Of a stretch of DNA of 64,000 bases, positions 1 to 64,000 are shown piece after piece. The stretch's first letter is position 1. Each line of letters begins with the position of its first letter. The notes beneath the pieces are model-generated. The model was given only the letters and a program-made list of their open reading frames with translations, had not been told where the DNA came from and did not search any database. Position numbers and translations under genes: made by a program. Source of the DNA: Clostridiaceae bacterium (lineage in GTDB: Bacteria > Bacillota > Clostridia > CAYPLH01 > DUMO01); the NCBI GenBank assembly GCA_012839865.1, contig DUMO01000063.1:62001-126000 (forward strand), in the 5' to 3' direction.

Positions 1-607
1 CCTTAACATTCTTGTATCCCTGGGCTACTTCATGGCTTGACAGGGATGTACCACAGCGGGGACAATAGGGAACAACTTTGTGTCCCTTGTACATAAGGCC
101 TTTTTCCCAAATCTTTTTCAGTGCCCACCATACGGATTCAATATAGCTGTTATGATAAGTAACATAGGGGTTTTCCATATCTGCCCAGAAGCCCACTCTT
201 TTGCTCATCTTTTCCCATTCTTTTTCGTATTTCCAGACACTTTCCTTGCACAGCTTAACAAAGGGCTCAACCCCATACTTTTCAATTTCAGGCTTGCCAC
301 TGATACCCAGTTCTTTTTCAACTTCCAGTTCCACCGGAAGCCCGTGAGTATCCCAGCCGGCTTTTCTAAGAACTTTATAGCCCTTCATTGTCTTATATCT
401 TGGAATAATATCCTTGATAACTCTTGTAAGAATGTGACCGATATGCGGTTTCCCGTTTGCTGTGGGAGGTCCGTCATAAAATGTGAATACCGGGCAGTCT
501 TCTCTAATTTCAATGCTCTTTTCGAATATGTTCTCTTCCTCCCAGCGCTTTAAAACCTCAAGCTCCCTGGAAGTGAAATCAAGATTTGTTGATACTTTTT
601 TATACAT
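1..607 (-). CDS. ileS: Isoleucine--tRNA ligase, N-terminal part (cut by window edge)
   Basis: Charges tRNA-Ile with isoleucine in the cytoplasm. Only the first 202 codons lie in the window and the gene runs off the left edge. The class I signature is visible as GKPHIGH, with HIGH at residues 55-58, after the Rossmann-entry motif [11 protein letters not shown] later CPRCG cluster near residue 185 is also read. The start ATG at 605-607 follows a GGAGG sequence at about 615-619. The long T-box leader upstream shows control by uncharged tRNA. The gene follows divIVA on the same strand, the order known from Bacillus. The assignment is secure from sequence and context. Confidence 0.96.
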
Positions 608-793
608 AAACCAACCTCCATAATATATTCCAAATGCAATTGTTTTCTTTAAATATGTAAAAATCAGCTTTTAAAACCTTAAGAAAGCAAGTATGTCAAC
701 TTTGCCTTTGCGGCGTTAATTCATTATCTTTATTAAAATCTTAATTCACTGCAGCCTTAACACCCTGTAAAGTGTAATCCAGGCCTGTATCCT

Positions 794-1113
794 AATAAAA
801 AACCCTTTCGCCTCACATAAAATGGGACGAAAGGGTAACTTTTCGCGGTACCACCCAAATTATTGCTTGAAAATGCAAACGCACAGGTTTTATTCTGTAT
901 CAGAAAGCCTGAACATTAATTTTAAGCAATCACTTGACAAATATAACGGTTTTAACCGGCGTTCCTTACTTATATTTCAGTTGGCAACTCACGGATGATT
1001 TTCAAAAACCTGCTTTGCAGAATTTCCACCATGCATCTGCTCTCTCTAAAAGCCGGGGTTTTTTACTCCTTCCGGTCATTGTTTTTATCTTATTACTGTC
1101 ATTGGCAATTTTA
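794..1113 (-). promoter_or_regulatory. T-box leader of ileS with terminator/antiterminator
   Basis: The hallmark T-box 14-mer, TGGGTGGTACCGCG on the minus strand, is at 844-857. It is followed by a terminator hairpin with perfect 9-bp arms ACCCTTTCG and CGAAAGGGT (802-810 with 828-836) and a T-run at 794-801. Known T-boxes read tRNA charging through a specifier codon in Stem I. The adjacent ATC triplets at about 994-999 are candidate isoleucine specifiers, but I could not fold Stem I rigorously. The leader covers the long gap between divIVA and ileS. The plus-strand ORF at 934-1161 inside it is spurious. Confidence 0.93.
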
Positions 1114-1119
1114 AAGAAG

Positions 1120-1148
1120 ATTATACAATACATTTTGCGACATTTCAA
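1120..1148 (-). promoter_or_regulatory. SigA-type promoter of the ileS T-box transcript
   Basis: On the minus strand a -35 TTGAAA (1143-1148) is separated by exactly 17 bp from a consensus -10 TATAAT (1120-1125). It lies at the upstream end of the T-box leader and partly overlaps the stop region of divIVA, so ileS has its own promoter. Confidence 0.85.
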
Positions 1149-1157
1149 CCTTTTTTA

Positions 1158-1616
1158 TTAAACAATGCCCTCATCCATTTTTTTCAGCAGCTCAAGCTGT
1201 GCAGTGAGTGCCAGCTCTGCCTTTGACTTAAAGGCGGCAATTTTCTTTTTAACATCTTCGTATTCCATTTTTACCCTGGCCAGTTCGCTTCTTGCGTTAA
1301 GAAGTATTTCCTGTGCCTGGTTTTCTGCCTCCTTGACAATGTTTTGCGCCTTTTCAAAAGCATTTGTTTTCATTTCTTCACAGGTTTGTCTTGCTATCAT
1401 TATTGTGTTTTCAAGGGACTGCTCCATTTTTTTATAGTATTGTATTCCCTCATTCAACAGGTTTATTCTATCTTTCAACTCTGCTATCTGGCTGATAAAT
1501 GAATTATAATCCTCTATTACCTTGTCCAGGGTTTCATTTACCTGGTCTTCGTCAAAGCCGCCCATGATGCTCTTTCTAAACACCATGTTCTGCAGGTCAT
1601 CCGGAGTAAAATTCAT
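1158..1616 (-). CDS. divIVA: DivIVA-domain cell-division protein
   Basis: A 152-residue protein with the DivIVA N-terminal membrane-binding segment (MNFTPDDLQNMVF, then GGFDEDQVNE). Most of the remainder is predicted coiled coil, rich in E, K and Q with heptad spacing. DivIVA proteins bind negatively curved membrane at septum and poles and recruit partners. The gene sits 14 bp after the ylmH-like gene and before ileS, the conserved end of the ylm cluster. It is slightly shorter than Bacillus DivIVA (about 164). Identity is firm. Its exact role here (septum placement or chromosome anchoring during sporulation) is inferred from the family. Confidence 0.93.
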   Translation of the reverse strand: MNFTPDDLQNMVFRKSIMGGFDEDQVNETLDKVIEDYNSFISQIAELKDRINLLNEGIQYYKKMEQSLENTIMIARQTCEEMKTNAFEKAQNIVKEAENQAQEILLNARSELARVKMEYEDVKKKIAAFKSKAELALTAQLELLKKMDEGIV

Positions 1617-1630
1617 ATATTTTCACCCTC

Positions 1631-1933
1631 TTAAAAGTATTTCTTCAGCTCAATACTGATTCTGCCCTTTTTCGTGAGCCCTCCCACTTTTTCAAGAACA
1701 ACGCGGCCTTTTCCGTTTATGGAAATTTCATCTCCCTCATTGACCTTTTTTGAGATATTGTCAGTAAACTTCTGGTTTAAACTGACTCTCTCGCTTTTGA
1801 TGAATTCGGTAATCTTGCTTCTGGATATACCAAATCCCAGACTTGCTACACTATCCAGTCTCAGGGAAGCAACAGTTCCTTTTATTTCCTTAAACTTACC
1901 GGGTGAATTTTCAAACTCATTCGTTTCTATCAT
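1631..1933 (-). CDS. ylmH: YlmH-like S4 RNA-binding protein, S4 domain only
   Basis: 100 residues corresponding to the C-terminal S4 RNA-binding domain of YlmH. The S4 pattern SVASLGFGISRSKITEFI is followed by the V-N-x(n)-EGDEISINGKGR strand region. Family members are usually about 255-260 residues with an extra N-terminal domain. Here only 36 bp separate this ORF from the upstream yggT stop, so there is no room for the missing half. A good ribosome site (GGAGGT) precedes the ATG at 1933, so the short form looks like a genuine gene rather than a sequencing break. Full-length YlmH acts on stalled ribosomes and division. What the S4-only form does is unknown. Confidence 0.85.
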   Translation of the reverse strand: MIETNEFENSPGKFKEIKGTVASLRLDSVASLGFGISRSKITEFIKSERVSLNQKFTDNISKKVNEGDEISINGKGRVVLEKVGGLTKKGRISIELKKYF

Positions 1934-1969
1934 CTTTACCTCCGTATCAAAACCGTCAAAAGGAGCAAA

Positions 1970-2254
1970 TCATAATAAATACATAAATAATTGAAACACC
2001 AAAGTTTGAATCAAGCCTAAAATGAAAAATGCAATCAAAGGAGAAAAATCCAGCATCATATTTCTGCCGAAAGCGGATCTTTGAATTATATTCCTAATGG
2101 GTTCCAATATAGGCTCAGTTATTTGATACAGAAGCCTTATAATCTGATTTTCCCTTGAGATTGGAAACCACGATATGATAACTCTCGCAAAAATTGCATA
2201 CTGCATTATTCTTATCAGCCATATGATAGCGTTCATTATATAAGCTGCTGCCAC
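1970..2254 (-). CDS. yggT: YggT-family integral membrane protein
   Basis: 94 residues with two hydrophobic halves separated by a short polar linker containing RVIISWFP and a second arginine/proline-rich loop (ITEPILEPIRNII), typical of YggT/YlmG proteins. The family is membrane-embedded, linked to division and possibly osmotic or turgor functions. Its biochemical role is unsettled. It lies between sepF (15 bp upstream) and the S4 gene, the standard position. Assignment is by pattern and synteny. Confidence 0.9.
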   Translation of the reverse strand: MAAAYIMNAIIWLIRIMQYAIFARVIISWFPISRENQIIRLLYQITEPILEPIRNIIQRSAFGRNMMLDFSPLIAFFILGLIQTLVFQLFMYLL

Positions 2255-2269
2255 TTAAAAAACCTCCAT

Positions 2270-2743
2270 TTATTGTACCCAGGGAAAAACATCGTTATCC
2301 AGATTGTCCTCGCCTTTAAGCTGATTCATTATATCCACATTATTTGGCGCAATGAGAAAAATTGTGCTGGAAACACTCTGAATATGCCCGTCCAGGCTGT
2401 ACACAGACCCGCTTAAAAAGTCCAGTATCCTTTGAGCTGAACCCTTTTCAATTTCTTCAAGGTTGACAATAATCGGTTTTCCGTCCTTTAAATAATCACT
2501 GATTTCTCTTGCTTCCTCAATGCTGTGAGGCTGGATAACCACAACTTTTATCGAAGAAGAGGAATGTATGTTAACTATTTTGTTTTTATTTCTGCTTTCA
2601 TTGTATAGGTTTTGCATCTGTGGCTTGGGTTTTTCCCAAGTTCTCTCCTGTTTTTTTGATTTTGTCACTTCGTTTTCAGATTCATTTACCCGCTCTTCTT
2701 CAATACCGACAAAATTAAGCATTTTGCTAATAATACCAGCCAT
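2270..2743 (-). CDS. sepF: Cell division protein SepF
   Basis: 157 residues from the chosen start. SepF binds membrane through an N-terminal amphipathic helix (MAGIISKMLNFVGI) and ties FtsZ filaments together at the septum. The C-terminal SepF fold is seen from about residue 63 on (IKVVVIQPHSIEEA, then GKPIIVNLEEIEKG and RILDFLSGSVYSLDG). I chose the ATG at 2741-2743, not the longer frame to 2812, because GGGGGT lies just upstream and only this start begins with the amphipathic helix. The linker (residues 17-60) is charged and low in complexity, as usual. Confidence 0.93.
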   Translation of the reverse strand: MAGIISKMLNFVGIEEERVNESENEVTKSKKQERTWEKPKPQMQNLYNESRNKNKIVNIHSSSSIKVVVIQPHSIEEAREISDYLKDGKPIIVNLEEIEKGSAQRILDFLSGSVYSLDGHIQSVSSTIFLIAPNNVDIMNQLKGEDNLDNDVFPWVQ

Positions 2744-2792
2744 TTCAGATACCCCCTGTTTTTTCATTAGTAAAGACGGCATGGCAAAAACT

Positions 2793-3494
2793 TTAATAGT
2801 TCCTGGGTCCAAAAATAGCTGTCCCTATCCGTACCATATTTGAACCTTCTTCAATAGCAACCTCAAAATCATTGCTCATGCCCATGGATAAATAATCCAT
2901 ACTAATATTATCGATATTTTCCATGCTTATGTCAATGAATAATTTTCTTAATTCCCTGAAAACCCACCTTATATCATCAGAATTATCAGCATATGGTGCA
3001 ATAGTCATAAGTCCCCTGACCTTTATGTTTTTTAACAAGCTGATTGCACTTATGAATTGGCGGGCTTCCCGGGCTGAGATTCCAAATTTTGTTTCCTCCC
3101 CTGCAACGTTAACCTGTACAAGCACATTTACCTTTTTGCCATTATTGCCGGCCTGCCTGTCAATTTCCCTTGCCAGGCGGATGCTGTCCACCGAATGTAT
3201 CAATTCAACCTTGTCTACTATATATTTAACCTTGTTGGTCTGCAGATGACCTATCATGTGCCATTTCAGACCGGGCGCTGCAGCTTCAAACTTGTTAAGA
3301 AGCTCCTGCACCTTGTTTTCTCCAAAGTTTAAAATCCCAAGTTCTCTGGCTTTATTTATTCTGTCCACTTCAACTGTTTTAGATACGGCAATAACGGTTA
3401 TATCATCAAGGGTACGGCCTGATTTTTCAGCAGCAGTCCTTACTCTGTCCATTACACTCTTTATATTTGCACTTATATCATCACTGAAAGTCAT
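2793..3494 (-). CDS. yggS: YggS-family PLP homeostasis protein
   Basis: 233 residues of the YggS/PLPBP family, a TIM barrel with PLP bound to a lysine and no known catalytic turnover. The family controls PLP supply and amino-acid balance. The PLP lysine is K39 in VIAVSKTV. Further family motifs are NFGENKVQE, MIGHLQTNK and the C-terminal SMGMSNDFEVAIEEGSN, which binds phosphate. The 3' end is followed after about 50 bp by sepF. The 5' end overlaps the HlyD-like gene by 4 bp, indicating translational coupling. This is ylmE of the Bacillus ylm cluster. Confidence 0.95.
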   Translation of the reverse strand: MTFSDDISANIKSVMDRVRTAAEKSGRTLDDITVIAVSKTVEVDRINKARELGILNFGENKVQELLNKFEAAAPGLKWHMIGHLQTNKVKYIVDKVELIHSVDSIRLAREIDRQAGNNGKKVNVLVQVNVAGEETKFGISAREARQFISAISLLKNIKVRGLMTIAPYADNSDDIRWVFRELRKLFIDISMENIDNISMDYLSMGMSNDFEVAIEEGSNMVRIGTAIFGPRNY

Positions 3495-4765
3495 TTGTCT
3501 ATCACCTGTCCTTCCTGGATGTTCCTTGGATTTATAACATAAATTCCAAACAACTTTACATATGTATCGCTGGTTTGGTCAAGGTTGTCTATTATTGCAT
3601 GCTCATTGTTTTTCCCAACTATTTTTACTCTTTTTATGGTTGCATGATTTGCCTCCACCAGCACAATATCAGCCTCCATATTCAAAGGGTCTATTCTCAA
3701 CAGACTGGCAAGAGGCACTTTAAAACCTTCATAATATGTTTTTATCAGGTCTATATTGACCTTTCGCAGTGAAGTTGTGTCACTTAAGTATTTGTCAACT
3801 TTGATGGAAACTACACGCTTGCCGTCCATTTCTTCTGAAATATAAGCAACAGTTCCATTAACAAGCTTGTCTATATCATTAATCCGGACCCTGACTGAAG
3901 CTCCTTCCTTGAACTCTCCTGCTTCATTTCTTTTAAGGGACACAACCAGGTAATAATTAACACCGCTTATTATTTTTGCAAAGGGTTTGTTCATTTCCAC
4001 TTCAACACTATTTATAAAATCCACCGGTTCGACCTGCTCTATCTTGTCAAACGCGCTGGGTGTTATCCTGTCAATTCCAGAAGGATTCAAATCAATTTCA
4101 TAATTGTCAATATGGTACGAAATAATACCTGGTTTTTGAGAAAAGAATTCTTTGGAATGGGAATCAATCAAGCTCTTTATCCGTTCCCTTTCCGAAAGGA
4201 GCGATTCAAAATAAACATCGGACTTTCCGAAGGTCTGTGATATGTTTGTCTTTTTTTCCATCAGGCGGTTTATTTCATTTCTGATTCCTGTAATCTTGCC
4301 CAAGGCATTGTCATTAGCCTGTGATATGATAAGCAATACCTGCTCTTTAATCTGCTTGTCAATCTTGACCAAATCCTCCGAAAAGAAATTGCTGTCCGCC
4401 ATTCTTTTACTGCTGTAATCCAATATTTTTGAGTCCATTGCCACAAGGTCCTCAATAAGTTTTGAAGACGCTTCATCATATATGGTTGCCAGCTTATAAT
4501 TTGCAGGGAATTTTTCCCCTTCGGCAAATTCCATTATCGCGAATCCATCATAAGGCGATATCAAAAATTCCTCGTCTCTGACAATTATAGCTTCGGTATT
4601 TATCGAATCTTCTATTTCTCCTATTGTAATCATACCTGTTTGAATATTCTGACCATATACCCAATTGATGAATGAGGGTATGTAGATCAGTAAAAACACC
4701 GATACTAAAAGGATCCCGATTTTCAGCCTTATTTTTGCATCACTTACCGTACTTTCTTTTTTCAT
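3491..4765 (-). CDS. HlyD-like membrane-anchored barrel-sandwich protein
   Basis: About 424 residues with a short cytoplasmic N-terminus, one transmembrane segment (roughly residues 15-37) and a large extracytoplasmic part. The outer part has a helical hairpin (about 115-210) between beta-rich halves, the layout of HlyD/RND periplasmic adaptor-like proteins found in Gram-positives. The start at 4765 is preferred over 4786 because GGGGCGG is 5 bp upstream. It overlaps yggS by 4 bp and is part of the division cluster, so a cell-envelope role is likely. No partner transporter gene is adjacent and the actual function is unknown. Confidence 0.7.
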   Translation of the reverse strand: MKKESTVSDAKIRLKIGILLVSVFLLIYIPSFINWVYGQNIQTGMITIGEIEDSINTEAIIVRDEEFLISPYDGFAIMEFAEGEKFPANYKLATIYDEASSKLIEDLVAMDSKILDYSSKRMADSNFFSEDLVKIDKQIKEQVLLIISQANDNALGKITGIRNEINRLMEKKTNISQTFGKSDVYFESLLSERERIKSLIDSHSKEFFSQKPGIISYHIDNYEIDLNPSGIDRITPSAFDKIEQVEPVDFINSVEVEMNKPFAKIISGVNYYLVVSLKRNEAGEFKEGASVRVRINDIDKLVNGTVAYISEEMDGKRVVSIKVDKYLSDTTSLRKVNIDLIKTYYEGFKVPLASLLRIDPLNMEADIVLVEANHATIKRVKIVGKNNEHAIIDNLDQTSDTYVKLFGIYVINPRNIQEGQVIDK

Positions 4766-4800
4766 ATGTACCGCCCCAAAGTGCAAAATGTTTAAACTTG

Positions 4801-6090
4801 CTAAATCTTAATCATGCCTTTATCCAGCATGTTTTGTACAGCAGATAGAACCCCTAGCTTGACACTTTCATATAAAGGCCCTCCCTGCATGTATGCAATA
4901 TAAGGAGGCCTGATTGGCGCGTCTGCACTCAATTCTATAGATGCCCCCTGTACGAATCCCCCGGCAGCCATTATGACAGGACTCTCGTAACCTGGCATAT
5001 CCCAGGGTTCGGGAACCACATGGGTATCAACAGGAGAACCTTTCTGAATCCCCTGGCAAAAGGCAATTAGCATTTGAGGATTGTTAAACTTAATTGCCTG
5101 TATTATATCGCCTCTTTTGTCAAAGGGACCCGGTGAGACTGCAAAACCAAGCCTTTTCATAATTTCAGAACAAAAAACAGCACCTTTCATACTTTCAGCC
5201 ACCACATGGGGAGCAAAAAAGAGTCCCTGAAAAAGCAAACGGTTCATGCCCAGAGTCGGTCCGACTTCCTTTCCCAGACCAGGACTGTTCAGCCTGAAGG
5301 CAGCCTGCTCCACAAACTTCTTCCTTCCGGCTATATATCCGCCTGTCGGTGCTATTGCACCACCGGGATTTTTTATCAGGGAACCGGCAACAAGGTCCGC
5401 CCCTGCTTCAATTGGCTCCTTCGTTTCGGTAAACTCACCATAGCAATTATCAACCAGGATAACAACATCTTTCTTGATACTTCTTATAAAATCAATAATG
5501 CTTTTTATTTCCTCAACCCTCAGGGAATCTTTCCATTCGTAGCCCCGGGACCGTTGAATTAATACCATTTTTGTTTTTTCGTTTATTTTATCTTTAATAT
5601 TTTGAAAACTTACTTTTCCGTCTTCAGAGTTTTCAGCCTTGCTGAAGGACACTCCGAAATCTTTAAGGGAGCCTCCGTTTTCACCCCGGAGGCCTATTAC
5701 CTCTTCCAGAGTATCGTATGGTTTTCCCGTGGCTGAAAGAAGTTCATCCCCCGGCCGGAGAATCCCGAAAAGGCAAAGTGTCAGGGCATGGGTACCCGAT
5801 ACAATTGTGTGCCTTACCAGCGCGTCTTCCGCTTTGAAAACTTCGGCAAAAGCCTCCTCAAGGGCCTCTCTGCCCCTGTCGCCATATCCGTATCCGGTGG
5901 TCCCTGAAAAATGGGTATCGCTAAGCTTGCTTTTCTGCATTGCGATGATGACTTTATACTGATTATATTCCCTTACCCTGGAAATTTCTTCGAAGATACC
6001 TTTTATATATGCTTCAGCAGATTGCGAAATATCAACAATCCGCCTGTCAAAACCTTTACTTGCGAGATAGTCAACTTCAATTGAGTTCAT
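4801..6090 (-). CDS. PLP-dependent Cys/Met-metabolism-like lyase (YnbB, 'aluminium resistance' family)
   Basis: 429 residues of the fold-type I PLP family to which YnbB and methionine gamma-lyase-like proteins belong. The cofactor lysine is K240 in GSLIKNPGG. The aspartate pairing with the pyridine nitrogen is in VDNCYGEF near residue 214. A glycine-rich TTGYGYGDRGRE stretch lies around residue 65. Family members are predicted carbon-sulfur or gamma-lyases, but the substrate is not established, and the aluminium resistance label rests on a historical annotation. The start ATG follows GGAAAGGAAC. A good promoter lies upstream and the HlyD-like gene follows 35 bp downstream. Confidence 0.88.
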   Translation of the reverse strand: MNSIEVDYLASKGFDRRIVDISQSAEAYIKGIFEEISRVREYNQYKVIIAMQKSKLSDTHFSGTTGYGYGDRGREALEEAFAEVFKAEDALVRHTIVSGTHALTLCLFGILRPGDELLSATGKPYDTLEEVIGLRGENGGSLKDFGVSFSKAENSEDGKVSFQNIKDKINEKTKMVLIQRSRGYEWKDSLRVEEIKSIIDFIRSIKKDVVILVDNCYGEFTETKEPIEAGADLVAGSLIKNPGGAIAPTGGYIAGRKKFVEQAAFRLNSPGLGKEVGPTLGMNRLLFQGLFFAPHVVAESMKGAVFCSEIMKRLGFAVSPGPFDKRGDIIQAIKFNNPQMLIAFCQGIQKGSPVDTHVVPEPWDMPGYESPVIMAAGGFVQGASIELSADAPIRPPYIAYMQGGPLYESVKLGVLSAVQNMLDKGMIKI

Positions 6091-6157
6091 ATTGTTCCTT
6101 TCCGATTCACAGGTTTTTAATCTTTAGTATGACCATTCAAATCCATCTATGTAAACT

Positions 6158-6186
6158 ATTTTATACAAGCCAATCACTCTTTTCAA
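6158..6186 (-). promoter_or_regulatory. SigA-type promoter for the PLP lyase/ylm operon
   Basis: On the minus strand TTGAAA (6181-6186) and TAAAAT (6158-6163) are 17 bp apart, about 70 bp before the PLP lyase start. No other promoter as good is seen before sepF, so this may drive the whole run from the lyase to divIVA. The rest of the 6091-6383 gap is AT-rich, with a small dyad (CATGAT-ATG-ATCATG) near 6325-6339 before the divergent gene. Confidence 0.7.
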
Positions 6187-6383
6187 TAGCCAGACAAACA
6201 AAAACAGGTTATAATACGATTGTCTGATGTTGTTTCAATGTAATTTTATGCGAACACCATCTTTATCCAGGCTTTGCACATAAGCAGGCAAAACATACGG
6301 TTAAAAATGCCCTTGAATATTTTTCATGATATGATCATGTATAATCATAATATACAATTATCAGTACCAGGTACAGGGTGGAT

Positions 6384-7277
6384 ATGATGATTTTAAAATA
6401 TGAAGTAACAGACCGGGATGACGGAAAAGCCGTAAGGCACATTTTGAAAAACAGGCTTGAAATTTCGGGAAAATTAATAACCAAACTGCGCAACGAAGGT
6501 AAAATTTTAAAAAACAACGCTTTTGTCCGTACAATAGATATCGTCCGCACAGGCGATATCATAACGGCTGAAATTGATTTTGAAGAAGAAAGCCCCAATG
6601 TCATCCCCCAAATGATTGATATTGACATTATTTATGAAGATGAAAGCATTATTGTCCTCAACAAGCAGCCTGGGATCATCATTCACCCGACATGCTCCCA
6701 GCCATATGGCACTATCGCAAACGCCCTTATGCATCATTATGCAGGCAAAGGTCTGTCCATAAAAGTGCGTCCGGTCAGCAGGCTTGACAAAGACACTTCA
6801 GGTCTAATAGTATTTGCTAAAAATCAATATGTTCAAAACCATTTAGTCAGACAGATGAATGACAAGACCTTTAAAAAGCAATATCTGGGAATAGTGCATG
6901 GCAATTTTGAAAATGACAGGGGCACAATATGCCTTCCAATAGCAAGAAACCCCGACAGCATTATAGAAAGAATTGTTTCGGAAGATGGCGCACCTTCAAT
7001 AACCAATTATGCTGTGCTTGCTCAGTTTAAAAACGCATCATTGCTTCAGTTTGAGCTGGAAACAGGAAGGACTCACCAGATAAGGGTTCATTGCAGGGCA
7101 ATTTCCCACCCTCTTATAGGTGATACCCTTTATGGAAAACCGGAACCCGGGTTGATCAACCGCCAGGCGTTGCATTCCCACAAAGTTGAGTTCATTCATC
7201 CTGAGACAGGTAATTTGCTGAAACTGGCAGCACGCCTCCCCGATGACATGCTCAACCTTATTAATATGCTTAAGTAG
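6384..7277 (+). CDS. RluA-family pseudouridine synthase
   Basis: About 298 residues. It isomerises uridine to pseudouridine in rRNA or tRNA. The catalytic motif RLDKDTSGL (aspartate in HRLD/RLDKDTSG) is at roughly residues 134-142. Other family motifs are NKQPGIIIHP, LETGRTHQIRVHC and a C-terminal HSHKVEFIHPETG. An N-terminal S4-like segment is present (residues 1-60, LEISGKLITKLRNEGKIL). The start is uncertain: GTG 6378, ATG 6384 and ATG 6387 are all in frame behind AGGGTGG. The RNA target cannot be told from sequence. It starts a short plus-strand run in an otherwise minus-strand window. Confidence 0.92.
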   Translation: MMILKYEVTDRDDGKAVRHILKNRLEISGKLITKLRNEGKILKNNAFVRTIDIVRTGDIITAEIDFEEESPNVIPQMIDIDIIYEDESIIVLNKQPGIIIHPTCSQPYGTIANALMHHYAGKGLSIKVRPVSRLDKDTSGLIVFAKNQYVQNHLVRQMNDKTFKKQYLGIVHGNFENDRGTICLPIARNPDSIIERIVSEDGAPSITNYAVLAQFKNASLLQFELETGRTHQIRVHCRAISHPLIGDTLYGKPEPGLINRQALHSHKVEFIHPETGNLLKLAARLPDDMLNLINMLK

Positions 7278-7314
7278 TTTTTCACCGGTATTTCCCTTTC
7301 ATATTTCCCAAAAC

Positions 7315-7343
7315 TTTACATTTTATCTGTTAAGTGCTATTAT
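7315..7343 (+). promoter_or_regulatory. SigA-type promoter of the MerR-like gene
   Basis: TTTACA (7315-7320), a 17-bp spacer and TATTAT (7338-7343), about 50 bp before the chosen start of the regulator gene. No terminator is visible between the rRNA/tRNA synthase gene and this promoter. Confidence 0.65.
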
Positions 7344-7393
7344 ATACATTGATATTTCAAAAGCAGGTATTAATTTTCCCGGGGGTAAATTTT

Positions 7394-7981
7394 ATGGATG
7401 TTATAAAGGATAGTTACAGTATTACCGAACTCAGCAAGGAACTTGGATTAACCGATCATGCCCTGAGGTATTACGAAAAAGAGTTTGAGATCCCTGTCCC
7501 ACGGGATGAAAGGGGCAGGCGGTATTACACTGCCGAACATACAAACTTGTTGTATCAAATAAAATCAATGAGAGAAGAAGGTCTGGAGATAAAAGCAATA
7601 AAGAAAATTCTTCAATCCGGAAACATGCTTGGCGATTTATCTCCAATTGTACAGGATAATCAAAATGATTCCAGTGTATTGGCTGTGCGGGAAAATATAG
7701 TGATGCCTGAAAGGTATTATGAAAATATCAACTGTTTTTTTGAAGATTTAAAGATGCAGATTAATAAAAGCATAAGTTGCGAGGTAAAATCTATTAAGGA
7801 ATATTTTTCTGAAGAAATTATGAAAACAAAACTGGAACTTGGCGCATGTATTGAGAACAGTGCCCGCAAAATAGAATACAAACTGAGCGAACATTTTCAG
7901 GAAGTTGACAAAGCAATAACCAACTGGCGGAAAAGAAAAAAGGGCAGTTTTTTAAAAAGATTATTTAGTGTTTTCAGATAA
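7394..7981 (+). CDS. MerR-type helix-turn-helix regulator
   Basis: 195 residues from the ATG at 7394, chosen because GGGGG is 9 bp upstream. The frame opens earlier at 7334, but that extension looks non-coding. Residues 8-75 are a MerR DNA-binding domain (YSITELSKELGLTDHALRYYEKEF, split here by position, then a DERGRRYYTAEH wing). The rest is predicted helical, with coiled-coil character between 110 and 180, and ends in a very basic tail (KRKKGSFLKRLF). No metal or drug binding cysteines are seen, so the effector is unknown. Similar architecture occurs in chromosome-organising or membrane-associated regulators. I would not assign a target. Confidence 0.75.
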   Translation: MDVIKDSYSITELSKELGLTDHALRYYEKEFEIPVPRDERGRRYYTAEHTNLLYQIKSMREEGLEIKAIKKILQSGNMLGDLSPIVQDNQNDSSVLAVRENIVMPERYYENINCFFEDLKMQINKSISCEVKSIKEYFSEEIMKTKLELGACIENSARKIEYKLSEHFQEVDKAITNWRKRKKGSFLKRLFSVFR

Positions 7982-8030
7982 CTGTCACTTTAGTTTGCCA
8001 GACATGGCTTATTCGTGAGCGGAGGAAAAC

Positions 8031-8306
8031 ATGGACATATCTTTTGCAATCCTTATCCCGGCTGTTTTACTGATTATTATATTCTTCATCCCTGACCTTT
8101 TCCCGAAATGCTCCTTGTGCAAAAGGTATAAGCTTAGATTTTTCTTTAAATTACATACATTAACAAAAATAGGTTATGGATATAAAGCCAGGCAGTCAGC
8201 CTGCAAAAAATGCTGCCGCAAGTACTCCATAGGTAATCTTTCAGACTTGAAAAACATGCTCGGTGTCCAAAAGAAAGTAACCATCGATAATATTATGCTC
8301 AAATAG
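8031..8306 (+). CDS. Small membrane protein with CxxC pairs, unknown function
   Basis: 91 residues behind a strong ribosome site (GGAGGAAAAC). There is one N-terminal transmembrane helix (residues 5-22), then CSLCKRY (about residue 27) and ACKKCCRKYS (about residue 58). Together these could form a treble-clef or zinc-ribbon-like metal site. I do not recognise the family. It follows the MerR-like gene by about 50 bp on the same strand and may be cotranscribed. A metal or redox role is only suggested by the cysteines. Confidence 0.6.
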   Translation: MDISFAILIPAVLLIIIFFIPDLFPKCSLCKRYKLRFFFKLHTLTKIGYGYKARQSACKKCCRKYSIGNLSDLKNMLGVQKKVTIDNIMLK

Positions 8307-8425
8307 CAAACTAATACCCTTGCTTCATTTGAACACCTGATGCAATCTTGTTTCAAAACGGGAATCTGCCCTTTACTCTTTCCACCCGTTAAATGCCTGC
8401 GATAATCCCCTGTCACATAACAATT

Positions 8426-9337
8426 TCATACCCTGGCCCAGGCTTCATTCAAAACCCTCTTTGAGCTTGCAATAACCACTTCCGGATCTTCATTGCCCCA
8501 GGGTTTAACTTCAAAACTTAGTACCGGCGGTTCCATTGTATTAAAAAAACCTATTTCCAAAAGCACTCTTAAAAACTCAACAAGCTCAGGGACATCATTC
8601 TCGCTGTTTGGGAACCCGAATCTGGGATGGGCATCTCCGTAAGCTGCAAATGAGGGGTCCTTCATAACAGCATTACCTATATGGGCATGTATAATGTGCT
8701 CCCTTACCGGTAAAATCGCTTCTCTGGAAGTTTCCCTCAAAAGAGGAAGATGGCTCAGATCCACCAAAAGGCCAAAATTACCGCAGGTTTTTTTAATATC
8801 TTCAGCAAATCTCTTGGCAAGCCAGGCAGGCCCAATCAGCGACTTTTTATCTATATCATAATCAAAAACCTCAAGGGAAATTTTCATATCACCTTTGGAT
8901 TTGGCGTAATTGCACAATTCAATTGTAGACTCCACCAATGCGTCGTAAGACTTCTCCTTTGTCTCCTCTTCATACCTTCCGCTAAGAAACGCAAAGCTTT
9001 GGGCGCCCAGCTCATAAGCTTCGTCAATTCCTTCCTTGAGGGAACAAAGAGCTTTTTCCCTGCCTTTTTCATTCAGGTCATTAATGTTAAGCCCGGTGGT
9101 AAGCAGCCTGGGTTGGGCCCCATAAGCCACTGTCATATGACTTTGTCCAAGTATCTCCCTGACTTTCCGCCTTGTTTCAGAATCCTTTATCCATGTTATT
9201 TCCACAGCTGAAAAATAATCATCAGATGCAATTCTTTTAACAGTTTCAAAAATCGGCCCCTCACCCTTCATGGTTTCAGGGTAGGCCATAAAGTGTATAA
9301 TACCGACCTTCATATACTTTTGCAACGGTTCATGCAT
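8426..9337 (-). CDS. TIM-barrel sugar isomerase/epimerase-like protein
   Basis: 303 residues of the xylose isomerase-like TIM-barrel superfamily (sugar phosphate isomerases/epimerases, AP endonuclease family 2). Metal-ligand candidates are visible: KISLEVFDYD (Glu), LLVDLSHLPL (Asp, His), IIHAHIGNA (His pair) and a late FEVKPWG (Glu). The start at 9337 has GGAGGAAG upstream, 7 bp away. The substrate cannot be told. The neighbours handle carbohydrates (glycosyltransferases and, further on, glycosidases), consistent with sugar metabolism. Confidence 0.8.
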   Translation of the reverse strand: MHEPLQKYMKVGIIHFMAYPETMKGEGPIFETVKRIASDDYFSAVEITWIKDSETRRKVREILGQSHMTVAYGAQPRLLTTGLNINDLNEKGREKALCSLKEGIDEAYELGAQSFAFLSGRYEEETKEKSYDALVESTIELCNYAKSKGDMKISLEVFDYDIDKKSLIGPAWLAKRFAEDIKKTCGNFGLLVDLSHLPLLRETSREAILPVREHIIHAHIGNAVMKDPSFAAYGDAHPRFGFPNSENDVPELVEFLRVLLEIGFFNTMEPPVLSFEVKPWGNEDPEVVIASSKRVLNEAWARV

Positions 9338-9430
9338 TGTTGCTTCCTCCTTTGTCCGGTTAGCATTGTTTATTATATTGATTATGTAATTGACATATTA
9401 TTTGTCTATATAAATGTTTGAAAGTTTAAC

Positions 9431-10105
9431 TCAGTTACTTGCTCCCATATGGCTTTTCAGCCTGTTGTATACATTTGTCCTGTCGTTTCTGAAACTGTCT
9501 TCATCACTGAAATAAACAGCATCACCCACAATAATGCAGTGTTTATCCATATCAATCCGTAATGGAACAAATGCAACATGCTTCCCTGTTTTTTCCCTGT
9601 ACTTCTTTTCAAGGTGCAAAAAGCCCTGGTAAATTTCCCCTACATTGGAGCTTTTATCGGTATAATCAATATCCGGGCATATAATAAGGTTGTGGTTCTC
9701 CTCAAGGGCGGACATACTCATTTTGAAGGTATCGACAATTTTTCTGGAACCACGAAAAACGGGAATTGCTTTTATAGCCCGTATTATCCCTGATACAATC
9801 AGTGCCAGGGGGGCAACAATAATTCCTGCCAGAAATTTTGGGACACCATAGCGTTTTGTAAAGGTGTAATCGTAATACTGTCTGAAACATTCCCTGAAAC
9901 TGAAAAAAACGCTTAATACCCAAATCCTTGCCGGCACATCCAACCAGCCAAAGCTGATAATCGGACCCCAAAGATTCTGGTGATGCACAATATAAACGGA
10001 TGGTAAAACCGGTTTGTCCTTCCGTATAACATTATAGCGTGGAGTAAATATGCGTACCAGCAACCTGCAAAAATGAAACAGACCTTTATCTATGTTCTTA
10101 TTCAA
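9431..10105 (-). CDS. Acyltransferase-like (PlsC-related) protein with atypical motifs
   Basis: 224 residues resembling 1-acyl-glycerol-phosphate acyltransferases. An N-terminal VHHQNLWGPI corresponds to block I, AIPVFRGSRKI to block II, and LIICPDIDYTDK takes the place of the FPEGTRS block. The aspartate expected four residues after the block I histidine (HX4D) is absent, so activity is doubtful. A hydrophobic stretch near residues 105-120 may lie in the membrane. It is 13 bp from the GT2 gene, so both may modify one glycolipid or lipid-linked glycan. Family placement is moderate and the substrate is unknown. Confidence 0.6.
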   Translation of the reverse strand: MNKNIDKGLFHFCRLLVRIFTPRYNVIRKDKPVLPSVYIVHHQNLWGPIISFGWLDVPARIWVLSVFFSFRECFRQYYDYTFTKRYGVPKFLAGIIVAPLALIVSGIIRAIKAIPVFRGSRKIVDTFKMSMSALEENHNLIICPDIDYTDKSSNVGEIYQGFLHLEKKYREKTGKHVAFVPLRIDMDKHCIIVGDAVYFSDEDSFRNDRTNVYNRLKSHMGASN

Positions 10106-10118
10106 TATTAATCCCTCT

Positions 10119-10949
10119 TCATTCTGATAGGTTTTGCTTAATACCGGCCTTGAACGTTTTTTTTATGAATGGAAGCAGATAATACTTTATTAACCCTGAA
10201 ATTAGCCGCCAGAAGATATAGGCTGAATCTTTGAAGGTATTGTAGTGGGAACCCGAATTGTTATCAAAATACAATGTATCAATCGGTATGGTAGATATGC
10301 CCAGATTTATGAATTTTGCATAAATCAGCATATTAATTTCGAAATCGTATCTTTCGCCCTTTAATTTTATGATTTCCGAAAGCTGCCCTGAAGGTATGCC
10401 CCGAAGTCCGGTTTGTGTATCATTTAACCAACATCCATATAGAAAATGAAAAATATTACTGGTCAGCATGTTGCCTATATAGCTTCTTTTGGGTACGTTG
10501 TTTTCCTTAAAGTTGCGAACTCCCAATAACAAAACATCTTTTCTTTCAGTAAGCAGATTGCAAATTTTAATCACATCATCAACCGAATGCTGTCCGTCGG
10601 CATCTGCTGTAACCACACCATCCATATCGGAAAAATTCCGGATAAAATATGAAAAAGCCGTCTTAAGAGCCCGGCCTTTGCCGCGGTTATAATTATGCTT
10701 TAATACAGTACAATGCTCCATTTGTTCCATTTCACGAAAAATGCCATCATAATCCTGTTTGCTGCCGTCATTCACAATTATGACTTCAGGAACACCCCTG
10801 TCGATTAACTTTTCTACATATACTGGTAAATCAGGTATTGGATTTAAAGATGGGATAACAACCGCACAGTTAATATTTCCCGATTTTTTCTCCTTTGTTT
10901 CTTCCAGAGTATTAAAATCGGCAGTTTTTTTTTCGGAACTTTTGTTCAA
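10119..10949 (-). CDS. GT2-family glycosyltransferase (dolichol-phosphate-mannose synthase-like)
   Basis: 276 residues with a GT-A fold. VVIPSLNP opens the nucleotide-binding region at about residue 31. VNDGSKQD follows, then the metal-binding DADGQH motif near residue 118 and GLRGIPSG after it. The C-terminus ends in a hydrophobic/basic segment (FWRLISGLIKYYLLPFIKK) that may associate with the membrane. Such enzymes move a sugar onto polyprenyl phosphate or lipid. The acceptor is unknown. It is coupled to the acyltransferase-like gene downstream. The first 25 residues are charged and poorly conserved in type. Confidence 0.88.
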   Translation of the reverse strand: MNKSSEKKTADFNTLEETKEKKSGNINCAVVIPSLNPIPDLPVYVEKLIDRGVPEVIIVNDGSKQDYDGIFREMEQMEHCTVLKHNYNRGKGRALKTAFSYFIRNFSDMDGVVTADADGQHSVDDVIKICNLLTERKDVLLLGVRNFKENNVPKRSYIGNMLTSNIFHFLYGCWLNDTQTGLRGIPSGQLSEIIKLKGERYDFEINMLIYAKFINLGISTIPIDTLYFDNNSGSHYNTFKDSAYIFWRLISGLIKYYLLPFIKKTFKAGIKQNLSE

Positions 10950-11316
10950 ATATTACCCTCTCCTTGCTATAAGGTATGAAATGACCTGCCCATCTCTACA
11001 TAAGGATTATTAAGTTTCGACCATTCTCAAACTTTCCTTATAGTATATCATATTATGCACTGATAGCAAAATTCTAACAAAAACAAATATTTATTGCAAT
11101 GCCGCGGAGAATAAAGATAGTATCAGACTGCCGGAGGATTTTTATAAATTTTTATGACCATCCCTTATAATCAGTAATATTTCCCACAGTATTTGATTGT
11201 TCATAATACTGAATATAAAATTAGTTCTTTGCTGCATCTTGTCAGTTACTGTTTTTTCGCTTTGCACTGATGAGATTGGTGTTTTCTTTGAAAGTGATTA
11301 CTTTATGAATAATAAG

Positions 11317-11384
11317 CAAAATCACCTTTCCTTTCGTTATTAATAGTAGCTTGAACACTTCTATTATAACGGAAAGGTGATTTT
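11317..11384. repeat. 68-bp imperfect inverted repeat in a 607-bp gene-free gap
   Basis: Arms AAATCACCTTTCC and GGAAAGGTGATTT (outer ends near 11317 and 11384) are perfect. An inner pair GTTATTAATAG/CTATTATAAC continues the stem with one bulge. A 7-T run follows on the plus strand. The surrounding gap (10950-11556) holds no convincing gene. A 77-codon minus ORF at 11242-11475 crosses the hairpin and looks spurious. Possible readings are a remnant end of an insertion element or a strong terminator without an obvious upstream plus-strand gene. Confidence 0.55.
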
Positions 11385-11491
11385 TTTGTATAACTTCTGT
11401 TGCGCACCCGCATAACGGGTGGTTTATCGTTTCGCATGGCTCATTTCTCTGTAGTGAAACTCGCTTCATGCTCAACAGGCTAAAGCCTATA

Positions 11492-11523
11492 ATAAAAAAA
11501 ATTGTTTCATCAAAAGAAACAAC
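11492..11523 (-). terminator. Rho-independent terminator after the UDP-galactopyranose mutase gene
   Basis: On the minus strand GTTGTTTC, a short loop and GAAACAAT are followed by eight Ts (arms 11502-11508 and 11516-11522, T-run 11493-11500). It lies 35 bp after the glf stop codon. A second small hairpin (CACCCG-CGGGTG) follows near 11407-11421. Confidence 0.85.
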
Positions 11524-11556
11524 TTTAAAACAAAAAGTATATCCCTAATACACATA

Positions 11557-12663
11557 TCAATATCTGCAGCATTCTTTTTCAACAGCTTGCAGAGCTTTCT
11601 TAATCACATGATGCATATCATAATATTTGTAATCAGCAAGCCTGCCGCCAAATAAGACATTTTTCTCTTTATCGGCCAGTCTTCTGTATCGACTGAACAA
11701 TTCATTATTATTATCATCATTAACAGGATAGTAAGGTTCATATCCTCTTTTCCATTCGATAGGATACTCTTTGGTGATTACTGTGGTGCTTTGAGTTCCA
11801 AACTCAAAATGCTTATGTTCTATAATTCTCGTATAAGGTGTATCTGTATCAGTGTAGTTAACAACTGAGTTGCCCTGATAATTATCAATTTCCAGTACTT
11901 CAGTTTCAAAGCGCAGGCTCCTGTATTCCAGAGGGCCATATCTGTATTCATAGAACTCATCAATCATCCCTGTGTATAAAATTCTGACAGCCATATCATC
12001 AAGCTCATCTTTATGGTCAAAGTAATTAGCACCAAGCCTGGTATCAACACCTTCCAACATCTTTTCAATTATTGCATTATACCCTCCCACCGGAATGCCC
12101 TGATATCTGTCATTGAAGTAATTGTTGTCATAAGTAAACCTTACAGGCAGCCTTTTTATAATAAAGGCAGGAAGCTCAACAGCTTTTCTGCCCCATTGCT
12201 TTTCGGTATATCCTTTTATCAGTTTATTGTATATATCCGTACCGACCAAAGATATTGCTTGTTCTTCAAGATTCCCGGGGTTGTCTATACCCGCTTCTCT
12301 TCTTTGTCTTTCTATAATTTTTCTGGCTTCTTCGGGCTTTTCAACACCCCATAATTTATTAAAAGTATTCATATTGAAGGGCAGATTGTATATCTCCCCT
12401 TTGTAGTTTGCAATTGGTGAATGTGTATAACGGTTAAACTCGGCAAATTGGTTTACATAATCCCAAATCCCCTTATCATCTGTATGAAATATATGGGCTC
12501 CATATTTATGTACATTTATACCGTTTAACTGCTCACAGTATATATTGCCTCCTGCATGTTTCCTTTTGTCTATTACCAGGCATTTTTTTCCTCTCTTATT
12601 CATTTCATATGCAAAAGTAGCACCAAACAATCCTGCTCCTACTATTAAATAATCATATTTCAT
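11557..12663 (-). CDS. glf: UDP-galactopyranose mutase
   Basis: 368 residues. A flavoenzyme interconverting UDP-galactopyranose and UDP-galactofuranose, giving the Galf donor for surface glycans. The N-terminal FAD-binding Rossmann motif is YLIVGAGLFGATFAYEM, and HAGGNIYCEQ and VHKYGAHIFHT follow as in characterised mutases. YTEKQWGR and LFGGRLADYKYYDM near the C-terminus are further family hallmarks. Length matches the family. It is followed by a terminator, and a GT2 gene lies 49 bp upstream, so the pair likely makes and transfers a galactofuranose-containing surface glycan. Confidence 0.96.
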   Translation of the reverse strand: MKYDYLIVGAGLFGATFAYEMNKRGKKCLVIDKRKHAGGNIYCEQLNGINVHKYGAHIFHTDDKGIWDYVNQFAEFNRYTHSPIANYKGEIYNLPFNMNTFNKLWGVEKPEEARKIIERQRREAGIDNPGNLEEQAISLVGTDIYNKLIKGYTEKQWGRKAVELPAFIIKRLPVRFTYDNNYFNDRYQGIPVGGYNAIIEKMLEGVDTRLGANYFDHKDELDDMAVRILYTGMIDEFYEYRYGPLEYRSLRFETEVLEIDNYQGNSVVNYTDTDTPYTRIIEHKHFEFGTQSTTVITKEYPIEWKRGYEPYYPVNDDNNNELFSRYRRLADKEKNVLFGGRLADYKYYDMHHVIKKALQAVEKECCRY

Positions 12664-12712
12664 TTTTTACCTCTATAAAATCAGTTTTATGACTGCAACT
12701 TATAAAAATTAT

Positions 12713-13729
12713 TTAATTGAAACCAACTACCTTTTGAGCCAATTTATACGCTGTTACAGTTACCAGTCGCCCGGTTCTTCCCGGGAGGTTGGCCATTGTA
12801 CCCATTAATCCGTTTCTCAGCCTGAAGTACAGTCTATAATCCTTTTTCTTTATATAATCCCACAGTTTCCGCTTTTTCAGCAAGTTCTCCCTTGTGCCTG
12901 AACGAATTAAAAGAACCGAACTTATTATTGTTATAATTTCAAGGTAATGAAACATGTATCTTTGCATGTTTTTGTTCGAAATTATATTTAAATCCACAAG
13001 ATCAAACATTAATTTATTAACTTTAATCTGCTGGTCAATTCTGCTTATCATGACTTTTTCGTTTACCGACTGGTTTTCACGGCCGATAAAATACCGATAG
13101 AAATTTACATTCATGTAATACATTGTTTTAACACAGGTTAAAGGAATATATGCAAACAAATTATCTACATAAAATGTGTGCTCAGGCAGTTTCAGGCCGG
13201 ATGCTCTCAATACATCCGTTTTATAAATTATTGAATGCATTATTATATACTTGCCTTTTCTGAAGGTTCCCATTTCATCCCATGTAAAAATCCGGTTTTC
13301 AGGCAGGATATTTCTGTACTGTATAACTGTTTTTTGCCTTGCATCTGCTTTTTCATAGACGTAATTGCTTATAAGCATGTCAACGGGTATTTCCATATCC
13401 AACAGCTCCCTAAGTTTCTCAAGAATTGCTATATACGCCGTATAGTCCACCCAGTCATCACTGTCAACCACTTTTAAATACATACCGGATGCATTTTGTA
13501 TGCCTGTATTTAAAGCACCGCCATGCCCTTTGTTTTCCTGGTGTATGACTTTTACCAGGGCAGGATACTTTTTACCGTACTCATCAGCTATACTTGCAGT
13601 ATCGTCTTTTGAGCCGTCATTTATGATCAAGATTTCTACCTCTTCTCCGCCAGGTAGAAGTGAATCAATACATCTTCTCATATATTCCTGCGAGTTATAA
13701 CATGGAACCACTATAGACAATAACTTCAT
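12713..13729 (-). CDS. GT2-family glycosyltransferase
   Basis: 338 residues with a GT-A domain: VVPCYNSQEYMRRCIDSL at the start, INDGSKDDT, then KVVDSDDWVD carrying the DxD-like metal site near residue 92. The region after residue 210 (VNEKVMISRIDQQIKV and on) is helical and basic. Such proteins add sugars to capsule, teichoic acid or exopolysaccharide chains. Cotranscription with glf suggests a galactofuranosyl or related transferase, but this is inference. A GGGGG ribosome site precedes the ATG. Confidence 0.88.
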   Translation of the reverse strand: MKLLSIVVPCYNSQEYMRRCIDSLLPGGEEVEILIINDGSKDDTASIADEYGKKYPALVKVIHQENKGHGGALNTGIQNASGMYLKVVDSDDWVDYTAYIAILEKLRELLDMEIPVDMLISNYVYEKADARQKTVIQYRNILPENRIFTWDEMGTFRKGKYIIMHSIIYKTDVLRASGLKLPEHTFYVDNLFAYIPLTCVKTMYYMNVNFYRYFIGRENQSVNEKVMISRIDQQIKVNKLMFDLVDLNIISNKNMQRYMFHYLEIITIISSVLLIRSGTRENLLKKRKLWDYIKKKDYRLYFRLRNGLMGTMANLPGRTGRLVTVTAYKLAQKVVGFN

Positions 13730-13803
13730 AAAATCCCCCTGTAAAGTTAAAATAAATCAACAGATCGTTGCCTTATCAAATTATCTATAGTATCTAATAT
13801 ATC

Positions 13804-13830
13804 AAAAAACGCTTCCGCATATCAAATGCG
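13804..13830 (-). terminator. Probable terminator after the symporter gene
   Basis: On the minus strand ACGCAT-TTGAT-ATGCG, then GAAGCG and six Ts. The stem is short (5-7 bp) but the U-tract is clear. It lies about 53 bp after the symporter stop. Confidence 0.45.
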
Positions 13831-13882
13831 TAACAGCAAGTGATTTATCCGTTTCACACATATTTTTTGGATTTGCATGTTT

Positions 13883-15394
13883 TTATCTGAATTTTGCCAA
13901 AGCTTCATCAAGACTCATTCCTGCTGCAATTGCTTCTTTTCTCTCTGCGTTAACTTTTTGAATCTCTGCCATCTTTTCTCCGGATAGTGTATAGTGCTTC
14001 ATTGCAATTAGCGTAGCCAACCATGAAAGCATGGGCACTACGCAAAACAGTGCAACTACAATCCATTTCATCCCCCCGACATATGCAGTATGTACATCAG
14101 GAAGGGTTTTAAATCCAAGAATCATAACTGCCAGACCTACTATGGTAGCACTTAGTGAAGATACCAGTTTGTCAATCAGTGAAAAAGCAGTACCAATAAT
14201 GCCCGGAACATATTTTCCGGAACGGTATACCTCATAATCAGTACAATCAGCAATCATTGGTATAACCATATCTGCCGTGCAATAATATGAACCATAACCT
14301 ATTCCGTAAAACAACAGGAACAATATGGTGTAAATATTCAGCGATTTCAAAGAAAGCATAGTATTGGGGTTGCCTGGTTGCCAGATTGATAATAATACCA
14401 ATACCCCTATGTAAAAAGTCAATGCAATTGATGTATACCTGACCAATGAAAACTTCTGCCCTCTTTTTTGCGCTGTTTTCAACGACAAAAGGAAAAATGG
14501 CACGGAAGCTGCAAAACCAATGGCGTAAAATGGTAAATAAAGACCATTGTAATCTTGCATCATTGAAGCGTACAACATGCACGAAACTGCCGTATTAGTG
14601 GCAACCGACATTGCAAATTTGCTCCCTGCCCCTGCTATTATCAGCATTCCCAGTTCTTTATTCCGAAGCAAAATTTCCTTGTATTCTTTCCAATTTACTT
14701 TTTCCTGTTCTTTGCTGATACCATAGAACTCTTCCTTGTCTTTCTCCCAGATTCCAATAATGGCCAGCACCGTCAATACAAAAGAAATAACTATTGCCAA
14801 AGGCACTATAATATTAAAGAATTCAGCACTCCCGTAACCATACCTTCCTCCGACTATAACAGCAAAAACCTGAATTACTCCCATCCCCACCAATGAAGCG
14901 GCTGTATTGAACAATGTAAACAATGGACGCTGCTTGGGGTCGTTGGTAATACAGGTTTGACCGGCTTTGGTGCAAGATGTCTGAAAAGTATAACCAATAA
15001 CATATAATGCAAAAAACAATGTGTACAATACGTATTTCAGAAATCCCATTCCTTCCGGAATCAGTCTTGTTCCAAAATACATCAGCAGAGCACTTATTAT
15101 CATGATAATATTGCCAAAGAATATAAAAGGACGGAATTTGCCAAATCTTCCATTGGTTCTGTCAACAACCACACCAATTATCGGGTCGGTTATTCCATCA
15201 AATATTCTCATAACGGTAACCATTGATGTTGCAAACAGCAATGCAAGACCCAATACGCTGTTTGCATAATAAACAGCATATGTCATCGTTAAAATGAAAT
15301 AAACATTTGTTGCACCGTTATTAAAAGAAAATAACAGGATCTGCCAGTACTTGGCCCGGTTTACCCCGGCTGTCTGGTTGTTTTGCTGTTCCAT
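13883..15394 (-). CDS. GPH-family (MelB-like) sugar:cation symporter
   Basis: 503 residues, about 12 transmembrane helices. The family signature RIFDGITDPIIG lies in the second helix region (about residue 65), followed by VVDRTNGRFGKFRPFI. These transporters bring glycosides, pentosides or hexuronides into the cell with sodium or protons. The gene follows the GH2 glycosidase by 57 bp, with a GGGGGAAA ribosome site. The pair would import a disaccharide or glycoside and cleave it inside. The C-terminus is a soluble, charged tail. Confidence 0.92.
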   Translation of the reverse strand: MEQQNNQTAGVNRAKYWQILLFSFNNGATNVYFILTMTYAVYYANSVLGLALLFATSMVTVMRIFDGITDPIIGVVVDRTNGRFGKFRPFIFFGNIIMIISALLMYFGTRLIPEGMGFLKYVLYTLFFALYVIGYTFQTSCTKAGQTCITNDPKQRPLFTLFNTAASLVGMGVIQVFAVIVGGRYGYGSAEFFNIIVPLAIVISFVLTVLAIIGIWEKDKEEFYGISKEQEKVNWKEYKEILLRNKELGMLIIAGAGSKFAMSVATNTAVSCMLYASMMQDYNGLYLPFYAIGFAASVPFFLLSLKTAQKRGQKFSLVRYTSIALTFYIGVLVLLSIWQPGNPNTMLSLKSLNIYTILFLLFYGIGYGSYYCTADMVIPMIADCTDYEVYRSGKYVPGIIGTAFSLIDKLVSSLSATIVGLAVMILGFKTLPDVHTAYVGGMKWIVVALFCVVPMLSWLATLIAMKHYTLSGEKMAEIQKVNAERKEAIAAGMSLDEALAKFR

Positions 15395-15451
15395 GATATT
15401 TCCCCCTTTAAAAATTGTATTACTAAACTTGAATACACATTCTTTTCAATT

Positions 15452-17371
15452 TTAAAGGTTTACCCAATTTTTGCTTTTTGATTTTTTTAGTCTGTATGGT
15501 TTGTAAAATTTTTGAACCTTGTTGATTGTGATACTGTCTTTACTGTCTCCCGCTACTGCCAGAATATTGTTTTCGTCTTCCAAAGGTACTTTGAACACGA
15601 AGACTTTATCAGCCTTTTTGGTTTCAACAAGAACACCGTTGTTATATAGTTCCACCACCGGTTGGTTAGAATAAACCTTTACCGTAGTAACCTTTTCATT
15701 TCTGTACCTATAGCGTCTTCCACATATGTACACAAAGGGATCATCTGTCCACCAGGCTTTGTAAAGATAAAAACTGTCTTTTTTGATTTTCCGGTCAAAG
15801 GTTACCAGACCCTTATGATTCCTGCCGGGAACGCCACCCTGGTCTCTTGCATCGGAACCAAAATCAAACATATTCCACAAAAATGTCCCCCAAAGATAAG
15901 GATACCTCTTGAAGCATTTCAGCATATATTCATGGTATTTAGCCTGGTACTCTTCAGAATGGTCACCTCTTCGACCTCTTTTTGAATGAAGATTTGGCAT
16001 TCCCTCTGCACCATATTCAGAATAACAGAGACACCGGTTTGGGAAAAATAAATGGAAAAGCTTAAGAAATGCATCATTTAACCATTTTCCCGGCACATAC
16101 CATCCAAGATAAAAATTATATCCGACAACATCAGTAATATGTACAGTGGGATTGAATATGCTGCACGCTGCATAAACAGCCAATGTAGTAGGTCTGGTAG
16201 GATCCCATTCGTGGCAAAGGTCATTTAAAATCATATGGTTTTTATACATGCTTTTCTTATCTTTTGTGCAGATTGTTATTTCATTTGATATTCCCCAGGT
16301 TATAATGGAAGGATGATTATAGTTTTGAGCAATTAATTCTTTCATCTGGCTGATTGTATTATCCATACCATTGTTCATATGGGAAGAAATATATGGAATT
16401 TCTGCCCAAACAATCAGCCCGGCTTCATCACACAAATCATAGAAATACTGGTCATGCTGGTAATGCGCCAGTCTTATGGCGTTTGCACCGACTTCTTTAA
16501 TTATCTCCATATCCTTTTCGTGATGTTCTTTTTTTAATGCATTTCCTATACCAAGCCAATCCTGATGCCTTGATACTCCTCTCAGGGGATAAGGCCTGCC
16601 GTTTAGAAAAAAGCCCTTCTTCGGGTCTATTTCAAATGTTCTTACGCCGAACCTGGTCTCAACCGTGTCCGTTGGATTATTGCTCACCATGAGCACAGCC
16701 ATGGCTTTATAAAGGTATGGATCCTTTACTCCATCCCAAAGACGGACATTCGGTATGGATAAAGTTGAATCTTTGCCGGTGCCCTCGGCCACTTTCTTCC
16801 CATCCCTGTCAAATATGGAAACGTGAACTTCACCGGGGCCATCATAGTAAGTTTGGACACGGACTATACCTGTACCGCCTTCAACAGACGGTGTTACCTT
16901 AATGCCGGGACCACCGTAAAAATCCAAATCAAAGTGTTCCTTTGACACCACAATCAAGTCCACATCCCTGTATATACCGCCGTAAAATGTGAAGTCCGCC
17001 ATTTGAGGATAAACATAATCATTGACACCATTGTCAACTCTTACCTCAAGCAAGTTTTCCTTCTTGATATGCCTGGAAATGTTTATTCGAAATGTGGAAT
17101 ACCCACCGTTGTGATGACCTACTTCAGTATTGTTAATAAATACTTTGGCTGATGCGTTGACGCCTGCAAACTGAATGTAGACCTCTTCATTATTAAAATC
17201 AATTTCCGGAGCTTCAAAAGCCTTTCTATAGATGCATTCTCCTCGAAAATAATCATTTCCTCCGTCCTGTCCGTCAAAGGCATTCCAAGTGTGCGGTACA
17301 TCAATTATTTCTTCGTTTGAACCGGGCTTCTTAAAATTCCAATTCTCGTTCAAATTAATTATCCTTCTCAT
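15452..17371 (-). CDS. Glycoside hydrolase family 2 (beta-galactosidase/beta-glucuronidase type)
   Basis: 639 residues in the GH2 order: a jelly-roll sugar-binding domain (about 1-180, with VDNGVNDYVYPQ), an immunoglobulin-like domain (about 180-265), then the TIM barrel starting at GFFLNGRPYPLRGVSRHQDW. The acid/base Glu is in GISNEITI (about residue 363). The nucleophile Glu is in CYSEYGAEG (about residue 447). No signal peptide is present, so it acts in the cytoplasm. The ribosome site is weak at the chosen ATG: GGAG is 18 bp upstream. Substrate specificity (galactoside, glucuronide or other) is not decidable. Paired repeats upstream suggest control by the neighbouring LytTR regulator. Confidence 0.93.
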   Translation of the reverse strand: MRRIINLNENWNFKKPGSNEEIIDVPHTWNAFDGQDGGNDYFRGECIYRKAFEAPEIDFNNEEVYIQFAGVNASAKVFINNTEVGHHNGGYSTFRINISRHIKKENLLEVRVDNGVNDYVYPQMADFTFYGGIYRDVDLIVVSKEHFDLDFYGGPGIKVTPSVEGGTGIVRVQTYYDGPGEVHVSIFDRDGKKVAEGTGKDSTLSIPNVRLWDGVKDPYLYKAMAVLMVSNNPTDTVETRFGVRTFEIDPKKGFFLNGRPYPLRGVSRHQDWLGIGNALKKEHHEKDMEIIKEVGANAIRLAHYQHDQYFYDLCDEAGLIVWAEIPYISSHMNNGMDNTISQMKELIAQNYNHPSIITWGISNEITICTKDKKSMYKNHMILNDLCHEWDPTRPTTLAVYAACSIFNPTVHITDVVGYNFYLGWYVPGKWLNDAFLKLFHLFFPNRCLCYSEYGAEGMPNLHSKRGRRGDHSEEYQAKYHEYMLKCFKRYPYLWGTFLWNMFDFGSDARDQGGVPGRNHKGLVTFDRKIKKDSFYLYKAWWTDDPFVYICGRRYRYRNEKVTTVKVYSNQPVVELYNNGVLVETKKADKVFVFKVPLEDENNILAVAGDSKDSITINKVQKFYKPYRLKKSKSKNWVNL

Positions 17372-17433
17372 CTCGTTTTAAAGCACGTTCTCCTTTGATT
17401 TCTTTTTTTATAGGAAATGAAGATTGCAAGGTT

Positions 17434-17502
17434 ATCTTATTATTTTGCATGGATATGTGTCAATTACAGTTGCAGAAGTGGCGGTTAATATTACAAAAGT
17501 GG
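17434..17502 (-). promoter_or_regulatory. Promoter and tandem AAGTGG operator of the GH2-symporter operon
   Basis: The promoter on the minus strand is TTGACA (17458-17463), an 18-bp spacer and TAAGAT (17434-17439). Directly upstream are two direct repeats ending in AAGTGG on the plus strand: GTTGCAGAAGTGG (17469-17481) and ATTACAAAAGTGG (17490-17502), exactly 21 bp apart. Two repeats on the same helix face just before the -35 is the usual layout of LytTR-activated promoters. The same pair occurs before the GH3 lipoprotein gene. Confidence 0.75.
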
Positions 17503-17531
17503 TATGCACAAATTGATTCACTATTAGAGTT

Positions 17532-18821
17532 TTAATTTCTTTGTGCAAGAGGAATTAATATTGTCAAAGTGAAGCATTTATTCTTTTCATCTATTGTTAT
17601 ATATCCGTTATATTTGGATACAGCATATCGAATGCTTTTCAAACCATATCCGTGATAACCGTCACTTGGCTTGGTGCTCAATGGCAATCCGTCATGGAAT
17701 TCCAGGTTTTCTTCAAAAGGATTAATAATTGATATTACCAGAAACTTTTGTTTTACATGCACGCTTACATCAATAAAGCGCTTATCTTTATTTTCAATTT
17801 TCATAACGCTTTCTATAGCGTTGTCCAATGCATTTCCAAAAATAGTATATAAATCAACCGGTTCAATAAAGCCCATCTGCTTTCCATCCGCCACACAGTT
17901 TATATGAATGCCGTTCTTTTTGCAGTAAAGGCTCTTTTCGGTCAATATTACATCCAGGGCTTCATTTTCTGTATGCACCATGGAATCATAAATATCAACG
18001 GAATTTTCAATTTCCCTTATAAATTCATTCCTTTTGTCTTCCTGAACAATATGCCTGAATGCAGCAATCTGGTGTTTAAGATTATGGCATTTTTGATTGA
18101 TGATTTGTATGGTCTCCTTTGACAGTTCATATTGCTCCTTTTTACTTTTCAGTAATAAGTTTAAAGTCTCAAGTTCATTCCTCATTGAACTTTTGGTAAA
18201 CAGGGTTTGCTGCAAATACATAACCGTCAGACAATAAAGCTGCCCACCGACAATCAACACTGCCATTATAATATTATTTGATATATAGCTGTGGGAATAC
18301 ATAATATAATCCATCAATTCAAAAATCACCAGCAGTAATACGGAAGACGTGAATTGTCTTGGTCCGATATGATATTCCTTCTTTACGGGCATAAAACGGG
18401 CTAATGTCAAACCAATCAATGTACAGGCAACAATAAGATATATTAAATACGCCAATCCGGCTTTATATGATGTGATGACAACAGGTCTTCCTGACAAACC
18501 CAGTATAACACTCCAGACTCCCAGAAGCAGCTTGCAGGTGCATACACTCCATATACTGCAATATATTACTTCTTTCCATCTGTTTTTAGCCAGGGTGGCA
18601 AAAATAAATGCACAGAGCAAATATGCAATTATTGTTGCCTCAATTATGCCAAGATTCAGTAAATCCACAATCAATGCGGCGACTGCAAAAAGTACAGTTA
18701 TTGCTGCAAATTTTAACCAGAAATAATCCTTGTGTTTTAAAGGATAAACAAAAATAAAGCTTGTGCACCACAAAGTAAAAAAGCTTTTCAAGAGTTCAAG
18801 AAATTTAACAGCAGTATACAT
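17532..18821 (-). CDS. GHKL-type sensor histidine kinase (AgrC-like)
   Basis: 429 residues: six or seven transmembrane helices in the first 215, a coiled linker (SKKEQYELSKETI), then the phospho-acceptor region NQKCHNLKHQ (about residue 248). A GHKL ATPase follows, with N box FGNALDNAIES (about 340) and G box GYHGYGLKSIR (about 394). AgrC-type kinases detect small extracellular ligands with the membrane part and phosphorylate a LytTR regulator, here encoded directly upstream with a 1-bp stop/start overlap. There is no recognisable peptide-pheromone gene nearby, so a sugar or cell-wall signal is as likely. Confidence 0.92.
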   Translation of the reverse strand: MYTAVKFLELLKSFFTLWCTSFIFVYPLKHKDYFWLKFAAITVLFAVAALIVDLLNLGIIEATIIAYLLCAFIFATLAKNRWKEVIYCSIWSVCTCKLLLGVWSVILGLSGRPVVITSYKAGLAYLIYLIVACTLIGLTLARFMPVKKEYHIGPRQFTSSVLLLVIFELMDYIMYSHSYISNNIIMAVLIVGGQLYCLTVMYLQQTLFTKSSMRNELETLNLLLKSKKEQYELSKETIQIINQKCHNLKHQIAAFRHIVQEDKRNEFIREIENSVDIYDSMVHTENEALDVILTEKSLYCKKNGIHINCVADGKQMGFIEPVDLYTIFGNALDNAIESVMKIENKDKRFIDVSVHVKQKFLVISIINPFEENLEFHDGLPLSTKPSDGYHGYGLKSIRYAVSKYNGYITIDEKNKCFTLTILIPLAQRN

Positions 18822-19540
18822 TAGATACTATCCCCCATGTATCTGGTAAATGCTTCCATAAATGATTTCTGTTTGCGACGGCTTATCTCAAGTTTAAAAT
18901 CACCTACATAAGCTATTCCGTCATTGATCTCTGAAACATGCTGAAGGTTTACCAGGTACCAATGATTGCACTCAGCAAAGTTGTATTGAGATAACTCTTC
19001 CTCAACCTTTTTCAGTGCTCCCCTGACGGTAAAGTCACCTTTTTCAGTGTGATAAACAAGAAAATGCTTCTGACTTTCAATATACAAAATCTGATCGGTC
19101 TCGATTTTTTTGACTGAGTTATTTTTTATATTAAGCAGCACATATCCTTTTTTTTTCTTTTTAACCCGATTTATCGCTCTTGTAAAACGTACGCTGAAAG
19201 AATCATAATTAACCGGCTTGAGAATGAAGTCCAAAGCATCCACTTCATAGCCCTTGACCGCATACTGTGACATATTGGTAATAAAAATTATAACAACATC
19301 CTGATCAACTTTTCTGACTCTTTTCGCTGCCTCTAAACCGTTACAGTTGGGCAAGCCTATGTCCAGCAAAATAATATCAAGGTTTTTGTTATACTTTTGT
19401 AATAATTCAACTCCGTCAGAAAATTCACTTATTACAATATTTTTAGCCTGTTCTTTTTCAAACCTGAGAACATAGTCCTTGAGCTGTTGCCTGCAGATTG
19501 GATCATCCTCAACAATTGATACGCTTAACATAGTCTCCAA
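18821..19540 (-). CDS. LytTR-family response regulator
   Basis: 239 residues: receiver domain (1-125, acidic pair EDD at 11-13, phospho-acceptor D60 in IILLDIGLPN, K in DFILKPVNY) and a LytTR DNA-binding domain (about 140-235, with ILYIESQKHFLVYHTEKG and a terminal SFMEAFTRYMGD). LytTR proteins bind two direct repeats about 21 bp apart. Such pairs lie before the GH2 and GH3 operons in this locus. The gene is transcribed with the kinase from a promoter at 19555-19583. Confidence 0.94.
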   Translation of the reverse strand: METMLSVSIVEDDPICRQQLKDYVLRFEKEQAKNIVISEFSDGVELLQKYNKNLDIILLDIGLPNCNGLEAAKRVRKVDQDVVIIFITNMSQYAVKGYEVDALDFILKPVNYDSFSVRFTRAINRVKKKKKGYVLLNIKNNSVKKIETDQILYIESQKHFLVYHTEKGDFTVRGALKKVEEELSQYNFAECNHWYLVNLQHVSEINDGIAYVGDFKLEISRRKQKSFMEAFTRYMGDSI

Positions 19541-19554
19541 CTCCCAACAGTTAA

Positions 19555-19583
19555 AATATATATTACGCGTTAATATATGTCAA
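19555..19583 (-). promoter_or_regulatory. SigA-type promoter of the two-component operon
   Basis: On the minus strand TTGACA (19578-19583) and TATATT (19555-19560) are 17 bp apart, 15 bp before the response regulator ATG. The short distance to the start leaves room for little more than the ribosome site. Confidence 0.75.
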
Positions 19584-19587
19584 GAGA

Positions 19588-19639
19588 TTGTATACCGGGA
19601 CAGTTTTGCATCAAGGGGTTGTGTTCCGGGACAGTCTTG
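19588..19639. repeat. Two 21-bp direct repeats, 31 bp apart, upstream of the two-component promoter
   Basis: Units 19588-19608 and 19619-19639 share TTGTrTwCCGGGACAGTyTTG (three differences). They lie immediately upstream of the -35 and are spaced by about three helical turns, so they could be operators. The CCGGGACAG core also resembles solo REP-like intergenic repeats, so a mobile origin cannot be excluded. Confidence 0.6.
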
Positions 19640-19645
19640 TGGAAG

Positions 19646-19669
19646 AAGGGAAGGGTTTGCCCTTCCCTT
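19646..19669 (-). terminator. Perfect 10-bp hairpin after the GH3 operon
   Basis: AAGGGAAGGG and CCCTTCCCTT pair around a TTTG loop, 38 bp after the stop of the last GH3-operon gene. There is no good T-run on the minus strand, whereas a T6 occurs on the plus strand 5 bp later. A terminator role is likely but weakly supported. Confidence 0.5.
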
Positions 19670-19706
19670 TATACATTTTTTCCTTCATAGACTATTCACT
19701 GGCTCT

Positions 19707-20174
19707 TTAATGCACTTTTAACTTGTCTTCCTTAACCGCTCTGGTAAAAGAAGCAACTATCAGAGAGAAAATTGAGAGCAGAAAACACGCAATTGAGGCA
19801 ATTGTTGCATAGAATATTTTCCAGCCAATTGTGCTGCCGGCATTATAAGTAAACAACCCCGAGATCAAAAGAATACGTTCATTGATCATATACCGTATAT
19901 CCATCATAAAGAGGACAATGGCAATCAAGATTGAAAGAGTACTGTACAGATCAAAGTTGCCTTTTTTCAACGGTAAATATGATGCAAGCACCACAAGGAG
20001 CATTCCCGCCACTGCCAGAATCAACATGAGTGTTAATGAATAAAATGCATAGGCTTTGCTGATGCTGGATGCTACAATCATCATGACAATCCCTGCAAAG
20101 CTTAACACTGAGGCAATATAAGTCAGGATAGCTCCAAAACCGCTTTTATATTTCTTATCTTTTATATCAAACAT
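19707..20174 (-). CDS. Four-helix membrane protein of unknown function
   Basis: 155 residues with four predicted transmembrane helices (about 12-35, 42-66, 78-95 and 115-142) and short polar loops, ending in a basic tail. I do not recognise a family. It overlaps the membrane-anchored GH3 gene by 8 bp, so the two are translationally coupled and this protein may help place or stabilise that enzyme in the membrane. That is inference from position only. Confidence 0.7.
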   Translation of the reverse strand: MFDIKDKKYKSGFGAILTYIASVLSFAGIVMMIVASSISKAYAFYSLTLMLILAVAGMLLVVLASYLPLKKGNFDLYSTLSILIAIVLFMMDIRYMINERILLISGLFTYNAGSTIGWKIFYATIASIACFLLSIFSLIVASFTRAVKEDKLKVH

Positions 20175-23100
20175 GTAGTCTGCCCTCCTTGATATTTTTC
20201 TTTAAAGACAGCAAATATAAGAGAAGGAAAATCAAAGTAAATGCACCGGTGCCGATGATTGCTCCATAATATGCAGATCTCCACCAGGTCATCTGCTTTA
20301 CAATGCGTGTGCTGCTATTGTAGCGATTCATCAGGTTGCTGCGGCTGAGCACATACAAATTTTTATGGGCGGAGGACCTTATTGACATCTGGGCAAAGAG
20401 GTCGCCGTCAAACATTGCCGGATTTACAACAGATCCGTCAATCTGGCTGGCAAAATTCGAGTCAGTCTCCAATTTTACCGTTGTACCGAAGCCGGAAAGT
20501 CCCCGCATGTCATAACAGGTTGTTCCGGATGTTAAAACAGCCGCGTAAATATCCGTATCATCATAAATATCTGTTACCGCATAACCTTTGAAACCCCATT
20601 CAGTCTGCAGAATATCCGTCATAAGTTCTCTGCTGGCGGTACATTCCACAGGACCTATTTTGCTGAGGGAAACCATGAGTCCCAACATGCTTGCATCGTA
20701 TTCCTCCGTATCATATTTGGATGCTTCGACTGCATACTGGTAAGCACGCAGTTCAATCTCACGGGCACGCTGCTCAGTCATGTATGGCGCAACACCACTT
20801 CGGTTTGTCTCCTGATCGTTGAAGGCAAAATGTTTCGGTGCAGCAATAAGTCCATAATCCAGTGCTCCAATTGCAAACTCCATTGCACATATACCGGACA
20901 GGACCGGATCTTCGGAATAATACTCTCCATTACGTCCATTATAAGCATGACGATGAGTATTCAATCCAGGTCCCCATAAAATTGAAATTCCTGTAAACAG
21001 GGACTCTTCTCCTACAAACTGTCCTATGCGGTACATAAAATCAGGATTGAATGTTGATGCTACCAGCGGCGCATTTCCAAATACTCCCGGATGCCATTCC
21101 GCATTGGGATCATCAGCTTTTATTGCCCAGGGTGCATTTGGATCCTTGTTTGCTTGCAGGCTAACTTGTATACCATTGCCTGCATTTTCAGTCAAATAGG
21201 CTTCCACTATACCGATAGACGGTACAGCGGGAATGCTGGGTCCGCCGTAGGTGACAAGATACATGGCTTCTTCAAGGGTCATGCTGCTCAGCAATCTTTC
21301 CCACTTTTCATCATCAAAGTCCACTCCATACATCTCATAGAAAAGTATGCCGTTATCTTTTCCCCATTCTATTTTTGAAGTGTTGTCATTTGTTGCTATG
21401 GTGTAATAATGCCCGTTCAGATAGTCAATCAACTGCTTGTTTTTAAGCGTCAAATCATCATAAGTCCTGGGCCATGTTGCTTCCCAGTCGGCTCTGGACA
21501 GGTATGTAACTTCGCCTTCCTGGAAATAATTCCAGTCTGAATAATCCAACCTGTTTGAAACCCTGGCGCCTGTTTTTGTTACTGAGAAAAAGGTCTTTGG
21601 TATTTCTTTTTCAGTAATTTCTATTTCATAAGCCATTTCTGCATTTCCCTCACCTACCATTACCGCCGGATTTGCTCCCTGCAGCGCCAGGATATTGTTC
21701 AATGCATCATGAGCACCATTCCCTACTGCAAAATAATACTTCCCGGGATCCATTATATATGCGCCGAAGGTACCGTCGCCATTATCATGTTTGGAATCAT
21801 AGGATGCAATATATTGCAGATCCGCGACGATTTCTACTGTTTCAGATTCACCGGGTTGAAGTGTCCGCGTCTTGTCAAAGTTCAACAATTGAATTGCAGA
21901 TTTTTCAACGCCTCCCTTTAAATAAGGTGCCTGCCCGTAAATCTGTACACTGGTCTTTCCAGCCATGTTTCCGGTATTTGTTACCTTGACTTTGAATGTC
22001 ATGGTACCGGAGGGAATACCCTTCTCATTTGTGGATACTTTTAATACGGGTTCATCTGCAAACGCAAACTTAAAATTAGTATAAGAAAGGCCGAAGCCAA
22101 AACTGTATGCCACTTCTTTGGCATAATCCCAGGCACCCTCTGATGCGAAAGTTCCAGCACTCGATTTAGCATTTCCCTGCCCCATTACACAGTCATAATA
22201 ACGGGTCTCATAATATCTATAACCAACATAAATGCCTTCTGCTTCCATCAGATACTGTCCTACATCGCCGCCAAATCTACCTCCACCTCTTGTAATTACA
22301 TCCTTGGCATTGGTATAGGAAAATCTTCCCATATTCTGCATGGCAGGAGCTGACATGTTATATGTAGGGAAAATATCAAAAAGTCCGCCGGAGGGACTTA
22401 CTTTGCCTGACAAAATATCTGCAACCCCAAGAAAACCATAATTGCCAGGGGCTCCTATCCAGAGAATGGCGTCAATTTCCGGATCATTCTTGAGTTCCCC
22501 GATTTCTATCGCAGAAGATGTATTCAACAGAACAATAACGTTATCACTGCATTCCTTTGCAAGCTTGATGGCATCTTTTTCGTTTGTTGTCAATGCCAGA
22601 GGTTCTTTAGCTCCGATTCCCGGTTCAACGCCGCCGGGCAAAAAATCTGTTGACTCGCCACTGGGTCTGGATATTACAACAATCGCTGCATCATTATATT
22701 GGGTGAAGCTGTCTCTGAAGTTAGGGTTTACATTTTCAATCTCTGAAACAGAAGGTTCATATGGGTTGTAAGTTTCTGAAACAAGATCATTCTCAGCCAA
22801 TTGGTAAGTTGCACTTAATATTTTGTAAACACCGGACATAGTTGGATTGATTGTAAATCCTGCACCGTCAAATTCAAATTCTTCCCCTGTCCATTTCTTT
22901 GTTGTGTTTACACGTCTTCCCTCGCTTGTACTGTAATTTGCTGTCATAGTATGTGCAAAATCTGTTTTATCTGATGAAAGGGCTTGCTCCAGATTAATAT
23001 ATGGTCCGTGGGCCTTAACCCCAAATGCAGAACCCACAATGGGTGTGCTGGAACGAATTCCGAAGAGAGTTATGGCTGCTCCCTCCTTAAGGGGGAGTCC

Positions 23101-23418
23101 TCCGCCGTTGCTTTTATCGTTTTTAAGCAACACTGACCCTTCTGCAGCCTGTTCACGCCCCAATCTTATTGCTTTCAAAATCAGAGCCCTGGAATTTCCT
23201 GTTCCATCCGGATTAAGTACTTCTTCCGACGGTAAAAATTTGTTGTAAAGAGGGTCCGATTCTGAACTTTCAGATTGAAAGACCTGACTGTGAGTCCCCA
23301 AAAATGTATCAATGGTAGCTGAATAGCTTTCCAATACATTTCCTGCTATAATCGAAAGCCCGAAAAGAAATACACTGATAGCAGCCAGTCCACGCCACAA
23401 ACCTGATTTGCGTAACAT
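20167..23418 (-). CDS. Membrane-anchored glycoside hydrolase family 3 protein, permuted domain order
   Basis: 1083 residues with an N-terminal transmembrane anchor (about 10-28) and a second helix near the C-terminus (about 1050-1070). The GH3 domains run in reverse order. The alpha/beta sandwich (usually C-terminal) comes first (QAAEGSVLLKND, IVLLNTSSAIEIGEL). A fibronectin-like domain (KVTNTGNMAGKTSVQIY) is next. The TIM-like barrel is last (PGLNTHRHAYNGRNGEYYSEDP, APKHFAFNDQE). The putative nucleophile is the Asp of KGYAVTDIYDD. Reversed order is known in some ruminal beta-glucosidases. The bulk would sit outside the cell between two anchors. Substrate is unknown, beta-glucosides or xylosides being usual. 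Confidence 0.88.
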   Translation of the reverse strand: MLRKSGLWRGLAAISVFLFGLSIIAGNVLESYSATIDTFLGTHSQVFQSESSESDPLYNKFLPSEEVLNPDGTGNSRALILKAIRLGREQAAEGSVLLKNDKSNGGGLPLKEGAAITLFGIRSSTPIVGSAFGVKAHGPYINLEQALSSDKTDFAHTMTANYSTSEGRRVNTTKKWTGEEFEFDGAGFTINPTMSGVYKILSATYQLAENDLVSETYNPYEPSVSEIENVNPNFRDSFTQYNDAAIVVISRPSGESTDFLPGGVEPGIGAKEPLALTTNEKDAIKLAKECSDNVIVLLNTSSAIEIGELKNDPEIDAILWIGAPGNYGFLGVADILSGKVSPSGGLFDIFPTYNMSAPAMQNMGRFSYTNAKDVITRGGGRFGGDVGQYLMEAEGIYVGYRYYETRYYDCVMGQGNAKSSAGTFASEGAWDYAKEVAYSFGFGLSYTNFKFAFADEPVLKVSTNEKGIPSGTMTFKVKVTNTGNMAGKTSVQIYGQAPYLKGGVEKSAIQLLNFDKTRTLQPGESETVEIVADLQYIASYDSKHDNGDGTFGAYIMDPGKYYFAVGNGAHDALNNILALQGANPAVMVGEGNAEMAYEIEITEKEIPKTFFSVTKTGARVSNRLDYSDWNYFQEGEVTYLSRADWEATWPRTYDDLTLKNKQLIDYLNGHYYTIATNDNTSKIEWGKDNGILFYEMYGVDFDDEKWERLLSSMTLEEAMYLVTYGGPSIPAVPSIGIVEAYLTENAGNGIQVSLQANKDPNAPWAIKADDPNAEWHPGVFGNAPLVASTFNPDFMYRIGQFVGEESLFTGISILWGPGLNTHRHAYNGRNGEYYSEDPVLSGICAMEFAIGALDYGLIAAPKHFAFNDQETNRSGVAPYMTEQRAREIELRAYQYAVEASKYDTEEYDASMLGLMVSLSKIGPVECTASRELMTDILQTEWGFKGYAVTDIYDDTDIYAAVLTSGTTCYDMRGLSGFGTTVKLETDSNFASQIDGSVVNPAMFDGDLFAQMSIRSSAHKNLYVLSRSNLMNRYNSSTRIVKQMTWWRSAYYGAIIGTGAFTLIFLLLYLLSLKKNIKEGRLHV

Positions 23419-23452
23419 ATCATTCCTCCTTAACTCATTATTATTCCAACAA

Positions 23453-23489
23453 GAGCCGCTGCATCAGAAGAATTCGTCTGCGGCGGCTC
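23453..23489 (-). terminator. Hairpin between the two GH3 genes
   Basis: GAGCCGC (23453-23459) pairs with GCGGCTC (23483-23489), with partial pairing inside. No T-run follows on the minus strand, so it may be a processing or partial attenuation site within the operon rather than a full terminator. Confidence 0.4.
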
Positions 23490-23515
23490 AAGTGGAATCA
23501 ATAATTTATATTGCT

Positions 23516-25891
23516 TTAATAACTAAGTCCGAACCATGCACGATAGTAATTACCCTCTGAGTCACAGTAAGCATAACTTCCGCCTTTGACTTTTGCAAGG
23601 ATGTCCTTGTCAATATACTGATCCTTGTCATAGCCGGGAACATCATTGGGCGATACGCATTTTTCGTATGTTACGCCTTTCTCAGTTAGCCATTCAACCG
23701 CAATCACTTCATTGGAAGATACCAAAGTCATCGGAAGCTTTCCGGTGGGATTGTATCTGCCAGTAATTACATCCATCATTGCCGTATTGGATCCGCCAAA
23801 TTGTCCAAACAGTCCGTCGCAATAGGGTTCAAGGTTGGTCAAAATCCAGGGATTTGAGAAATTTACAACTGCAATAACCTTTCCGCCCCTGCCATGTACT
23901 GATTCTGCAATTGCCGGTACATCATTAATGCCTGCAGCCGTTGTGCAAATAATTTTATTTCCTGTCAGTTCCTGGCTGTCCGGATAATTTCGTTCATCCA
24001 CCTGTATTCCTTCAACAAGGTCTATAACAGCCATCTGTTGAGAGTTGTTCAGGGACGGGCTGACGTACAGGAATGCAATGTCTGCTTCATTGTAATCATC
24101 TACTATAGTATACCCTTCAGCTGTGAACAGTTCCTTGTAGGGTGCTGCCGGATCTCCCTGTGAACCTCCTCTTCCGCTTGAAGCTCCTCTTATAACCTTT
24201 ACAAATACTTTTTTTGAAGCTTCTTTAAGCGGTAATGCCTTGTTGCTGTTTTTGAGAAGTACATATGACTTCCTGTTGGCTTCGATGATATCATCTTCGA
24301 TTGCTGCAAAGACTTCTTTTTCAACCTTATCTGCATTATCCGGATCAACATAAGGATTATCAAATCTGTTCATTTTCATCATCATGGTGATTTTGCTCTT
24401 GTTGGCGCGTTCCAGAGCTTTTATATCCAATACGCCGCTGTTTACTGCGTTCATTACATCCTGTATGTTGCATCTGTCACCAATTACATCAGTACCGGCT
24501 TCAATGCATGCTGCAATCCTTTCCTCAACTGATAAATCCTCAGCACCAAATGTCTGATTGGAAATGATTCCGGAGTCGGTATTGATGACACCTTTAAATC
24601 CCATCGCACCTCTCAAAAGGGTTTGAAGTACTGTAGGATTATATGCGTTACCAATTTCCTCTCCGTCAACTTTAACACCTCTATAAGTCTGAGATGCGCT
24701 TCTGACACCATCCCTGGTGGGACGGCTGTACCCTGGCATAATTGCTCCTACATTGGCATCTATTGCCGCCTGGAATGCCACCAACTGGTATTTTTCCAAT
24801 GAACCTTCCGTAGGATACAGTCTCCATTGTCCTATATAGTTGTGGGATTCAAATCCGTTTTCGGCAGCACCGTCTCCGGGGAAATGCTTGGCTGCAAGAG
24901 AGATGGAGTCTTTATCAAGACCATTGGTACCGTTTTGATAACCTTTTACCAGTTCAGTTATAATATTTGCCACAACTTCCGGCACTTCACCATATGTTCC
25001 GCTGTTTCTGCTCCATCTGGGATCTGTTAGCAAGTCAATCTGTGGTCCGTACATAAAATCCAGACCTTTTGACGACCATAGTTTTGCATCGTATTTGGCA
25101 TAGTCGGAAATTAATGAGTAGTCACCGCCTGCGGCAACATCTCCCATAACAGCTGCCGCCATGCCAAGCGAACTTGGATAACCTGTGCTCATCGGGTTGC
25201 TTATCATTGTATAGGGAATTGCAACCCCGCCATCTTTTATTGCAGCATATTCAACACATTGCTCCAAAGCATTGTTGAAATACGCGAAAACAGCCCCTGC
25301 TGAATTCCTACGGGCAACTCCTGCTCTTACGCCTATCAATACAGATTTGTACGAGAATGATGTGCTGGCGCTGGCATATGGATTGTTGGGATCGATTTCT
25401 GTTTCTCCGGCAATTTTTTTGAAATCAACTTTTCCGTCAACCATTGCATCTTCAAGATTGATGACTCCGGGACTTGCCATTAGAGTGTTTAACACGAGAC
25501 CTGCCTTCTCTTCTAATGTTAACCTTGATACAAGATCCTCGGCTCTTTCTTCAGGGGTCAATCTCCAATCTTCGAATCTATCCAACTGACGATTGTTATT
25601 GGAGTCTCTGAAGTACATGTCCCCTATCTGGATTACTCCTACCAGAGTGACCCCGATTGTTGGGCCATTCTTGTTTTCATAAAAAACCGGTTTGAGGATT
25701 TCCCTTGTAAGAGCCTCCTCATCTGCAGCCTTATACGGAGCCTCGATATAGACAGCCTTTACACTGTCAGCTCCTGTAGTACTACCGGCATCTTTCTTTT
25801 CGGTAGCATCGCTTGTGCCGCCAGTAGTACATCCAGCCATAGTACCGGCCAGAAGCAATACTACCAATAGTGCGCTTAAAACCTTCTTCAT
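23516..25891 (-). CDS. Glycoside hydrolase family 3 lipoprotein
   Basis: 791 residues with a lipoprotein signal peptide: MKKVLSALLVVLLLAG then a lipobox ending in AGC at about residue 21, followed by a Thr/Ser/Asp linker. The GH3 barrel is first here: RAEDLVSRLTLEEKAGL, LAAKHFPGDG (conserved KHFxGDG), nucleophile Asp in KGVINTDSGI. The sandwich domain follows from about residue 545 (NRKSYVLLKNSNKALPL). Anchored outside the membrane, it probably trims oligosaccharides before import. It is first gene of an operon with the permuted GH3 and the four-helix protein, and has paired AAGTGG repeats in front. Confidence 0.92.
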   Translation of the reverse strand: MKKVLSALLVVLLLAGTMAGCTTGGTSDATEKKDAGSTTGADSVKAVYIEAPYKAADEEALTREILKPVFYENKNGPTIGVTLVGVIQIGDMYFRDSNNNRQLDRFEDWRLTPEERAEDLVSRLTLEEKAGLVLNTLMASPGVINLEDAMVDGKVDFKKIAGETEIDPNNPYASASTSFSYKSVLIGVRAGVARRNSAGAVFAYFNNALEQCVEYAAIKDGGVAIPYTMISNPMSTGYPSSLGMAAAVMGDVAAGGDYSLISDYAKYDAKLWSSKGLDFMYGPQIDLLTDPRWSRNSGTYGEVPEVVANIITELVKGYQNGTNGLDKDSISLAAKHFPGDGAAENGFESHNYIGQWRLYPTEGSLEKYQLVAFQAAIDANVGAIMPGYSRPTRDGVRSASQTYRGVKVDGEEIGNAYNPTVLQTLLRGAMGFKGVINTDSGIISNQTFGAEDLSVEERIAACIEAGTDVIGDRCNIQDVMNAVNSGVLDIKALERANKSKITMMMKMNRFDNPYVDPDNADKVEKEVFAAIEDDIIEANRKSYVLLKNSNKALPLKEASKKVFVKVIRGASSGRGGSQGDPAAPYKELFTAEGYTIVDDYNEADIAFLYVSPSLNNSQQMAVIDLVEGIQVDERNYPDSQELTGNKIICTTAAGINDVPAIAESVHGRGGKVIAVVNFSNPWILTNLEPYCDGLFGQFGGSNTAMMDVITGRYNPTGKLPMTLVSSNEVIAVEWLTEKGVTYEKCVSPNDVPGYDKDQYIDKDILAKVKGGSYAYCDSEGNYYRAWFGLSY

Positions 25892-25988
25892 TAATTTACC
25901 CCCTTAACCATTATTTCTTCGCCATCTGCGAAGTTTTTCCAACTTATATGTTAATGTTAGCAGAGTAAATTTTTTTTTTGAAGAGGGG

Positions 25989-26022
25989 TAAACTAAAGTG
26001 GTCAAAATTCAAACATAAGTGG
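25989..26022 (-). promoter_or_regulatory. Tandem AAGTGG operator before the GH3 operon
   Basis: Two direct repeats ending in AAGTGG on the plus strand, TAAACTAAAGTGG (25989-26001) and CAAACATAAGTGG (26010-26022), are exactly 21 bp apart, as at 17469-17502. A weak TTCAAA-17-TAACAT promoter follows downstream on the minus strand. A poor -35 beside paired sites fits activator dependence. Confidence 0.75.
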
Positions 26023-26142
26023 CTCAATAAAGTTAAGACCTCTAAAACCTGCCTGTCACTTAACCCTGGTACACTTCAGCAGCGGATAGAATATACTCAA
26101 ATATCTTTGTAGCTCTCACCGGTTACCTTTTGCCAGGCAGGT

Positions 26143-27603
26143 TTACATTACCTGCAAATTTGAGCTTGATTTTTTTATTTCCTGCATAAAGTTATACAAG
26201 TTTTCAATACTGGTACCCTGTTCCTCCACTGATGCCAATATTTCTTCAACTGCTGCAGAATGTTCCTCGGAAATACCGGCAATATTCTCTGATTCAATAT
26301 TGACCCCGTTAATAAAATTATTTATGTATTCAATTGCATCAAGCTGGTTTTTTATGAATCCGTCTATTTCATTGAAAGCTATTTGAATCTTGCCGAAACT
26401 TTCATTTGTTCTTGCGGCAGCTTCCTTTCCTTTTGATACCGCATTGCTTCCATTCAGTATTTTTTCCATGACCGTCTGGTTCTTTTCCTTGATGGACCTT
26501 GTTATTTCATTTATCTGCTTTACAGTCTGGGTACTCTGCTCAGCAAGTTTTCTTACTTCCGCTGCCACGACTGCAAAGCCTTTCCCGGTTTCTCCGGCCC
26601 TTGCAGCTTCAATAGCGGCATTTAACGCAAGCATGTTGGTTTTCTCTGCAATATCATTTATGCTTTCAAGAAAAGAAGCAATACTTTCGGTGTTTTGATT
26701 AAGTTCCCCCACTGTTTCAAGCAATTTCCCGACAGCACCGTTGATTATGTTCATCTGTTCATCCATATGCAAGACATTGTTGTAATTCTCATTAATCGCC
26801 TCAGAAGCACTGGATGATACCATCAACAGGTTCTTCGACAAACCGTATGTTTCTGAAACCTTTTCTGTAGCACTTCCAATCATATTGCTTATCTGACTTA
26901 TGCTTATCGCCTGTTCCGTAACTCCTTTGGCCAGTTCCCTGACAGTATCAGTCACGGCACTGCTTGCTGAATTCAGTGTTTGCAAATTAAGTCTGCTGCT
27001 TTCAATATCTTTGTCAAGAAGCGCCGTATTTTCTTTTAAAATTTTCATTGTTTCTTCTAATTTATGTAAAAGCATGGAAGTCCTCTCTTCTTTTTCAGCT
27101 ACCGATATGACAAGGTCGCTTCCCCATTTTGTCAGTAAATACAACAGCAAAACAACAAAATTGATAACCGCCAATACATTTATAAATTGATTAGCAGACA
27201 TCATATTTAAAGTGTATTGAAAAATAATACCCCCAATATTTGCAACAAGCGCTGCAAACAGAAAAATAAATTTGTTCAGGTACAATGCTGAGAAACTGAT
27301 TACAACCACCACACTGAATATTGCCAGGGGCCTTGATGGATGATCCATAAAGTAAGTAACATAAAATGCGGTGAATGCAGTGCATAGTATGCATATGTAA
27401 CCTATAAACCTTTCCAGTATCTTCTTATAAGCCATTATTGCAGACAAACCCGAACCGGCCAGTATAACTCCTGCCGGTAAATAAAATACACTTTGATTCG
27501 ACAAAAACGCCATGAGAAACAGCGTTATTGAAATTCCTAAAAAACTGTAGATATTAACCCTGTTTACCTTTTTCATGTACTCAAACAGTGCATTTTTATT
27601 CAT
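26143..27603 (-). CDS. Methyl-accepting chemotaxis protein without an outer ligand domain
   Basis: 486 residues. About six transmembrane helices occupy residues 17-165. A cytoplasmic signalling rod follows, whose tip has the invariant [18 protein letters not shown] and [18 protein letters not shown]. Adaptation sites would lie in the flanking helices. There is no periplasmic-type sensing domain between the helices, so the signal is likely sensed in the membrane or cytoplasm. It lies beside spo0A but has its own start and RBS (GGGGGTCG). No che genes are in the window. Confidence 0.93.
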
Positions 27604-27769
27604 GTGGCGACCCCCTATATGCTTTTTTTCAAAAGCGAAAATTATTTTCTTATCCCCGTTCTTCCCTCAAGCCTGTTTCATATTAATTCCTTTATTTTAC
27701 AGCAGATAACTTATACTTCGACAAATAATGTCAAAATCCTTTAAAAAACGTATATTTTAATTGATTTTA

Positions 27770-27802
27770 AAAAAAAATAAAGGCAAAGGTCTCGCCTTTG
27801 CC
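27770..27802 (-). terminator. Rho-independent terminator of spo0A
   Basis: On the minus strand GGCAAAGG, a CGAGA loop and CCTTTGCC (27782-27789 with 27795-27802), then a T-rich tract (27770-27780). It lies about 95 bp after the spo0A stop. Confidence 0.9.
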
Positions 27803-27895
27803 CTGGTGCAATTAATATCGAAATCAACTATTTACCTGAAAAAAATAAAAGGTTTATAATCTTAAGAAAGGTATTGATATTTATGGTATCATTGT

Positions 27896-28699
27896 TTATC
27901 CTGCTTTCATCTGAAGCCGCAACTTATCTGCCACCATTGCTATGAACTCGGAATTTGTAGGTTTCCCCTTGCCCACACTTATCGTGTATCCGAACAATGA
28001 ATCCAGTGCTTCTACCTGGCCTCTGCTCCATGCCACTTCAATTGCATGCCGTATTGCCCTTTCCACCCTGCTGGGGGTTGTATTATATTCCTTGGCAATA
28101 TTTGGGTATAGCTGCTTGGTGATAGAATTAATTAATTCGATTTCGTTAACTACCATTATTATTGCATCCCTGAGGTACTGGTAACCCTTAATATGAGCCG
28201 GAATTCCAACCTCGTGCATTATATCGGTTACTTCTTCTTCAAGATTCTTTTTTCCGGTGGAATAATTATACCGTGGCAATTCTGAAACATAATCGTTCTT
28301 CAGAGGATGTGACGCACTGATGTCCTTAAGCTGTCTTACCCTGGCAATAAGTACTTCCATGTCAAAAGGTTTGACAATATAGTACTCTGCTCCAAGGGAC
28401 AAAGCCTGCTGTGTTATTTTGTCCTGTCCTACGGCAGACAGAACAATGAACAGCGGTCTTTTTTTCAAAGATTTTGTGCCAATTTGCTCCAATACACCCA
28501 GGCCGTCAAGATGAGGCATTATTATATCCAATATTACGATATCCGGCTCCTTTTCTATAATCATATTGATTGCCTCAAATCCATCCTTTGCAATTCCTAT
28601 GACTTCAATGTCATCCTGCTTGTTCAGATACTTGCATAAAATGCTGCTAAATTCTCTGTTATCATCTGCGATTACGACTTGAATTTTTTTTGTACCCAT
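27896..28699 (-). CDS. spo0A: Sporulation master regulator Spo0A
   Basis: 267 residues: a receiver domain (phospho-acceptor D58 in [14 protein letters not shown] in [10 protein letters not shown]) and the Spo0A C-terminal DNA-binding domain (from about residue 150: [38 protein letters not shown]). Phosphorylated Spo0A binds TGTCGAA boxes and starts sporulation. It is immediately downstream of spoIVB, the ancestral order. It has its own promoter with a 0A box inside the spacer, so it is likely autoregulated. Assignment is certain. Confidence 0.98.
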
Positions 28700-28779
28700 A
28701 AAGAATCCCCCTTTTCTACAAAAAAACTATACATTTTCAAATTTTTATATTATGTTGGTGTTTATTGGCTATACCATTA

Positions 28780-28808
28780 ATTATATTGTCCATTCGACAT
28801 AATTTCAA
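28780..28808 (-). promoter_or_regulatory. spo0A promoter with an embedded 0A box
   Basis: On the minus strand TTGAAA (28803-28808) and a consensus TATAAT (28780-28785) are 17 bp apart. A perfect TGTCGAA (28793-28799) lies in the spacer. Spo0A bound there would block polymerase, giving negative feedback on this promoter. I see no good SigH promoter in the same gap. Confidence 0.8.
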
Positions 28809-28936
28809 GTTATTCCCATCTATAATTTACTATTTTTTCTTGTAATCATTGATATTACTACATTTCATATTATTATTAGTGATATTATTATTTCCCAAAA
28901 ACCTCTTTTTCTTATTTATATTCTTATTGTTATATA

Positions 28937-30235
28937 TTATGCCGCTTTATCCGTTGATTTCAGATTATTCAACATCCATTCTATAAAAATGCCATATCCC
29001 CGTGTAGGATCATTAACCAGAACATGAGTAACAGCTCCCACTATTCTGTTGTTTTGTATTATTGGACTGCCCGACATGCCCTGGACAATACCTCCCGTAA
29101 CATTGAGAAGCCTTTCATCAGTTATTCTTATCACCATGCTTTTAGGGCTGCTGTAGTTTCTCATTGATATTTTTTCTATTAATATTTCATATTCCTCAAC
29201 ATTTTTTCCGTCAATATTGGCCAGAATTTTTGCAGGTCCCTCCACAATTTGATTTCGAAGCCCGATAGGATAGAGCACATGAGGAATGCGGGATATTTCC
29301 TCTTCATTTAGCACTCCATAGATACCACAGTGTGAATTCGTTGTAATTTTGCCTAATTCGGCCTTGTCCTCGATAAAAACTCCTTTAAGCTCACCAGGGC
29401 TGCCCTGCTCACCTCTCCTTACAGCCAATATGTTGGATTCCAAAATTTTTCCTTCACCGACAGGCATCAATATTCCCGTATCAATATCGGTTATCCCGTG
29501 ACCTAATGCTCCAAAACCTCTTGTTTCAGGGTCAAAAAATGTCAAGGTTCCGATTCCTGCAGTACTGTCCCTGACCCATAAACCTATTCTGTATTTATTA
29601 TCCTCCTGTGATTTTACAGGTGTCACAAAAGTCTCAAATTCCTGGCCTGCCCTTTCATATCGTATCTTAACTTTTTTACCTTTGCTTTTTTGAATTTCAT
29701 CAATCAGTTCATCGATTGAAGAAAGCTTCCGGCCGTTTATTTCTCTTAAAAAATCACCGGCCTTGATTCCGCTTTCCTTGACAGGTAGTACAGCCTCACC
29801 GTCAGCGGTTTGAACTTCAGAAGTACCCAGAACCAATACCCCATCAATGTCAATTTTTACTCCTATCGTACTTCCGCATGCCGCCAGTTGTTTATCCGGC
29901 AGCACATAAACCTGCACTGTTTTTAATGGTATAAATCCAAAAAGTCTTAATTGCAGGTTCACTACCCCTTCAACTATAGTCGAGTTTAAGAATAAAGGCT
30001 CAGAAAGACGATAGTAACTGCTTGCTTTTATGTCCTGGTTGTTAAGGGTAAGTATCCCGTCCTTGTCCGCTTTGATATTGACAAACAAGGGACTCTTAAA
30101 ACTGAAATTATATTCCTTTCCCTGAATTAAAGTTATGCTGCCAGGAACTATATAAACTGCATGAGTATAAGCTCCCGCGATTATCAACACAATCAGTACT
30201 GCTATTATTAATTTTCTTTGCTTTTTTGCTTTCAA
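28937..30235 (-). CDS. spoIVB: SpoIVB serine peptidase
   Basis: About 432 residues. SpoIVB is secreted from the forespore and triggers pro-SigK processing in the mother cell. One N-terminal membrane helix (about 8-26) is followed by a PDZ domain (residues 150-215: VLPVKESGIKAGDFLREING) and an S55 peptidase domain. The latter has GFGALGHGITDIDTG (His) and the nucleophile Ser in VQGMSGSPIIQNN. The start is best read as TTG at 30233-30235, behind GGAGG (10 bp). The 30283 start has no ribosome site. A 642-bp gap upstream carries a long inverted repeat. Confidence 0.95.
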   Translation of the reverse strand: MKAKKQRKLIIAVLIVLIIAGAYTHAVYIVPGSITLIQGKEYNFSFKSPLFVNIKADKDGILTLNNQDIKASSYYRLSEPLFLNSTIVEGVVNLQLRLFGFIPLKTVQVYVLPDKQLAACGSTIGVKIDIDGVLVLGTSEVQTADGEAVLPVKESGIKAGDFLREINGRKLSSIDELIDEIQKSKGKKVKIRYERAGQEFETFVTPVKSQEDNKYRIGLWVRDSTAGIGTLTFFDPETRGFGALGHGITDIDTGILMPVGEGKILESNILAVRRGEQGSPGELKGVFIEDKAELGKITTNSHCGIYGVLNEEEISRIPHVLYPIGLRNQIVEGPAKILANIDGKNVEEYEILIEKISMRNYSSPKSMVIRITDERLLNVTGGIVQGMSGSPIIQNNRIVGAVTHVLVNDPTRGYGIFIEWMLNNLKSTDKAA

Positions 30236-30381
30236 TACAATCACGCCTCCATAAGTCAATGTCCCCAGCAAAAGAACTTTCAATATAACAGGCAGACTGT
30301 TGAATATATAGCCTGTATATTCTAAGTATTTCCAGTAAAATTAAGTTTTAAATGCAGAGACAACATAAATTTTCAATCATA

Positions 30382-30405
30382 AATTAACCTTCCGCAGGGT
30401 TAATT
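30382..30405. repeat. 24-bp palindromic hairpin upstream of spoIVB
   Basis: AATTAACC (30382-30389) and GGTTAATT (30398-30405) are perfect arms around an 8-base loop. It has no T-run on the minus strand. It lies in the 30236-30877 gap between recN and spoIVB and could be a protein site. Confidence 0.45.
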
Positions 30406-30548
30406 ATTCGGTTAAAAAAATGGATGGTGTAGATGAATTTATCAATTGAAATTCTTGAAGAGAATTTATTATCACACTTAATTGCAAAAGATCTGAAATG
30501 TATGCAACTAAAAAAGAAGCATTGTGAAATTAATTAACTGAAATGCAT

Positions 30549-30762
30549 GCAGATGAAATTTATGCAGGACTATAACAAATGGCTTTATTTTGTTAGAAAA
30601 CCAAGTGAGCTGAAGGCAAAAATGCGTGAAAAAAACAGGATGTTTTTTTAGCTTTTTCGAGCCACGGAGGGCGAGTAAAAAGCGGTAGCATTTTTGCCTT
30701 CAGCGAACCGCTGGTTTTCTCAAAATAAAAGCCTTGTTGCATCCTGCATAAATTTCATCTGC
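30549..30762. repeat. Long inverted repeat element, copy 1 (214 bp)
   Basis: Perfect 21-bp terminal inverted repeats (30549-30569 and 30742-30762, starting GCAGATGAAATTTATGC). They are followed inwards by further pairing blocks: AGAAAACCA/TGGTTTTC, and a perfect 17-bp GCTGAAGGCAAAAATGC (30609-30625) with its complement (30688-30704). At the apex are two small hairpins: AAAAAAACA-GGA-TGTTTTTTT, and GCTTTTT/AAAAAGC around GAGCCACGGAGGGCGAG. There is no ORF. Two more copies occur at 44574-44781 and 50006-50220. No clear target-site duplication is seen. Confidence 0.85.
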
Positions 30763-30877
30763 TCTACATAAAGCTATTATATATACATATACTGCATACA
30801 GTTGGCCTGTACACTTAACCATTACAGTTATTTAAATGTTACAAAAGAAAAAATAGACGGTTTTAAAAATTACCGTT

Positions 30878-32614
30878 TTATGCTCCTGTTTTTTGAAGCG
30901 CTTCTTTGAACTGTTGTGAATATTGAAGCATTTCACTTGCATGTTTAAGTGTAATTTCACTGATATGGGCACCGCCAAGAAGTCTTGCTATTCCACCGGG
31001 TATTTCCTCATCCTCCAGTTTTTTCACCACAGTTGTGGTCTTGTCCTCTGATGAGACTTTTTCGATAAGAAAATGATTGTCAGCCATGCATGCGATCTGA
31101 GGTAAATGGGTTATGCAGATAACTTGATGTCCTTTTGAAAGCATAGCCAGCTTTTCTCCGACTTTTTGGGCCACACGGCCGCTTATTCCACTGTCCACCT
31201 CATCAAATATCAAAACCGGGATATTGTCTACATCAGCAAGTATTGTCTTTATTGCCAGCATAATTCTGGACAATTCACCACCGGAGGCGATTTTTGACAA
31301 TGGCTTTAAAGGTTCTCCCAAATTGGGAGAAATCATAAACTCGACCTTATCCAGGCCGTTTGCAGTGAATTTATGCAATCCGTTCATATCGGTATCATTG
31401 TCAAATATAATATTAACCTTGAATTTTGCTTTCTTCATCTCCAGGTCAAATAGTTCACCTGTAATTTTTTCCTCAAGTATATTGGCAGCTTTAACACGTT
31501 CGCTGTTTAATTCAACTGCCGCTTTGTACAATTCAGCATCATTTTGTGCAAGCTTTTTTTTCAGGTCTTCAATATGAGTCTGGTTTGAAAGAAGGGTGCC
31601 AAGTTCGTTTTCTTTAGCCTGGCAATACTCAAGTATGTCTTTTATTGTTTCACCATATTTTCGTTTAAGCCTGTTTATGACGTCCAAACGTTCAAGAACT
31701 TCAGCAAGTTCCTGGGAATCATAGTTGATAAGATCCCTCTCCTTACGCAAATCCTCTGTTATGTCCGCAAGTTGATAAGTCAGATCCTCCAACTCTTTAT
31801 ATATTTTCTCATAAGCTTCTCCAAAGTTTTGTATTTTCCGCATATAAGAAATTGCAGTATTTAAACCGTCAAATATTGACTTTCCTGTCACCTCTCCCGA
31901 GAACAGAACATCATAAGAATCGGAAAGGGCTTTAATTATATTTTCGGCATTGCTCAAAACCAGCCGCCTTGCTTCGAGCTCTTCATCCTCGCCTTCAATA
32001 AGTCTTGCGTTATTTATTTCTTCCACCTGAAACTTCAAAAAATCAATGCGCTTCTCCCTCTCATATTCGCTCATCGTAAGGCTTTGAAGCTTGTCCCTTA
32101 TTTCTTTATGCTCTTTAAGCAAAGTACTGTACCGTTCCTTTATATTCAAAAGCTTTTTTCCGCCAAATGAATCCAAAAGGTCTATATGGGACTCAGTTCT
32201 CAACAAGGACTGGTTATCATGCTGTCCATGTATGTCGATCAATCTTTCTCCGATCTCTTTCAGACCCGTAACAGTAGACATTCTCCCATTTATTCTGCAG
32301 GAATTTCTGCCGTTTACCCAGTTTTCCCTTGACAAAATAATAGTTCCGTCTTCCTCAGGCTCAATGCCCATTTCATCCAACACATCGTTTACAGCCTTGT
32401 TGTTTATGGTAAATGACGCTTCAATCAGTGATTTTTCACAGCCTGTCCTTATAAAGTCCTTTGAAAAACGGACACCCAATACTGCATTGATTGAGTCAAT
32501 AATAATGGATTTCCCTGCGCCTGTTTCTCCGGTCAGGACATTAAGACCGTTTTCAAAATCCATACACAATTCATCAATTAATGCAATATTTTTTATGTAC
32601 AGTCTTCCAAGCAC
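30878..32614 (-). CDS. recN: DNA repair protein RecN
   Basis: 578 residues, an SMC-like ATPase acting early in double-strand-break repair. Walker A is GETGAGKS (residues 29-36). A long coiled-coil pair fills about 150-370. Then come the ABC signature ASGGELSRIMLA, Walker B VLIFDEVDSGISG and the switch HLPQIACMADNHF. It ends the nusB-to-recN operon: argR is 60 bp upstream, and the inverted repeat and spoIVB are downstream. Length is typical. Confidence 0.97.
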   Translation of the reverse strand: MLGRLYIKNIALIDELCMDFENGLNVLTGETGAGKSIIIDSINAVLGVRFSKDFIRTGCEKSLIEASFTINNKAVNDVLDEMGIEPEEDGTIILSRENWVNGRNSCRINGRMSTVTGLKEIGERLIDIHGQHDNQSLLRTESHIDLLDSFGGKKLLNIKERYSTLLKEHKEIRDKLQSLTMSEYEREKRIDFLKFQVEEINNARLIEGEDEELEARRLVLSNAENIIKALSDSYDVLFSGEVTGKSIFDGLNTAISYMRKIQNFGEAYEKIYKELEDLTYQLADITEDLRKERDLINYDSQELAEVLERLDVINRLKRKYGETIKDILEYCQAKENELGTLLSNQTHIEDLKKKLAQNDAELYKAAVELNSERVKAANILEEKITGELFDLEMKKAKFKVNIIFDNDTDMNGLHKFTANGLDKVEFMISPNLGEPLKPLSKIASGGELSRIMLAIKTILADVDNIPVLIFDEVDSGISGRVAQKVGEKLAMLSKGHQVICITHLPQIACMADNHFLIEKVSSEDKTTTVVKKLEDEEIPGGIARLLGGAHISEITLKHASEMLQYSQQFKEALQKTGA

Positions 32615-32674
32615 AGATCCAACTCACTCCTGTTCCTGATGCATTTATAAATGCGTAAGTTTCAAACCGGACAC

Positions 32675-33145
32675 CTACGAATTTCCTGATGTCGAACGGT
32701 CTATCATGCGGTTGAACTTGTTAGATATTTCTTCAGCAATTTTTTCAGCCCTGCATACTATCATTATGGTATCATCCCCTGCAATTGTACCGACTATTTC
32801 AGGCCAGTTCAGGGCATCTATTGCAGAAGCAGCAGCCTGAGCCATCCCTGAAAGAGTCTTCATTATTATCATGTTATTGGTATAATCGCAGGAAACAAAG
32901 GACTGAGTAAGAATAGTCATAAGTTTGGAGGACAAAGTGTTCTCAGCCTGGTTGAAAGGAGCATAAACATAACGCCCGTCTTCATTCATTACTTTAATCA
33001 GCCTTAGTTCCTTTATATCGCGGGATATGGTAGCCTGAGTCACCTCCATACCCATTTCCTTCAACTTTTCGGCTATTTCCTCCTGGGTCCTGATAACGTT
33101 ATTTTCTATTATTTCAAGTATCTTGGCATGCCTGTTGTATTTCAT
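32675..33145 (-). CDS. argR: Arginine repressor ArgR/AhrC
   Basis: 156 residues: N-terminal winged helix (about 1-70, with TQATISRDIKELRLIKV) and C-terminal oligomerisation/arginine-binding domain (VGTIAGDDTIMIVCR). ArgR hexamers bind ARG boxes when arginine is high and control arginine synthesis and breakdown. The start is 1 bp from the nadK stop, the usual argR-recN order. No arginine genes are in the window. Confidence 0.96.
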   Translation of the reverse strand: MKYNRHAKILEIIENNVIRTQEEIAEKLKEMGMEVTQATISRDIKELRLIKVMNEDGRYVYAPFNQAENTLSSKLMTILTQSFVSCDYTNNMIIMKTLSGMAQAAASAIDALNWPEIVGTIAGDDTIMIVCRAEKIAEEISNKFNRMIDRSTSGNS

Positions 33146-33146
33146 A

Positions 33147-34010
33147 TCATAAACCGCCCCTATAATAGATTTTTGACCTTAAAATATTAAAAAAGTTACG
33201 TTTTCTGAGCCGTACCATTTTCACGGTACATGATGCCTTTCCTATGACAATTTCGTCTCCGGAGGCCACTTCCACGCCCTTCTGTCCGTCAACCGTCACC
33301 ATTGCCTTGTTATGATAATTCTCATCCAGGGATATTTTAACTTTTCTGTCCCCGGATGTAATAAAGGATCTGGAATAAAGTATATGAGGACATATAGGGG
33401 TGACCACCATCAGATTCATGTCCGGTTCCACAATAGGACCTCCGGCGGAAAGGGAATATGCTGTAGACCCCGTTGGACTTGAAACAATAATGCCGTCCCC
33501 GGGGAAGGTGTCAACATAAACATCATTAATATATGCTTTTATATGAAGTATTCTGGATAAGGCAATACGTGATACAACTACATCGTTAAGTGCAATATCA
33601 ACAGATTCAACTTTTTTGTTTTTTATTATTTCAGCTTTCAGCATCATTCTCTCTTCTATGTCCAAATCATTTGTCAAAAGCTTTAAAGCCACGTCTTTAT
33701 AATCATCTTTTTCTATATCTGTCAGAAAACCCAATGTGCCTAAATTAATGCCCAAAATCGGCTTGTCATATTTATATGCCATTCTTGCAACGCTTAAGAA
33801 AGTCCCGTCGCCTCCCAGGCAAACTATGATGTCTGAGTTTTTTAACAGGTCTTCTTCATTTTCCACTCCCCGGTCCAGACCAATTTGCGAAGCAATCTTC
33901 TGTGTTACAAGATATTCTCCCCCATGCCTGATTATTTCATTAATAATCATTGATGTATATTTTAAATTTACATCTTTCGTCAAATTGGGAATAATGCCAA
34001 TTACGTTCAT
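33147..34010 (-). CDS. nadK: NAD kinase
   Basis: 287 residues. Phosphorylates NAD+ to NADP+. The nucleotide motif CLGGDGTFLSVAR (GGDG, about residue 66) is followed by GINLGTLGFLTD, NDVVVSR and SPTGSTAYSLSAGGPIV, all family hallmarks. It is between tlyA and argR in the dxs operon, as in other Firmicutes. A 221-bp spacer separates it from tlyA. Confidence 0.97.
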   Translation of the reverse strand: MNVIGIIPNLTKDVNLKYTSMIINEIIRHGGEYLVTQKIASQIGLDRGVENEEDLLKNSDIIVCLGGDGTFLSVARMAYKYDKPILGINLGTLGFLTDIEKDDYKDVALKLLTNDLDIEERMMLKAEIIKNKKVESVDIALNDVVVSRIALSRILHIKAYINDVYVDTFPGDGIIVSSPTGSTAYSLSAGGPIVEPDMNLMVVTPICPHILYSRSFITSGDRKVKISLDENYHNKAMVTVDGQKGVEVASGDEIVIGKASCTVKMVRLRKRNFFNILRSKIYYRGGL

Positions 34011-34198
34011 AGTTCACCAGGTTTTCCTCTCAAGTTTTTAAAAATATTGTAACACAATTGTCAACCAAAGACAATTGAAAGAATAGCACAGCACCTGTGC
34101 CAGGACATGCAGTCATCTTGGATGAGATGTGTGTACCGGAAATGAAATGTTTGTAATCTATAAATGAAAAAGTATTAAAAAATGCACGCAGCTTTAAA

Positions 34199-34210
34199 TG
34201 AAATGTATGC
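34199..34210 (+). repeat. Solo TGAAATGTATGC motif in the tlyA-nadK gap
   Basis: This 12-mer matches the outer end of the inverted-repeat family (copy 2 begins AATGAAATGTATGCAG). The 221-bp gap also has a related AATGAAATG at about 34141. No matching second arm is seen, so this may be a decayed end. The 81-codon minus ORF crossing the gap (34030-34275) shows no coding character. Confidence 0.4.
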
Positions 34211-34231
34211 TGAACAGGGCAATTTGCGAAG

Positions 34232-35044
34232 CTAATCCAGCTTTTCATGCGCGTCCTGCACTGTCTTTTGCGCAAGTCCTCTTATGTACTCTTCCTGCTC
34301 AATATATTCATCTGCTTTCCTGATATGCATCAAAAATTCAATATTTCCTTCCGGTCCTTTAATAGGTGAAAAATCCAATCCCTTTACAACAAATCCGTTA
34401 TTCATTGCAAAAATTGCCATTTCCTCAACTACGCTTTTGTGTATTTCAGAATCCCTTACAACCCCTTTTTTGCCTACCTTGTCACGGCCTGCTTCAAACT
34501 GGGGCTTAATAAGACAGACTACCTCGCTCTCAGGCAGAAGAAGCGTATGAACAACCGGAAGCACTTTTTTCAGAGAAATAAAAGAAACGTCAATACATGC
34601 AAAATTAGCGGGCTCCCCGATATCCTCAGGTTTTACATATCTGATGTTTGTCCTCTCCATAACCTTGACTTTCTCATTTTGGCGAAGCTCCCAGGCAAGC
34701 TGTCCATATCCTACATCAATTGCAAAGACCTTCGACGCTCCGTTTTTAAGCAGGCAATCGGTGAATCCTCCGGTGGAAGCACCAATATCAAGGGCTACAA
34801 CCCCTTTTACATCAATGTTGAACGCTTTCAGGGCTTTATCAAGCTTCAAACCGCCCCGGCTGACAAAGGGATTCAGGTTTTCCCTTACTACAATATCTGC
34901 ATCCTCATCAAAAAGAGCACCGGGCTTGTCTTCCTTGTTGTTGTTTACATAGACCGCCCCCGCCATTATTGCACTTTTAGCTTTCTCGCGGCTTTCAAAA
35001 AGTCCCTTTTCAACTAAAATTACATCCAGTCTTTTTTTTGCCAT
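34232..35044 (-). CDS. tlyA: TlyA-family rRNA 2'-O-methyltransferase
   Basis: 270 residues: an N-terminal S4 RNA-binding domain (RLDVILVEKGLFESREKAKSAIMAG) and an FtsJ-type SAM-dependent methyltransferase (VVALDIGASTGGFTDCLLKNGA as the SAM loop, read in two parts; later CIDVSFISLKKVLP and LIKPQFEAG). TlyA methylates cytidine 2'-O in 16S and 23S rRNA. It follows dxs by 28 bp, the standard yqxC position. Confidence 0.94.
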   Translation of the reverse strand: MAKKRLDVILVEKGLFESREKAKSAIMAGAVYVNNNKEDKPGALFDEDADIVVRENLNPFVSRGGLKLDKALKAFNIDVKGVVALDIGASTGGFTDCLLKNGASKVFAIDVGYGQLAWELRQNEKVKVMERTNIRYVKPEDIGEPANFACIDVSFISLKKVLPVVHTLLLPESEVVCLIKPQFEAGRDKVGKKGVVRDSEIHKSVVEEMAIFAMNNGFVVKGLDFSPIKGPEGNIEFLMHIRKADEYIEQEEYIRGLAQKTVQDAHEKLD

Positions 35045-35072
35045 TCAAACCTCCGACCATAAGCAAAATTAA

Positions 35073-36992
35073 TCAAATTATCTTGCCGGGATTAATCATA
35101 TCGATTATTTTATTACAAATTGCTTCCGAATCCAGACCATATTTTTTCAATAACTCGCCCTTGGACCCATGTTCGATAAATTTATCGGGGAAACCTAAAA
35201 TTTTTGTATTAACTTTGACTGAAGCTTCTGTAACAGTTTTCAATACTAAACTTCCCAGGCCTCCTATGACCGTATTGTCTTCCAAAGTTACCAAGTTCCC
35301 GGTTTTGCTTATGGATTCCAAAATTGCATTCTTATCGACAGGCTTGATAAACCTCAAGTTGATAATATCGGCCGATATTCCCTTTTCACCCAGCATTTTC
35401 CCTGCCAATAGAGCTGTCTCAACCATATCTCCCGCAGCAACCAAGGTTACATCCTTACCCTTTTGAATAACTGAAGCCTTTCCAAATTCAATTTCATTAA
35501 ACAAGGTTAATATTTCTCTTCCCTGCCCTTTGGGATACCTTATGGCAATAGGCCCTTTATATTCGAGAACTGCAAATTCAAGCATTTTCCTGAATTCAGT
35601 ATAGTCGCAGGGAGCAAGAACTGCCATATTGGGAATATGGCTCAAAAAAGATATGTCGAAAATTCCCTGATGGGTTTCGCCATCCTCTCCAACTACTCCA
35701 GCCCGGTCAATGGCAAATACAACATGCAGGTTTTGCAGCGCGACATCATGCAGAATCTGGTCATAGGAACGCTGCAAAAATGAAGAATAAATTGCAACAA
35801 CAGGAAGCATGCCTCCCCTGGCCAGTCCTGCCGCAAGGGTCACCGCATGCTGCTCGGCAATTCCCACATCAAAAAACCTGTTTCTGTAGGTCTTTGAAAA
35901 TTCACCAAGTCCTGTCCCGTGCCTCATGGCTGCAGTTATAGCTACGAGGTTCGGCTTTTTTTCCGCAAGTTTTATAAGTTCCTTTCCGAAAACGCTTGAG
36001 TAATCCGAGCCGTTTGGTTTCAAAACTTCACCTGTTTCCACTTCAAAGGGGGATACTCCATGAAAAACGTCCGGGTTTGTTTCAGCCGGTATGTAACCTT
36101 TTCCCTTCTTGGTCACTACATGAACCAGCACAGGGCCCTTCTGGGCTTTGGCTTTGGACAGGACACCGTTCAGTTCTGCTATATTGTGGCCATCAATGGG
36201 TCCTAAGTATTTAAATCCCAGTTCCTCAAAAATAATTCCGGGCATAATGAGGTATTTTATAGTCCCTTTAACCCTGTTAAGGGCTTTGACTGCCTTTTTC
36301 CCTACAGCAGGGATTTTACTTAAGATAACGTCAATATCCCCTTTAACATTATAATAAAAAGGCGCGATACGTATTTTGCTTAAATACCTTGACAGCCCTC
36401 CCACATTTCTTGAAATAGACATGTCATTGTCATTCAGTATCACTATCAGATTATTGGGTGACCGTCCTGCATCATTCAGGGCTTCAAAAGCCATGCCGCC
36501 CGTCATGGCTCCATCACCGATAACTGCTATCACATTGTATTTTTCGCCTTTTAAATCCCTTGCCCGGGCAAATCCAAGGGCTGCTGAAATTGAGGTGCTG
36601 CTGTGACCTGTGTTAAAGCAGTCATATACACTTTCATTTGTTTTAGGAAAACCGGATAAACCTCCAAGTTTCCTTAAAGAATGAAACCTGTCCCGCCTTC
36701 CGGTAATAAGCTTGTGTATATATGTTTGATGCCCCACATCCCAAACAATTTTATCAACTGGAGTATTGAACGTATAATGAAGGGCCAAAGTCAGTTCAAC
36801 CACTCCGAGGTTGGCTGAAAGATGCCCGCCTGTTCTGGATATATTGTTTACAAGGTATTCCCTTATCTCTTTTGCCAGTTCATTAAGCTGTTCAATTGAA
36901 AGCTCTCTTAAATCAGCCGGGGAATTTATCCTGCTTAGTAAACCGTTAGATTCTATTTTTAATCCCTCTTTCGATTTTTTATATTTCTTCAT
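35073..36992 (-). CDS. dxs: 1-deoxy-D-xylulose-5-phosphate synthase
   Basis: 639 residues. Condenses pyruvate and glyceraldehyde 3-phosphate, the first step of the MEP isoprenoid path, using thiamine diphosphate. The TPP motif begins IGDGAMTGGMAFEALNDAG (about residue 160) and includes NDNDMSI. The transketolase pyrimidine domain has EQHAVTLAAGLA and the C-terminal domain ends normally. It overlaps oapA by 4 bp and is in the same operon as ispA, so isoprenoid start and chain-building enzymes are coexpressed. Confidence 0.97.
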   Translation of the reverse strand: MKKYKKSKEGLKIESNGLLSRINSPADLRELSIEQLNELAKEIREYLVNNISRTGGHLSANLGVVELTLALHYTFNTPVDKIVWDVGHQTYIHKLITGRRDRFHSLRKLGGLSGFPKTNESVYDCFNTGHSSTSISAALGFARARDLKGEKYNVIAVIGDGAMTGGMAFEALNDAGRSPNNLIVILNDNDMSISRNVGGLSRYLSKIRIAPFYYNVKGDIDVILSKIPAVGKKAVKALNRVKGTIKYLIMPGIIFEELGFKYLGPIDGHNIAELNGVLSKAKAQKGPVLVHVVTKKGKGYIPAETNPDVFHGVSPFEVETGEVLKPNGSDYSSVFGKELIKLAEKKPNLVAITAAMRHGTGLGEFSKTYRNRFFDVGIAEQHAVTLAAGLARGGMLPVVAIYSSFLQRSYDQILHDVALQNLHVVFAIDRAGVVGEDGETHQGIFDISFLSHIPNMAVLAPCDYTEFRKMLEFAVLEYKGPIAIRYPKGQGREILTLFNEIEFGKASVIQKGKDVTLVAAGDMVETALLAGKMLGEKGISADIINLRFIKPVDKNAILESISKTGNLVTLEDNTVIGGLGSLVLKTVTEASVKVNTKILGFPDKFIEHGSKGELLKKYGLDSEAICNKIIDMINPGKII

Positions 36993-37609
36993 TTCTTCCT
37001 CGATGTTTCAGAATTTATTCTTCCAATAAAAAAACTTAATATTATGCTTACTCTGTAAACCAGTGTATTGCTTTTTTTCAATGCAAGTGTTTTTCCAATG
37101 GCTTTGCCTCCAATTGTCGCAGAAGCAATAAAACCTGTAACCAAAAAGCCAAAATATGGAGTCAAGCCCCAGGTCGTTTCACGGGACATGGCAACCACTA
37201 TCAGCGCTCCCATTGACCCGCTTAAAACACCGCAAATGTCACCAACAACGTCATTGCAAATGCTTGATACTTTGTTGGCATTACGTATTAAAAAAATTGC
37301 CTGCTTTGCTCCCGGCATTTTTCTTGATGCCATTGCATGAAAGGGTGTTTCATCCGCTGCTGCAACAGCAAGCCCCACCATATCAAAAAAAATACCAATT
37401 ACTATTATAATAAAAAGTATTAAAAATGCCACTGCAAGATGTACATTGGAAAGCAATCTGGATGATATTACGGAAATAGTTGCAGAGATCAGGAAGCCTA
37501 GAATTGATACCCGGATAACCCATGTATCCCGCTTATTCTTTTTTGAAGAACCATTCTTTTTATACTTTAATTTTCTTCCACGAAATTTAAATTCATCATT
37601 TTCAGCCAT
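36989..37609 (-). CDS. oapA: OLE-RNA-associated membrane protein OapA-like
   Basis: 206 residues. A basic N-terminus (KFRGRKLKYKKNGSSKKNKR) is followed by four hydrophobic segments (about 33-50, 55-82, 123-145 and 150-175). It resembles the DUF21 membrane domain of CNNM/CorC magnesium proteins: GGKAIGKTLALKKSN replaces their G-E-x-x-P-K-x-x-A motif. OapA proteins form a membrane complex with OLE RNA and are always encoded beside it. This gene lies directly after the RNA-like 1-kb gap and overlaps dxs, exactly the published OLE context. Name assignment is by context and membrane pattern. Confidence 0.82.
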   Translation of the reverse strand: MAENDEFKFRGRKLKYKKNGSSKKNKRDTWVIRVSILGFLISATISVISSRLLSNVHLAVAFLILFIIIVIGIFFDMVGLAVAAADETPFHAMASRKMPGAKQAIFLIRNANKVSSICNDVVGDICGVLSGSMGALIVVAMSRETTWGLTPYFGFLVTGFIASATIGGKAIGKTLALKKSNTLVYRVSIILSFFIGRINSETSRKK

Positions 37610-37769
37610 TATTTTTCTCCCGGATTTTCTCCAAGCTGTGTGAAAATTGCTAATGCTGTATGTATATCAAACAAAGCAGATATTTCTATAAAACACTCTC
37701 CATATATTTAATATGGCATAATTATCACTGTGATATTTAAAACTCTGTAATATTTTATATATATTAACA

Positions 37770-38360
37770 GGTGGCTGCATACTGAGTAAATTTTGCGGCT
37801 TAGGTCAGGCAGGATTTCCCTTGAAAGTGCTGAATTGTCGCCGTTTTCAGCGGTTCCCCTTTAAACTTTCAACAGCCATGTTGCCATAAGCTGAGCCTGA
37901 TCACCACTTAGTCCACACTGCAATCCCCAGTACACAATAACAGTCTAGGGGTTTTCCCCGACAGTCCTGCTGTTTCCTAGCCTCTTTTGCAGAATTGGTT
38001 TCAAACAGCAATAATAAATATGCTTTGGCCATTGCAAATTTATCCGATCCATTATCCACCATATCCACTCAAGGCAGGCTACTCTGTTCACAGCATCATT
38101 ACCGCAAAACAGGTTTAATCCCTTATCATAAGTTGTCGCACAGTGAAAAAAACACTGCCTTATACCCACAAGTAAGGGTCTCCACGGTAAAGGGGTCAAC
38201 GCCTGCATGCCATTGCAGATCGCCCCTAAACCTTAACTCCCAGCATCAACCCACCACTGGGCGTGGCAAGCCGACACAAGGAACTTCATCGATGTGCCCT
38301 TAACGGATTTTTAGGCCCGTTTTCAAAAACAGCAGTTCCGACTAGAATACTGCGCCACCC
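37770..38360 (-). ncRNA. OLE RNA (ornate, large, extremophilic), about 590 nt
   Basis: A 1.07-kb non-coding gap between a PAP2-family gene and the OapA-like gene, inside the nusB-ispA-dxs operon, is where OLE RNAs are known to lie. The core is closed by a long-range pairing: GGTGGCGCA (minus-strand 38359-38351) with TGC-A-GCCACC (37779-37770). Inside are clear hairpins, e.g. TTGAAAGT/ACTTTCAA (37821-37828 with 37865-37872) enclosing CCG-CGG, AACGG/CCGTT near 38300, and CGGGGAAAACCCC near 37955. The core length of about 590 nt agrees with the family. ORFs in it lack ribosome sites and family resemblance. Exact ends are not certain. Confidence 0.85.
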
Positions 38361-38398
38361 TCGAATTTGCTTCAATATTGTAATTGTAACAAAAAGCA

Positions 38399-38470
38399 GG
38401 TTGAGCTAACTTTATATGCATCTCATACCGGCGAAAAGTTTTTGCACAATACTTGATGCGAAGCTCAACC
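38399..38470 (-). terminator. 72-bp hairpin upstream of the OLE core
   Basis: On the minus strand GGTTGAGCT and AGCTCAACC form perfect 9-bp arms, with an inner GCATC/GATGC pair, and TGCTTTTTG follows. It could end transcripts from the PAP2 gene or be the first stem of the OLE transcript. No convincing promoter for OLE alone is seen. A lone TATAAT is at 38544-38549 with a poor -35. Confidence 0.5.
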
Positions 38471-38677
38471 AATATGTTATTTGGGTGTCAATCACATATT
38501 AATTTAAATCTCCAAAGTCGTGCCATGGAGTTGACGATATGGAATTATAACATAAAATAAAGAATCTTAAAAGAACAACTAAAGCGTTTATTCTGTTTAT
38601 ATTGGCTTTCTATGAGTTTTAACCAGCAATATCAATGTTAAGCTTATTCTATATATCTTATGTTTACTTATGCTTGC

Positions 38678-39115
38678 TCATCCTAGCAAGAGTCCGATGG
38701 CAATTCCCATCAAAGCGCCTACTATCACCTGAAAAGGTGTATGTCCCAAAAGTTCCTTCAGTTTTTCATCCATATGCAGAAAATCATTGGAATAGATTAT
38801 TTTATTCAAAATCTCAGCTTGTTTTCCAGCGGCCCTTCTTACACCTGCAGCATCCTGCATTACAACCAGCGCAAAGGCTGTAGCAATTCCAAACTCAATG
38901 GACCCAAAACCCAGATTTTTTCCTACCACTGTAGCAACACAGACTACATAGGATGCATGGGCGGAAGGCATGCCGCCTGTCCCGACAAATCTTGTAAAAT
39001 CCAATTTTTTCTCTGTAAGCAATACTGTAAGTACTTTGATAAACTGAGCAATAAACCATGTTAATGCCGGTACAACAATTGCCTTGTTGGAAAAAATGCT
39101 TTCAATAAACTCCAA
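38678..39115 (-). CDS. Divergent PAP2-family (DUF212) membrane protein
   Basis: 145 residues with three or four membrane segments and the family signature FVGTGGMPSAHASYVVC (about residues 43-60), followed by VVMQDAAGVRRAAGKQA and a C-terminal LGHTPFQVIVGALMGI. These are relatives of acid phosphatase PAP2 and may act on a lipid or polyprenyl phosphate. Lying 30 bp after ispA, a link to polyprenyl metabolism is plausible. No activity is established for the family. Confidence 0.88.
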   Translation of the reverse strand: MEFIESIFSNKAIVVPALTWFIAQFIKVLTVLLTEKKLDFTRFVGTGGMPSAHASYVVCVATVVGKNLGFGSIEFGIATAFALVVMQDAAGVRRAAGKQAEILNKIIYSNDFLHMDEKLKELLGHTPFQVIVGALMGIAIGLLLG

Positions 39116-39145
39116 TGTTTTTCCTCCCCGAACAATATATAAATA

Positions 39146-40036
39146 TTATTTGTCTCTGGTTACAATATAATCCACAAGCTCTTCAAGAAAATGAGATTCA
39201 AAATTCAATTTGCTGATGTATTTTAAAGCTTCTGAGGCTGTCTTGTACAGAATTTCCCTGGCTTTGTCCAAACCATACAGGGTAACGAAAGTTTGCTTAT
39301 TATTTGCAGCATCATTGCCGGAAAGCTTCCCCATAACCTTAAAGTCCCCTTCAAAATCAAGAATGTCATCCTTGATCTGAAAGGCCAGCCCGATTTTTTC
39401 AGCATACTGTTCCAGATATTTCATTTCATCAGTCCTGGCATCGCAAAGAACTGCTGCTGCCAATACTGGAGCTTTTATAAGGGCCCCTGTTTTTTTTGAA
39501 TGCATGTATTCAACTAGTTCCAAAGTCATTTCCTTGTTTTGAGATTCGATATCTATTACCTGGCCGCCTATCATGCCTGAAACTCCTGATGCATTGCTTA
39601 TGATACAAGCAGCCTTTATCTTCCTTTCAAGAAACTCCTTATTTTTCAGCATGTCCTGATGCATTATTTCAAAAGCGTAATTCAGCAGGGCATTACCTGC
39701 GAGTATTGCCATGGCTTCTCCAAAAACCTTGTGGTTTGTCAATTTTCCCCGCCTGTAATCATCATTGTCCATGGCAGGAAGGTCATCATGAATGAGTGAG
39801 TAAGTATGAATCATTTCAATTGCGCAGGCGTATGGCATTGCAATTTTATAATCCTGACCAAAGGAATCGCAGACCGCAAGAGTAAGTATCGGCCTCAGCC
39901 TTTTTCCTCCTGCTTCAAGGCTGTATTTCATTGCCCTGTAAATGTTTTTTTGAGGATTGTCCTTTTCCTCAAGCATGTTTTCCAAGGCAGCATTTACTAT
40001 ATTCAGCCATTGATTGTACTTTTCCTTAAATTCCAT
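39146..40036 (-). CDS. ispA: Farnesyl/geranylgeranyl diphosphate synthase (IspA-type)
   Basis: 296 residues from the ATG at 40036, chosen because GGAGG is 6 bp upstream. The frame to 40090 is an extension. Polyprenyl synthetase motifs: first Asp-rich LIHDDLPAMDNDDYRRG (about residue 83), KTGALIKAPV and second Asp-rich FQIKDDILDFEGD. It joins IPP to allylic diphosphates. Its start overlaps the xseB stop, showing translational coupling in the xseA-xseB-ispA run. Confidence 0.94.
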   Translation of the reverse strand: MEFKEKYNQWLNIVNAALENMLEEKDNPQKNIYRAMKYSLEAGGKRLRPILTLAVCDSFGQDYKIAMPYACAIEMIHTYSLIHDDLPAMDNDDYRRGKLTNHKVFGEAMAILAGNALLNYAFEIMHQDMLKNKEFLERKIKAACIISNASGVSGMIGGQVIDIESQNKEMTLELVEYMHSKKTGALIKAPVLAAAVLCDARTDEMKYLEQYAEKIGLAFQIKDDILDFEGDFKVMGKLSGNDAANNKQTFVTLYGLDKAREILYKTASEALKYISKLNFESHFLEELVDYIVTRDK

Positions 40037-40277
40037 CAGATTCCTCCGGTATGAATGGCTTCTCCGTGATGCCGAATTTTTCATCTTCAAGCAGCATGGT
40101 TATCTTTTTTTCAACCTCATCAAGCCGCTTGCTGCAAAACCTTGAAAGGGCAATACCCTCCTGGAACACATTTATAAGTTCATCCAGCGGGAGCTCCCCT
40201 TTTTCAAGAAGCTCCACTGTTTTTTCCAGTTTGGTTATAGCCTCTTCAAAACTCATAATTGTCTTTATTTCTTCCAT
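40026..40277 (-). CDS. xseB: Exodeoxyribonuclease VII small subunit
   Basis: 83 residues from the ATG at 40277, chosen because GGAGGTTGTT precedes it. The upstream frame to 40334 overlaps xseA and is not needed. The XseB signature SFEEAITKLEKTVELLEKGELPLDE is read here as two halves of a helical hairpin, followed by FCSKRLDEVEKKI. It assembles with XseA to degrade single-stranded DNA. The length is typical. Confidence 0.95.
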   Translation of the reverse strand: MEEIKTIMSFEEAITKLEKTVELLEKGELPLDELINVFQEGIALSRFCSKRLDEVEKKITMLLEDEKFGITEKPFIPEESDGI

Positions 40278-40291
40278 AACAACCTCCGTCC

Positions 40292-41557
40292 TTAAGAACT
40301 TGACTTTTTCACAGGAACTGTAGTATCTGAACATTCTCCGTCCAAATTTCCCGGTATTAATTCGGTATTCTCAACAGTACAATTTATTTTACCGTCTGCT
40401 ACGCTTATTTCAAGGGACTCCCCTTTTTGCACTCCTTTAGCCGACATTATGATTCTCCCTGAATCTGAGTGCCTGACAATGCTGTATCCTCTGGCAAGCA
40501 CCGACAAGGGGCTTAATGCATTCAGTCTGCCAATAAGTGTGCCCAGTACCGAACTTATTTTTTCCTTGTTAAGGAGCAACGCCTTGTGCATGTATTTATC
40601 CAGCATGTCAAGTCTCATTCTTTCCTGATAAATCCTGTCATAAGGCTGCCTGAAAACACGGCTGTTTTTCAATTTGTCCAGCTTTTTGCGGTCTAAATCA
40701 GTTTGCTTTAAAACTGCATTATTAAGCCGGTTTACAAGGCTGTTGATTTTTTGTTTTAGCATAAGTTTCTCAGGCAATACCAATTCTGCTGCGGCGGAAG
40801 GTGTCGGAGCCCTTAAATCGGCTACAAAATCTGAAATTGTGTAGTCTGTTTCATGACCGACCGCCGATATAACCGGGATTTTGGATTCAAAAATACTGCG
40901 GGCAACAATCTCTTCATTAAATGCCCACAGTTCTTCCAGGGATCCTCCGCCCCGGGCAACAATTATAACATCAACGCACCCAAGCTCGTTGAATTTTCTT
41001 ACGGCATTGGCAATCTGCCTTGCTGCCAGGCTTCCCTGAACTGCCACAGGGAATATTTTAAGCTCAAAATTATGAAACCGTCTGCTGAGGATATTAATGA
41101 TATCTCTTATTACTGCTCCGGTTGAAGAGGTTACTACTCCGATTGATTTTGGGAGATACGGAATCTTCTTTTTAAACCTGGAATCAAAAAGTCCTTCGCT
41201 CTCCAGCCTTTTTTTCAACTGTTCAAAAGCCATGTACAGGTTTCCCATTCCGTCGGGAACCATTTCCTCTGCATATAATTGATATTGACCATCTCTTTCA
41301 AAAACAGAAAGGTACCCCCTGATTATGACCTTCATGCCATTCTCAGGAGAAAATCCAAGATTTGAATTTCTGCTTCTGAACATGACACATTTCAGGAGTG
41401 AGTTTTCGTCCTTTATTGTAAAGTACATATGGCCGGAATAATGAGCTTTGTAATTTGAAATTTCACCTTTTACCCATATGTTGGAGAGCAGTAAATCTTT
41501 TGCTAATATATTTTTTATATAACTGTTGATTTCCGATACACTGTAAATCCTTTGCAT
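40292..41557 (-). CDS. xseA: Exodeoxyribonuclease VII large subunit
   Basis: 421 residues: an N-terminal OB fold (VKGEISNYKAHYSGHMYFTIKDE as its centre), then the catalytic domain with GVVTSSTGAVIRDI, VDVIIVARGGGSLEELWAFN and SAVGHETDYTISDFVAD, and a coiled-coil C-terminal half that binds XseB. Cleaves single-stranded DNA from both ends. It lies between nusB and xseB. In Bacillus folD lies between nusB and xseA, but it is absent here. Confidence 0.96.
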   Translation of the reverse strand: MQRIYSVSEINSYIKNILAKDLLLSNIWVKGEISNYKAHYSGHMYFTIKDENSLLKCVMFRSRNSNLGFSPENGMKVIIRGYLSVFERDGQYQLYAEEMVPDGMGNLYMAFEQLKKRLESEGLFDSRFKKKIPYLPKSIGVVTSSTGAVIRDIINILSRRFHNFELKIFPVAVQGSLAARQIANAVRKFNELGCVDVIIVARGGGSLEELWAFNEEIVARSIFESKIPVISAVGHETDYTISDFVADLRAPTPSAAAELVLPEKLMLKQKINSLVNRLNNAVLKQTDLDRKKLDKLKNSRVFRQPYDRIYQERMRLDMLDKYMHKALLLNKEKISSVLGTLIGRLNALSPLSVLARGYSIVRHSDSGRIIMSAKGVQKGESLEISVADGKINCTVENTELIPGNLDGECSDTTVPVKKSSS

Positions 41558-41609
41558 AACCCACCTTTAGTGGTTGTCCCAAAAAATAACAAACCCCCGT
41601 AAAACATTT

Positions 41610-42062
41610 TCAAATCTCACGGACAGAGTCATTTTCTCCGCTTTGCCGCGGTTCTTTTTTATTTTCCAGGTCCTCCGCCACTTTACCCAATACACCGTTT
41701 ACAAACGATCCTGCATCCTGTCCGCTATATTTTTTTGCCATCTCAATAGCTTCATTAATGGAAACGTTGGAAGGGATATCGTCCCTGTAAAGCAACTCAA
41801 ATATGCCCAGCCTTAGTATGGAAAGGTCGACCCGGGATATCCTGCTTATTTTCCAGCCCTTTGAACACTTCTCGATTTTCTCGTCAATTTTGTCAAGATT
41901 TTTAAAGACACCGTAAATAACATCAAGAATATATTCCTTATCCTTTTCCCTTACGCTTTGGTTATTCAATGCCATTTCAATTTGTTTTTCCCTGTCATCT
42001 TTCTGTATTTCCAACTGGTACAGGAGCTTCATTGCAAGTTCCCTTGATGCTTTTCTTCCCAT
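41610..42062 (-). CDS. nusB: Transcription antitermination factor NusB
   Basis: 150 residues, helical. NusB-family features: RELAMKLLYQLEIQK at the start, RVDLSILRLGIFELLYRDDIP in the middle and the closing FVNGVLGKVAEDLEN. It works with NusE (S10) on boxA RNA in rRNA operons. It opens the long operon that ends with recN and has a strong promoter upstream (42209-42237) with a leader of about 140 nt. Confidence 0.95.
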   Translation of the reverse strand: MGRKASRELAMKLLYQLEIQKDDREKQIEMALNNQSVREKDKEYILDVIYGVFKNLDKIDEKIEKCSKGWKISRISRVDLSILRLGIFELLYRDDIPSNVSINEAIEMAKKYSGQDAGSFVNGVLGKVAEDLENKKEPRQSGENDSVREI

Positions 42063-42208
42063 TTGGCATTACCCCTCCAAATACTAAACAAATCGATATA
42101 TCATGCTGCATTTAAGCTGCAAACTCCAACGACCAAGCCATATACTTTTTCCAAAAACTTATCGAACCGCCTTTATATGCGGCATATGTTGCAGAAAAAA
42201 CCATATGT

Positions 42209-42237
42209 ATTGTATATATTGTAAATGGAGTTGTCAA
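42209..42237 (-). promoter_or_regulatory. SigA-type promoter of the nusB-recN operon
   Basis: On the minus strand consensus TTGACA (42232-42237), 17 bp, TACAAT (42209-42214). Because no comparable promoter is seen until recN, it probably drives xseA, ispA, OLE RNA, oapA and dxs as well. Confidence 0.85.
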
Positions 42238-42259
42238 CTTGCTTTTTCAGTAAATCGCA

Positions 42260-42490
42260 TCATCTATATGTACCTGGTGGTAATATTCTATCCAGGAGGT
42301 TTTTCAAATAATCTTTATTCTCTGACATCTTGGTTCCGATAAAATAGCCCAGGCTCATACAAATCGCAATAAACACAACTCTATACACACCCAATAACAG
42401 TACCGCCGTTGCAACAATCAAACCGATAAAAGCACCGTCAATACCACCACGGTAAGTATGATAGAAACTCAACAGTCTTTCTTTGAACAC
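42260..42490 (-). CDS. DUF2273 small membrane protein
   Basis: 76 residues from a GTG start behind GGAGGG. Two membrane segments (about 17-35 and 37-52) with a GGIDGAFIGLIVATA entry, typical of DUF2273 proteins encoded beside amaP and asp23 in Firmicutes. The function is unknown. The association with the envelope-stress Asp23 complex is from context. Confidence 0.85.
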   Translation of the reverse strand: MFKERLLSFYHTYRGGIDGAFIGLIVATAVLLLGVYRVVFIAICMSLGYFIGTKMSENKDYLKNLLDRILPPGTYR

Positions 42491-42523
42491 CTTACATGCC
42501 CTCCATTATCCATACGTTATTGA

Positions 42524-43069
42524 TTATTCTACCCTGGACCTGTACCCTGTATAAACATTTTCAACAATAACCGAAACATTGCTGACTTCTATTCCCGTAG
42601 CAGTCTCAACCGAATGCTTGACTTTCTTTTGAATTTCTTCTGAAAGTGAAGGAATATTCACTTCAGGAAGCAAAATAACCCTTAGCTCTACTCTGATTTT
42701 TTCCTCAGTTTTTGCAGAGCCAGCTTTTATTTCTTTTATGCCCTGAATCTTTCTTGTAACTGCAAGAGCAATGTTTTCAATCGTTTCAAGTGAAATCCTT
42801 ATTTCACCTATGTTGGTAACCCTGGTTACAGCCTTTTTTTCCTTATACTGTTTGATACCTGAAAGAAGAAATATCAAGCTTAAAGTGAGGAACAGTAATG
42901 CAACTATGAACATAATGAAGTTGGTATACGGATATTCCATTGCAAAATAAACATTATTGGTCAATATATCGAAAAATGGAGGCCAGAGTGCTACAATCAT
43001 GACCAGAATGGCAATAATCGTAAGACAGATTGCGTATACAGTCAACAGGATTCTGAAAAAAATATTCAA
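42524..43069 (-). CDS. amaP: AmaP-like Asp23 membrane anchor
   Basis: About 181 residues from a TTG start at 43067-43069, preferred over 43120 because AAGAAGGTGA lies 5 bp before it. Two membrane helices (about 5-30 and 47-70) precede a soluble Asp23-like domain (RISLETIENIALAVTRKIQG, ending NVSVIVENVYTG). AmaP holds Asp23 family proteins at the membrane. The asp23 gene is 125 bp upstream. Confidence 0.88.
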   Translation of the reverse strand: MNIFFRILLTVYAICLTIIAILVMIVALWPPFFDILTNNVYFAMEYPYTNFIMFIVALLFLTLSLIFLLSGIKQYKEKKAVTRVTNIGEIRISLETIENIALAVTRKIQGIKEIKAGSAKTEEKIRVELRVILLPEVNIPSLSEEIQKKVKHSVETATGIEVSNVSVIVENVYTGYRSRVE

Positions 43070-43194
43070 TAAGGTCACCTTCTTTCGTAAAACAATTAAA
43101 CTTGTAGTAAAATTATACAACGTATATTTAAAAAAATAAACCCAAACGGGTAAGTTAACTAAATATGCTTATTAATTATATACACATTTTTCAA

Positions 43195-43602
43195 TTATTT
43201 TACCCGCGGTTGTATTTCCTCAGGTATTTCTTTCTTGTAATCCTTATCTATATTCACTCCCTGCACATGTATATTGACTTCAATAACATTCAACCCTGTC
43301 ATTCTTTCTACCGATTCCTTGACTTTTTCCTGGATCTCCCATGCAACGTCGGGAATCCGGCATCCATATTCAACTATTATATAAAGGTCAATTACGGCTT
43401 CTTTTTCGCCGACTTCAACCTTGACACCCTTTGAAAGATTCTTTCTTCCCAGCATTTCAGCAATGCCTCCTGCAATTCCTCCGCTCATTCCGGCAACACC
43501 GGGAACGTCCATTGCGGCAATACCTGCAGTAATGGCAACCACTTCATCTGAAATTTTTATCATACCCTTATCAGTTACTACGTTCTGTTTTTCCTCTTCC
43601 AT
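43195..43602 (-). CDS. Asp23/Gls24 envelope stress response protein
   Basis: 135 residues, Asp23 family: GMIKISDEVVAITAGIAAMDVPGVAGM at the start (read in parts), a glycine-rich GGIAGGIAEML insert, then VDLYIIVEYGCRIPDVAWEIQ and VNIHVQGVNI. It accumulates under the membrane and takes part in envelope homeostasis. It corresponds to yqhY, between spoIIIAH and nusB as in Bacillus. It has an AGGAGAG ribosome site. Confidence 0.92.
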   Translation of the reverse strand: MEEEKQNVVTDKGMIKISDEVVAITAGIAAMDVPGVAGMSGGIAGGIAEMLGRKNLSKGVKVEVGEKEAVIDLYIIVEYGCRIPDVAWEIQEKVKESVERMTGLNVIEVNIHVQGVNIDKDYKKEIPEEIQPRVK

Positions 43603-43742
43603 GTTATCTCTCCTTTCCTTACAGATTCATAGAAAAACCTGTAAACAATTATATCATATTACATAATGAGTTAAAAGAATAAAATTGTCTTTCGCCAATT
43701 TTTCCATTTTTTAGTCTTAGGCTTATTCATCGGTTTCTTAAT

Positions 43743-43772
43743 AAACAAGCTGCCATGAAAGGTGGCTTGTTT
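43743..43772 (-). terminator. Hairpin at the spoIIIAH stop, probable terminator
   Basis: AAACAAGC (43743-43750) and GCTTGTTT (43765-43772) pair and overlap the stop codon. The T-run is short. It probably ends the spoIIIA transcript. Confidence 0.5.
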
Positions 43773-44355
43773 AAAATTTATTCCGGACAGTAATTTGCGT
43801 ATAATCAACATCAGCCTGCCTGCGAACTATTTCTGATATCTGGGCAACCTGTGCTTCAGTAAGGCTTGGGGCCTTCACAATTACGTCAACATTATTGTCT
43901 CCAAAAAACACAATGGCATCTGCAAATCCCCTCTCCTCCAAAAGGGATTCAATTTTCATTTCACATTCAGCCATATCCACCATCTTAATCATTTGCAAGT
44001 ATGCATTATCACGTGTTTCCTGGCTTGCACTTGCATCCTGTGCTATGCTGTTTAAAACATCGGTATTCTTGCTTCTTGTGATTTCTCTTTCCAGCCTGGC
44101 CTGGGCAAAATAATTGTTTGCCTCCTGTGAAGCAGTTATGTTTGTATTTAAGTTATTCCCTTGAGTATCTTCTCCATCCCCCATGGAAATATAACCTTCA
44201 TCAGAAACATAAACAGCTTCTCCCAGCCTTCCGTTTTCCTTTTCGTCGTTGATGGCTTCGCTGGATTTCTTATAAGAATACTGCAGGTAACCTGCAACAA
44301 GAATCATAATTACCAGTGACAGCACTACTACCTGTTTCCTTTTGAACACCATCAT
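43771..44355 (-). CDS. spoIIIAH: Stage III sporulation protein AH
   Basis: About 194 residues: one N-terminal membrane helix (residues 8-25), a variable linker rich in N and D, then the ring-forming domain (DMAECEMKIESLLEERGFADAIVFF and VDVIVKAPSLTEAQVAQI, split by position). SpoIIIAH in the mother cell joins SpoIIQ in the forespore to build the feeding channel. The start at ATG 44355 fits GAGAGGAG, 12 bp before; a TTG four codons earlier is possible. Unlike usual, 561 bp with a long inverted repeat separate it from spoIIIAG. Confidence 0.94.
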   Translation of the reverse strand: MMVFKRKQVVVLSLVIMILVAGYLQYSYKKSSEAINDEKENGRLGEAVYVSDEGYISMGDGEDTQGNNLNTNITASQEANNYFAQARLEREITRSKNTDVLNSIAQDASASQETRDNAYLQMIKMVDMAECEMKIESLLEERGFADAIVFFGDNNVDVIVKAPSLTEAQVAQISEIVRRQADVDYTQITVRNKF

Positions 44356-44573
44356 TTTTAATTTCAACTCCTCTCAAAGTATTATTTACAGAAAATATTT
44401 ATTTTTATATTATATCTATTCAGTGGACCAAGCTTTTATATCTCATTTCCAACTATTTTTTGTGAATGTTGGGACAACCTTTTTATTTTATATTTTAAAC
44501 ACGTATATGCGGCAATGCATGTATAAATGCACAGCATGCGGGAATGAGGTATGCAAGAATGTAATGAAACTTA

Positions 44574-44781
44574 AATGAAATGTATGCAGAAGAATAAAAA
44601 ATGGCTATATTTTGTTAGAAAACCAGGTGAGCTGAAGGCAAAAATGCGTGAAAAAAACAGGACGTTTTTTTAGCTTTTCCGAGCCACGGAGGGCGAGTGA
44701 AAAACGGTAGCATTTTTGCCTTCAGCGAACCGTCGGTTTTCCCAAAATAAGAGCCTTGTTATGTTCTGCATACATTTCATT
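44574..44781. repeat. Long inverted repeat element, copy 2 (208 bp)
   Basis: Same plan and orientation as copy 1. The 18-bp ends AATGAAATGTATGCAGAA (44574-44591) and its complement (44764-44781) match perfectly. The inner 17-bp GCTGAAGGCAAAAATGC pair is intact, and the apical GAGCCACGGAGGGCGAG is unchanged. It sits between spoIIIAG and spoIIIAH. The rest of this 561-bp gap holds scattered TGAAATGTATGCA-like motifs but no ORF with coding character. Confidence 0.85.
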
Positions 44782-44794
44782 GCCGCATACATTG

Positions 44795-44813
44795 CATACA
44801 TACATACATACAT
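44795..44813 (+). repeat. CATA microsatellite
   Basis: About four and a half CATA units, bordered by GCATTG repeats, directly after copy 2 of the inverted repeat. Confidence 0.7.
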
Positions 44814-44916
44814 GCATTGCATTGCTGCATTAATTTCAGTGAAGCATACATTTCAATTTTTCGTTGTTCGATGCTTTATAAAATATGTATGTTTGTAGCA
44901 CGAAAAAAAAATCTAT

Positions 44917-45519
44917 TTACCTTCCGGCAGGAAGCACCTGTATCTTATGTATTGGCACATCCAGAAGGACCTGAACAGCCCTTGTAATATTTTCCCTTAC
45001 ACTGATGTTCCTTGCCCCTTCGGCAACTACAACAACTCCCTTTACAGGAGGATATATTTCTTTGATTATTACAGGGTGATTGTTTCCATCTGCGCCTTTC
45101 TCATACACTGTTTCACTCTGGTGATCCTTCTGTGTTTGCTTCCTTGTGCCCCCCTGGGAGTCTTTTTCTTCCAGAATGTTTTCACTGCTTGCAACATCTT
45201 CAGCCCTGACGATTTCCTTTCCGGAATCATATGTAATAAGTACGCTGACCTTGCCCGCGCCTTCGATTTTTTCCAGCAAGTCTTCAATTTTTTTATCCAG
45301 GTGCAGGTAATCGTACGTATCAGAGCTTTTTTCAGTGTAGATCACTGTAGAAGGCTCGTTTTCTTTTTCAGGGCTGTTGCCTCCAAAAATTGTTGAACCG
45401 GCAATTATCAGTATAATGCCCAATATTCCAACTAAAATCAGGTTTTCGGTTGTCCTTTTATTATCAGTTTTTTTAAATAGCTTGGAAAAAATCCCGCTTT
45501 CTTTTTTGGGTTCAGCCAT
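44917..45519 (-). CDS. spoIIIAG: Stage III sporulation protein AG
   Basis: 200 residues: a basic N-terminus, a membrane helix (about 26-46), a linker, then the SpoIIIAG ring domain (DLLEKIEGAGKVSVLITYDSG, residues about 85-105, and VKGVVVVAEGARNISVRENITRAVQVLL, read in parts). It forms the large mother-cell ring of the engulfment channel. It begins 6 bp after spoIIIAF. The C-terminus (VPIHKIQVLPAG) is the usual one. Confidence 0.94.
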   Translation of the reverse strand: MAEPKKESGIFSKLFKKTDNKRTTENLILVGILGIILIIAGSTIFGGNSPEKENEPSTVIYTEKSSDTYDYLHLDKKIEDLLEKIEGAGKVSVLITYDSGKEIVRAEDVASSENILEEKDSQGGTRKQTQKDHQSETVYEKGADGNNHPVIIKEIYPPVKGVVVVAEGARNISVRENITRAVQVLLDVPIHKIQVLPAGR

Positions 45520-45524
45520 TTTCC

Positions 45525-46142
45525 CTACACCTCCAATAATGTTATTACAATGCTCTCCTTTTCCAGATTAAACAGTATGGATATTTTATTCACCAGTTTT
45601 TCTTTCAGTTCCTCGTCAATCACCAAATCTGCTGACTTATTCAAACCATTGGCTTCACCTGTTTTAATATCTTCTATTTTAATTAATCTGTTTTTGCTTT
45701 TTTTATATTCAGGAAGGATGCCTATATACAACCGTTCAATAATGCCAAAATCATCCGAGGTTGCATCTTCATTAATAATCACATCGGCCTTTGCTTCATA
45801 AATTCCTTCAAAGCCCTTTGCAGCCTTTTCAGCCTGCTCAATTATTTTCATCCTGTAAACTTCTATAATTTGCCGTATCCTGCTTTCTTCCAGAACTTTA
45901 CTTTTTTGTTGAATATCCTTTTGATCAAGAAAATTGCTGCTGGAAACCTGAAAATCTGCAAGGTTCAAATCCTTCCCGGACAAAGCTATAAACGGATTAA
46001 TTATTGCAATAATCAGCACGAACCCGGAAACCAGGTTTACAACTTTTTTTATTTTTCCGGAAGGGAGCAATATTTCCAGCACCGCTAAGAACAGCACAAG
46101 TGTCACTATACCGATAATCCAATTTTTTAATACTTCAAACAT
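45525..46142 (-). CDS. spoIIIAF: Stage III sporulation protein AF
   Basis: 205 residues, two N-terminal membrane helices (about 9-27 and 35-53) with LLPSGKIKKVVNLVSGFVLI between, the SpoIIIAF pattern. A soluble domain with a long helix and beta-rich end (EKLVNKISILFNLEKESIVI) follows. Part of the channel complex, exact role unsettled. It lies 9 bp after spoIIIAE. Confidence 0.92.
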   Translation of the reverse strand: MFEVLKNWIIGIVTLVLFLAVLEILLPSGKIKKVVNLVSGFVLIIAIINPFIALSGKDLNLADFQVSSSNFLDQKDIQQKSKVLEESRIRQIIEVYRMKIIEQAEKAAKGFEGIYEAKADVIINEDATSDDFGIIERLYIGILPEYKKSKNRLIKIEDIKTGEANGLNKSADLVIDEELKEKLVNKISILFNLEKESIVITLLEV

Positions 46143-46150
46143 GCCGATAC

Positions 46151-47446
46151 CTACCTTATCATTGTTGAAATATTACCCGCACTTATAATTGCCGTTGTTG
46201 ATATAAGAAACATGACCGCCACGGAAACAACTATTGCCATCAAGTGGGAAAGCAACCCGGCCATTTCACTGACGCAATTTGAAATACGATTCTCTGTTAA
46301 GGGTTCAATTAATGCCCCGACAAATTTGTAAATTACCGTCAAGGCTAAAATTTTCAATACGGGCACAAGGCAGATTGCTATAATACCAGCCATTACGGCA
46401 AGCCCTGCAGCATTTTTTATCAGCAGGGTACAGCTTACAACAGCTTCAGCAGCATCAGCCAGGTATTTTCCGGCTACCGGAATAAACCCGATTGCAAGTT
46501 TGGCTGTTTTTCCGGTAACTCCATCCACCACCGCCCCCATTGACCCATAAACAACTGTAAGTGCAGCAAACACAGTCAGGATAATGCCCAGGCACCATAT
46601 ACATATGCTTTTCAACATCCCCACAAGCCTCGAAACCTGAAACCTGCTTGTTATGTTATTGGTAATTGCAAGAACGGCTGTCAGGAAAATTAGCGGAACA
46701 AAAAAATTTTTTAAAATTGTTGCACAAATCTCGACAGCCATAATAAGAACCGGCTGAAACACACCTCCCGAAGCGATATTGCCGCTTGACACCAGTAAAG
46801 TTACAAGCACCGGCACTGTAGAATGCATAAAGGCAACCATTGAGTCAATTGTTTCCCTGACCATGGTCAACGCTGTATTGAAGCCTATTATCAGTATGGA
46901 AACAATTACGGTATAGCAGGCATAAAAGCCTAATTCCCCAACACTATCGCTCAAGAATGAAGTTTTCAGGTTTCCCAGTATGGCGCAAAATACCGTCAAA
47001 ACCAATAACTTTGCCATTATATTTAGATTGATATATATTTCTTTGAATAAAAAGTTCATAATTCGTTGCACAAGTCCGGGAAGGCCCGGGTCGAACCTGC
47101 CTCTTACCGCATCCTGCAGAATTTTATCAGGGTCGTATTCAGGAAGTATTTTATATATTTCATTATCAGAATATTTTTCAAGGTTTTTTTTAATTTGAAA
47201 TATTTCATCACCCTTCATCTGTTCTTCAATTATCCTGTCTTCAATTTCCCGGCTGTCCGCTGAATTTGTTGACTGGCCGCCCGTTTCCCCTATATTTGCA
47301 ATTTCAATTTTCCGGTTTTGCCACCCCTTATCACCGGAAGGATTGCCTTCCGCTCTGACTGGTTCAGTACAGACCAAACAAAAGAGAATAATCTTGATAA
47401 TGATGCATACAATTAAAGCCCGGGTGATTTTCCGTTTGTTAAACAT
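46151..47446 (-). CDS. spoIIIAE: Stage III sporulation protein AE
   Basis: About 431 residues with a signal-like N-terminal helix (about 8-30), a polar outer segment (30-110), then six to eight membrane helices. Conserved stretches include FMHSTVPVLVTLLVSSG and GFIPVAGKYLADAAEAVVSC. It is the largest membrane protein of the complex. The ATG at 47446 is preferred over 47464 because AGGTCGG precedes it and the longer frame would overlap spoIIIAD without a ribosome site. Confidence 0.94.
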   Translation of the reverse strand: MFNKRKITRALIVCIIIKIILFCLVCTEPVRAEGNPSGDKGWQNRKIEIANIGETGGQSTNSADSREIEDRIIEEQMKGDEIFQIKKNLEKYSDNEIYKILPEYDPDKILQDAVRGRFDPGLPGLVQRIMNFLFKEIYINLNIMAKLLVLTVFCAILGNLKTSFLSDSVGELGFYACYTVIVSILIIGFNTALTMVRETIDSMVAFMHSTVPVLVTLLVSSGNIASGGVFQPVLIMAVEICATILKNFFVPLIFLTAVLAITNNITSRFQVSRLVGMLKSICIWCLGIILTVFAALTVVYGSMGAVVDGVTGKTAKLAIGFIPVAGKYLADAAEAVVSCTLLIKNAAGLAVMAGIIAICLVPVLKILALTVIYKFVGALIEPLTENRISNCVSEMAGLLSHLMAIVVSVAVMFLISTTAIISAGNISTMIR

Positions 47447-47463
47447 GTCCGACCTCACTTCCA

Positions 47464-47850
47464 TCAGGGTATTATTCTTAAAATCAATTCAAGCAAAGAT
47501 ACAACTATAGGTACCGCCAGAAAAACGATAATCACCTTTCCTGCAAGTTCTATTTTAGAAGCAATAGCCGATTCTCCCGCATCTTTGCAAATTTCAGAGC
47601 CAAATTCCGCTATATAAGCTATTCCGATTATTTTCAGCAAAGTAGTTATGTAAATTGAATCAATGTTAATTTTTTTACTGTAATTATCAAGCATGCTTAG
47701 AACTGCAGACAGTTTCCCAATAATAAAAGAAAATATCAATATTCCGGCTGCTATGCTTGCCAAAAGAGCCAATTCCGGTCTTTGGGCTTTAATTACCACA
47801 ATCAGTACGGCTGCAATTATTCCAAGGGCGGTAATCTGAACAATTTCCAT
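47464..47850 (-). CDS. spoIIIAD: Stage III sporulation protein AD
   Basis: 128 residues from the ATG at 47850, with AAGGAAGG upstream. The 15-residue extension to 47895 is basic and unlike the family. Four membrane helices: MEIVQITALGIIAAVLIVV first, KIIGIAYIAEFGSEICKDAG in the centre, ending LLELILRIIP. Small integral part of the SpoIIIA complex. Confidence 0.93.
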   Translation of the reverse strand: MEIVQITALGIIAAVLIVVIKAQRPELALLASIAAGILIFSFIIGKLSAVLSMLDNYSKKINIDSIYITTLLKIIGIAYIAEFGSEICKDAGESAIASKIELAGKVIIVFLAVPIVVSLLELILRIIP

Positions 47851-47970
47851 GTAAACCTTCCTTTGCTTGTCAGGGCTTGTCTTATATTTAAACAAAATAC
47901 AATTGATTTGATATTGAGCGCAGAATTCGTTATGAAACTGCTATAAAATCACCTGCGCCTTGTTACAAAT

Positions 47971-48159
47971 TTAGAAACTGAAGAGGTCCTTTACCGTCTC
48001 AAACAACTTGTATATTTCTCTTGCAACAATCATCAGAACAACGACGACCCCCACCAGTGAAACCATCATAGCCTGCTCTTCCCGGCCTGACTTTGACAAA
48101 ACCAGGTGTAAAATTGCAACAATTATTCCAATACCGGCAATCCTTAAAATCAAATCCAT
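47971..48159 (-). CDS. spoIIIAC: Stage III sporulation protein AC
   Basis: 62 residues from the ATG at 48159 (GGAG 10 bp before). Two membrane helices with GREEQAMMVSLVGVVVVLMIV typical of SpoIIIAC (split: residues about 25-45). An unusually wide 120-bp gap separates it from spoIIIAD. Confidence 0.92.
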   Translation of the reverse strand: MDLILRIAGIGIIVAILHLVLSKSGREEQAMMVSLVGVVVVLMIVAREIYKLFETVKDLFSF

Positions 48160-48315
48160 ATGAAACATTCTCCAATCCAGTTATTTGATGTTTCGTAATT
48201 GTCTTTTAACGGTGGTTTCAATTTTCCATACAATCTTCACATATGTGAAATCATGCATATAGCTTTCTTAAGCTCTTCCTTTTGAAAACCAGCCATACTT
48301 TATGTACTATGCAGT

Positions 48316-48846
48316 TCACAGCAAAATTATTACTGCTGCAAGGCCGCCAAAAAAGCCCAGGTTTCTGTACAAAGCTTCGTTTTTCCTGCGTTTTTCTTCA
48401 GCTTTGCCTTCCTGAATTTTCAGTTGTTCAACAGTGAATCTGATATTTTTTATTTGTCCTTCCAAATCAGTGTTGCCAAGTGAACTTCCAAAACTTATAA
48501 GAACATTTTTATCCTCACTATTCAGCGATGTATTGTTTATATTTGCTTCAACGGATTTTTTCCAGGCTTCAGCTGCTGTAATGCTTTTTTCTCTCTTAAG
48601 AATCCTGGAAGCATCATAAAAGATTGCTGATACCGGACTTTTTGAAGATTTTGATATTTCAAAAAAAGCATCAGCCAGAATGCTGGACAGATAGCAAAGC
48701 TGGGTCTCAAACATTCTAAGCATGCCTTGGAGCTCCCGAAGCTCTGCGGGCCTTCCCGACAATTTCCTTGCATAAAGGTTTCCAATCATCGTTGACGCAA
48801 AAACTGTCAAAATGCTTCCTGTCAACTTAAGCAACATCTTTATCAC
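48316..48846 (-). CDS. spoIIIAB: Stage III sporulation protein AB
   Basis: 176 residues with helices at both ends (about 5-22 and 163-176) and a helical soluble middle, ending RNLGFFGGLAAVIILL, as in SpoIIIAB. ELRELQGMLRMFETQLCYLS matches the family entry. The middle resembles type II secretion GspF. The start is GTG 48846 or ATG 48837 behind GAGAAGTGA. The stop-to-start distance to spoIIIAC is about 156 bp. Confidence 0.92.
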   Translation of the reverse strand: MIKMLLKLTGSILTVFASTMIGNLYARKLSGRPAELRELQGMLRMFETQLCYLSSILADAFFEISKSSKSPVSAIFYDASRILKREKSITAAEAWKKSVEANINNTSLNSEDKNVLISFGSSLGNTDLEGQIKNIRFTVEQLKIQEGKAEEKRRKNEALYRNLGFFGGLAAVIILL

Positions 48847-48857
48847 TTCTCACAAAT

Positions 48858-49868
48858 TCAAGTTTCTTTAGGGTTTGGATAAATTTTTTTCATTGTAAGC
48901 CCGTCCACTATTTCCACAACTATACCCGGACCCTTTGATTTGCCTAACACCAAATATCTTTCGAACACTTTGTCTTCAATCAGCTTCAAAACTTCTTTCC
49001 TTGATTTCAAATCTGAAATGCTGTATCCATGGGCAGTACTTATGATTTTTACTCCGGCATTTATAACACAAAGAACAGCTTCCCTGTCTCCTTCATTGCC
49101 AATCTCATCGGTAATAATCACATCCGGGGACATTGACCTGAGCATCATTACCATACCAACCGATTTTGGGCACCCGTCCAGTACATCGGTACGGATTCCG
49201 ACATCATGGGATGCCACACCTTTGTAACAGGCAGCTATCTCAGACCTTTCATCTACAATTCCCACCCTCAGCCCTTCGATGCCATGCTTTTTGATCCCGT
49301 TGCCAAGGTTTCTTGCCAGATCCCTCAACATTGTCGTTTTCCCGCACCCGGGGGGTGATACAATCAGCGTATTCGTCACTTCTTTTTTTTCATTAATCAG
49401 ATATCCAATATAATTGTCAGAGCAACCCTTTATCTCTTTGGAAATCCTGAAATTCAACCCTGAAATATCTTTAATGTTTTTTACAGATTGGCCCTCCAAT
49501 ACTGTCCGGCCGGTTATACCGACCCTGTGGCCGCCTCTAATTGTAATAAACCCGCATTTTATCTCATCCAGAAAAGCATAAATTGAGTTTTGGCTCAAGA
49601 TCTCAACTGTCTTTAAAATCTGTTCCTGCTTTACAATATAGGCGTTATTGCATTCTTTTGATATGTAACCGTTTATATCGACAATCCAGTCGGAACTTTT
49701 ATGCCGGATGATTAAAGGTCTTTCAGCTCTTAGCCTGATTTCCTCAAGTTCATTTATTATCCGGTGTTCCAGTTTATTTAATATCATTCTTATTTCCAAA
49801 GGGGTGCAGGGTAATATGTCAAACAAAAAACCTTCGTAAATATTGCTCTTTCTTTTGTGTGATACCAT
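48858..49868 (-). CDS. spoIIIAA: Stage III sporulation protein AA (ATPase)
   Basis: About 336 residues. AAA-type ATPase similar to secretion ATPases, powering the SpoIIIA channel. Walker A is SPPGCGKTTMLRDLAR (about residue 178). GLRVGIVDERSEIAAC follows. Walker B VIITDEIGNEGD and STAHGYSI come later. The start at ATG 49868 is chosen because AAGAGG is 8 bp before; the 49889 start lacks one. It opens the operon; a strong terminator and a repeat lie just upstream. Confidence 0.95.
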   Translation of the reverse strand: MVSHKRKSNIYEGFLFDILPCTPLEIRMILNKLEHRIINELEEIRLRAERPLIIRHKSSDWIVDINGYISKECNNAYIVKQEQILKTVEILSQNSIYAFLDEIKCGFITIRGGHRVGITGRTVLEGQSVKNIKDISGLNFRISKEIKGCSDNYIGYLINEKKEVTNTLIVSPPGCGKTTMLRDLARNLGNGIKKHGIEGLRVGIVDERSEIAACYKGVASHDVGIRTDVLDGCPKSVGMVMMLRSMSPDVIITDEIGNEGDREAVLCVINAGVKIISTAHGYSISDLKSRKEVLKLIEDKVFERYLVLGKSKGPGIVVEIVDGLTMKKIYPNPKET

Positions 49869-49942
49869 AGCTAATACCTCTTTGCTCATTAGTAATCACT
49901 AATCACTATATTCATATTTAATGGGAAGGTGTTTTATGACAA

Positions 49943-49970
49943 CAAAAAAAGCGGGCAACCGCTTTTTTTG
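49943..49970. terminator. Symmetric terminator upstream of spoIIIAA
   Basis: Seven As, GCGG, loop GCAA, CCGC and seven Ts. It works on either strand. On the minus strand it would stop transcription from the efp/CD1247-like genes before spoIIIAA. Confidence 0.9.
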
Positions 49971-50005
49971 TAAACCAGGCAATTATAAATACAACCTGCA
50001 CCAGA

Positions 50006-50220
50006 ATAAAAAAAATGTATGAAGAACATAACAAGGCTCTTATTTAGAGAAAACCGATGGTTCGCTGAAGGCAAAAATGCTACCGCTTTTTACTCGTCCT
50101 CCGTGGCTTAAAAAAAGCTAAAAAAACATCCTGTTTTTTTCACGCATTTATGCCTTCATCTCACCTGTTTTTCTAACAAAATAAAGCCAATTGTTATTGT
50201 TCTGCATACATTTTTTTTAT
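50006..50220. repeat. Long inverted repeat element, copy 3 (215 bp, opposite orientation)
   Basis: Reverse complement of the plan in copies 1 and 2. Perfect 16-bp ends ATAAAAAAAATGTATG (50006-50021) and complement (50205-50220), continuing with AGAACA. The 17-bp inner pair has two mismatches, and the central CTCGTCCTCCGTGGCT has small changes against copies 1 and 2. It lies between the CD1247-like gene and spoIIIAA and fills most of the 379-bp gap there. Confidence 0.85.
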
Positions 50221-50247
50221 TTATACTTCCATTTACAGCGTTATAAC

Positions 50248-50661
50248 TTATTTATCCTCTTTTTCATCAATATCTTTATCGCCACAGGTGCATTCAATGT
50301 CAACATCAAATTTTTCTCCGCAGTGAGGACATTCAACTTCATCTTCATCATCCAGGGAGCATACATCAATCTCAAATTCCTCGTTGCACTCAGGGCATTT
50401 GATAGTTACATTGCAACTGCCGTCATCATCATATTCATCACTGAAAATAACTCTTTCGACATCCTCCAGGTCCTGATCAATTGCATCAATCTGGTCACTC
50501 ATCTCATTCTGGAATTCAACCACATCATCCACTGCCTGCGCAAAATCATCCAACACATCAATTATTGCTTTCAACAACTTGCCTTCATTGGTATTCTCGT
50601 CTAATTTCAAACCATCAGCGAGACCTTTTAAATAAGAAACTTTTTCTCTCAAAGATTTCAT
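50248..50661 (-). CDS. CD1247-like protein with C-terminal zinc-ribbon pairs
   Basis: 137 residues. The N-terminal half is a coiled coil of the CD1247 type (SLREKVSYLKGLADGLKLDE). The C-terminal half has two cysteine pairs, CPECNEEFEI and CPHCGEKFDV, plus CTCGD, in a very acidic setting, likely binding zinc. The family is widespread in Clostridia beside efp and has no known function. Confidence 0.88.
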   Translation of the reverse strand: MKSLREKVSYLKGLADGLKLDENTNEGKLLKAIIDVLDDFAQAVDDVVEFQNEMSDQIDAIDQDLEDVERVIFSDEYDDDGSCNVTIKCPECNEEFEIDVCSLDDEDEVECPHCGEKFDVDIECTCGDKDIDEKEDK

Positions 50662-50863
50662 ATGCTACCTCCCGTAAAAATCAGGCTTTGCCGCTTTTTT
50701 AAATAAAAAGTCAGTTAGCATTAATTCTAACCAACTTCTTGAAATATATTCAATATGATTGCTCCCAAACAGTCTTGAATGCATAAGAACAAGATACCGG
50801 CCACTTGCCTTTTATCCAATTTTCAAACAAACGACCTGCCGGGTCTGACAATTCAATGAATAC

Positions 50864-51421
50864 CTATACTCTTTCCATGTACTCTCCGGTTCTGGTATCT
50901 ATTCTTATTATGTCTCCCTGGTTGACAAACAAAGGCACTTTCACTGTTGCCCCTGTCTCTACGGTGGCAGGTTTTGTTGTATTTGTAGCGGTATCACCTC
51001 TAAACCCCGGTTCGGTTTGAATTACTTCAAGTTCTACAAATGTCGGAGGTTCAATACCAAAAACAATCCCGTTATGAATAAGCATCTTGACTACCATGCT
51101 TTCTTTAACAAACAGCAGGGCATCACCAATTTTATCCTTGCCCAGAGGAATTTGTTCATAAGTTTCAGTATCCATGAAATAATAAAGGTCTCCGTCAGCA
51201 TAAAGAAATTGCATATCTTTTCTTTCAATATGTGCTTTGGGCATCTTGTCGGTGGGACTGAATGTTTTTTCAACAGTAGCACCGGTAAACAGGTTTTTCA
51301 GCTTTGTTCTGACAAATGCAGCTCCTTTTCCAGGCTTTACATGCTGAAATTCAACTACTTGATATACACTGCCATCCATTTCAAAAGTTACACCGTTCCT
51401 GAATTCTCCGGCTGTTATCAT
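50864..51421 (-). CDS. efp: Elongation factor P
   Basis: 185 residues, three beta-barrel domains. The tip loop [14 protein letters not shown] carries the lysine (in PGKGA) that is modified in some bacteria. [20 protein letters not shown] is the family hallmark (read in parts). It relieves ribosome stalling at proline runs. It follows the Xaa-Pro peptidase gene by about 95 bp, the usual aroQ-pepP-efp order. No EF-P modification gene is in the window. Confidence 0.97.
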
Positions 51422-51514
51422 ATATTACCCCTCATCTTTCTTATATTGAATTTCCTTGTATATATTAATCCATATTATTCTACATTTCAAGGATTATCTT
51501 TATATTCCTTCTAA

Positions 51515-52606
51515 TCAGATTATAATCAAATCTTTTCTGGCTTTTGTCAGAATTTCCGGTTTGTCGTCGTTGATTACAATTATATCTTCAATCCTGACTC
51601 CACCAAGGCCTGTTACATATATTCCGGGCTCTACCGTAACAACCATTCCATTTTCCATAATTTTATTGCCTGACGGTGAAAATCTTGGCTCCTCGTGTAT
51701 CTCAAGCCCGACACCATGCCCCAAACCGTGTCCAAAACTATCTCCATATCCTTCCTGAGCGATAATTTCACGGGCGATACTGTCAATTTGCTTGCCTGTT
51801 TTTCCCTTCACCGCACCTTCTTCAGCAGCAGCCTGAGCCTTCAGAACAATATTGTATATCTTCACCAACTCATCCTTTGGCTGGCCTAAAAATACCGTCC
51901 TGGTGATATCTGAACAATAACCATTGTATATTGCGCCATAATCCATGGTAATCACATCGCCTGGCTCTAATTTTTTTAATGAAGCCACACCATGGGGCAT
52001 TGCCGCCCTGACTCCCGATGCTACTATTGTTTCAAAGGACGGTCCTGTTGCTCCATTCTTTTTCATGTGGTATTCAAGTTCGGCTGCTACCTCAAGCTCT
52101 GTAATTCCCGGTCTTATGAATTTTATAGTATTCTCAAAGGCCAGATCTGCAATCTCCACAGCTTTACTTATAGTATCTATCTCGAACCGGTCCTTTATGA
52201 TTCTGAAGTCCGGCAAAAGGTCACCTATGGAAACAAACTCAACATCCCCGGCACCATCTTTATACCTGGCAAGCTTGTCATAAGTCATATAGTCGCCTTC
52301 AAAACCAATCCTTTTAATATTTTTTTCCTTTAACAGTCCGGGAAGCACACCGGAAAAGGTGCCTGTCAATCTTAAAATTTCATAATCCCTGGCTTGTTTT
52401 GAAGCCTGTTCAATATATCTGAAATCCGTCACCAGGATGGCTTCCTTTGCAGTAATCAAAAGGTGGGCTGCTGTTCCCGAAAAACCTGATAGATATAAGT
52501 AGTTTTCCCTCTTTTCTATCAAAACGGCGTCAAGGTTTCTTGAATCAATCATTTCCCGCATTTTATCTATTCTTGCCCTTGTAATACTTAAATCAGCTTT
52601 TTCCAT
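51515..52606 (-). CDS. Xaa-Pro aminopeptidase (M24B)
   Basis: 363 residues: creatinase-like N-terminal domain (1-130) and a pita-bread metallopeptidase domain. The five metal ligands are visible: MDYGAIYNGYCSDITR (two Asp), GHGLGHGVGLEIHEEP (His, Glu region) and VTVEPGIYVTG (Glu). Removes N-terminal residues before proline. Same family as YqhT of Bacillus, at the same place between aroQ and efp. Confidence 0.93.
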   Translation of the reverse strand: MEKADLSITRARIDKMREMIDSRNLDAVLIEKRENYLYLSGFSGTAAHLLITAKEAILVTDFRYIEQASKQARDYEILRLTGTFSGVLPGLLKEKNIKRIGFEGDYMTYDKLARYKDGAGDVEFVSIGDLLPDFRIIKDRFEIDTISKAVEIADLAFENTIKFIRPGITELEVAAELEYHMKKNGATGPSFETIVASGVRAAMPHGVASLKKLEPGDVITMDYGAIYNGYCSDITRTVFLGQPKDELVKIYNIVLKAQAAAEEGAVKGKTGKQIDSIAREIIAQEGYGDSFGHGLGHGVGLEIHEEPRFSPSGNKIMENGMVVTVEPGIYVTGLGGVRIEDIIVINDDKPEILTKARKDLIII

Positions 52607-52727
52607 TGTACTCCTCCTTTTCTAATTAAAACGTTGTTTTCACATTATGTTATTCTATGTATTAGCCGCCTGCAGATTTTCTGACATACTATCCATACAC
52701 TTTCAGTATCCAAAAACTGCATTAGCA

Positions 52728-53165
52728 TTACTTTTTCATAATCAATCTCGCTGCTTCCATTGCAACAAGATAACTATTGCTTCCAAAGCCGCTTATCTGC
52801 CCGCAGCATGCCGGAGCAACAACCGATTTGCTCCTGAATTCTTCCCGGTCATAAATATTGGATAGATGAACCTCGATAACAGGTATTTCAATTGCACGGA
52901 TTGCATCCCGTATAGCTATGCTGTAATGTGTGTACGCACCCGGGTTGATTATTATAATGTCATATTTGCCCCTGGCAAAATGAATCCTGTCAATTATCTC
53001 TCCTTCATGATTTGACTGGAAAAAATCCACTTCGATATTATGACTTGATGCATACTTTGATACTTCTTCATTAATTTCTTCAAGGGTTTTGGTTCCATAA
53101 TAATCTTTTTCCCTTGACCCCAGCAAATTAAGGTTTGGACCATTTACTACCAAGACTCTCCCCAT
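52728..53165 (-). CDS. aroQ: 3-dehydroquinate dehydratase, type II
   Basis: 145 residues. Shikimate pathway step 3. NGPNLNLLGSREKDYYG holds the catalytic Tyr and Arg region, and IINPGAYTHYSIAIRDA and EVHLSNIYDREEFR follow. It overlaps the AP endonuclease gene by 1 bp (stop/start). Another shikimate gene, aroE, lies 2.3 kb upstream on the same strand. Confidence 0.96.
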   Translation of the reverse strand: MGRVLVVNGPNLNLLGSREKDYYGTKTLEEINEEVSKYASSHNIEVDFFQSNHEGEIIDRIHFARGKYDIIIINPGAYTHYSIAIRDAIRAIEIPVIEVHLSNIYDREEFRSKSVVAPACCGQISGFGSNSYLVAMEAARLIMKK

Positions 53166-54013
53166 TATTCCAACTCCTCATATATTCTTTTCATTTTTAG
53201 AGCATCCTCCGCCATCAGTTCCCTTGATTCGCATATAACCACCGCATCCATTCTTTTTTTTCGCATTGCCCTTGCAAAAAGCAAAAAATCCGGACCATAC
53301 TCAACCTCATCAAGAACCCTGTGCCTTTTTTCCCCGCCTTTTCCGTATTCTATCCTGCTGAAATGGATATGGAGCCTTCTAAGCCTTTCATACCCAAGGA
53401 CCTTTTCAATCTTTTCAAATACCTTGATAAAATCTTCCTCTTCTTTCAAGGCACCCATGCCTCTTGCGTGAAGATGCCCAAAGTCTACGGTTGGTATCAA
53501 TTTTTCATCCAGACTGCACAGTGCAAGTATTTCATCAAGTGTACCGATCTGGTTTACTTTACCCAGAACTTCAGGGCATATTGCAATATCATCAAGGCTG
53601 TTCTCCTTTGCAATCTGCAAAGTTTTTACAAGAACACCGGCGGAAGTTTCCAGCGCCCATTTTTTATCCACTTTGCTGTAGGAACCGACATGTACCACAA
53701 TCCTTTTGGCACCCATCCATTTTGCCGCCTCCAGGGTCTCAAATATATATCGGACTGAATTTATTCTCTTTTCTTCCTCCGGGCTGGGCATGTTTATATA
53801 GTAGGGAGCATGAATGCTTAAGAATATGTTGTTCAAAGCAGCATTCCTGCCCATTTCTTCAGCGGTTTTCCTCCCTATTTTCACTCCCTTGTTGCACTGG
53901 TACTCATATGCATCAAGACCCATCTTTCTTAGCCAGCCGGGCATATCCACAGATAACTTGTAACCTTGCTCGTAAAATGATTCTGAATTTCCTCCGGGTC
54001 CGAATTTAACCAT
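53165..54013 (-). CDS. nfo: Endonuclease IV-like AP endonuclease
   Basis: 282 residues from ATG 54013 (GAGAGGAG 6 bp before; 54028 is less likely). Nfo-family TIM barrel with zinc ligands in FLSIHAPYYINM, VVHVGSYSK, CPEVLGKV, TVDFGHLHARG and HIHFSRIEYGKGGEKRH. It cuts DNA at abasic sites. The gene is coupled to aroQ. The sequence is a little divergent from textbook Nfo, so a related TIM-barrel hydrolase cannot be wholly excluded. Confidence 0.85.
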   Translation of the reverse strand: MVKFGPGGNSESFYEQGYKLSVDMPGWLRKMGLDAYEYQCNKGVKIGRKTAEEMGRNAALNNIFLSIHAPYYINMPSPEEEKRINSVRYIFETLEAAKWMGAKRIVVHVGSYSKVDKKWALETSAGVLVKTLQIAKENSLDDIAICPEVLGKVNQIGTLDEILALCSLDEKLIPTVDFGHLHARGMGALKEEEDFIKVFEKIEKVLGYERLRRLHIHFSRIEYGKGGEKRHRVLDEVEYGPDFLLFARAMRKKRMDAVVICESRELMAEDALKMKRIYEELE

Positions 54014-54103
54014 TGCTACTCCTCTCATTACCCATTCAATTGATATGTATCTGTTGAACCTTAAACCCCAAATAAGCTGGTAGTGCGCCAGTGTGCCTGT
54101 TCA

Positions 54104-54385
54104 TCAATGGCGGGGATTTCGTTTAACCATTATTGCAGCATGGGTAATCGCCGAAATTACATCAACTTCAAACTGCTGCTTTAAAGTATTCAACTTTAAA
54201 TACAGCTCCCCTTTTTCAGTCACTATGTATTTTGGAGGAAGATTATTCAGAGCTATTGCCGAAATGTCCATCCTGCATTTTTCACATTTGCATACATTAA
54301 TGTCGTCGAGTATCTCGCCCATAAGCGCCTTAACTATATCCTCCATATAGTTTTTGAGCTTGTACACATTATCATCCCCTATCAT
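54104..54385 (-). CDS. comFB: ComFB-family late competence protein
   Basis: 93 residues: LKNYMEDIVKALMGEIL at the start, then DINVCKCEKCRMDISAIALNNLPPKYIVTEKGE (given here by residues 29-61) with a CxCxxC zinc-like cluster, the ComFB signature. The role is unknown in Bacillus; cyanobacterial relatives bind cyclic di-nucleotides. It lies just downstream of the prepilin peptidase gene, both linked to type IV pili or competence. Confidence 0.88.
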   Translation of the reverse strand: MIGDDNVYKLKNYMEDIVKALMGEILDDINVCKCEKCRMDISAIALNNLPPKYIVTEKGELYLKLNTLKQQFEVDVISAITHAAIMVKRNPRH

Positions 54386-54500
54386 ACCCTTGCGAATATA
54401 TTGATTTTATTAAAATTGCCTTACAGCCATGTCCACCCGGCAGGAACCTTATTTCCTGACTCTAGCTCAATTTTTGCACTTTCATGGATATTTTAAATAG

Positions 54501-55286
54501 TTAAATAAATAATATGTACCATTCCAGCAGTTCCCAACCGATCATCAGGGTGGCAAATACAGCAGTGACTATGAAGGGACCGAAGGGAATGCCTTCTTTT
54601 CGATTCTTCTTGCCTGTAACCAAAAGTATGAAGCCCGCAATTCCAGCTAAAAAAATTGAGATAACAAGTGCTGCAATTGACATCCTCCACCCCAGGAACA
54701 TCCCTATAGGTACAAATATTTTCACATCGCCCATTCCCATGGCATCATCAGTTTTATAAATTAAAGACCCTATTACCGCTATTATAAACAGAAAGCCTGA
54801 GGCTGCAAACATTCCGATTATCGGATTAAAAAACCATCTGTCTCCGTATATTGCCACGGGATAAAACAGGTTGCAGACAACCGGGAAAACTCCACCCAAA
54901 AGTCCGGCAACCACCAATTCGTCGGGTATGGTTTTGGTATCCAGGTCTATGAAAAAAACTGCAATCAATACTGACATCAAGTATATGCCAAACAAAAAGT
55001 CAAAGGAAATTCCATATTTCCAAAAAAGAAGCATGAATACGGTTGCTGTTATTAATTCAACCAATGGATACCTGAAGGAAATTTTGCATCCGCAATACCT
55101 GCATTTGCCTCGTAAAAAGATGAAGCTGAATACAGGTATCAAATCCAAAGGTTTAAGCCTTGTACCGCACTGTGTACAGTGAGATGGCGGGGATACTATG
55201 GATTCCCCTTTTTCAAGCCTGCATATTACAACATTTAAAAATGAACCGATAGCCAGCCCGAATAATGCAACAAAAAAATAAAGCAA
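54501..55286 (-). CDS. Prepilin peptidase (A24 aspartic protease)
   Basis: 261 residues, seven or eight membrane helices. N-terminal zinc-binding CTQC and CRYCGC pairs (residues about 37-68) surround the usual RLKPLDLIPVFSF loop. The two catalytic Asp are in FFIDLDTKTIPDE and AMGMGDVKIF. Cleaves and N-methylates prepilins. No pilin genes are in the window. It precedes comFB by about 115 bp. Confidence 0.94.
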   Translation of the reverse strand: MLYFFVALFGLAIGSFLNVVICRLEKGESIVSPPSHCTQCGTRLKPLDLIPVFSFIFLRGKCRYCGCKISFRYPLVELITATVFMLLFWKYGISFDFLFGIYLMSVLIAVFFIDLDTKTIPDELVVAGLLGGVFPVVCNLFYPVAIYGDRWFFNPIIGMFAASGFLFIIAVIGSLIYKTDDAMGMGDVKIFVPIGMFLGWRMSIAALVISIFLAGIAGFILLVTGKKNRKEGIPFGPFIVTAVFATLMIGWELLEWYILFI

Positions 55287-55479
55287 TTAAATAACACCCT
55301 TTATATATATGTTTGGTGTATCTCTTTACCGGCAGTTCCCTGTTTTAGGTACAGTAAAATAACCCGGCAGTTTAATTCAATTGTACAATTAACAGCCTTG
55401 AAAGCACACTGGTGAAAAAATTGTTGTACAATTGCCAATTGTATTATTTCGACACAATTTCCGGTATTCCTTTATAATA

Positions 55480-56373
55480 TCAACCAAACCTTTGGGAAAT
55501 TTTTAAGAAGGCCTGGTACACTTCGTCAAGTATATTTTTTTCAATGGTTGTTTCCGTCCAGATTTCATATGCATGTATCCCCTGATAAAAAAGCATTCCC
55601 AGTCCGTTGACGATTTTGCATCCGGCTTTTTCAGCGCAAAGCAGTAACCGTGTTTTGTCAGGATTGTAAATGACATCATATACAATATGGGATGGCTTTA
55701 AAATTTTCAACAGAACTGAATCTTCCACCGGACTTTTGTCAACATCCGGATGCATTCCCAAAGGTGTAGTATTGATAATAACATCTGAACAAGGCACAAG
55801 CTCAAAAATAGAATCAAGGTCGTGTGATTCAGCAATATCAGTGATATATTGATTTATAATGTTTACGATATTTTCGGATTTATTCCGGGTTCTGTTTACA
55901 ATATAAATCTTCGAAGCGCCTTCCAATGCAGCCTTTACGGCAATTGCCCTGGCTGTCCCCCCGGCACCGATAACAAGCATTTTCTTGTTCTTCAATCCAG
56001 TTCCCGTCATTTCCGCAAACGAACGGGCGAACCCCTCTGCGTCGGTATTATAGCCTGTAAGTTTTCTGTCGCATATTTTAACCGTATTCACGGCACCAAT
56101 CAGCTCTGCTTCCCGTGACAACCTGTCCAGGTACTTTATTACCTCTTCCTTGTAAGGAATGGTGACGTTAAAACCTGTAAAGCCAAGGGCTTGTAAACCT
56201 GTAACGGCTTTTTCAAGATTAGTTGGATGGACCTCAAAGGGAAGATAAACATAATCCTGCCCAAGGGCAGCACTCAAAGTATTATGCAGCCCGGGAGAAA
56301 TTGTGTGCCGGACAGGATAACCTATCAGTCCCAGCAGCCTTGTTTTCCCGGTAATGATTTCTACAGGTTCCAT
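55480..56373 (-). CDS. aroE: Shikimate dehydrogenase
   Basis: 297 residues. Reduces 3-dehydroshikimate with NADPH. GLIGYPVRHTISPGLHN (substrate), FNVTIPYKEEVI with catalytic Lys, NTDAEGFARSF, and NADP loop VIGAGGTARAIAVKA with NRTRNKSE. It overlaps nothing: a 1-bp gap separates it from the HAD gene yqeG upstream. In Bacillus aroE also follows yqeG/yqeH. Confidence 0.96.
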   Translation of the reverse strand: MEPVEIITGKTRLLGLIGYPVRHTISPGLHNTLSAALGQDYVYLPFEVHPTNLEKAVTGLQALGFTGFNVTIPYKEEVIKYLDRLSREAELIGAVNTVKICDRKLTGYNTDAEGFARSFAEMTGTGLKNKKMLVIGAGGTARAIAVKAALEGASKIYIVNRTRNKSENIVNIINQYITDIAESHDLDSIFELVPCSDVIINTTPLGMHPDVDKSPVEDSVLLKILKPSHIVYDVIYNPDKTRLLLCAEKAGCKIVNGLGMLFYQGIHAYEIWTETTIEKNILDEVYQAFLKISQRFG

Positions 56374-56374
56374 G

Positions 56375-56884
56375 CTACTTCTCCTTGTTGTTTTTGTACT
56401 TTTTGTATCGGGATAATATAAACCTTTCAGGAAACCTTTTTAGTTTTACAAAGAAAAATTCCCTGTTGTCAAAGGGTTTCACAAGAATAGTATACATCTT
56501 CAGTTTTTTGCCTCCGATTATATCGGTAAAAATCTGATCTCCTACAACGGCGGCTTCTTTAATATCAATATCCATTAAAGCTGCAGCTTTGATAAATGCT
56601 TTTCTCCTTGGTTTTAATGCACGATAAATTGCAGGAAGTTTAAGCTCTTCATTAAACATTACCACTCTCTTTTTGGTTGCATTGGACACAATACAGGCTT
56701 TAATCCCCGCCTCTTTTACTTTTTCCAGCCACTTTACGGCATTTTCATCCGCCTCTTTGGTGCGTGGCGGAACCAGCGTGTTATCAATATCCAGAATCAA
56801 GCCCTTTATATTTTTTTTAATAAGATCATTTAAATTTATGTCCTGCACCCTGTCCACGTAAACATCGGGAAAAAATCTATGCAT
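56375..56884 (-). CDS. yqeG: YqeG-family HAD phosphatase
   Basis: 169 residues of HAD subfamily IIIA. Motif I is GLILDIDNTLVPP (about residue 29; catalytic Asp pair), motif II IVSNATKK, and motif III/IV VVGDQIFTDIIGG. Close relatives include a phosphatidylglycerophosphate phosphatase (plastid and yeast), but the substrate in Firmicutes is not firm. It lies before aroE. Confidence 0.93.
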   Translation of the reverse strand: MHRFFPDVYVDRVQDINLNDLIKKNIKGLILDIDNTLVPPRTKEADENAVKWLEKVKEAGIKACIVSNATKKRVVMFNEELKLPAIYRALKPRRKAFIKAAALMDIDIKEAAVVGDQIFTDIIGGKKLKMYTILVKPFDNREFFFVKLKRFPERFILSRYKKYKNNKEK

Positions 56885-56953
56885 ATAACTCCTCCGGTCT
56901 TACACAACTATTCATATCATAACAAACCCTTTTCCCAATGGCAAGGGTACCAG

Positions 56954-56975
56954 GGGGACGGTTCTTGTGGTCCCC
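56954..56975. repeat. Solo REP-like hairpin (GGGGAC...GTCCCC)
   Basis: GGGGAC (56954-56959) and GTCCCC (56970-56975) flank GGTTCTTGTG. GGGGACGGTTCTT is a recurrent intergenic repeat end in many Firmicutes, linked to IS200-like (Y1) transposases. No such transposase is nearby. The gap lies between the divergent yqeG and ytvI genes. Confidence 0.55.
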
Positions 56976-57111
56976 TAATGGAAAATATTTTGAATATATA
57001 TGCAACAGCCTCAGGTATATGTTATAATTTAATGACTGCTTTCACAGCATGGTTGGCTTACCTTGACATTTTCTATACATGCAAAATAAATTTGATTGGA
57101 GTATTCAAGCA

Positions 57112-58227
57112 ATGAAGGAAGGAACCCTTTCAAGAAAATTATTAATTTACCTTGGATCGGCTGCAGGATGCATAATTGGAGTATATCTGGCCTTTAAACT
57201 GGCATTTTACTTTGCGCCTTTTCTTATAGCCGTTGCTGTTGCAATTATTTCAGAACCCCTGATTCGCCTGTTGAACCAGAAACTTAAAATTCCGAGAAAA
57301 ATCGCCTGCATATTCACATTACTGATTGCTCTTGCGATTTTAGGCACACTGGTGACCCTGCTGATATTAAAAATAATCTCCCTGGCAGAAGAATTTTATT
57401 ATAACATAGATAAGTATTATAATATTCTGAATACCAGCGTAAACAAGTTCATGGAAATGCTGAACGGATTATACCTTGAGCTTCCTGATGAGCTAAGTGC
57501 CAATCTCCGGGAAATGATTATAAACCTTACCAGCTCCCTTACAGTTTTCCTTAAAAGTTTTGCAAAAGGTATTTACACTATGGCAATATCAATTCCGGAT
57601 GCAGTGATTTTCATAATCATAACCATTCTCGCAACCTATTTTATTACCAGTGACAGGGCTGTGATAAGGGATTCAATAAAGTCACATATTCCAGGAAGCT
57701 GGATAAAAAAAGGCATTAGCATAAAGGAAGACATGTTTTCCGCCCTATTTGGCTATGTAAGAGCTCAGCTTATCCTGATGAGTGTAACTTTTACGGAATT
57801 AAGCATTGGATTTCTGATAATAGGAGTAAAGAATGCAATTATTATTGCGCTCCTTATAAGTATTTTTGATGCACTGCCCATATTTGGAACCGGAGGCATA
57901 CTCATACCCTGGATGATTATAAGTTTCCTTTCTGGTAATGCGACATTAGGTTTTTCATTATTGATATTATATGGTGTTGTATTGATTGTCCGCCAGTTAA
58001 TAGAACCAAAAGTCCTGGGTACACAGATTGGGGTACACCCCCTTGTTACGCTTTTCTCGATGTATTTAGGCCTTAAAATATTCGGAGTCCTGGGAATGAT
58101 TGCAGGACCTATCACTGTCTTGCTTTTGAAAAACGTTTTCCGGGGGCTTAATAAGAATACAACACTAAAAGAGATTTTTGAAGGTTCCGAAAAGAGCGGG
58201 AAACCTTCAGGCAATCTAAAGGCATAA
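57112..58227 (+). CDS. ytvI: YtvI-like sporulation membrane protein (AI-2E transporter family)
   Basis: 371 residues from ATG 57112 (TTGGAG 10 bp upstream). The 57079 start has none. Seven or eight membrane helices and the AI-2E family core: ILATYFITSDRAVIRDS, DALPIFGTGGILIPWMII and IEPKVLGTQIGVHPLVTLFSMYLGL (last two by position about 270-345). Family members move small molecules or ions. YtvI relatives are made in sporulation. It faces the sigK 3' part, with stops about 12 bp apart. Confidence 0.88.
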   Translation: MKEGTLSRKLLIYLGSAAGCIIGVYLAFKLAFYFAPFLIAVAVAIISEPLIRLLNQKLKIPRKIACIFTLLIALAILGTLVTLLILKIISLAEEFYYNIDKYYNILNTSVNKFMEMLNGLYLELPDELSANLREMIINLTSSLTVFLKSFAKGIYTMAISIPDAVIFIIITILATYFITSDRAVIRDSIKSHIPGSWIKKGISIKEDMFSALFGYVRAQLILMSVTFTELSIGFLIIGVKNAIIIALLISIFDALPIFGTGGILIPWMIISFLSGNATLGFSLLILYGVVLIVRQLIEPKVLGTQIGVHPLVTLFSMYLGLKIFGVLGMIAGPITVLLLKNVFRGLNKNTTLKEIFEGSEKSGKPSGNLKA

Positions 58228-58238
58228 GAATCTGATTC

Positions 58239-58601
58239 TCAGCCTTCATTTTTCCATTCCTTGCTGAGTTTCTTTATTGCCTTCTTTTCAATCCTCGACA
58301 CATAGGACCTTGATATATCAAGCATTTTGGCAATTTCTCTTTGGGTTTTGCTGGCTGAATTGGCAAGACCGTATCTAAGTTCGAGAACTTTCCTCTCCCT
58401 GCCTTTTAAGATGGACTGCATCTTGTTGTAGAGTTTTTTTACCTGCATTTTTAGTTCAACTTTGTCCAAAATCGTTTCAGAATCATTTTCAAGAATATCA
58501 ATCAGGGAAATTTCATTACCTTCCTTGTCAACTCCTATGGGGTCATGCAGTGAAACCTCCCCCTGCCGCCTTCTCATTAAACGAATCTGCATTAAAATCT
58601 C
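58239..58601 (-). CDS. sigK: sigK 3' part (C-terminal half of pro-SigmaK), split by skin
   Basis: C-terminal region 4 of SigmaK: EVSLHDPIGVDKEGNEISL, the region 3-4 linker, and the helix-turn-helix KTQREIAKMLDISRSYVSRIEKKA binding the -35. It cannot be translated alone as SigK: the in-frame ATG at 58592 has no ribosome site and no regions 1-2. After excision of the 2.6-kb insert, codons GAG-ATT-TTA-ATG join it to the 5' part, giving ENEI-LMQIRLMRRRQ, matching the order of uninterrupted SigK. The restored length is 234 codons. Confidence 0.95.
   Translation of the reverse strand, partial: EILMQIRLMRRRQGEVSLHDPIGVDKEGNEISLIDILENDSETILDKVELKMQVKKLYNKMQSILKGRERKVLELRYGLANSASKTQREIAKMLDISRSYVSRIEKKAIKKLSKEWKNEG
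58595..58601. other. skin left border, core AAATCTC
   Basis: The core is on the sigK 3' side, and the sigK half-site next to it is CTGCATTA. Joined to the right chromosomal half (ATTTTCAATGCA) it makes TGCATT-AAAAT-CTC-ATTTT-C-AATGCA, an almost perfect dyad of 26 bp. Confidence 0.85.
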
Positions 58602-58673
58602 GGTATTGATGTCAAAGGGGTATCAGACAAGCTTTCCCCTGCATAAATTTAATTTAAGGGAACGGTGATTATT

Positions 58674-58856
58674 ATGAAAAACTCAAAACCCGGACTGAAA
58701 ATTGAGTTTATTCCGGGGGAATTCACAAAAAAGCAGATTGAGCTGTGTTACCGGTTGATTCTACAGGCAATCAGAGAGGAGAAGGATAAGCATGACAGGA
58801 ATTTATGCACGGGTGAGCACAGAAGAACAGGCGGTGAACGGATACAGCCTTCATGA
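58674..58856 (+). CDS. Small ORF ahead of the skin recombinase
   Basis: 60 residues from ATG 58674 (GGGAACGGTGA upstream). Charged, helical (KIEFIPGEFTKKQIELCYRLIL about residues 9-30). It overlaps the recombinase start by 65 bp in another frame, so the two are probably translationally coupled. Small ORFs of this kind often precede large serine recombinases. A helper (directionality) or purely translational role is conceivable. I do not recognise a family. Confidence 0.5.
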   Translation: MKNSKPGLKIEFIPGEFTKKQIELCYRLILQAIREEKDKHDRNLCTGEHRRTGGERIQPS

Positions 58857-60270
58857 CCAGATACGGGAATGCAGGAAAAAAGCAGGCGATGATGAGGTTA
58901 TAGAGTACATCGATAAAGGAGTTTCCGGAGAAATAGTTGACAGGCCTGCTTTATCCAGATTAAGGCAGGATCTTGCCGGAGGGAAACTCACCAGGGTAAT
59001 TTGTTTTGACCCTGACAGGCTGTCTCGCAAACTTATCATCCAGCTCATACTGTCGGATGAAATTGAGAAAAAAGCCGAACTTGTCTTTGTAAATGGCGAG
59101 TATTCCCAAACTCCGGAAGGCAAACTGTTTTACCAGTTAAGGGGCGCCATTGCCGAATTTGAAAAAGCAAAAATAAATGAACGAATGAGCCGGGGCAGAA
59201 AAGAAAAAGCCCGGCAGGGATTTATAGTAAGAGACTACAGCATATATGGCTACGATTACAGCAAAGAAAACAAAAAGCTGGTTATCAACCCAAAAGAAAG
59301 TGAAGTGGTGAAATTAATTTTCGAAATGTTTACAGGAAGAAGTGGTAAAGCTGCCGGAATAAGCGAAATAGCCAGGTACCTGACCCGGCTTGGAATCCCT
59401 ACAAAGAGGGGTGCCGCCCTGTGGTACAGGCAGGTAATTCGCCAGATTCTCATGAACAGGACTTACTTGGGCGAATTCTATCAAAACCGGTGGCTTGCGG
59501 AAGGAACCCTGACAAATAAGTATAAACCAAAGGAAGAGCGCACCCCGGTACGGGAAAGACCCAGGGAAGAATGGATAAAGGTTCAATGTCCCCCGATAAT
59601 TGACAAGGAAACCTTTGACTATGCCCAAAAGCTGCTTGCTGAATCCAGAAGACGGTGGGCAGGCACAAGCAAGCATAAATACCTTTTAAGCGGGTTGTTA
59701 AGGTGCGGTATATGTGGAAGCAGCATGACAGGGAAAAAAAGAAAAGGAAAAAATAAATATGCCTATGAATATTCCGATTCAAGAACGCTTTCACATAATG
59801 CAAAACCAGGTTGCGGTATTAGAATAAATGCGGAACAGATTGAAGAAGCCGTATGGGAAAAATTATTGGACATACTGTCCTGCCATGCACCTTTTTCAGG
59901 AAACAGCATCGATTTTATTCAAAACTCATACAAAAGGGAACTGGAAATTGTAGAAGGGAAAATGGCAACCCTCGGGAATTCGGAAAAAAATCTCCTCAAA
60001 CTTATATCATACTTTGAAAAAGAGCTTGATTTCCACGTTTTAAAAAATATTTTTGATGAACTGGCATCTATTGATATGCAAAAGAAAGAATTGATTAAAA
60101 TAAGAGAAGACATACTATTCAAACTGCAAAACTCTGATTTGTGTACAATTGAAAAACCGGTTGATGATTTTGACATAAAGATATCTTTTTGTCAAAAACA
60201 AAAACTCATTCGTCTATTATTCAAAGAAATTATCGTGAACAAAGATAAAATCATAATTTATGGTTTCTAG
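58792..60270 (+). CDS. spoIVCA: SpoIVCA-like large serine recombinase of the skin element
   Basis: 492 residues: resolvase domain (about 1-135; catalytic Ser9 in YARVSTEEQ, R in DPDRLSRKL, and IAEFEKAKINERMSRGR), recombinase domain (about 150-250, YGYDYSKENKKL to YRQVIRQILMNRTYLGEF), a zinc ribbon with CGICGSS and a later CGI (about 303-345), and a C-terminal coiled coil (370-450). Start ATG 58792 after GAGAGGAG. It would excise the skin element and so rebuild sigK. Family members act mother-cell-specifically in Bacillus. Confidence 0.95.
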   Translation: MTGIYARVSTEEQAVNGYSLHDQIRECRKKAGDDEVIEYIDKGVSGEIVDRPALSRLRQDLAGGKLTRVICFDPDRLSRKLIIQLILSDEIEKKAELVFVNGEYSQTPEGKLFYQLRGAIAEFEKAKINERMSRGRKEKARQGFIVRDYSIYGYDYSKENKKLVINPKESEVVKLIFEMFTGRSGKAAGISEIARYLTRLGIPTKRGAALWYRQVIRQILMNRTYLGEFYQNRWLAEGTLTNKYKPKEERTPVRERPREEWIKVQCPPIIDKETFDYAQKLLAESRRRWAGTSKHKYLLSGLLRCGICGSSMTGKKRKGKNKYAYEYSDSRTLSHNAKPGCGIRINAEQIEEAVWEKLLDILSCHAPFSGNSIDFIQNSYKRELEIVEGKMATLGNSEKNLLKLISYFEKELDFHVLKNIFDELASIDMQKKELIKIREDILFKLQNSDLCTIEKPVDDFDIKISFCQKQKLIRLLFKEIIVNKDKIIIYGF

Positions 60271-60335
60271 TTTTCGCTTTATTACCACCTATAAAATCAT
60301 CAAATAATCAAAAAATAATATCCGGAGGTGTTAAA

Positions 60336-61199
60336 ATGGCTTTTAAATTGCGTTCATTTGTTCCAGCATTGGTTATATTTGTCGCAGCAACCATTATATT
60401 TACCGGCTGCGCACCCCAAACAGGAAACGCACCCGGTCCTGGAACACAGCAAAACCCGGATATGGGTGGTTTGAATAATGGTGGTATGAACCAAGACAAC
60501 AATCTTTTGGGCATGGACAATAACCGTACTAACAGGATTGACAACCGTCCGGGAGCGGATAATAACATTAGGGACCGGGATAACAACCGTTTAGGCATGA
60601 ATAACGGTCAACCGGAGATGAACAACAACCGTTTGGGAACAACCGGCAATAATCCTGCCGGAGCCGGAGATGACGATGGTCGTTATACTGCTGACGAAAA
60701 TGGAATTGTTGGGAACAGGACGGATACCCGGAACAATCTTACGGGGAACAATAATAACAACCTCAACGGGCCATTAAACGGCAATACAGCTAATAACCGG
60801 AACAATCATTCAAATAGCAATGGAAATCAAAATAACAATGCCATGGTCAATCCTGGTTTGACTGCGCAGAACGACCGTCAAAGAGCAGAAAAAATAAGCA
60901 GCCGGGTTAAGGAATTGGATGAAGTGGAGGATGCCAACTGTCTGGTCAGCGGTAATACTATAATAGTTGGTTATAAACCATCGGCAGGCTCTGGAGACAT
61001 CAATGCAACAAAGAAGAGGATTATCGATGCTGTCAAACAGATTGACCAGAACGCCGGTACTGTCGCCGTATCTGAATCCGGAGACATTATGGAGAAAATA
61101 CGAAACCTTGCAAATGAAATTACAGCAAACAAACCTATGTCTGAAGTAAACCAGGAAATCAGACAATTGCTTGACAAAATAAACCCTGTCACCGGATAA
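60336..61199 (+). CDS. YhcN/YlaJ-type sporulation lipoprotein with Asn-rich middle
   Basis: 287 residues: lipoprotein signal (lipobox FTGC, Cys about residue 25), a low-complexity segment very rich in Asn, Gly and Asp (about 35-175, with repeats such as NNRLG and DNNR), then a folded C-terminal domain (QRAEKISSRVKELDEVEDA, CLVSGNTIIVGYK and so on) like YhcN/YlaJ spore lipoproteins. Start ATG behind GGAGGTG. It is cargo of the skin element, on the same strand as the recombinase, 66 bp away. Sporulation function is by family and context. Confidence 0.85.
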   Translation: MAFKLRSFVPALVIFVAATIIFTGCAPQTGNAPGPGTQQNPDMGGLNNGGMNQDNNLLGMDNNRTNRIDNRPGADNNIRDRDNNRLGMNNGQPEMNNNRLGTTGNNPAGAGDDDGRYTADENGIVGNRTDTRNNLTGNNNNNLNGPLNGNTANNRNNHSNSNGNQNNNAMVNPGLTAQNDRQRAEKISSRVKELDEVEDANCLVSGNTIIVGYKPSAGSGDINATKKRIIDAVKQIDQNAGTVAVSESGDIMEKIRNLANEITANKPMSEVNQEIRQLLDKINPVTG

Positions 61200-61204
61200 T
61201 TCAG

Positions 61205-61241
61205 GGTGCATTTGTAAGTTAAATCTCATTTTCAATGCACC
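61205..61241. other. skin right border: core AAATCTC inside an inverted repeat
   Basis: GGTGCATT (61205-61212) and AATGCACC (61234-61241) are perfect arms placed symmetrically around the core at 61221-61227. The right arm belongs to sigK codons and the left to the element. The TAA that ends the split 5' part (61219-61221) is created by the element. Confidence 0.8.
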
Positions 61242-61569
61242 GGGCTGCATAAGTTGCCAGCCTGGTTCCTTTTTTATGATCAAAGGTTTGTATTGCTTTT
61301 ATAAGTCCGATTGTACCAATAGAAATCAGGTCATCACTTTCATTGCTGTACGAACTGTATTTTTTGACAATATGAGCCACGAGCCTCAAGTTGCGTTCAA
61401 TAAGAACGTTTCTTGCCTCCTCGTCTCCGTTTCTGAACCTGGTGAGATATTCTGTTTCTTCTTCAGGTGTAAGGGGTTGGGGAAAAGAATTAACATTTGA
61501 GACATAACCCAGCATTAAGCATACACCGTTCAATGCACCAAATAATACATGGATAATATTGGGGAACAA
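61219..61569 (-). CDS. sigK: sigK 5' part (N-terminal half of pro-SigmaK), split by skin
   Basis: 116 codons: a hydrophobic pro-sequence ([20 protein letters not shown]) that keeps the factor at the membrane until cleaved by SpoIVFB, then regions 1.2-2 ([52 protein letters not shown]). The start is TTG at 61567-61569, 8 bp behind AGGAGG. The frame ends in a stop made by the skin border. SpoIVB, which triggers processing, is encoded at 29-30 kb. Confidence 0.95.
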
Positions 61570-61723
61570 AGCAAAGCACCTCCTAAAAACAGGTCACCCT
61601 ATTACTATATGATTTTTTTCTACTGAAGGTGCATGTTTATATTGATATTATTATTGAATATTTTTATGTCAGTTGATTAAGCAGTAAGTATATTGGATCA
61701 GACTGTGGCTCTTTTGCCGGTTG

Positions 61724-61749
61724 GCCTTCTTACCGGCAAGTTTCCCTAA
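61724..61749. repeat. TTGCCGG/CCGGCAA hairpin in the pbp-sigK gap
   Basis: Perfect 7-bp arms (61724-61730 and 61743-61749) in the 259-bp gap after the PBP gene. A further hairpin CCTGT-ACAGG is near 61770. Neither has a T-run on the minus strand; a loose terminator role for the PBP gene is possible. Confidence 0.4.
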
Positions 61750-61828
61750 TTGATTAACCTGTTGGGTGACAGGCCGGTTTGTTCTACTTTCACTGGCTGG
61801 TTTGACAAGCTGGTTGGCTGTTTGATAT

Positions 61829-63490
61829 CTAATAACCTTTTATTAAAATTTCCCTGGCAATATCGGCAAATATAGGTGCTGCTGCTTCTCCCCCACTTTT
61901 TCCGTTTTCAACAAAAATGCTTACCGCATATCTGGGGCCGGCAATCGGAAAATAACCCGTAAACCATGCATGAATAACCTTTTCGCCATTTACAACCTGA
62001 CCTGTTTCAGCGCTCCCGGTCTTTCCTCCTGCCCCGCCGTATTCATCAACATTTGCCAGGATACCGGTACCGTTCCTGGTTGTCTGTTCCATCAAACGCC
62101 GCACTTTATCTGCTGTCCTTTTGGATATTACCCTGGTACCTTCGTCAATCCGCAAATTCCTTACTTTATTCCCCTGACTGTCTACCACAGAGTCGACAAT
62201 GTTTATTCTGTTCTTTATACCTCCATTGGCAATTGTTGCTGTCATTGCGGCAACCTGCAAAGGTGTGGCAAGTATATCTCCCTGACCTATGGAAATATTT
62301 GCAACATCTCCGTCAGAATAGAATTTTCCGATTTCCGGGAGATTACCGCAGGATTCTTCAACCCCCTGCTTGTAAATTCCCGTCTCTTCGCCAAAACCAA
62401 ATTTTCCCGCCATATTTATTATATTCAGCGGTTTTAACTTTAATCCCATATTTATGAAATAGGCATTGCAGGAAAAAGCAAAAGCATCCTGAAGGTTAAT
62501 CCATCCATGTCCTCCCTGGTCAAAGGAATGACACTTGAAACTGATATTACCCAGTCTTATATATCCTTCACAGTTGTAATATTCCTGCATCACTCCGCCT
62601 GATTCATAAAACACTGCAGCGTCAATTATTTTGAAAATGGAGCCTGGACTGTATGAAGCCACTGCCCTGTTAAACAATTCGTTATTGCTGCTGTTTAGAT
62701 ATCTATCCACATTGTTTTGATCAAAATCGGGTTTGCTTACCATGGCAACTATATCACCCGTATTCACCTCAATAACCACGGCTGCACCCTTTATTCCATA
62801 TTTGTCCAATACATCCGAAACAATCTTTTGAATATGATAGTCAAGAGTTGTTTTGACATGAAGCATTTTTGAGTTCTTATCTGCTGAAAAAATCCTATAT
62901 CCCAAACCTTGCACAGGGTTGCTTTTTGCATCCGTTATTACCGCAACACTGTTCTCGTCGTTATATTTCAGGACTTCCTCAAAAAACTTTTCTATCCCGG
63001 TTTCTCCGATTTGATCCGACTTTCTTAAATACCCGATGACATGACTTGCAACAGGTTCAGTATATCTTTTAAGAGAATGAAGTAGCGTAACTCCCTGTAT
63101 TCCAAGACTTTTCACTTTTTGTGCAGTGTCTTTGTCTGTCTCGAATAAAACAGGCTCACTCTTGAATTCCATTTCTTTTTGAAAAATATAAGAATCTATG
63201 TTAAGTGTATTGCATAATTTATCTATATCCTCATATTGCCCTCTCAAATAGGCGGGTTTTATTATGACCTGCACCTTCTCCTCCCTGTTTGTAAAGGGAA
63301 TCTCATTTCTATCCAGTATGTTTCCCCGCATCTTTTCCAGTTGCAAGTTGACAAGCCGTTGTGAATAAGCAGCTTCAGAGAGTGAAGGCCCGTCGAAAAT
63401 CTGAATTTTAAATGTACGTATTAAAAGCAGGCCTATAAAAAAAAATGTGATTTTTAATACAGTGTAGTATCTTTTATTTTTCATTTTCAC
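61829..63490 (-). CDS. Class B penicillin-binding protein 2 (PbpA/SpoVD-like)
   Basis: 553 residues: N-terminal membrane anchor (about 10-27), a pedestal domain with RGNILDRNEIPFTN, then the transpeptidase domain. Active Ser284 and Lys287 are in SPGSIFK, SCN is near residue 340, and KTG in GGKTGSAE is near 491. It cross-links peptidoglycan. It is short and lacks PASTA repeats, unlike SpoVD. Being next to sigK, a role in spore cortex or elongation is possible, but not shown. Confidence 0.92.
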   Translation of the reverse strand: MKMKNKRYYTVLKITFFFIGLLLIRTFKIQIFDGPSLSEAAYSQRLVNLQLEKMRGNILDRNEIPFTNREEKVQVIIKPAYLRGQYEDIDKLCNTLNIDSYIFQKEMEFKSEPVLFETDKDTAQKVKSLGIQGVTLLHSLKRYTEPVASHVIGYLRKSDQIGETGIEKFFEEVLKYNDENSVAVITDAKSNPVQGLGYRIFSADKNSKMLHVKTTLDYHIQKIVSDVLDKYGIKGAAVVIEVNTGDIVAMVSKPDFDQNNVDRYLNSSNNELFNRAVASYSPGSIFKIIDAAVFYESGGVMQEYYNCEGYIRLGNISFKCHSFDQGGHGWINLQDAFAFSCNAYFINMGLKLKPLNIINMAGKFGFGEETGIYKQGVEESCGNLPEIGKFYSDGDVANISIGQGDILATPLQVAAMTATIANGGIKNRINIVDSVVDSQGNKVRNLRIDEGTRVISKRTADKVRRLMEQTTRNGTGILANVDEYGGAGGKTGSAETGQVVNGEKVIHAWFTGYFPIAGPRYAVSIFVENGKSGGEAAAPIFADIAREILIKGY

Positions 63491-63598
63491 CTGAACAAAT
63501 ATTTTTGATGAGTATAATTTAAATCAAAGCTTTAAAATTGCCTTTTAAACAACATATAAATTATACCCACACTTGTTACAGTTAATTCATTGTTCAGG

Positions 63599-64000
63599 CT
63601 ACTCCTCCATAGACTTGCGGCGCAGCATGGTATATTTGCAAACGGGTTTGTCAAAATGGATATACACAATCATTTGAGGATGGGGAGCTACATCAATGGG
63701 GTCTCTTTCTTCATTTTCCATGACACCTATTTTTTGTATGAAATACTTCTCCCCGGGTACCACCACCTCAACTTCTTCACCCAAAAACATCCTGTTTCGC
63801 TGTTCCACCTTTGCCATGCCGGTTTCCTTGTCATAGTCAAGAACCAGTCCCACAAAATCATAGTCCCTTATATATAAACTGGAACTGTAATTCTGGTCCT
63901 TTTCATCAGGTTTTCCGAAATAGAAACCTGTAGTGAAGTTTCTATGGCTCGCTTTAGAAACCTCCTCAAGATATTCAGGGTCAAATTTGTACCCCGCCGG
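63599..64000 (-). CDS. U32-family peptidase, C-terminal part (cut by window edge)
   Basis: 134 codons continue to the window edge, open with no start codon in frame required: GYKFDPEYLEEVSKASHRNFTTGFYFG (residues given by position near the edge), then a beta-rich C-terminal domain (FLGEEVEVVVPGEKYFIQKI). This is the C-terminal domain of YrhO/RlhA-like U32 proteins, which help in peptide degradation or RNA hydroxylation. Only this end is visible, so subfamily is tentative. Confidence 0.85.
   Translation of the reverse strand, partial: PAGYKFDPEYLEEVSKASHRNFTTGFYFGKPDEKDQNYSSSLYIRDYDFVGLVLDYDKETGMAKVEQRNRMFLGEEVEVVVPGEKYFIQKIGVMENEERDPIDVAPHPQMIVYIHFDKPVCKYTMLRRKSMEE

Follow-up and report, generated by a model that had tools for sequence, protein, structure and literature searches.

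A full-length OLE RNA gene beside oapA in the isoprenoid gene cluster of a Clostridiaceae bacterium

Introduction

OLE is a large, membrane-associated bacterial RNA. Genes for two proteins that go with it, OapB and OapC, are common but not universal among the bacteria that carry OLE. A third protein, OapA, is weakly related to the CNNM/DUF21 domain, and a single MpfA-like protein is expected in the genomes of OLE carriers (PMC11332333). Cryo-EM work on this RNA assigns RNA–RNA dimer contacts to the A-rich loop of P4 and to the GGCC of the P9 loop (PMC12286853, PMC12265935). At the site where ribosomal protein bS21 touches the Halalkalibacterium halodurans RNA, an anti-Shine-Dalgarno mimic has been reported (PMC12054373), the sequence of which is taken here from a primer. 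In this study, we analyze a 64,000-nucleotide stretch of a Clostridiaceae bacterium contig (hereafter, the window) and describe the sequence, structure and neighbourhood of its OLE locus, together with the partner genes present in the genome.

Results

A reading of the DNA made from its letters alone (the sequence-only reading) had proposed an OLE RNA/OapA locus in a non-coding gap of about 1 kb, between a PAP2-family gene and a gene for a DUF21-like membrane protein upstream of dxs. Open reading frame and protein family searches bore out both flanks and set the gap at exactly 37610-38677 (1068 bases), the order along the minus strand being ispA, divergent PAP2, the gap, a CNNM-like protein and dxs (Table 1). 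The wider cluster includes nusB, xseA and xseB and extends to tlyA, nadK, argR, recN and a SpoIVB-type peptidase gene. Two open reading frames inside the gap (87 and 102 codons) had no protein family match and are chance frames, and a sub-threshold Rfam scan across the gap returned no family other than OLE.

Table 1. Positions of the OLE locus, its neighbours and partner genes found elsewhere in the genome. Coordinates are those of the window unless preceded by a locus name.
Feature	Position	Strand	Basis or remark
OLE RNA gene, full length	37755-38374	-	RF01071 model 1-616 of 616; alignment with 18 relatives
Closing helix P1, 5' arm, GGUGGC	38354-38359	-	pairs with 37770-37775
Closing helix P1, 3' arm, GCCACC	37770-37775	-	pairs with 38354-38359
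Hairpin upstream of OLE, then U-rich stretch	38399-38470	-	nine-pair outer stem, 38399-38407 with 38462-38470
Possible -10 box TACAAT, no clear -35	38377-38382	-	5-of-6 match to TATAAT
oapA, 206-aa membrane protein, OLE partner	36989-37609	-	topology, weak CNNM match, OLE upstream in relatives
Divergent PAP2 family gene, upstream neighbour of OLE	38678-39115	-	PF02681 (DUF212), E = 4e-47
dxs, downstream of oapA, 4-base overlap with oapA	35073-36992	-	TIGR00204, 811 bits
OapB, 98-aa ORF between map and infA	L114:7483-7779		PDB 7k9b, E = 2e-11
OapC/YbxF, L7Ae-type protein between rpoC and rpsL	L082:1492-1734		matches B. subtilis YbxF structures

Two other RNA matches lie in the window. A T-box leader (134 bits; 820-1088, minus strand) is found downstream of a DivIVA-like gene, and the gene that it regulates would sit beyond the start of the window. 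The TwoAYGGAY RNA has a marginal Rfam match (45.6 bits against a cut-off of 43; 30578-30735, plus strand) that lies between recN and the SpoIVB-type peptidase gene, which are 594 bases apart and both on the other strand.

The sequence-only reading had named a covariance search as the check on its proposal. When the window was scanned with all Rfam families, RF01071 gave a strong minus-strand match of 524 bits, where the gathering score is 50 (E = 7.7e-151). The OLE RNA is 620 nt long, compared with about 600 nt expected, and occupies 620 of the 1068 bases; OLE does lie in the gap, as proposed, and is smaller than the gap as a whole. An RF01071 search found this to be the single copy in the genome. 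Across 60 genomes, the one with the window and 59 others from the same class, OLE was found in 27, and 14 well-known control genomes gave no OLE match. Scores among the relatives ranged from 430 to 551 bits, a range that includes the score found here, and 139 of the 155 Rfam pairs are standard in the window sequence. The copy is thus full-length and apparently intact. A decayed remnant that no longer works, for which the genome's one MpfA-like protein could stand in, is very improbable given the complete model coverage, a score typical of relatives, the preserved pairing and an intact oapA.

To examine the fold, we aligned 19 OLE sequences (the window and 18 relatives) and counted pairs per column. 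The full model of 161 pairs, made up of the Rfam pairs and a closing helix, had 88.1% of its cells paired, compared with 41-44% when it was slid by 1-3 columns, and changes on both sides occurred at 103 pairs. These values place the OLE structure far beyond chance, and they give substance to the earlier description of the gap as full of hairpins. The six pairs of the closing helix were formed in 98.2% of cells, with both-side changes at four of the six. By its position, this helix is P1 of published OLE models, in which P1 is placed in domain 2 (PMC12265935). The consensus structure of RF01071 omits P1 and draws the ends of the model unpaired; adding the covarying P1 would correct the Rfam OLE model in a small, practical way.

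The long-range pairing first drawn between 38351-38359 and 37770-37779 was longer than this. Its six-pair core was retained, and its three further pairs, which join 38351-38353 to 37777-37779 past a bulge, were not: they had no both-side changes in the 19 sequences, and two of them were unpaired in 9 and 7 of the 19.

The A-rich P4 loop and the P9-loop GGCC do not vary among the 19 sequences and, as these letters make the dimer contacts, the window's OLE would be expected to dimerise. Strong conservation was also seen in the P4a/P5/P6 region, which would form the OapC-bound kink turn of OLE. At the bS21 site, the perfect anti-Shine-Dalgarno mimic of the H. halodurans P6 stem is absent: the window has ACCCCUUUACC where H. 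halodurans has ACCCUCCUAC, and GACCCCUUUACC at the position of GACCCUCCUAC. The mimic is not family-defining, and since it is imperfect here, the bS21 contact of the window's OLE may differ from that of H. halodurans.

The protein encoded by the CNNM-like gene has four hydrophobic segments by hydropathy (residues 31-49, 56-74, 121-139 and 153-171), and its match to CNNM (PF01595; E 7e-5, 23 bits) falls below the curated cut-off of 28.4 bits, in line with the weak CNNM relation described for OapA. Used as the sole query of genomes, this protein returned 80 loci. In 18 of the 19 OapA loci that were scanned with Rfam, full-length OLE lies directly upstream. The protein's identity as OapA is supported by its position, its topology and the OLE genes upstream of these relatives. 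Collectively with the RF01071 match, these data uphold the proposed OLE RNA/OapA locus: the gap almost certainly holds an OLE RNA gene that adjoins the partner gene oapA, within the isoprenoid, exonuclease VII and sporulation cluster usual for the pair.

A strict OLE core motif, GCAGTAT[TC]CTAGT, marked 85 fetched loci as carrying OLE, about twenty of which had been fetched by OLE itself; oapA was found in 85 of 85 and dxs in 79 of 85. Fourteen oapA loci did not contain the strict motif. Most of these have no more than a few hundred bases of sequence in front of oapA, and one, L041, has OLE at the contig end. At L065 (Clostridiaceae bacterium strain 9, 1-1693), two unrelated ORFs precede oapA and OLE is missing from that place; the genome has its full-length OLE on a different contig (L117). 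In this genome, the two genes appear to lie apart, or the assembly has produced the effect.

A rival reading takes OLE to be a long leader, acting in cis on oapA and dxs rather than as a separate RNA. OLE lies directly upstream of oapA, a terminator looked for between the two was not found, and in H. halodurans the cluster is transcribed as a single polycistronic RNA (PMC12265935). Against a leader stand the L065 genome, where OLE and oapA are on different contigs, and published work that describes a membrane complex in which OLE acts as an RNA of its own (PMC12265935, PMC9723947). We give the leader explanation next to no weight.

The 303 bases of the gap that lie upstream of OLE contain a hairpin and a -10-like box (Table 1). 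The segment 38375-38500 folds better than its shuffles (z = -3.6), and the hairpin possibly ends an upstream transcript. A search of the 303 bases in their own genome gave no convincing repeat, and comparison with the upstream regions of relatives gave just chance-length matches of 10-14 bases. As it has no relative in either place, the hairpin does not count as a conserved RNA.

Within 59 bases upstream of OLE, TATAAT occurs in 24 of 57 dereplicated sequences from relatives, compared with 9.0 ± 2.7 in shuffles (maximum 15 in 300), suggesting that OLE has its own promoter in many lineages. For the window itself, placing such a promoter at TACAAT would be a guess. Strong hairpins resembling intrinsic terminators stand just upstream of OLE in several relatives (L018, L033, L044, L060, L062, L070 and L094), which agrees with OLE being transcribed independently in those genomes. 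We think it unlikely, if conceivable, that the window's OLE is transcribed from a promoter of its own, with the hairpin as a structured element in front that insulates OLE or controls it conditionally. If so, the level of OLE would be set independently of the isoprenoid operon.

We also looked for other partner genes in the genome. OapB escaped a search by KOW domain alone and was found through its place between map and infA; its match, PDB 7k9b, is the solved structure of OLE-associated protein B. OapC/YbxF and a bS21 gene are present as well, as is one MpfA-like protein (L084), separate from OapA. This set agrees with published surveys.

Discussion

The window's OLE is an ordinary member of a well-described family, a result of low surprise and high certainty. 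It adds one more well-supported OLE/OapA locus, from an isolated lineage, and the biochemical role of OLE is no easier to test through this copy alone.

We infer the expression, membrane location and stress function of this RNA from published work on H. halodurans and Clostridium OLE RNA. By that analogy, an RNA of about 600 nt would fold and dimerise through its conserved loops, OapA would hold it at the membrane, OapB and OapC would assist it, and bS21 would touch it. With this complex the cell may tolerate cold, alcohol, high magnesium and poor carbon sources, the likeliest route being control of divalent-metal handling by the CNNM-like OapA.

Of the known systems, MpfA/CorC proteins share the CNNM transmembrane domain with OapA; unlike them, OapA does not have the length to hold CBS and CorC_HlyC domains and matches neither. 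Compared with the OapA family, it has no notable difference: it has about 200 residues, four hydrophobic segments, lysine/arginine-rich ends and an adjoining OLE, with 51-55% identity to the nearest relatives fetched. The RNA differs from H. halodurans OLE in its imperfect anti-Shine-Dalgarno mimic, and from the RF01071 full-length type in carrying a short insertion within a single hairpin, which by model position falls in the P7/P8 region. With that full-length type it shares coverage of the whole model, the conserved loops, the closing helix, oapA directly downstream, the dxs/ispA/xse neighbours, and a genome with genes for OapB and OapC.
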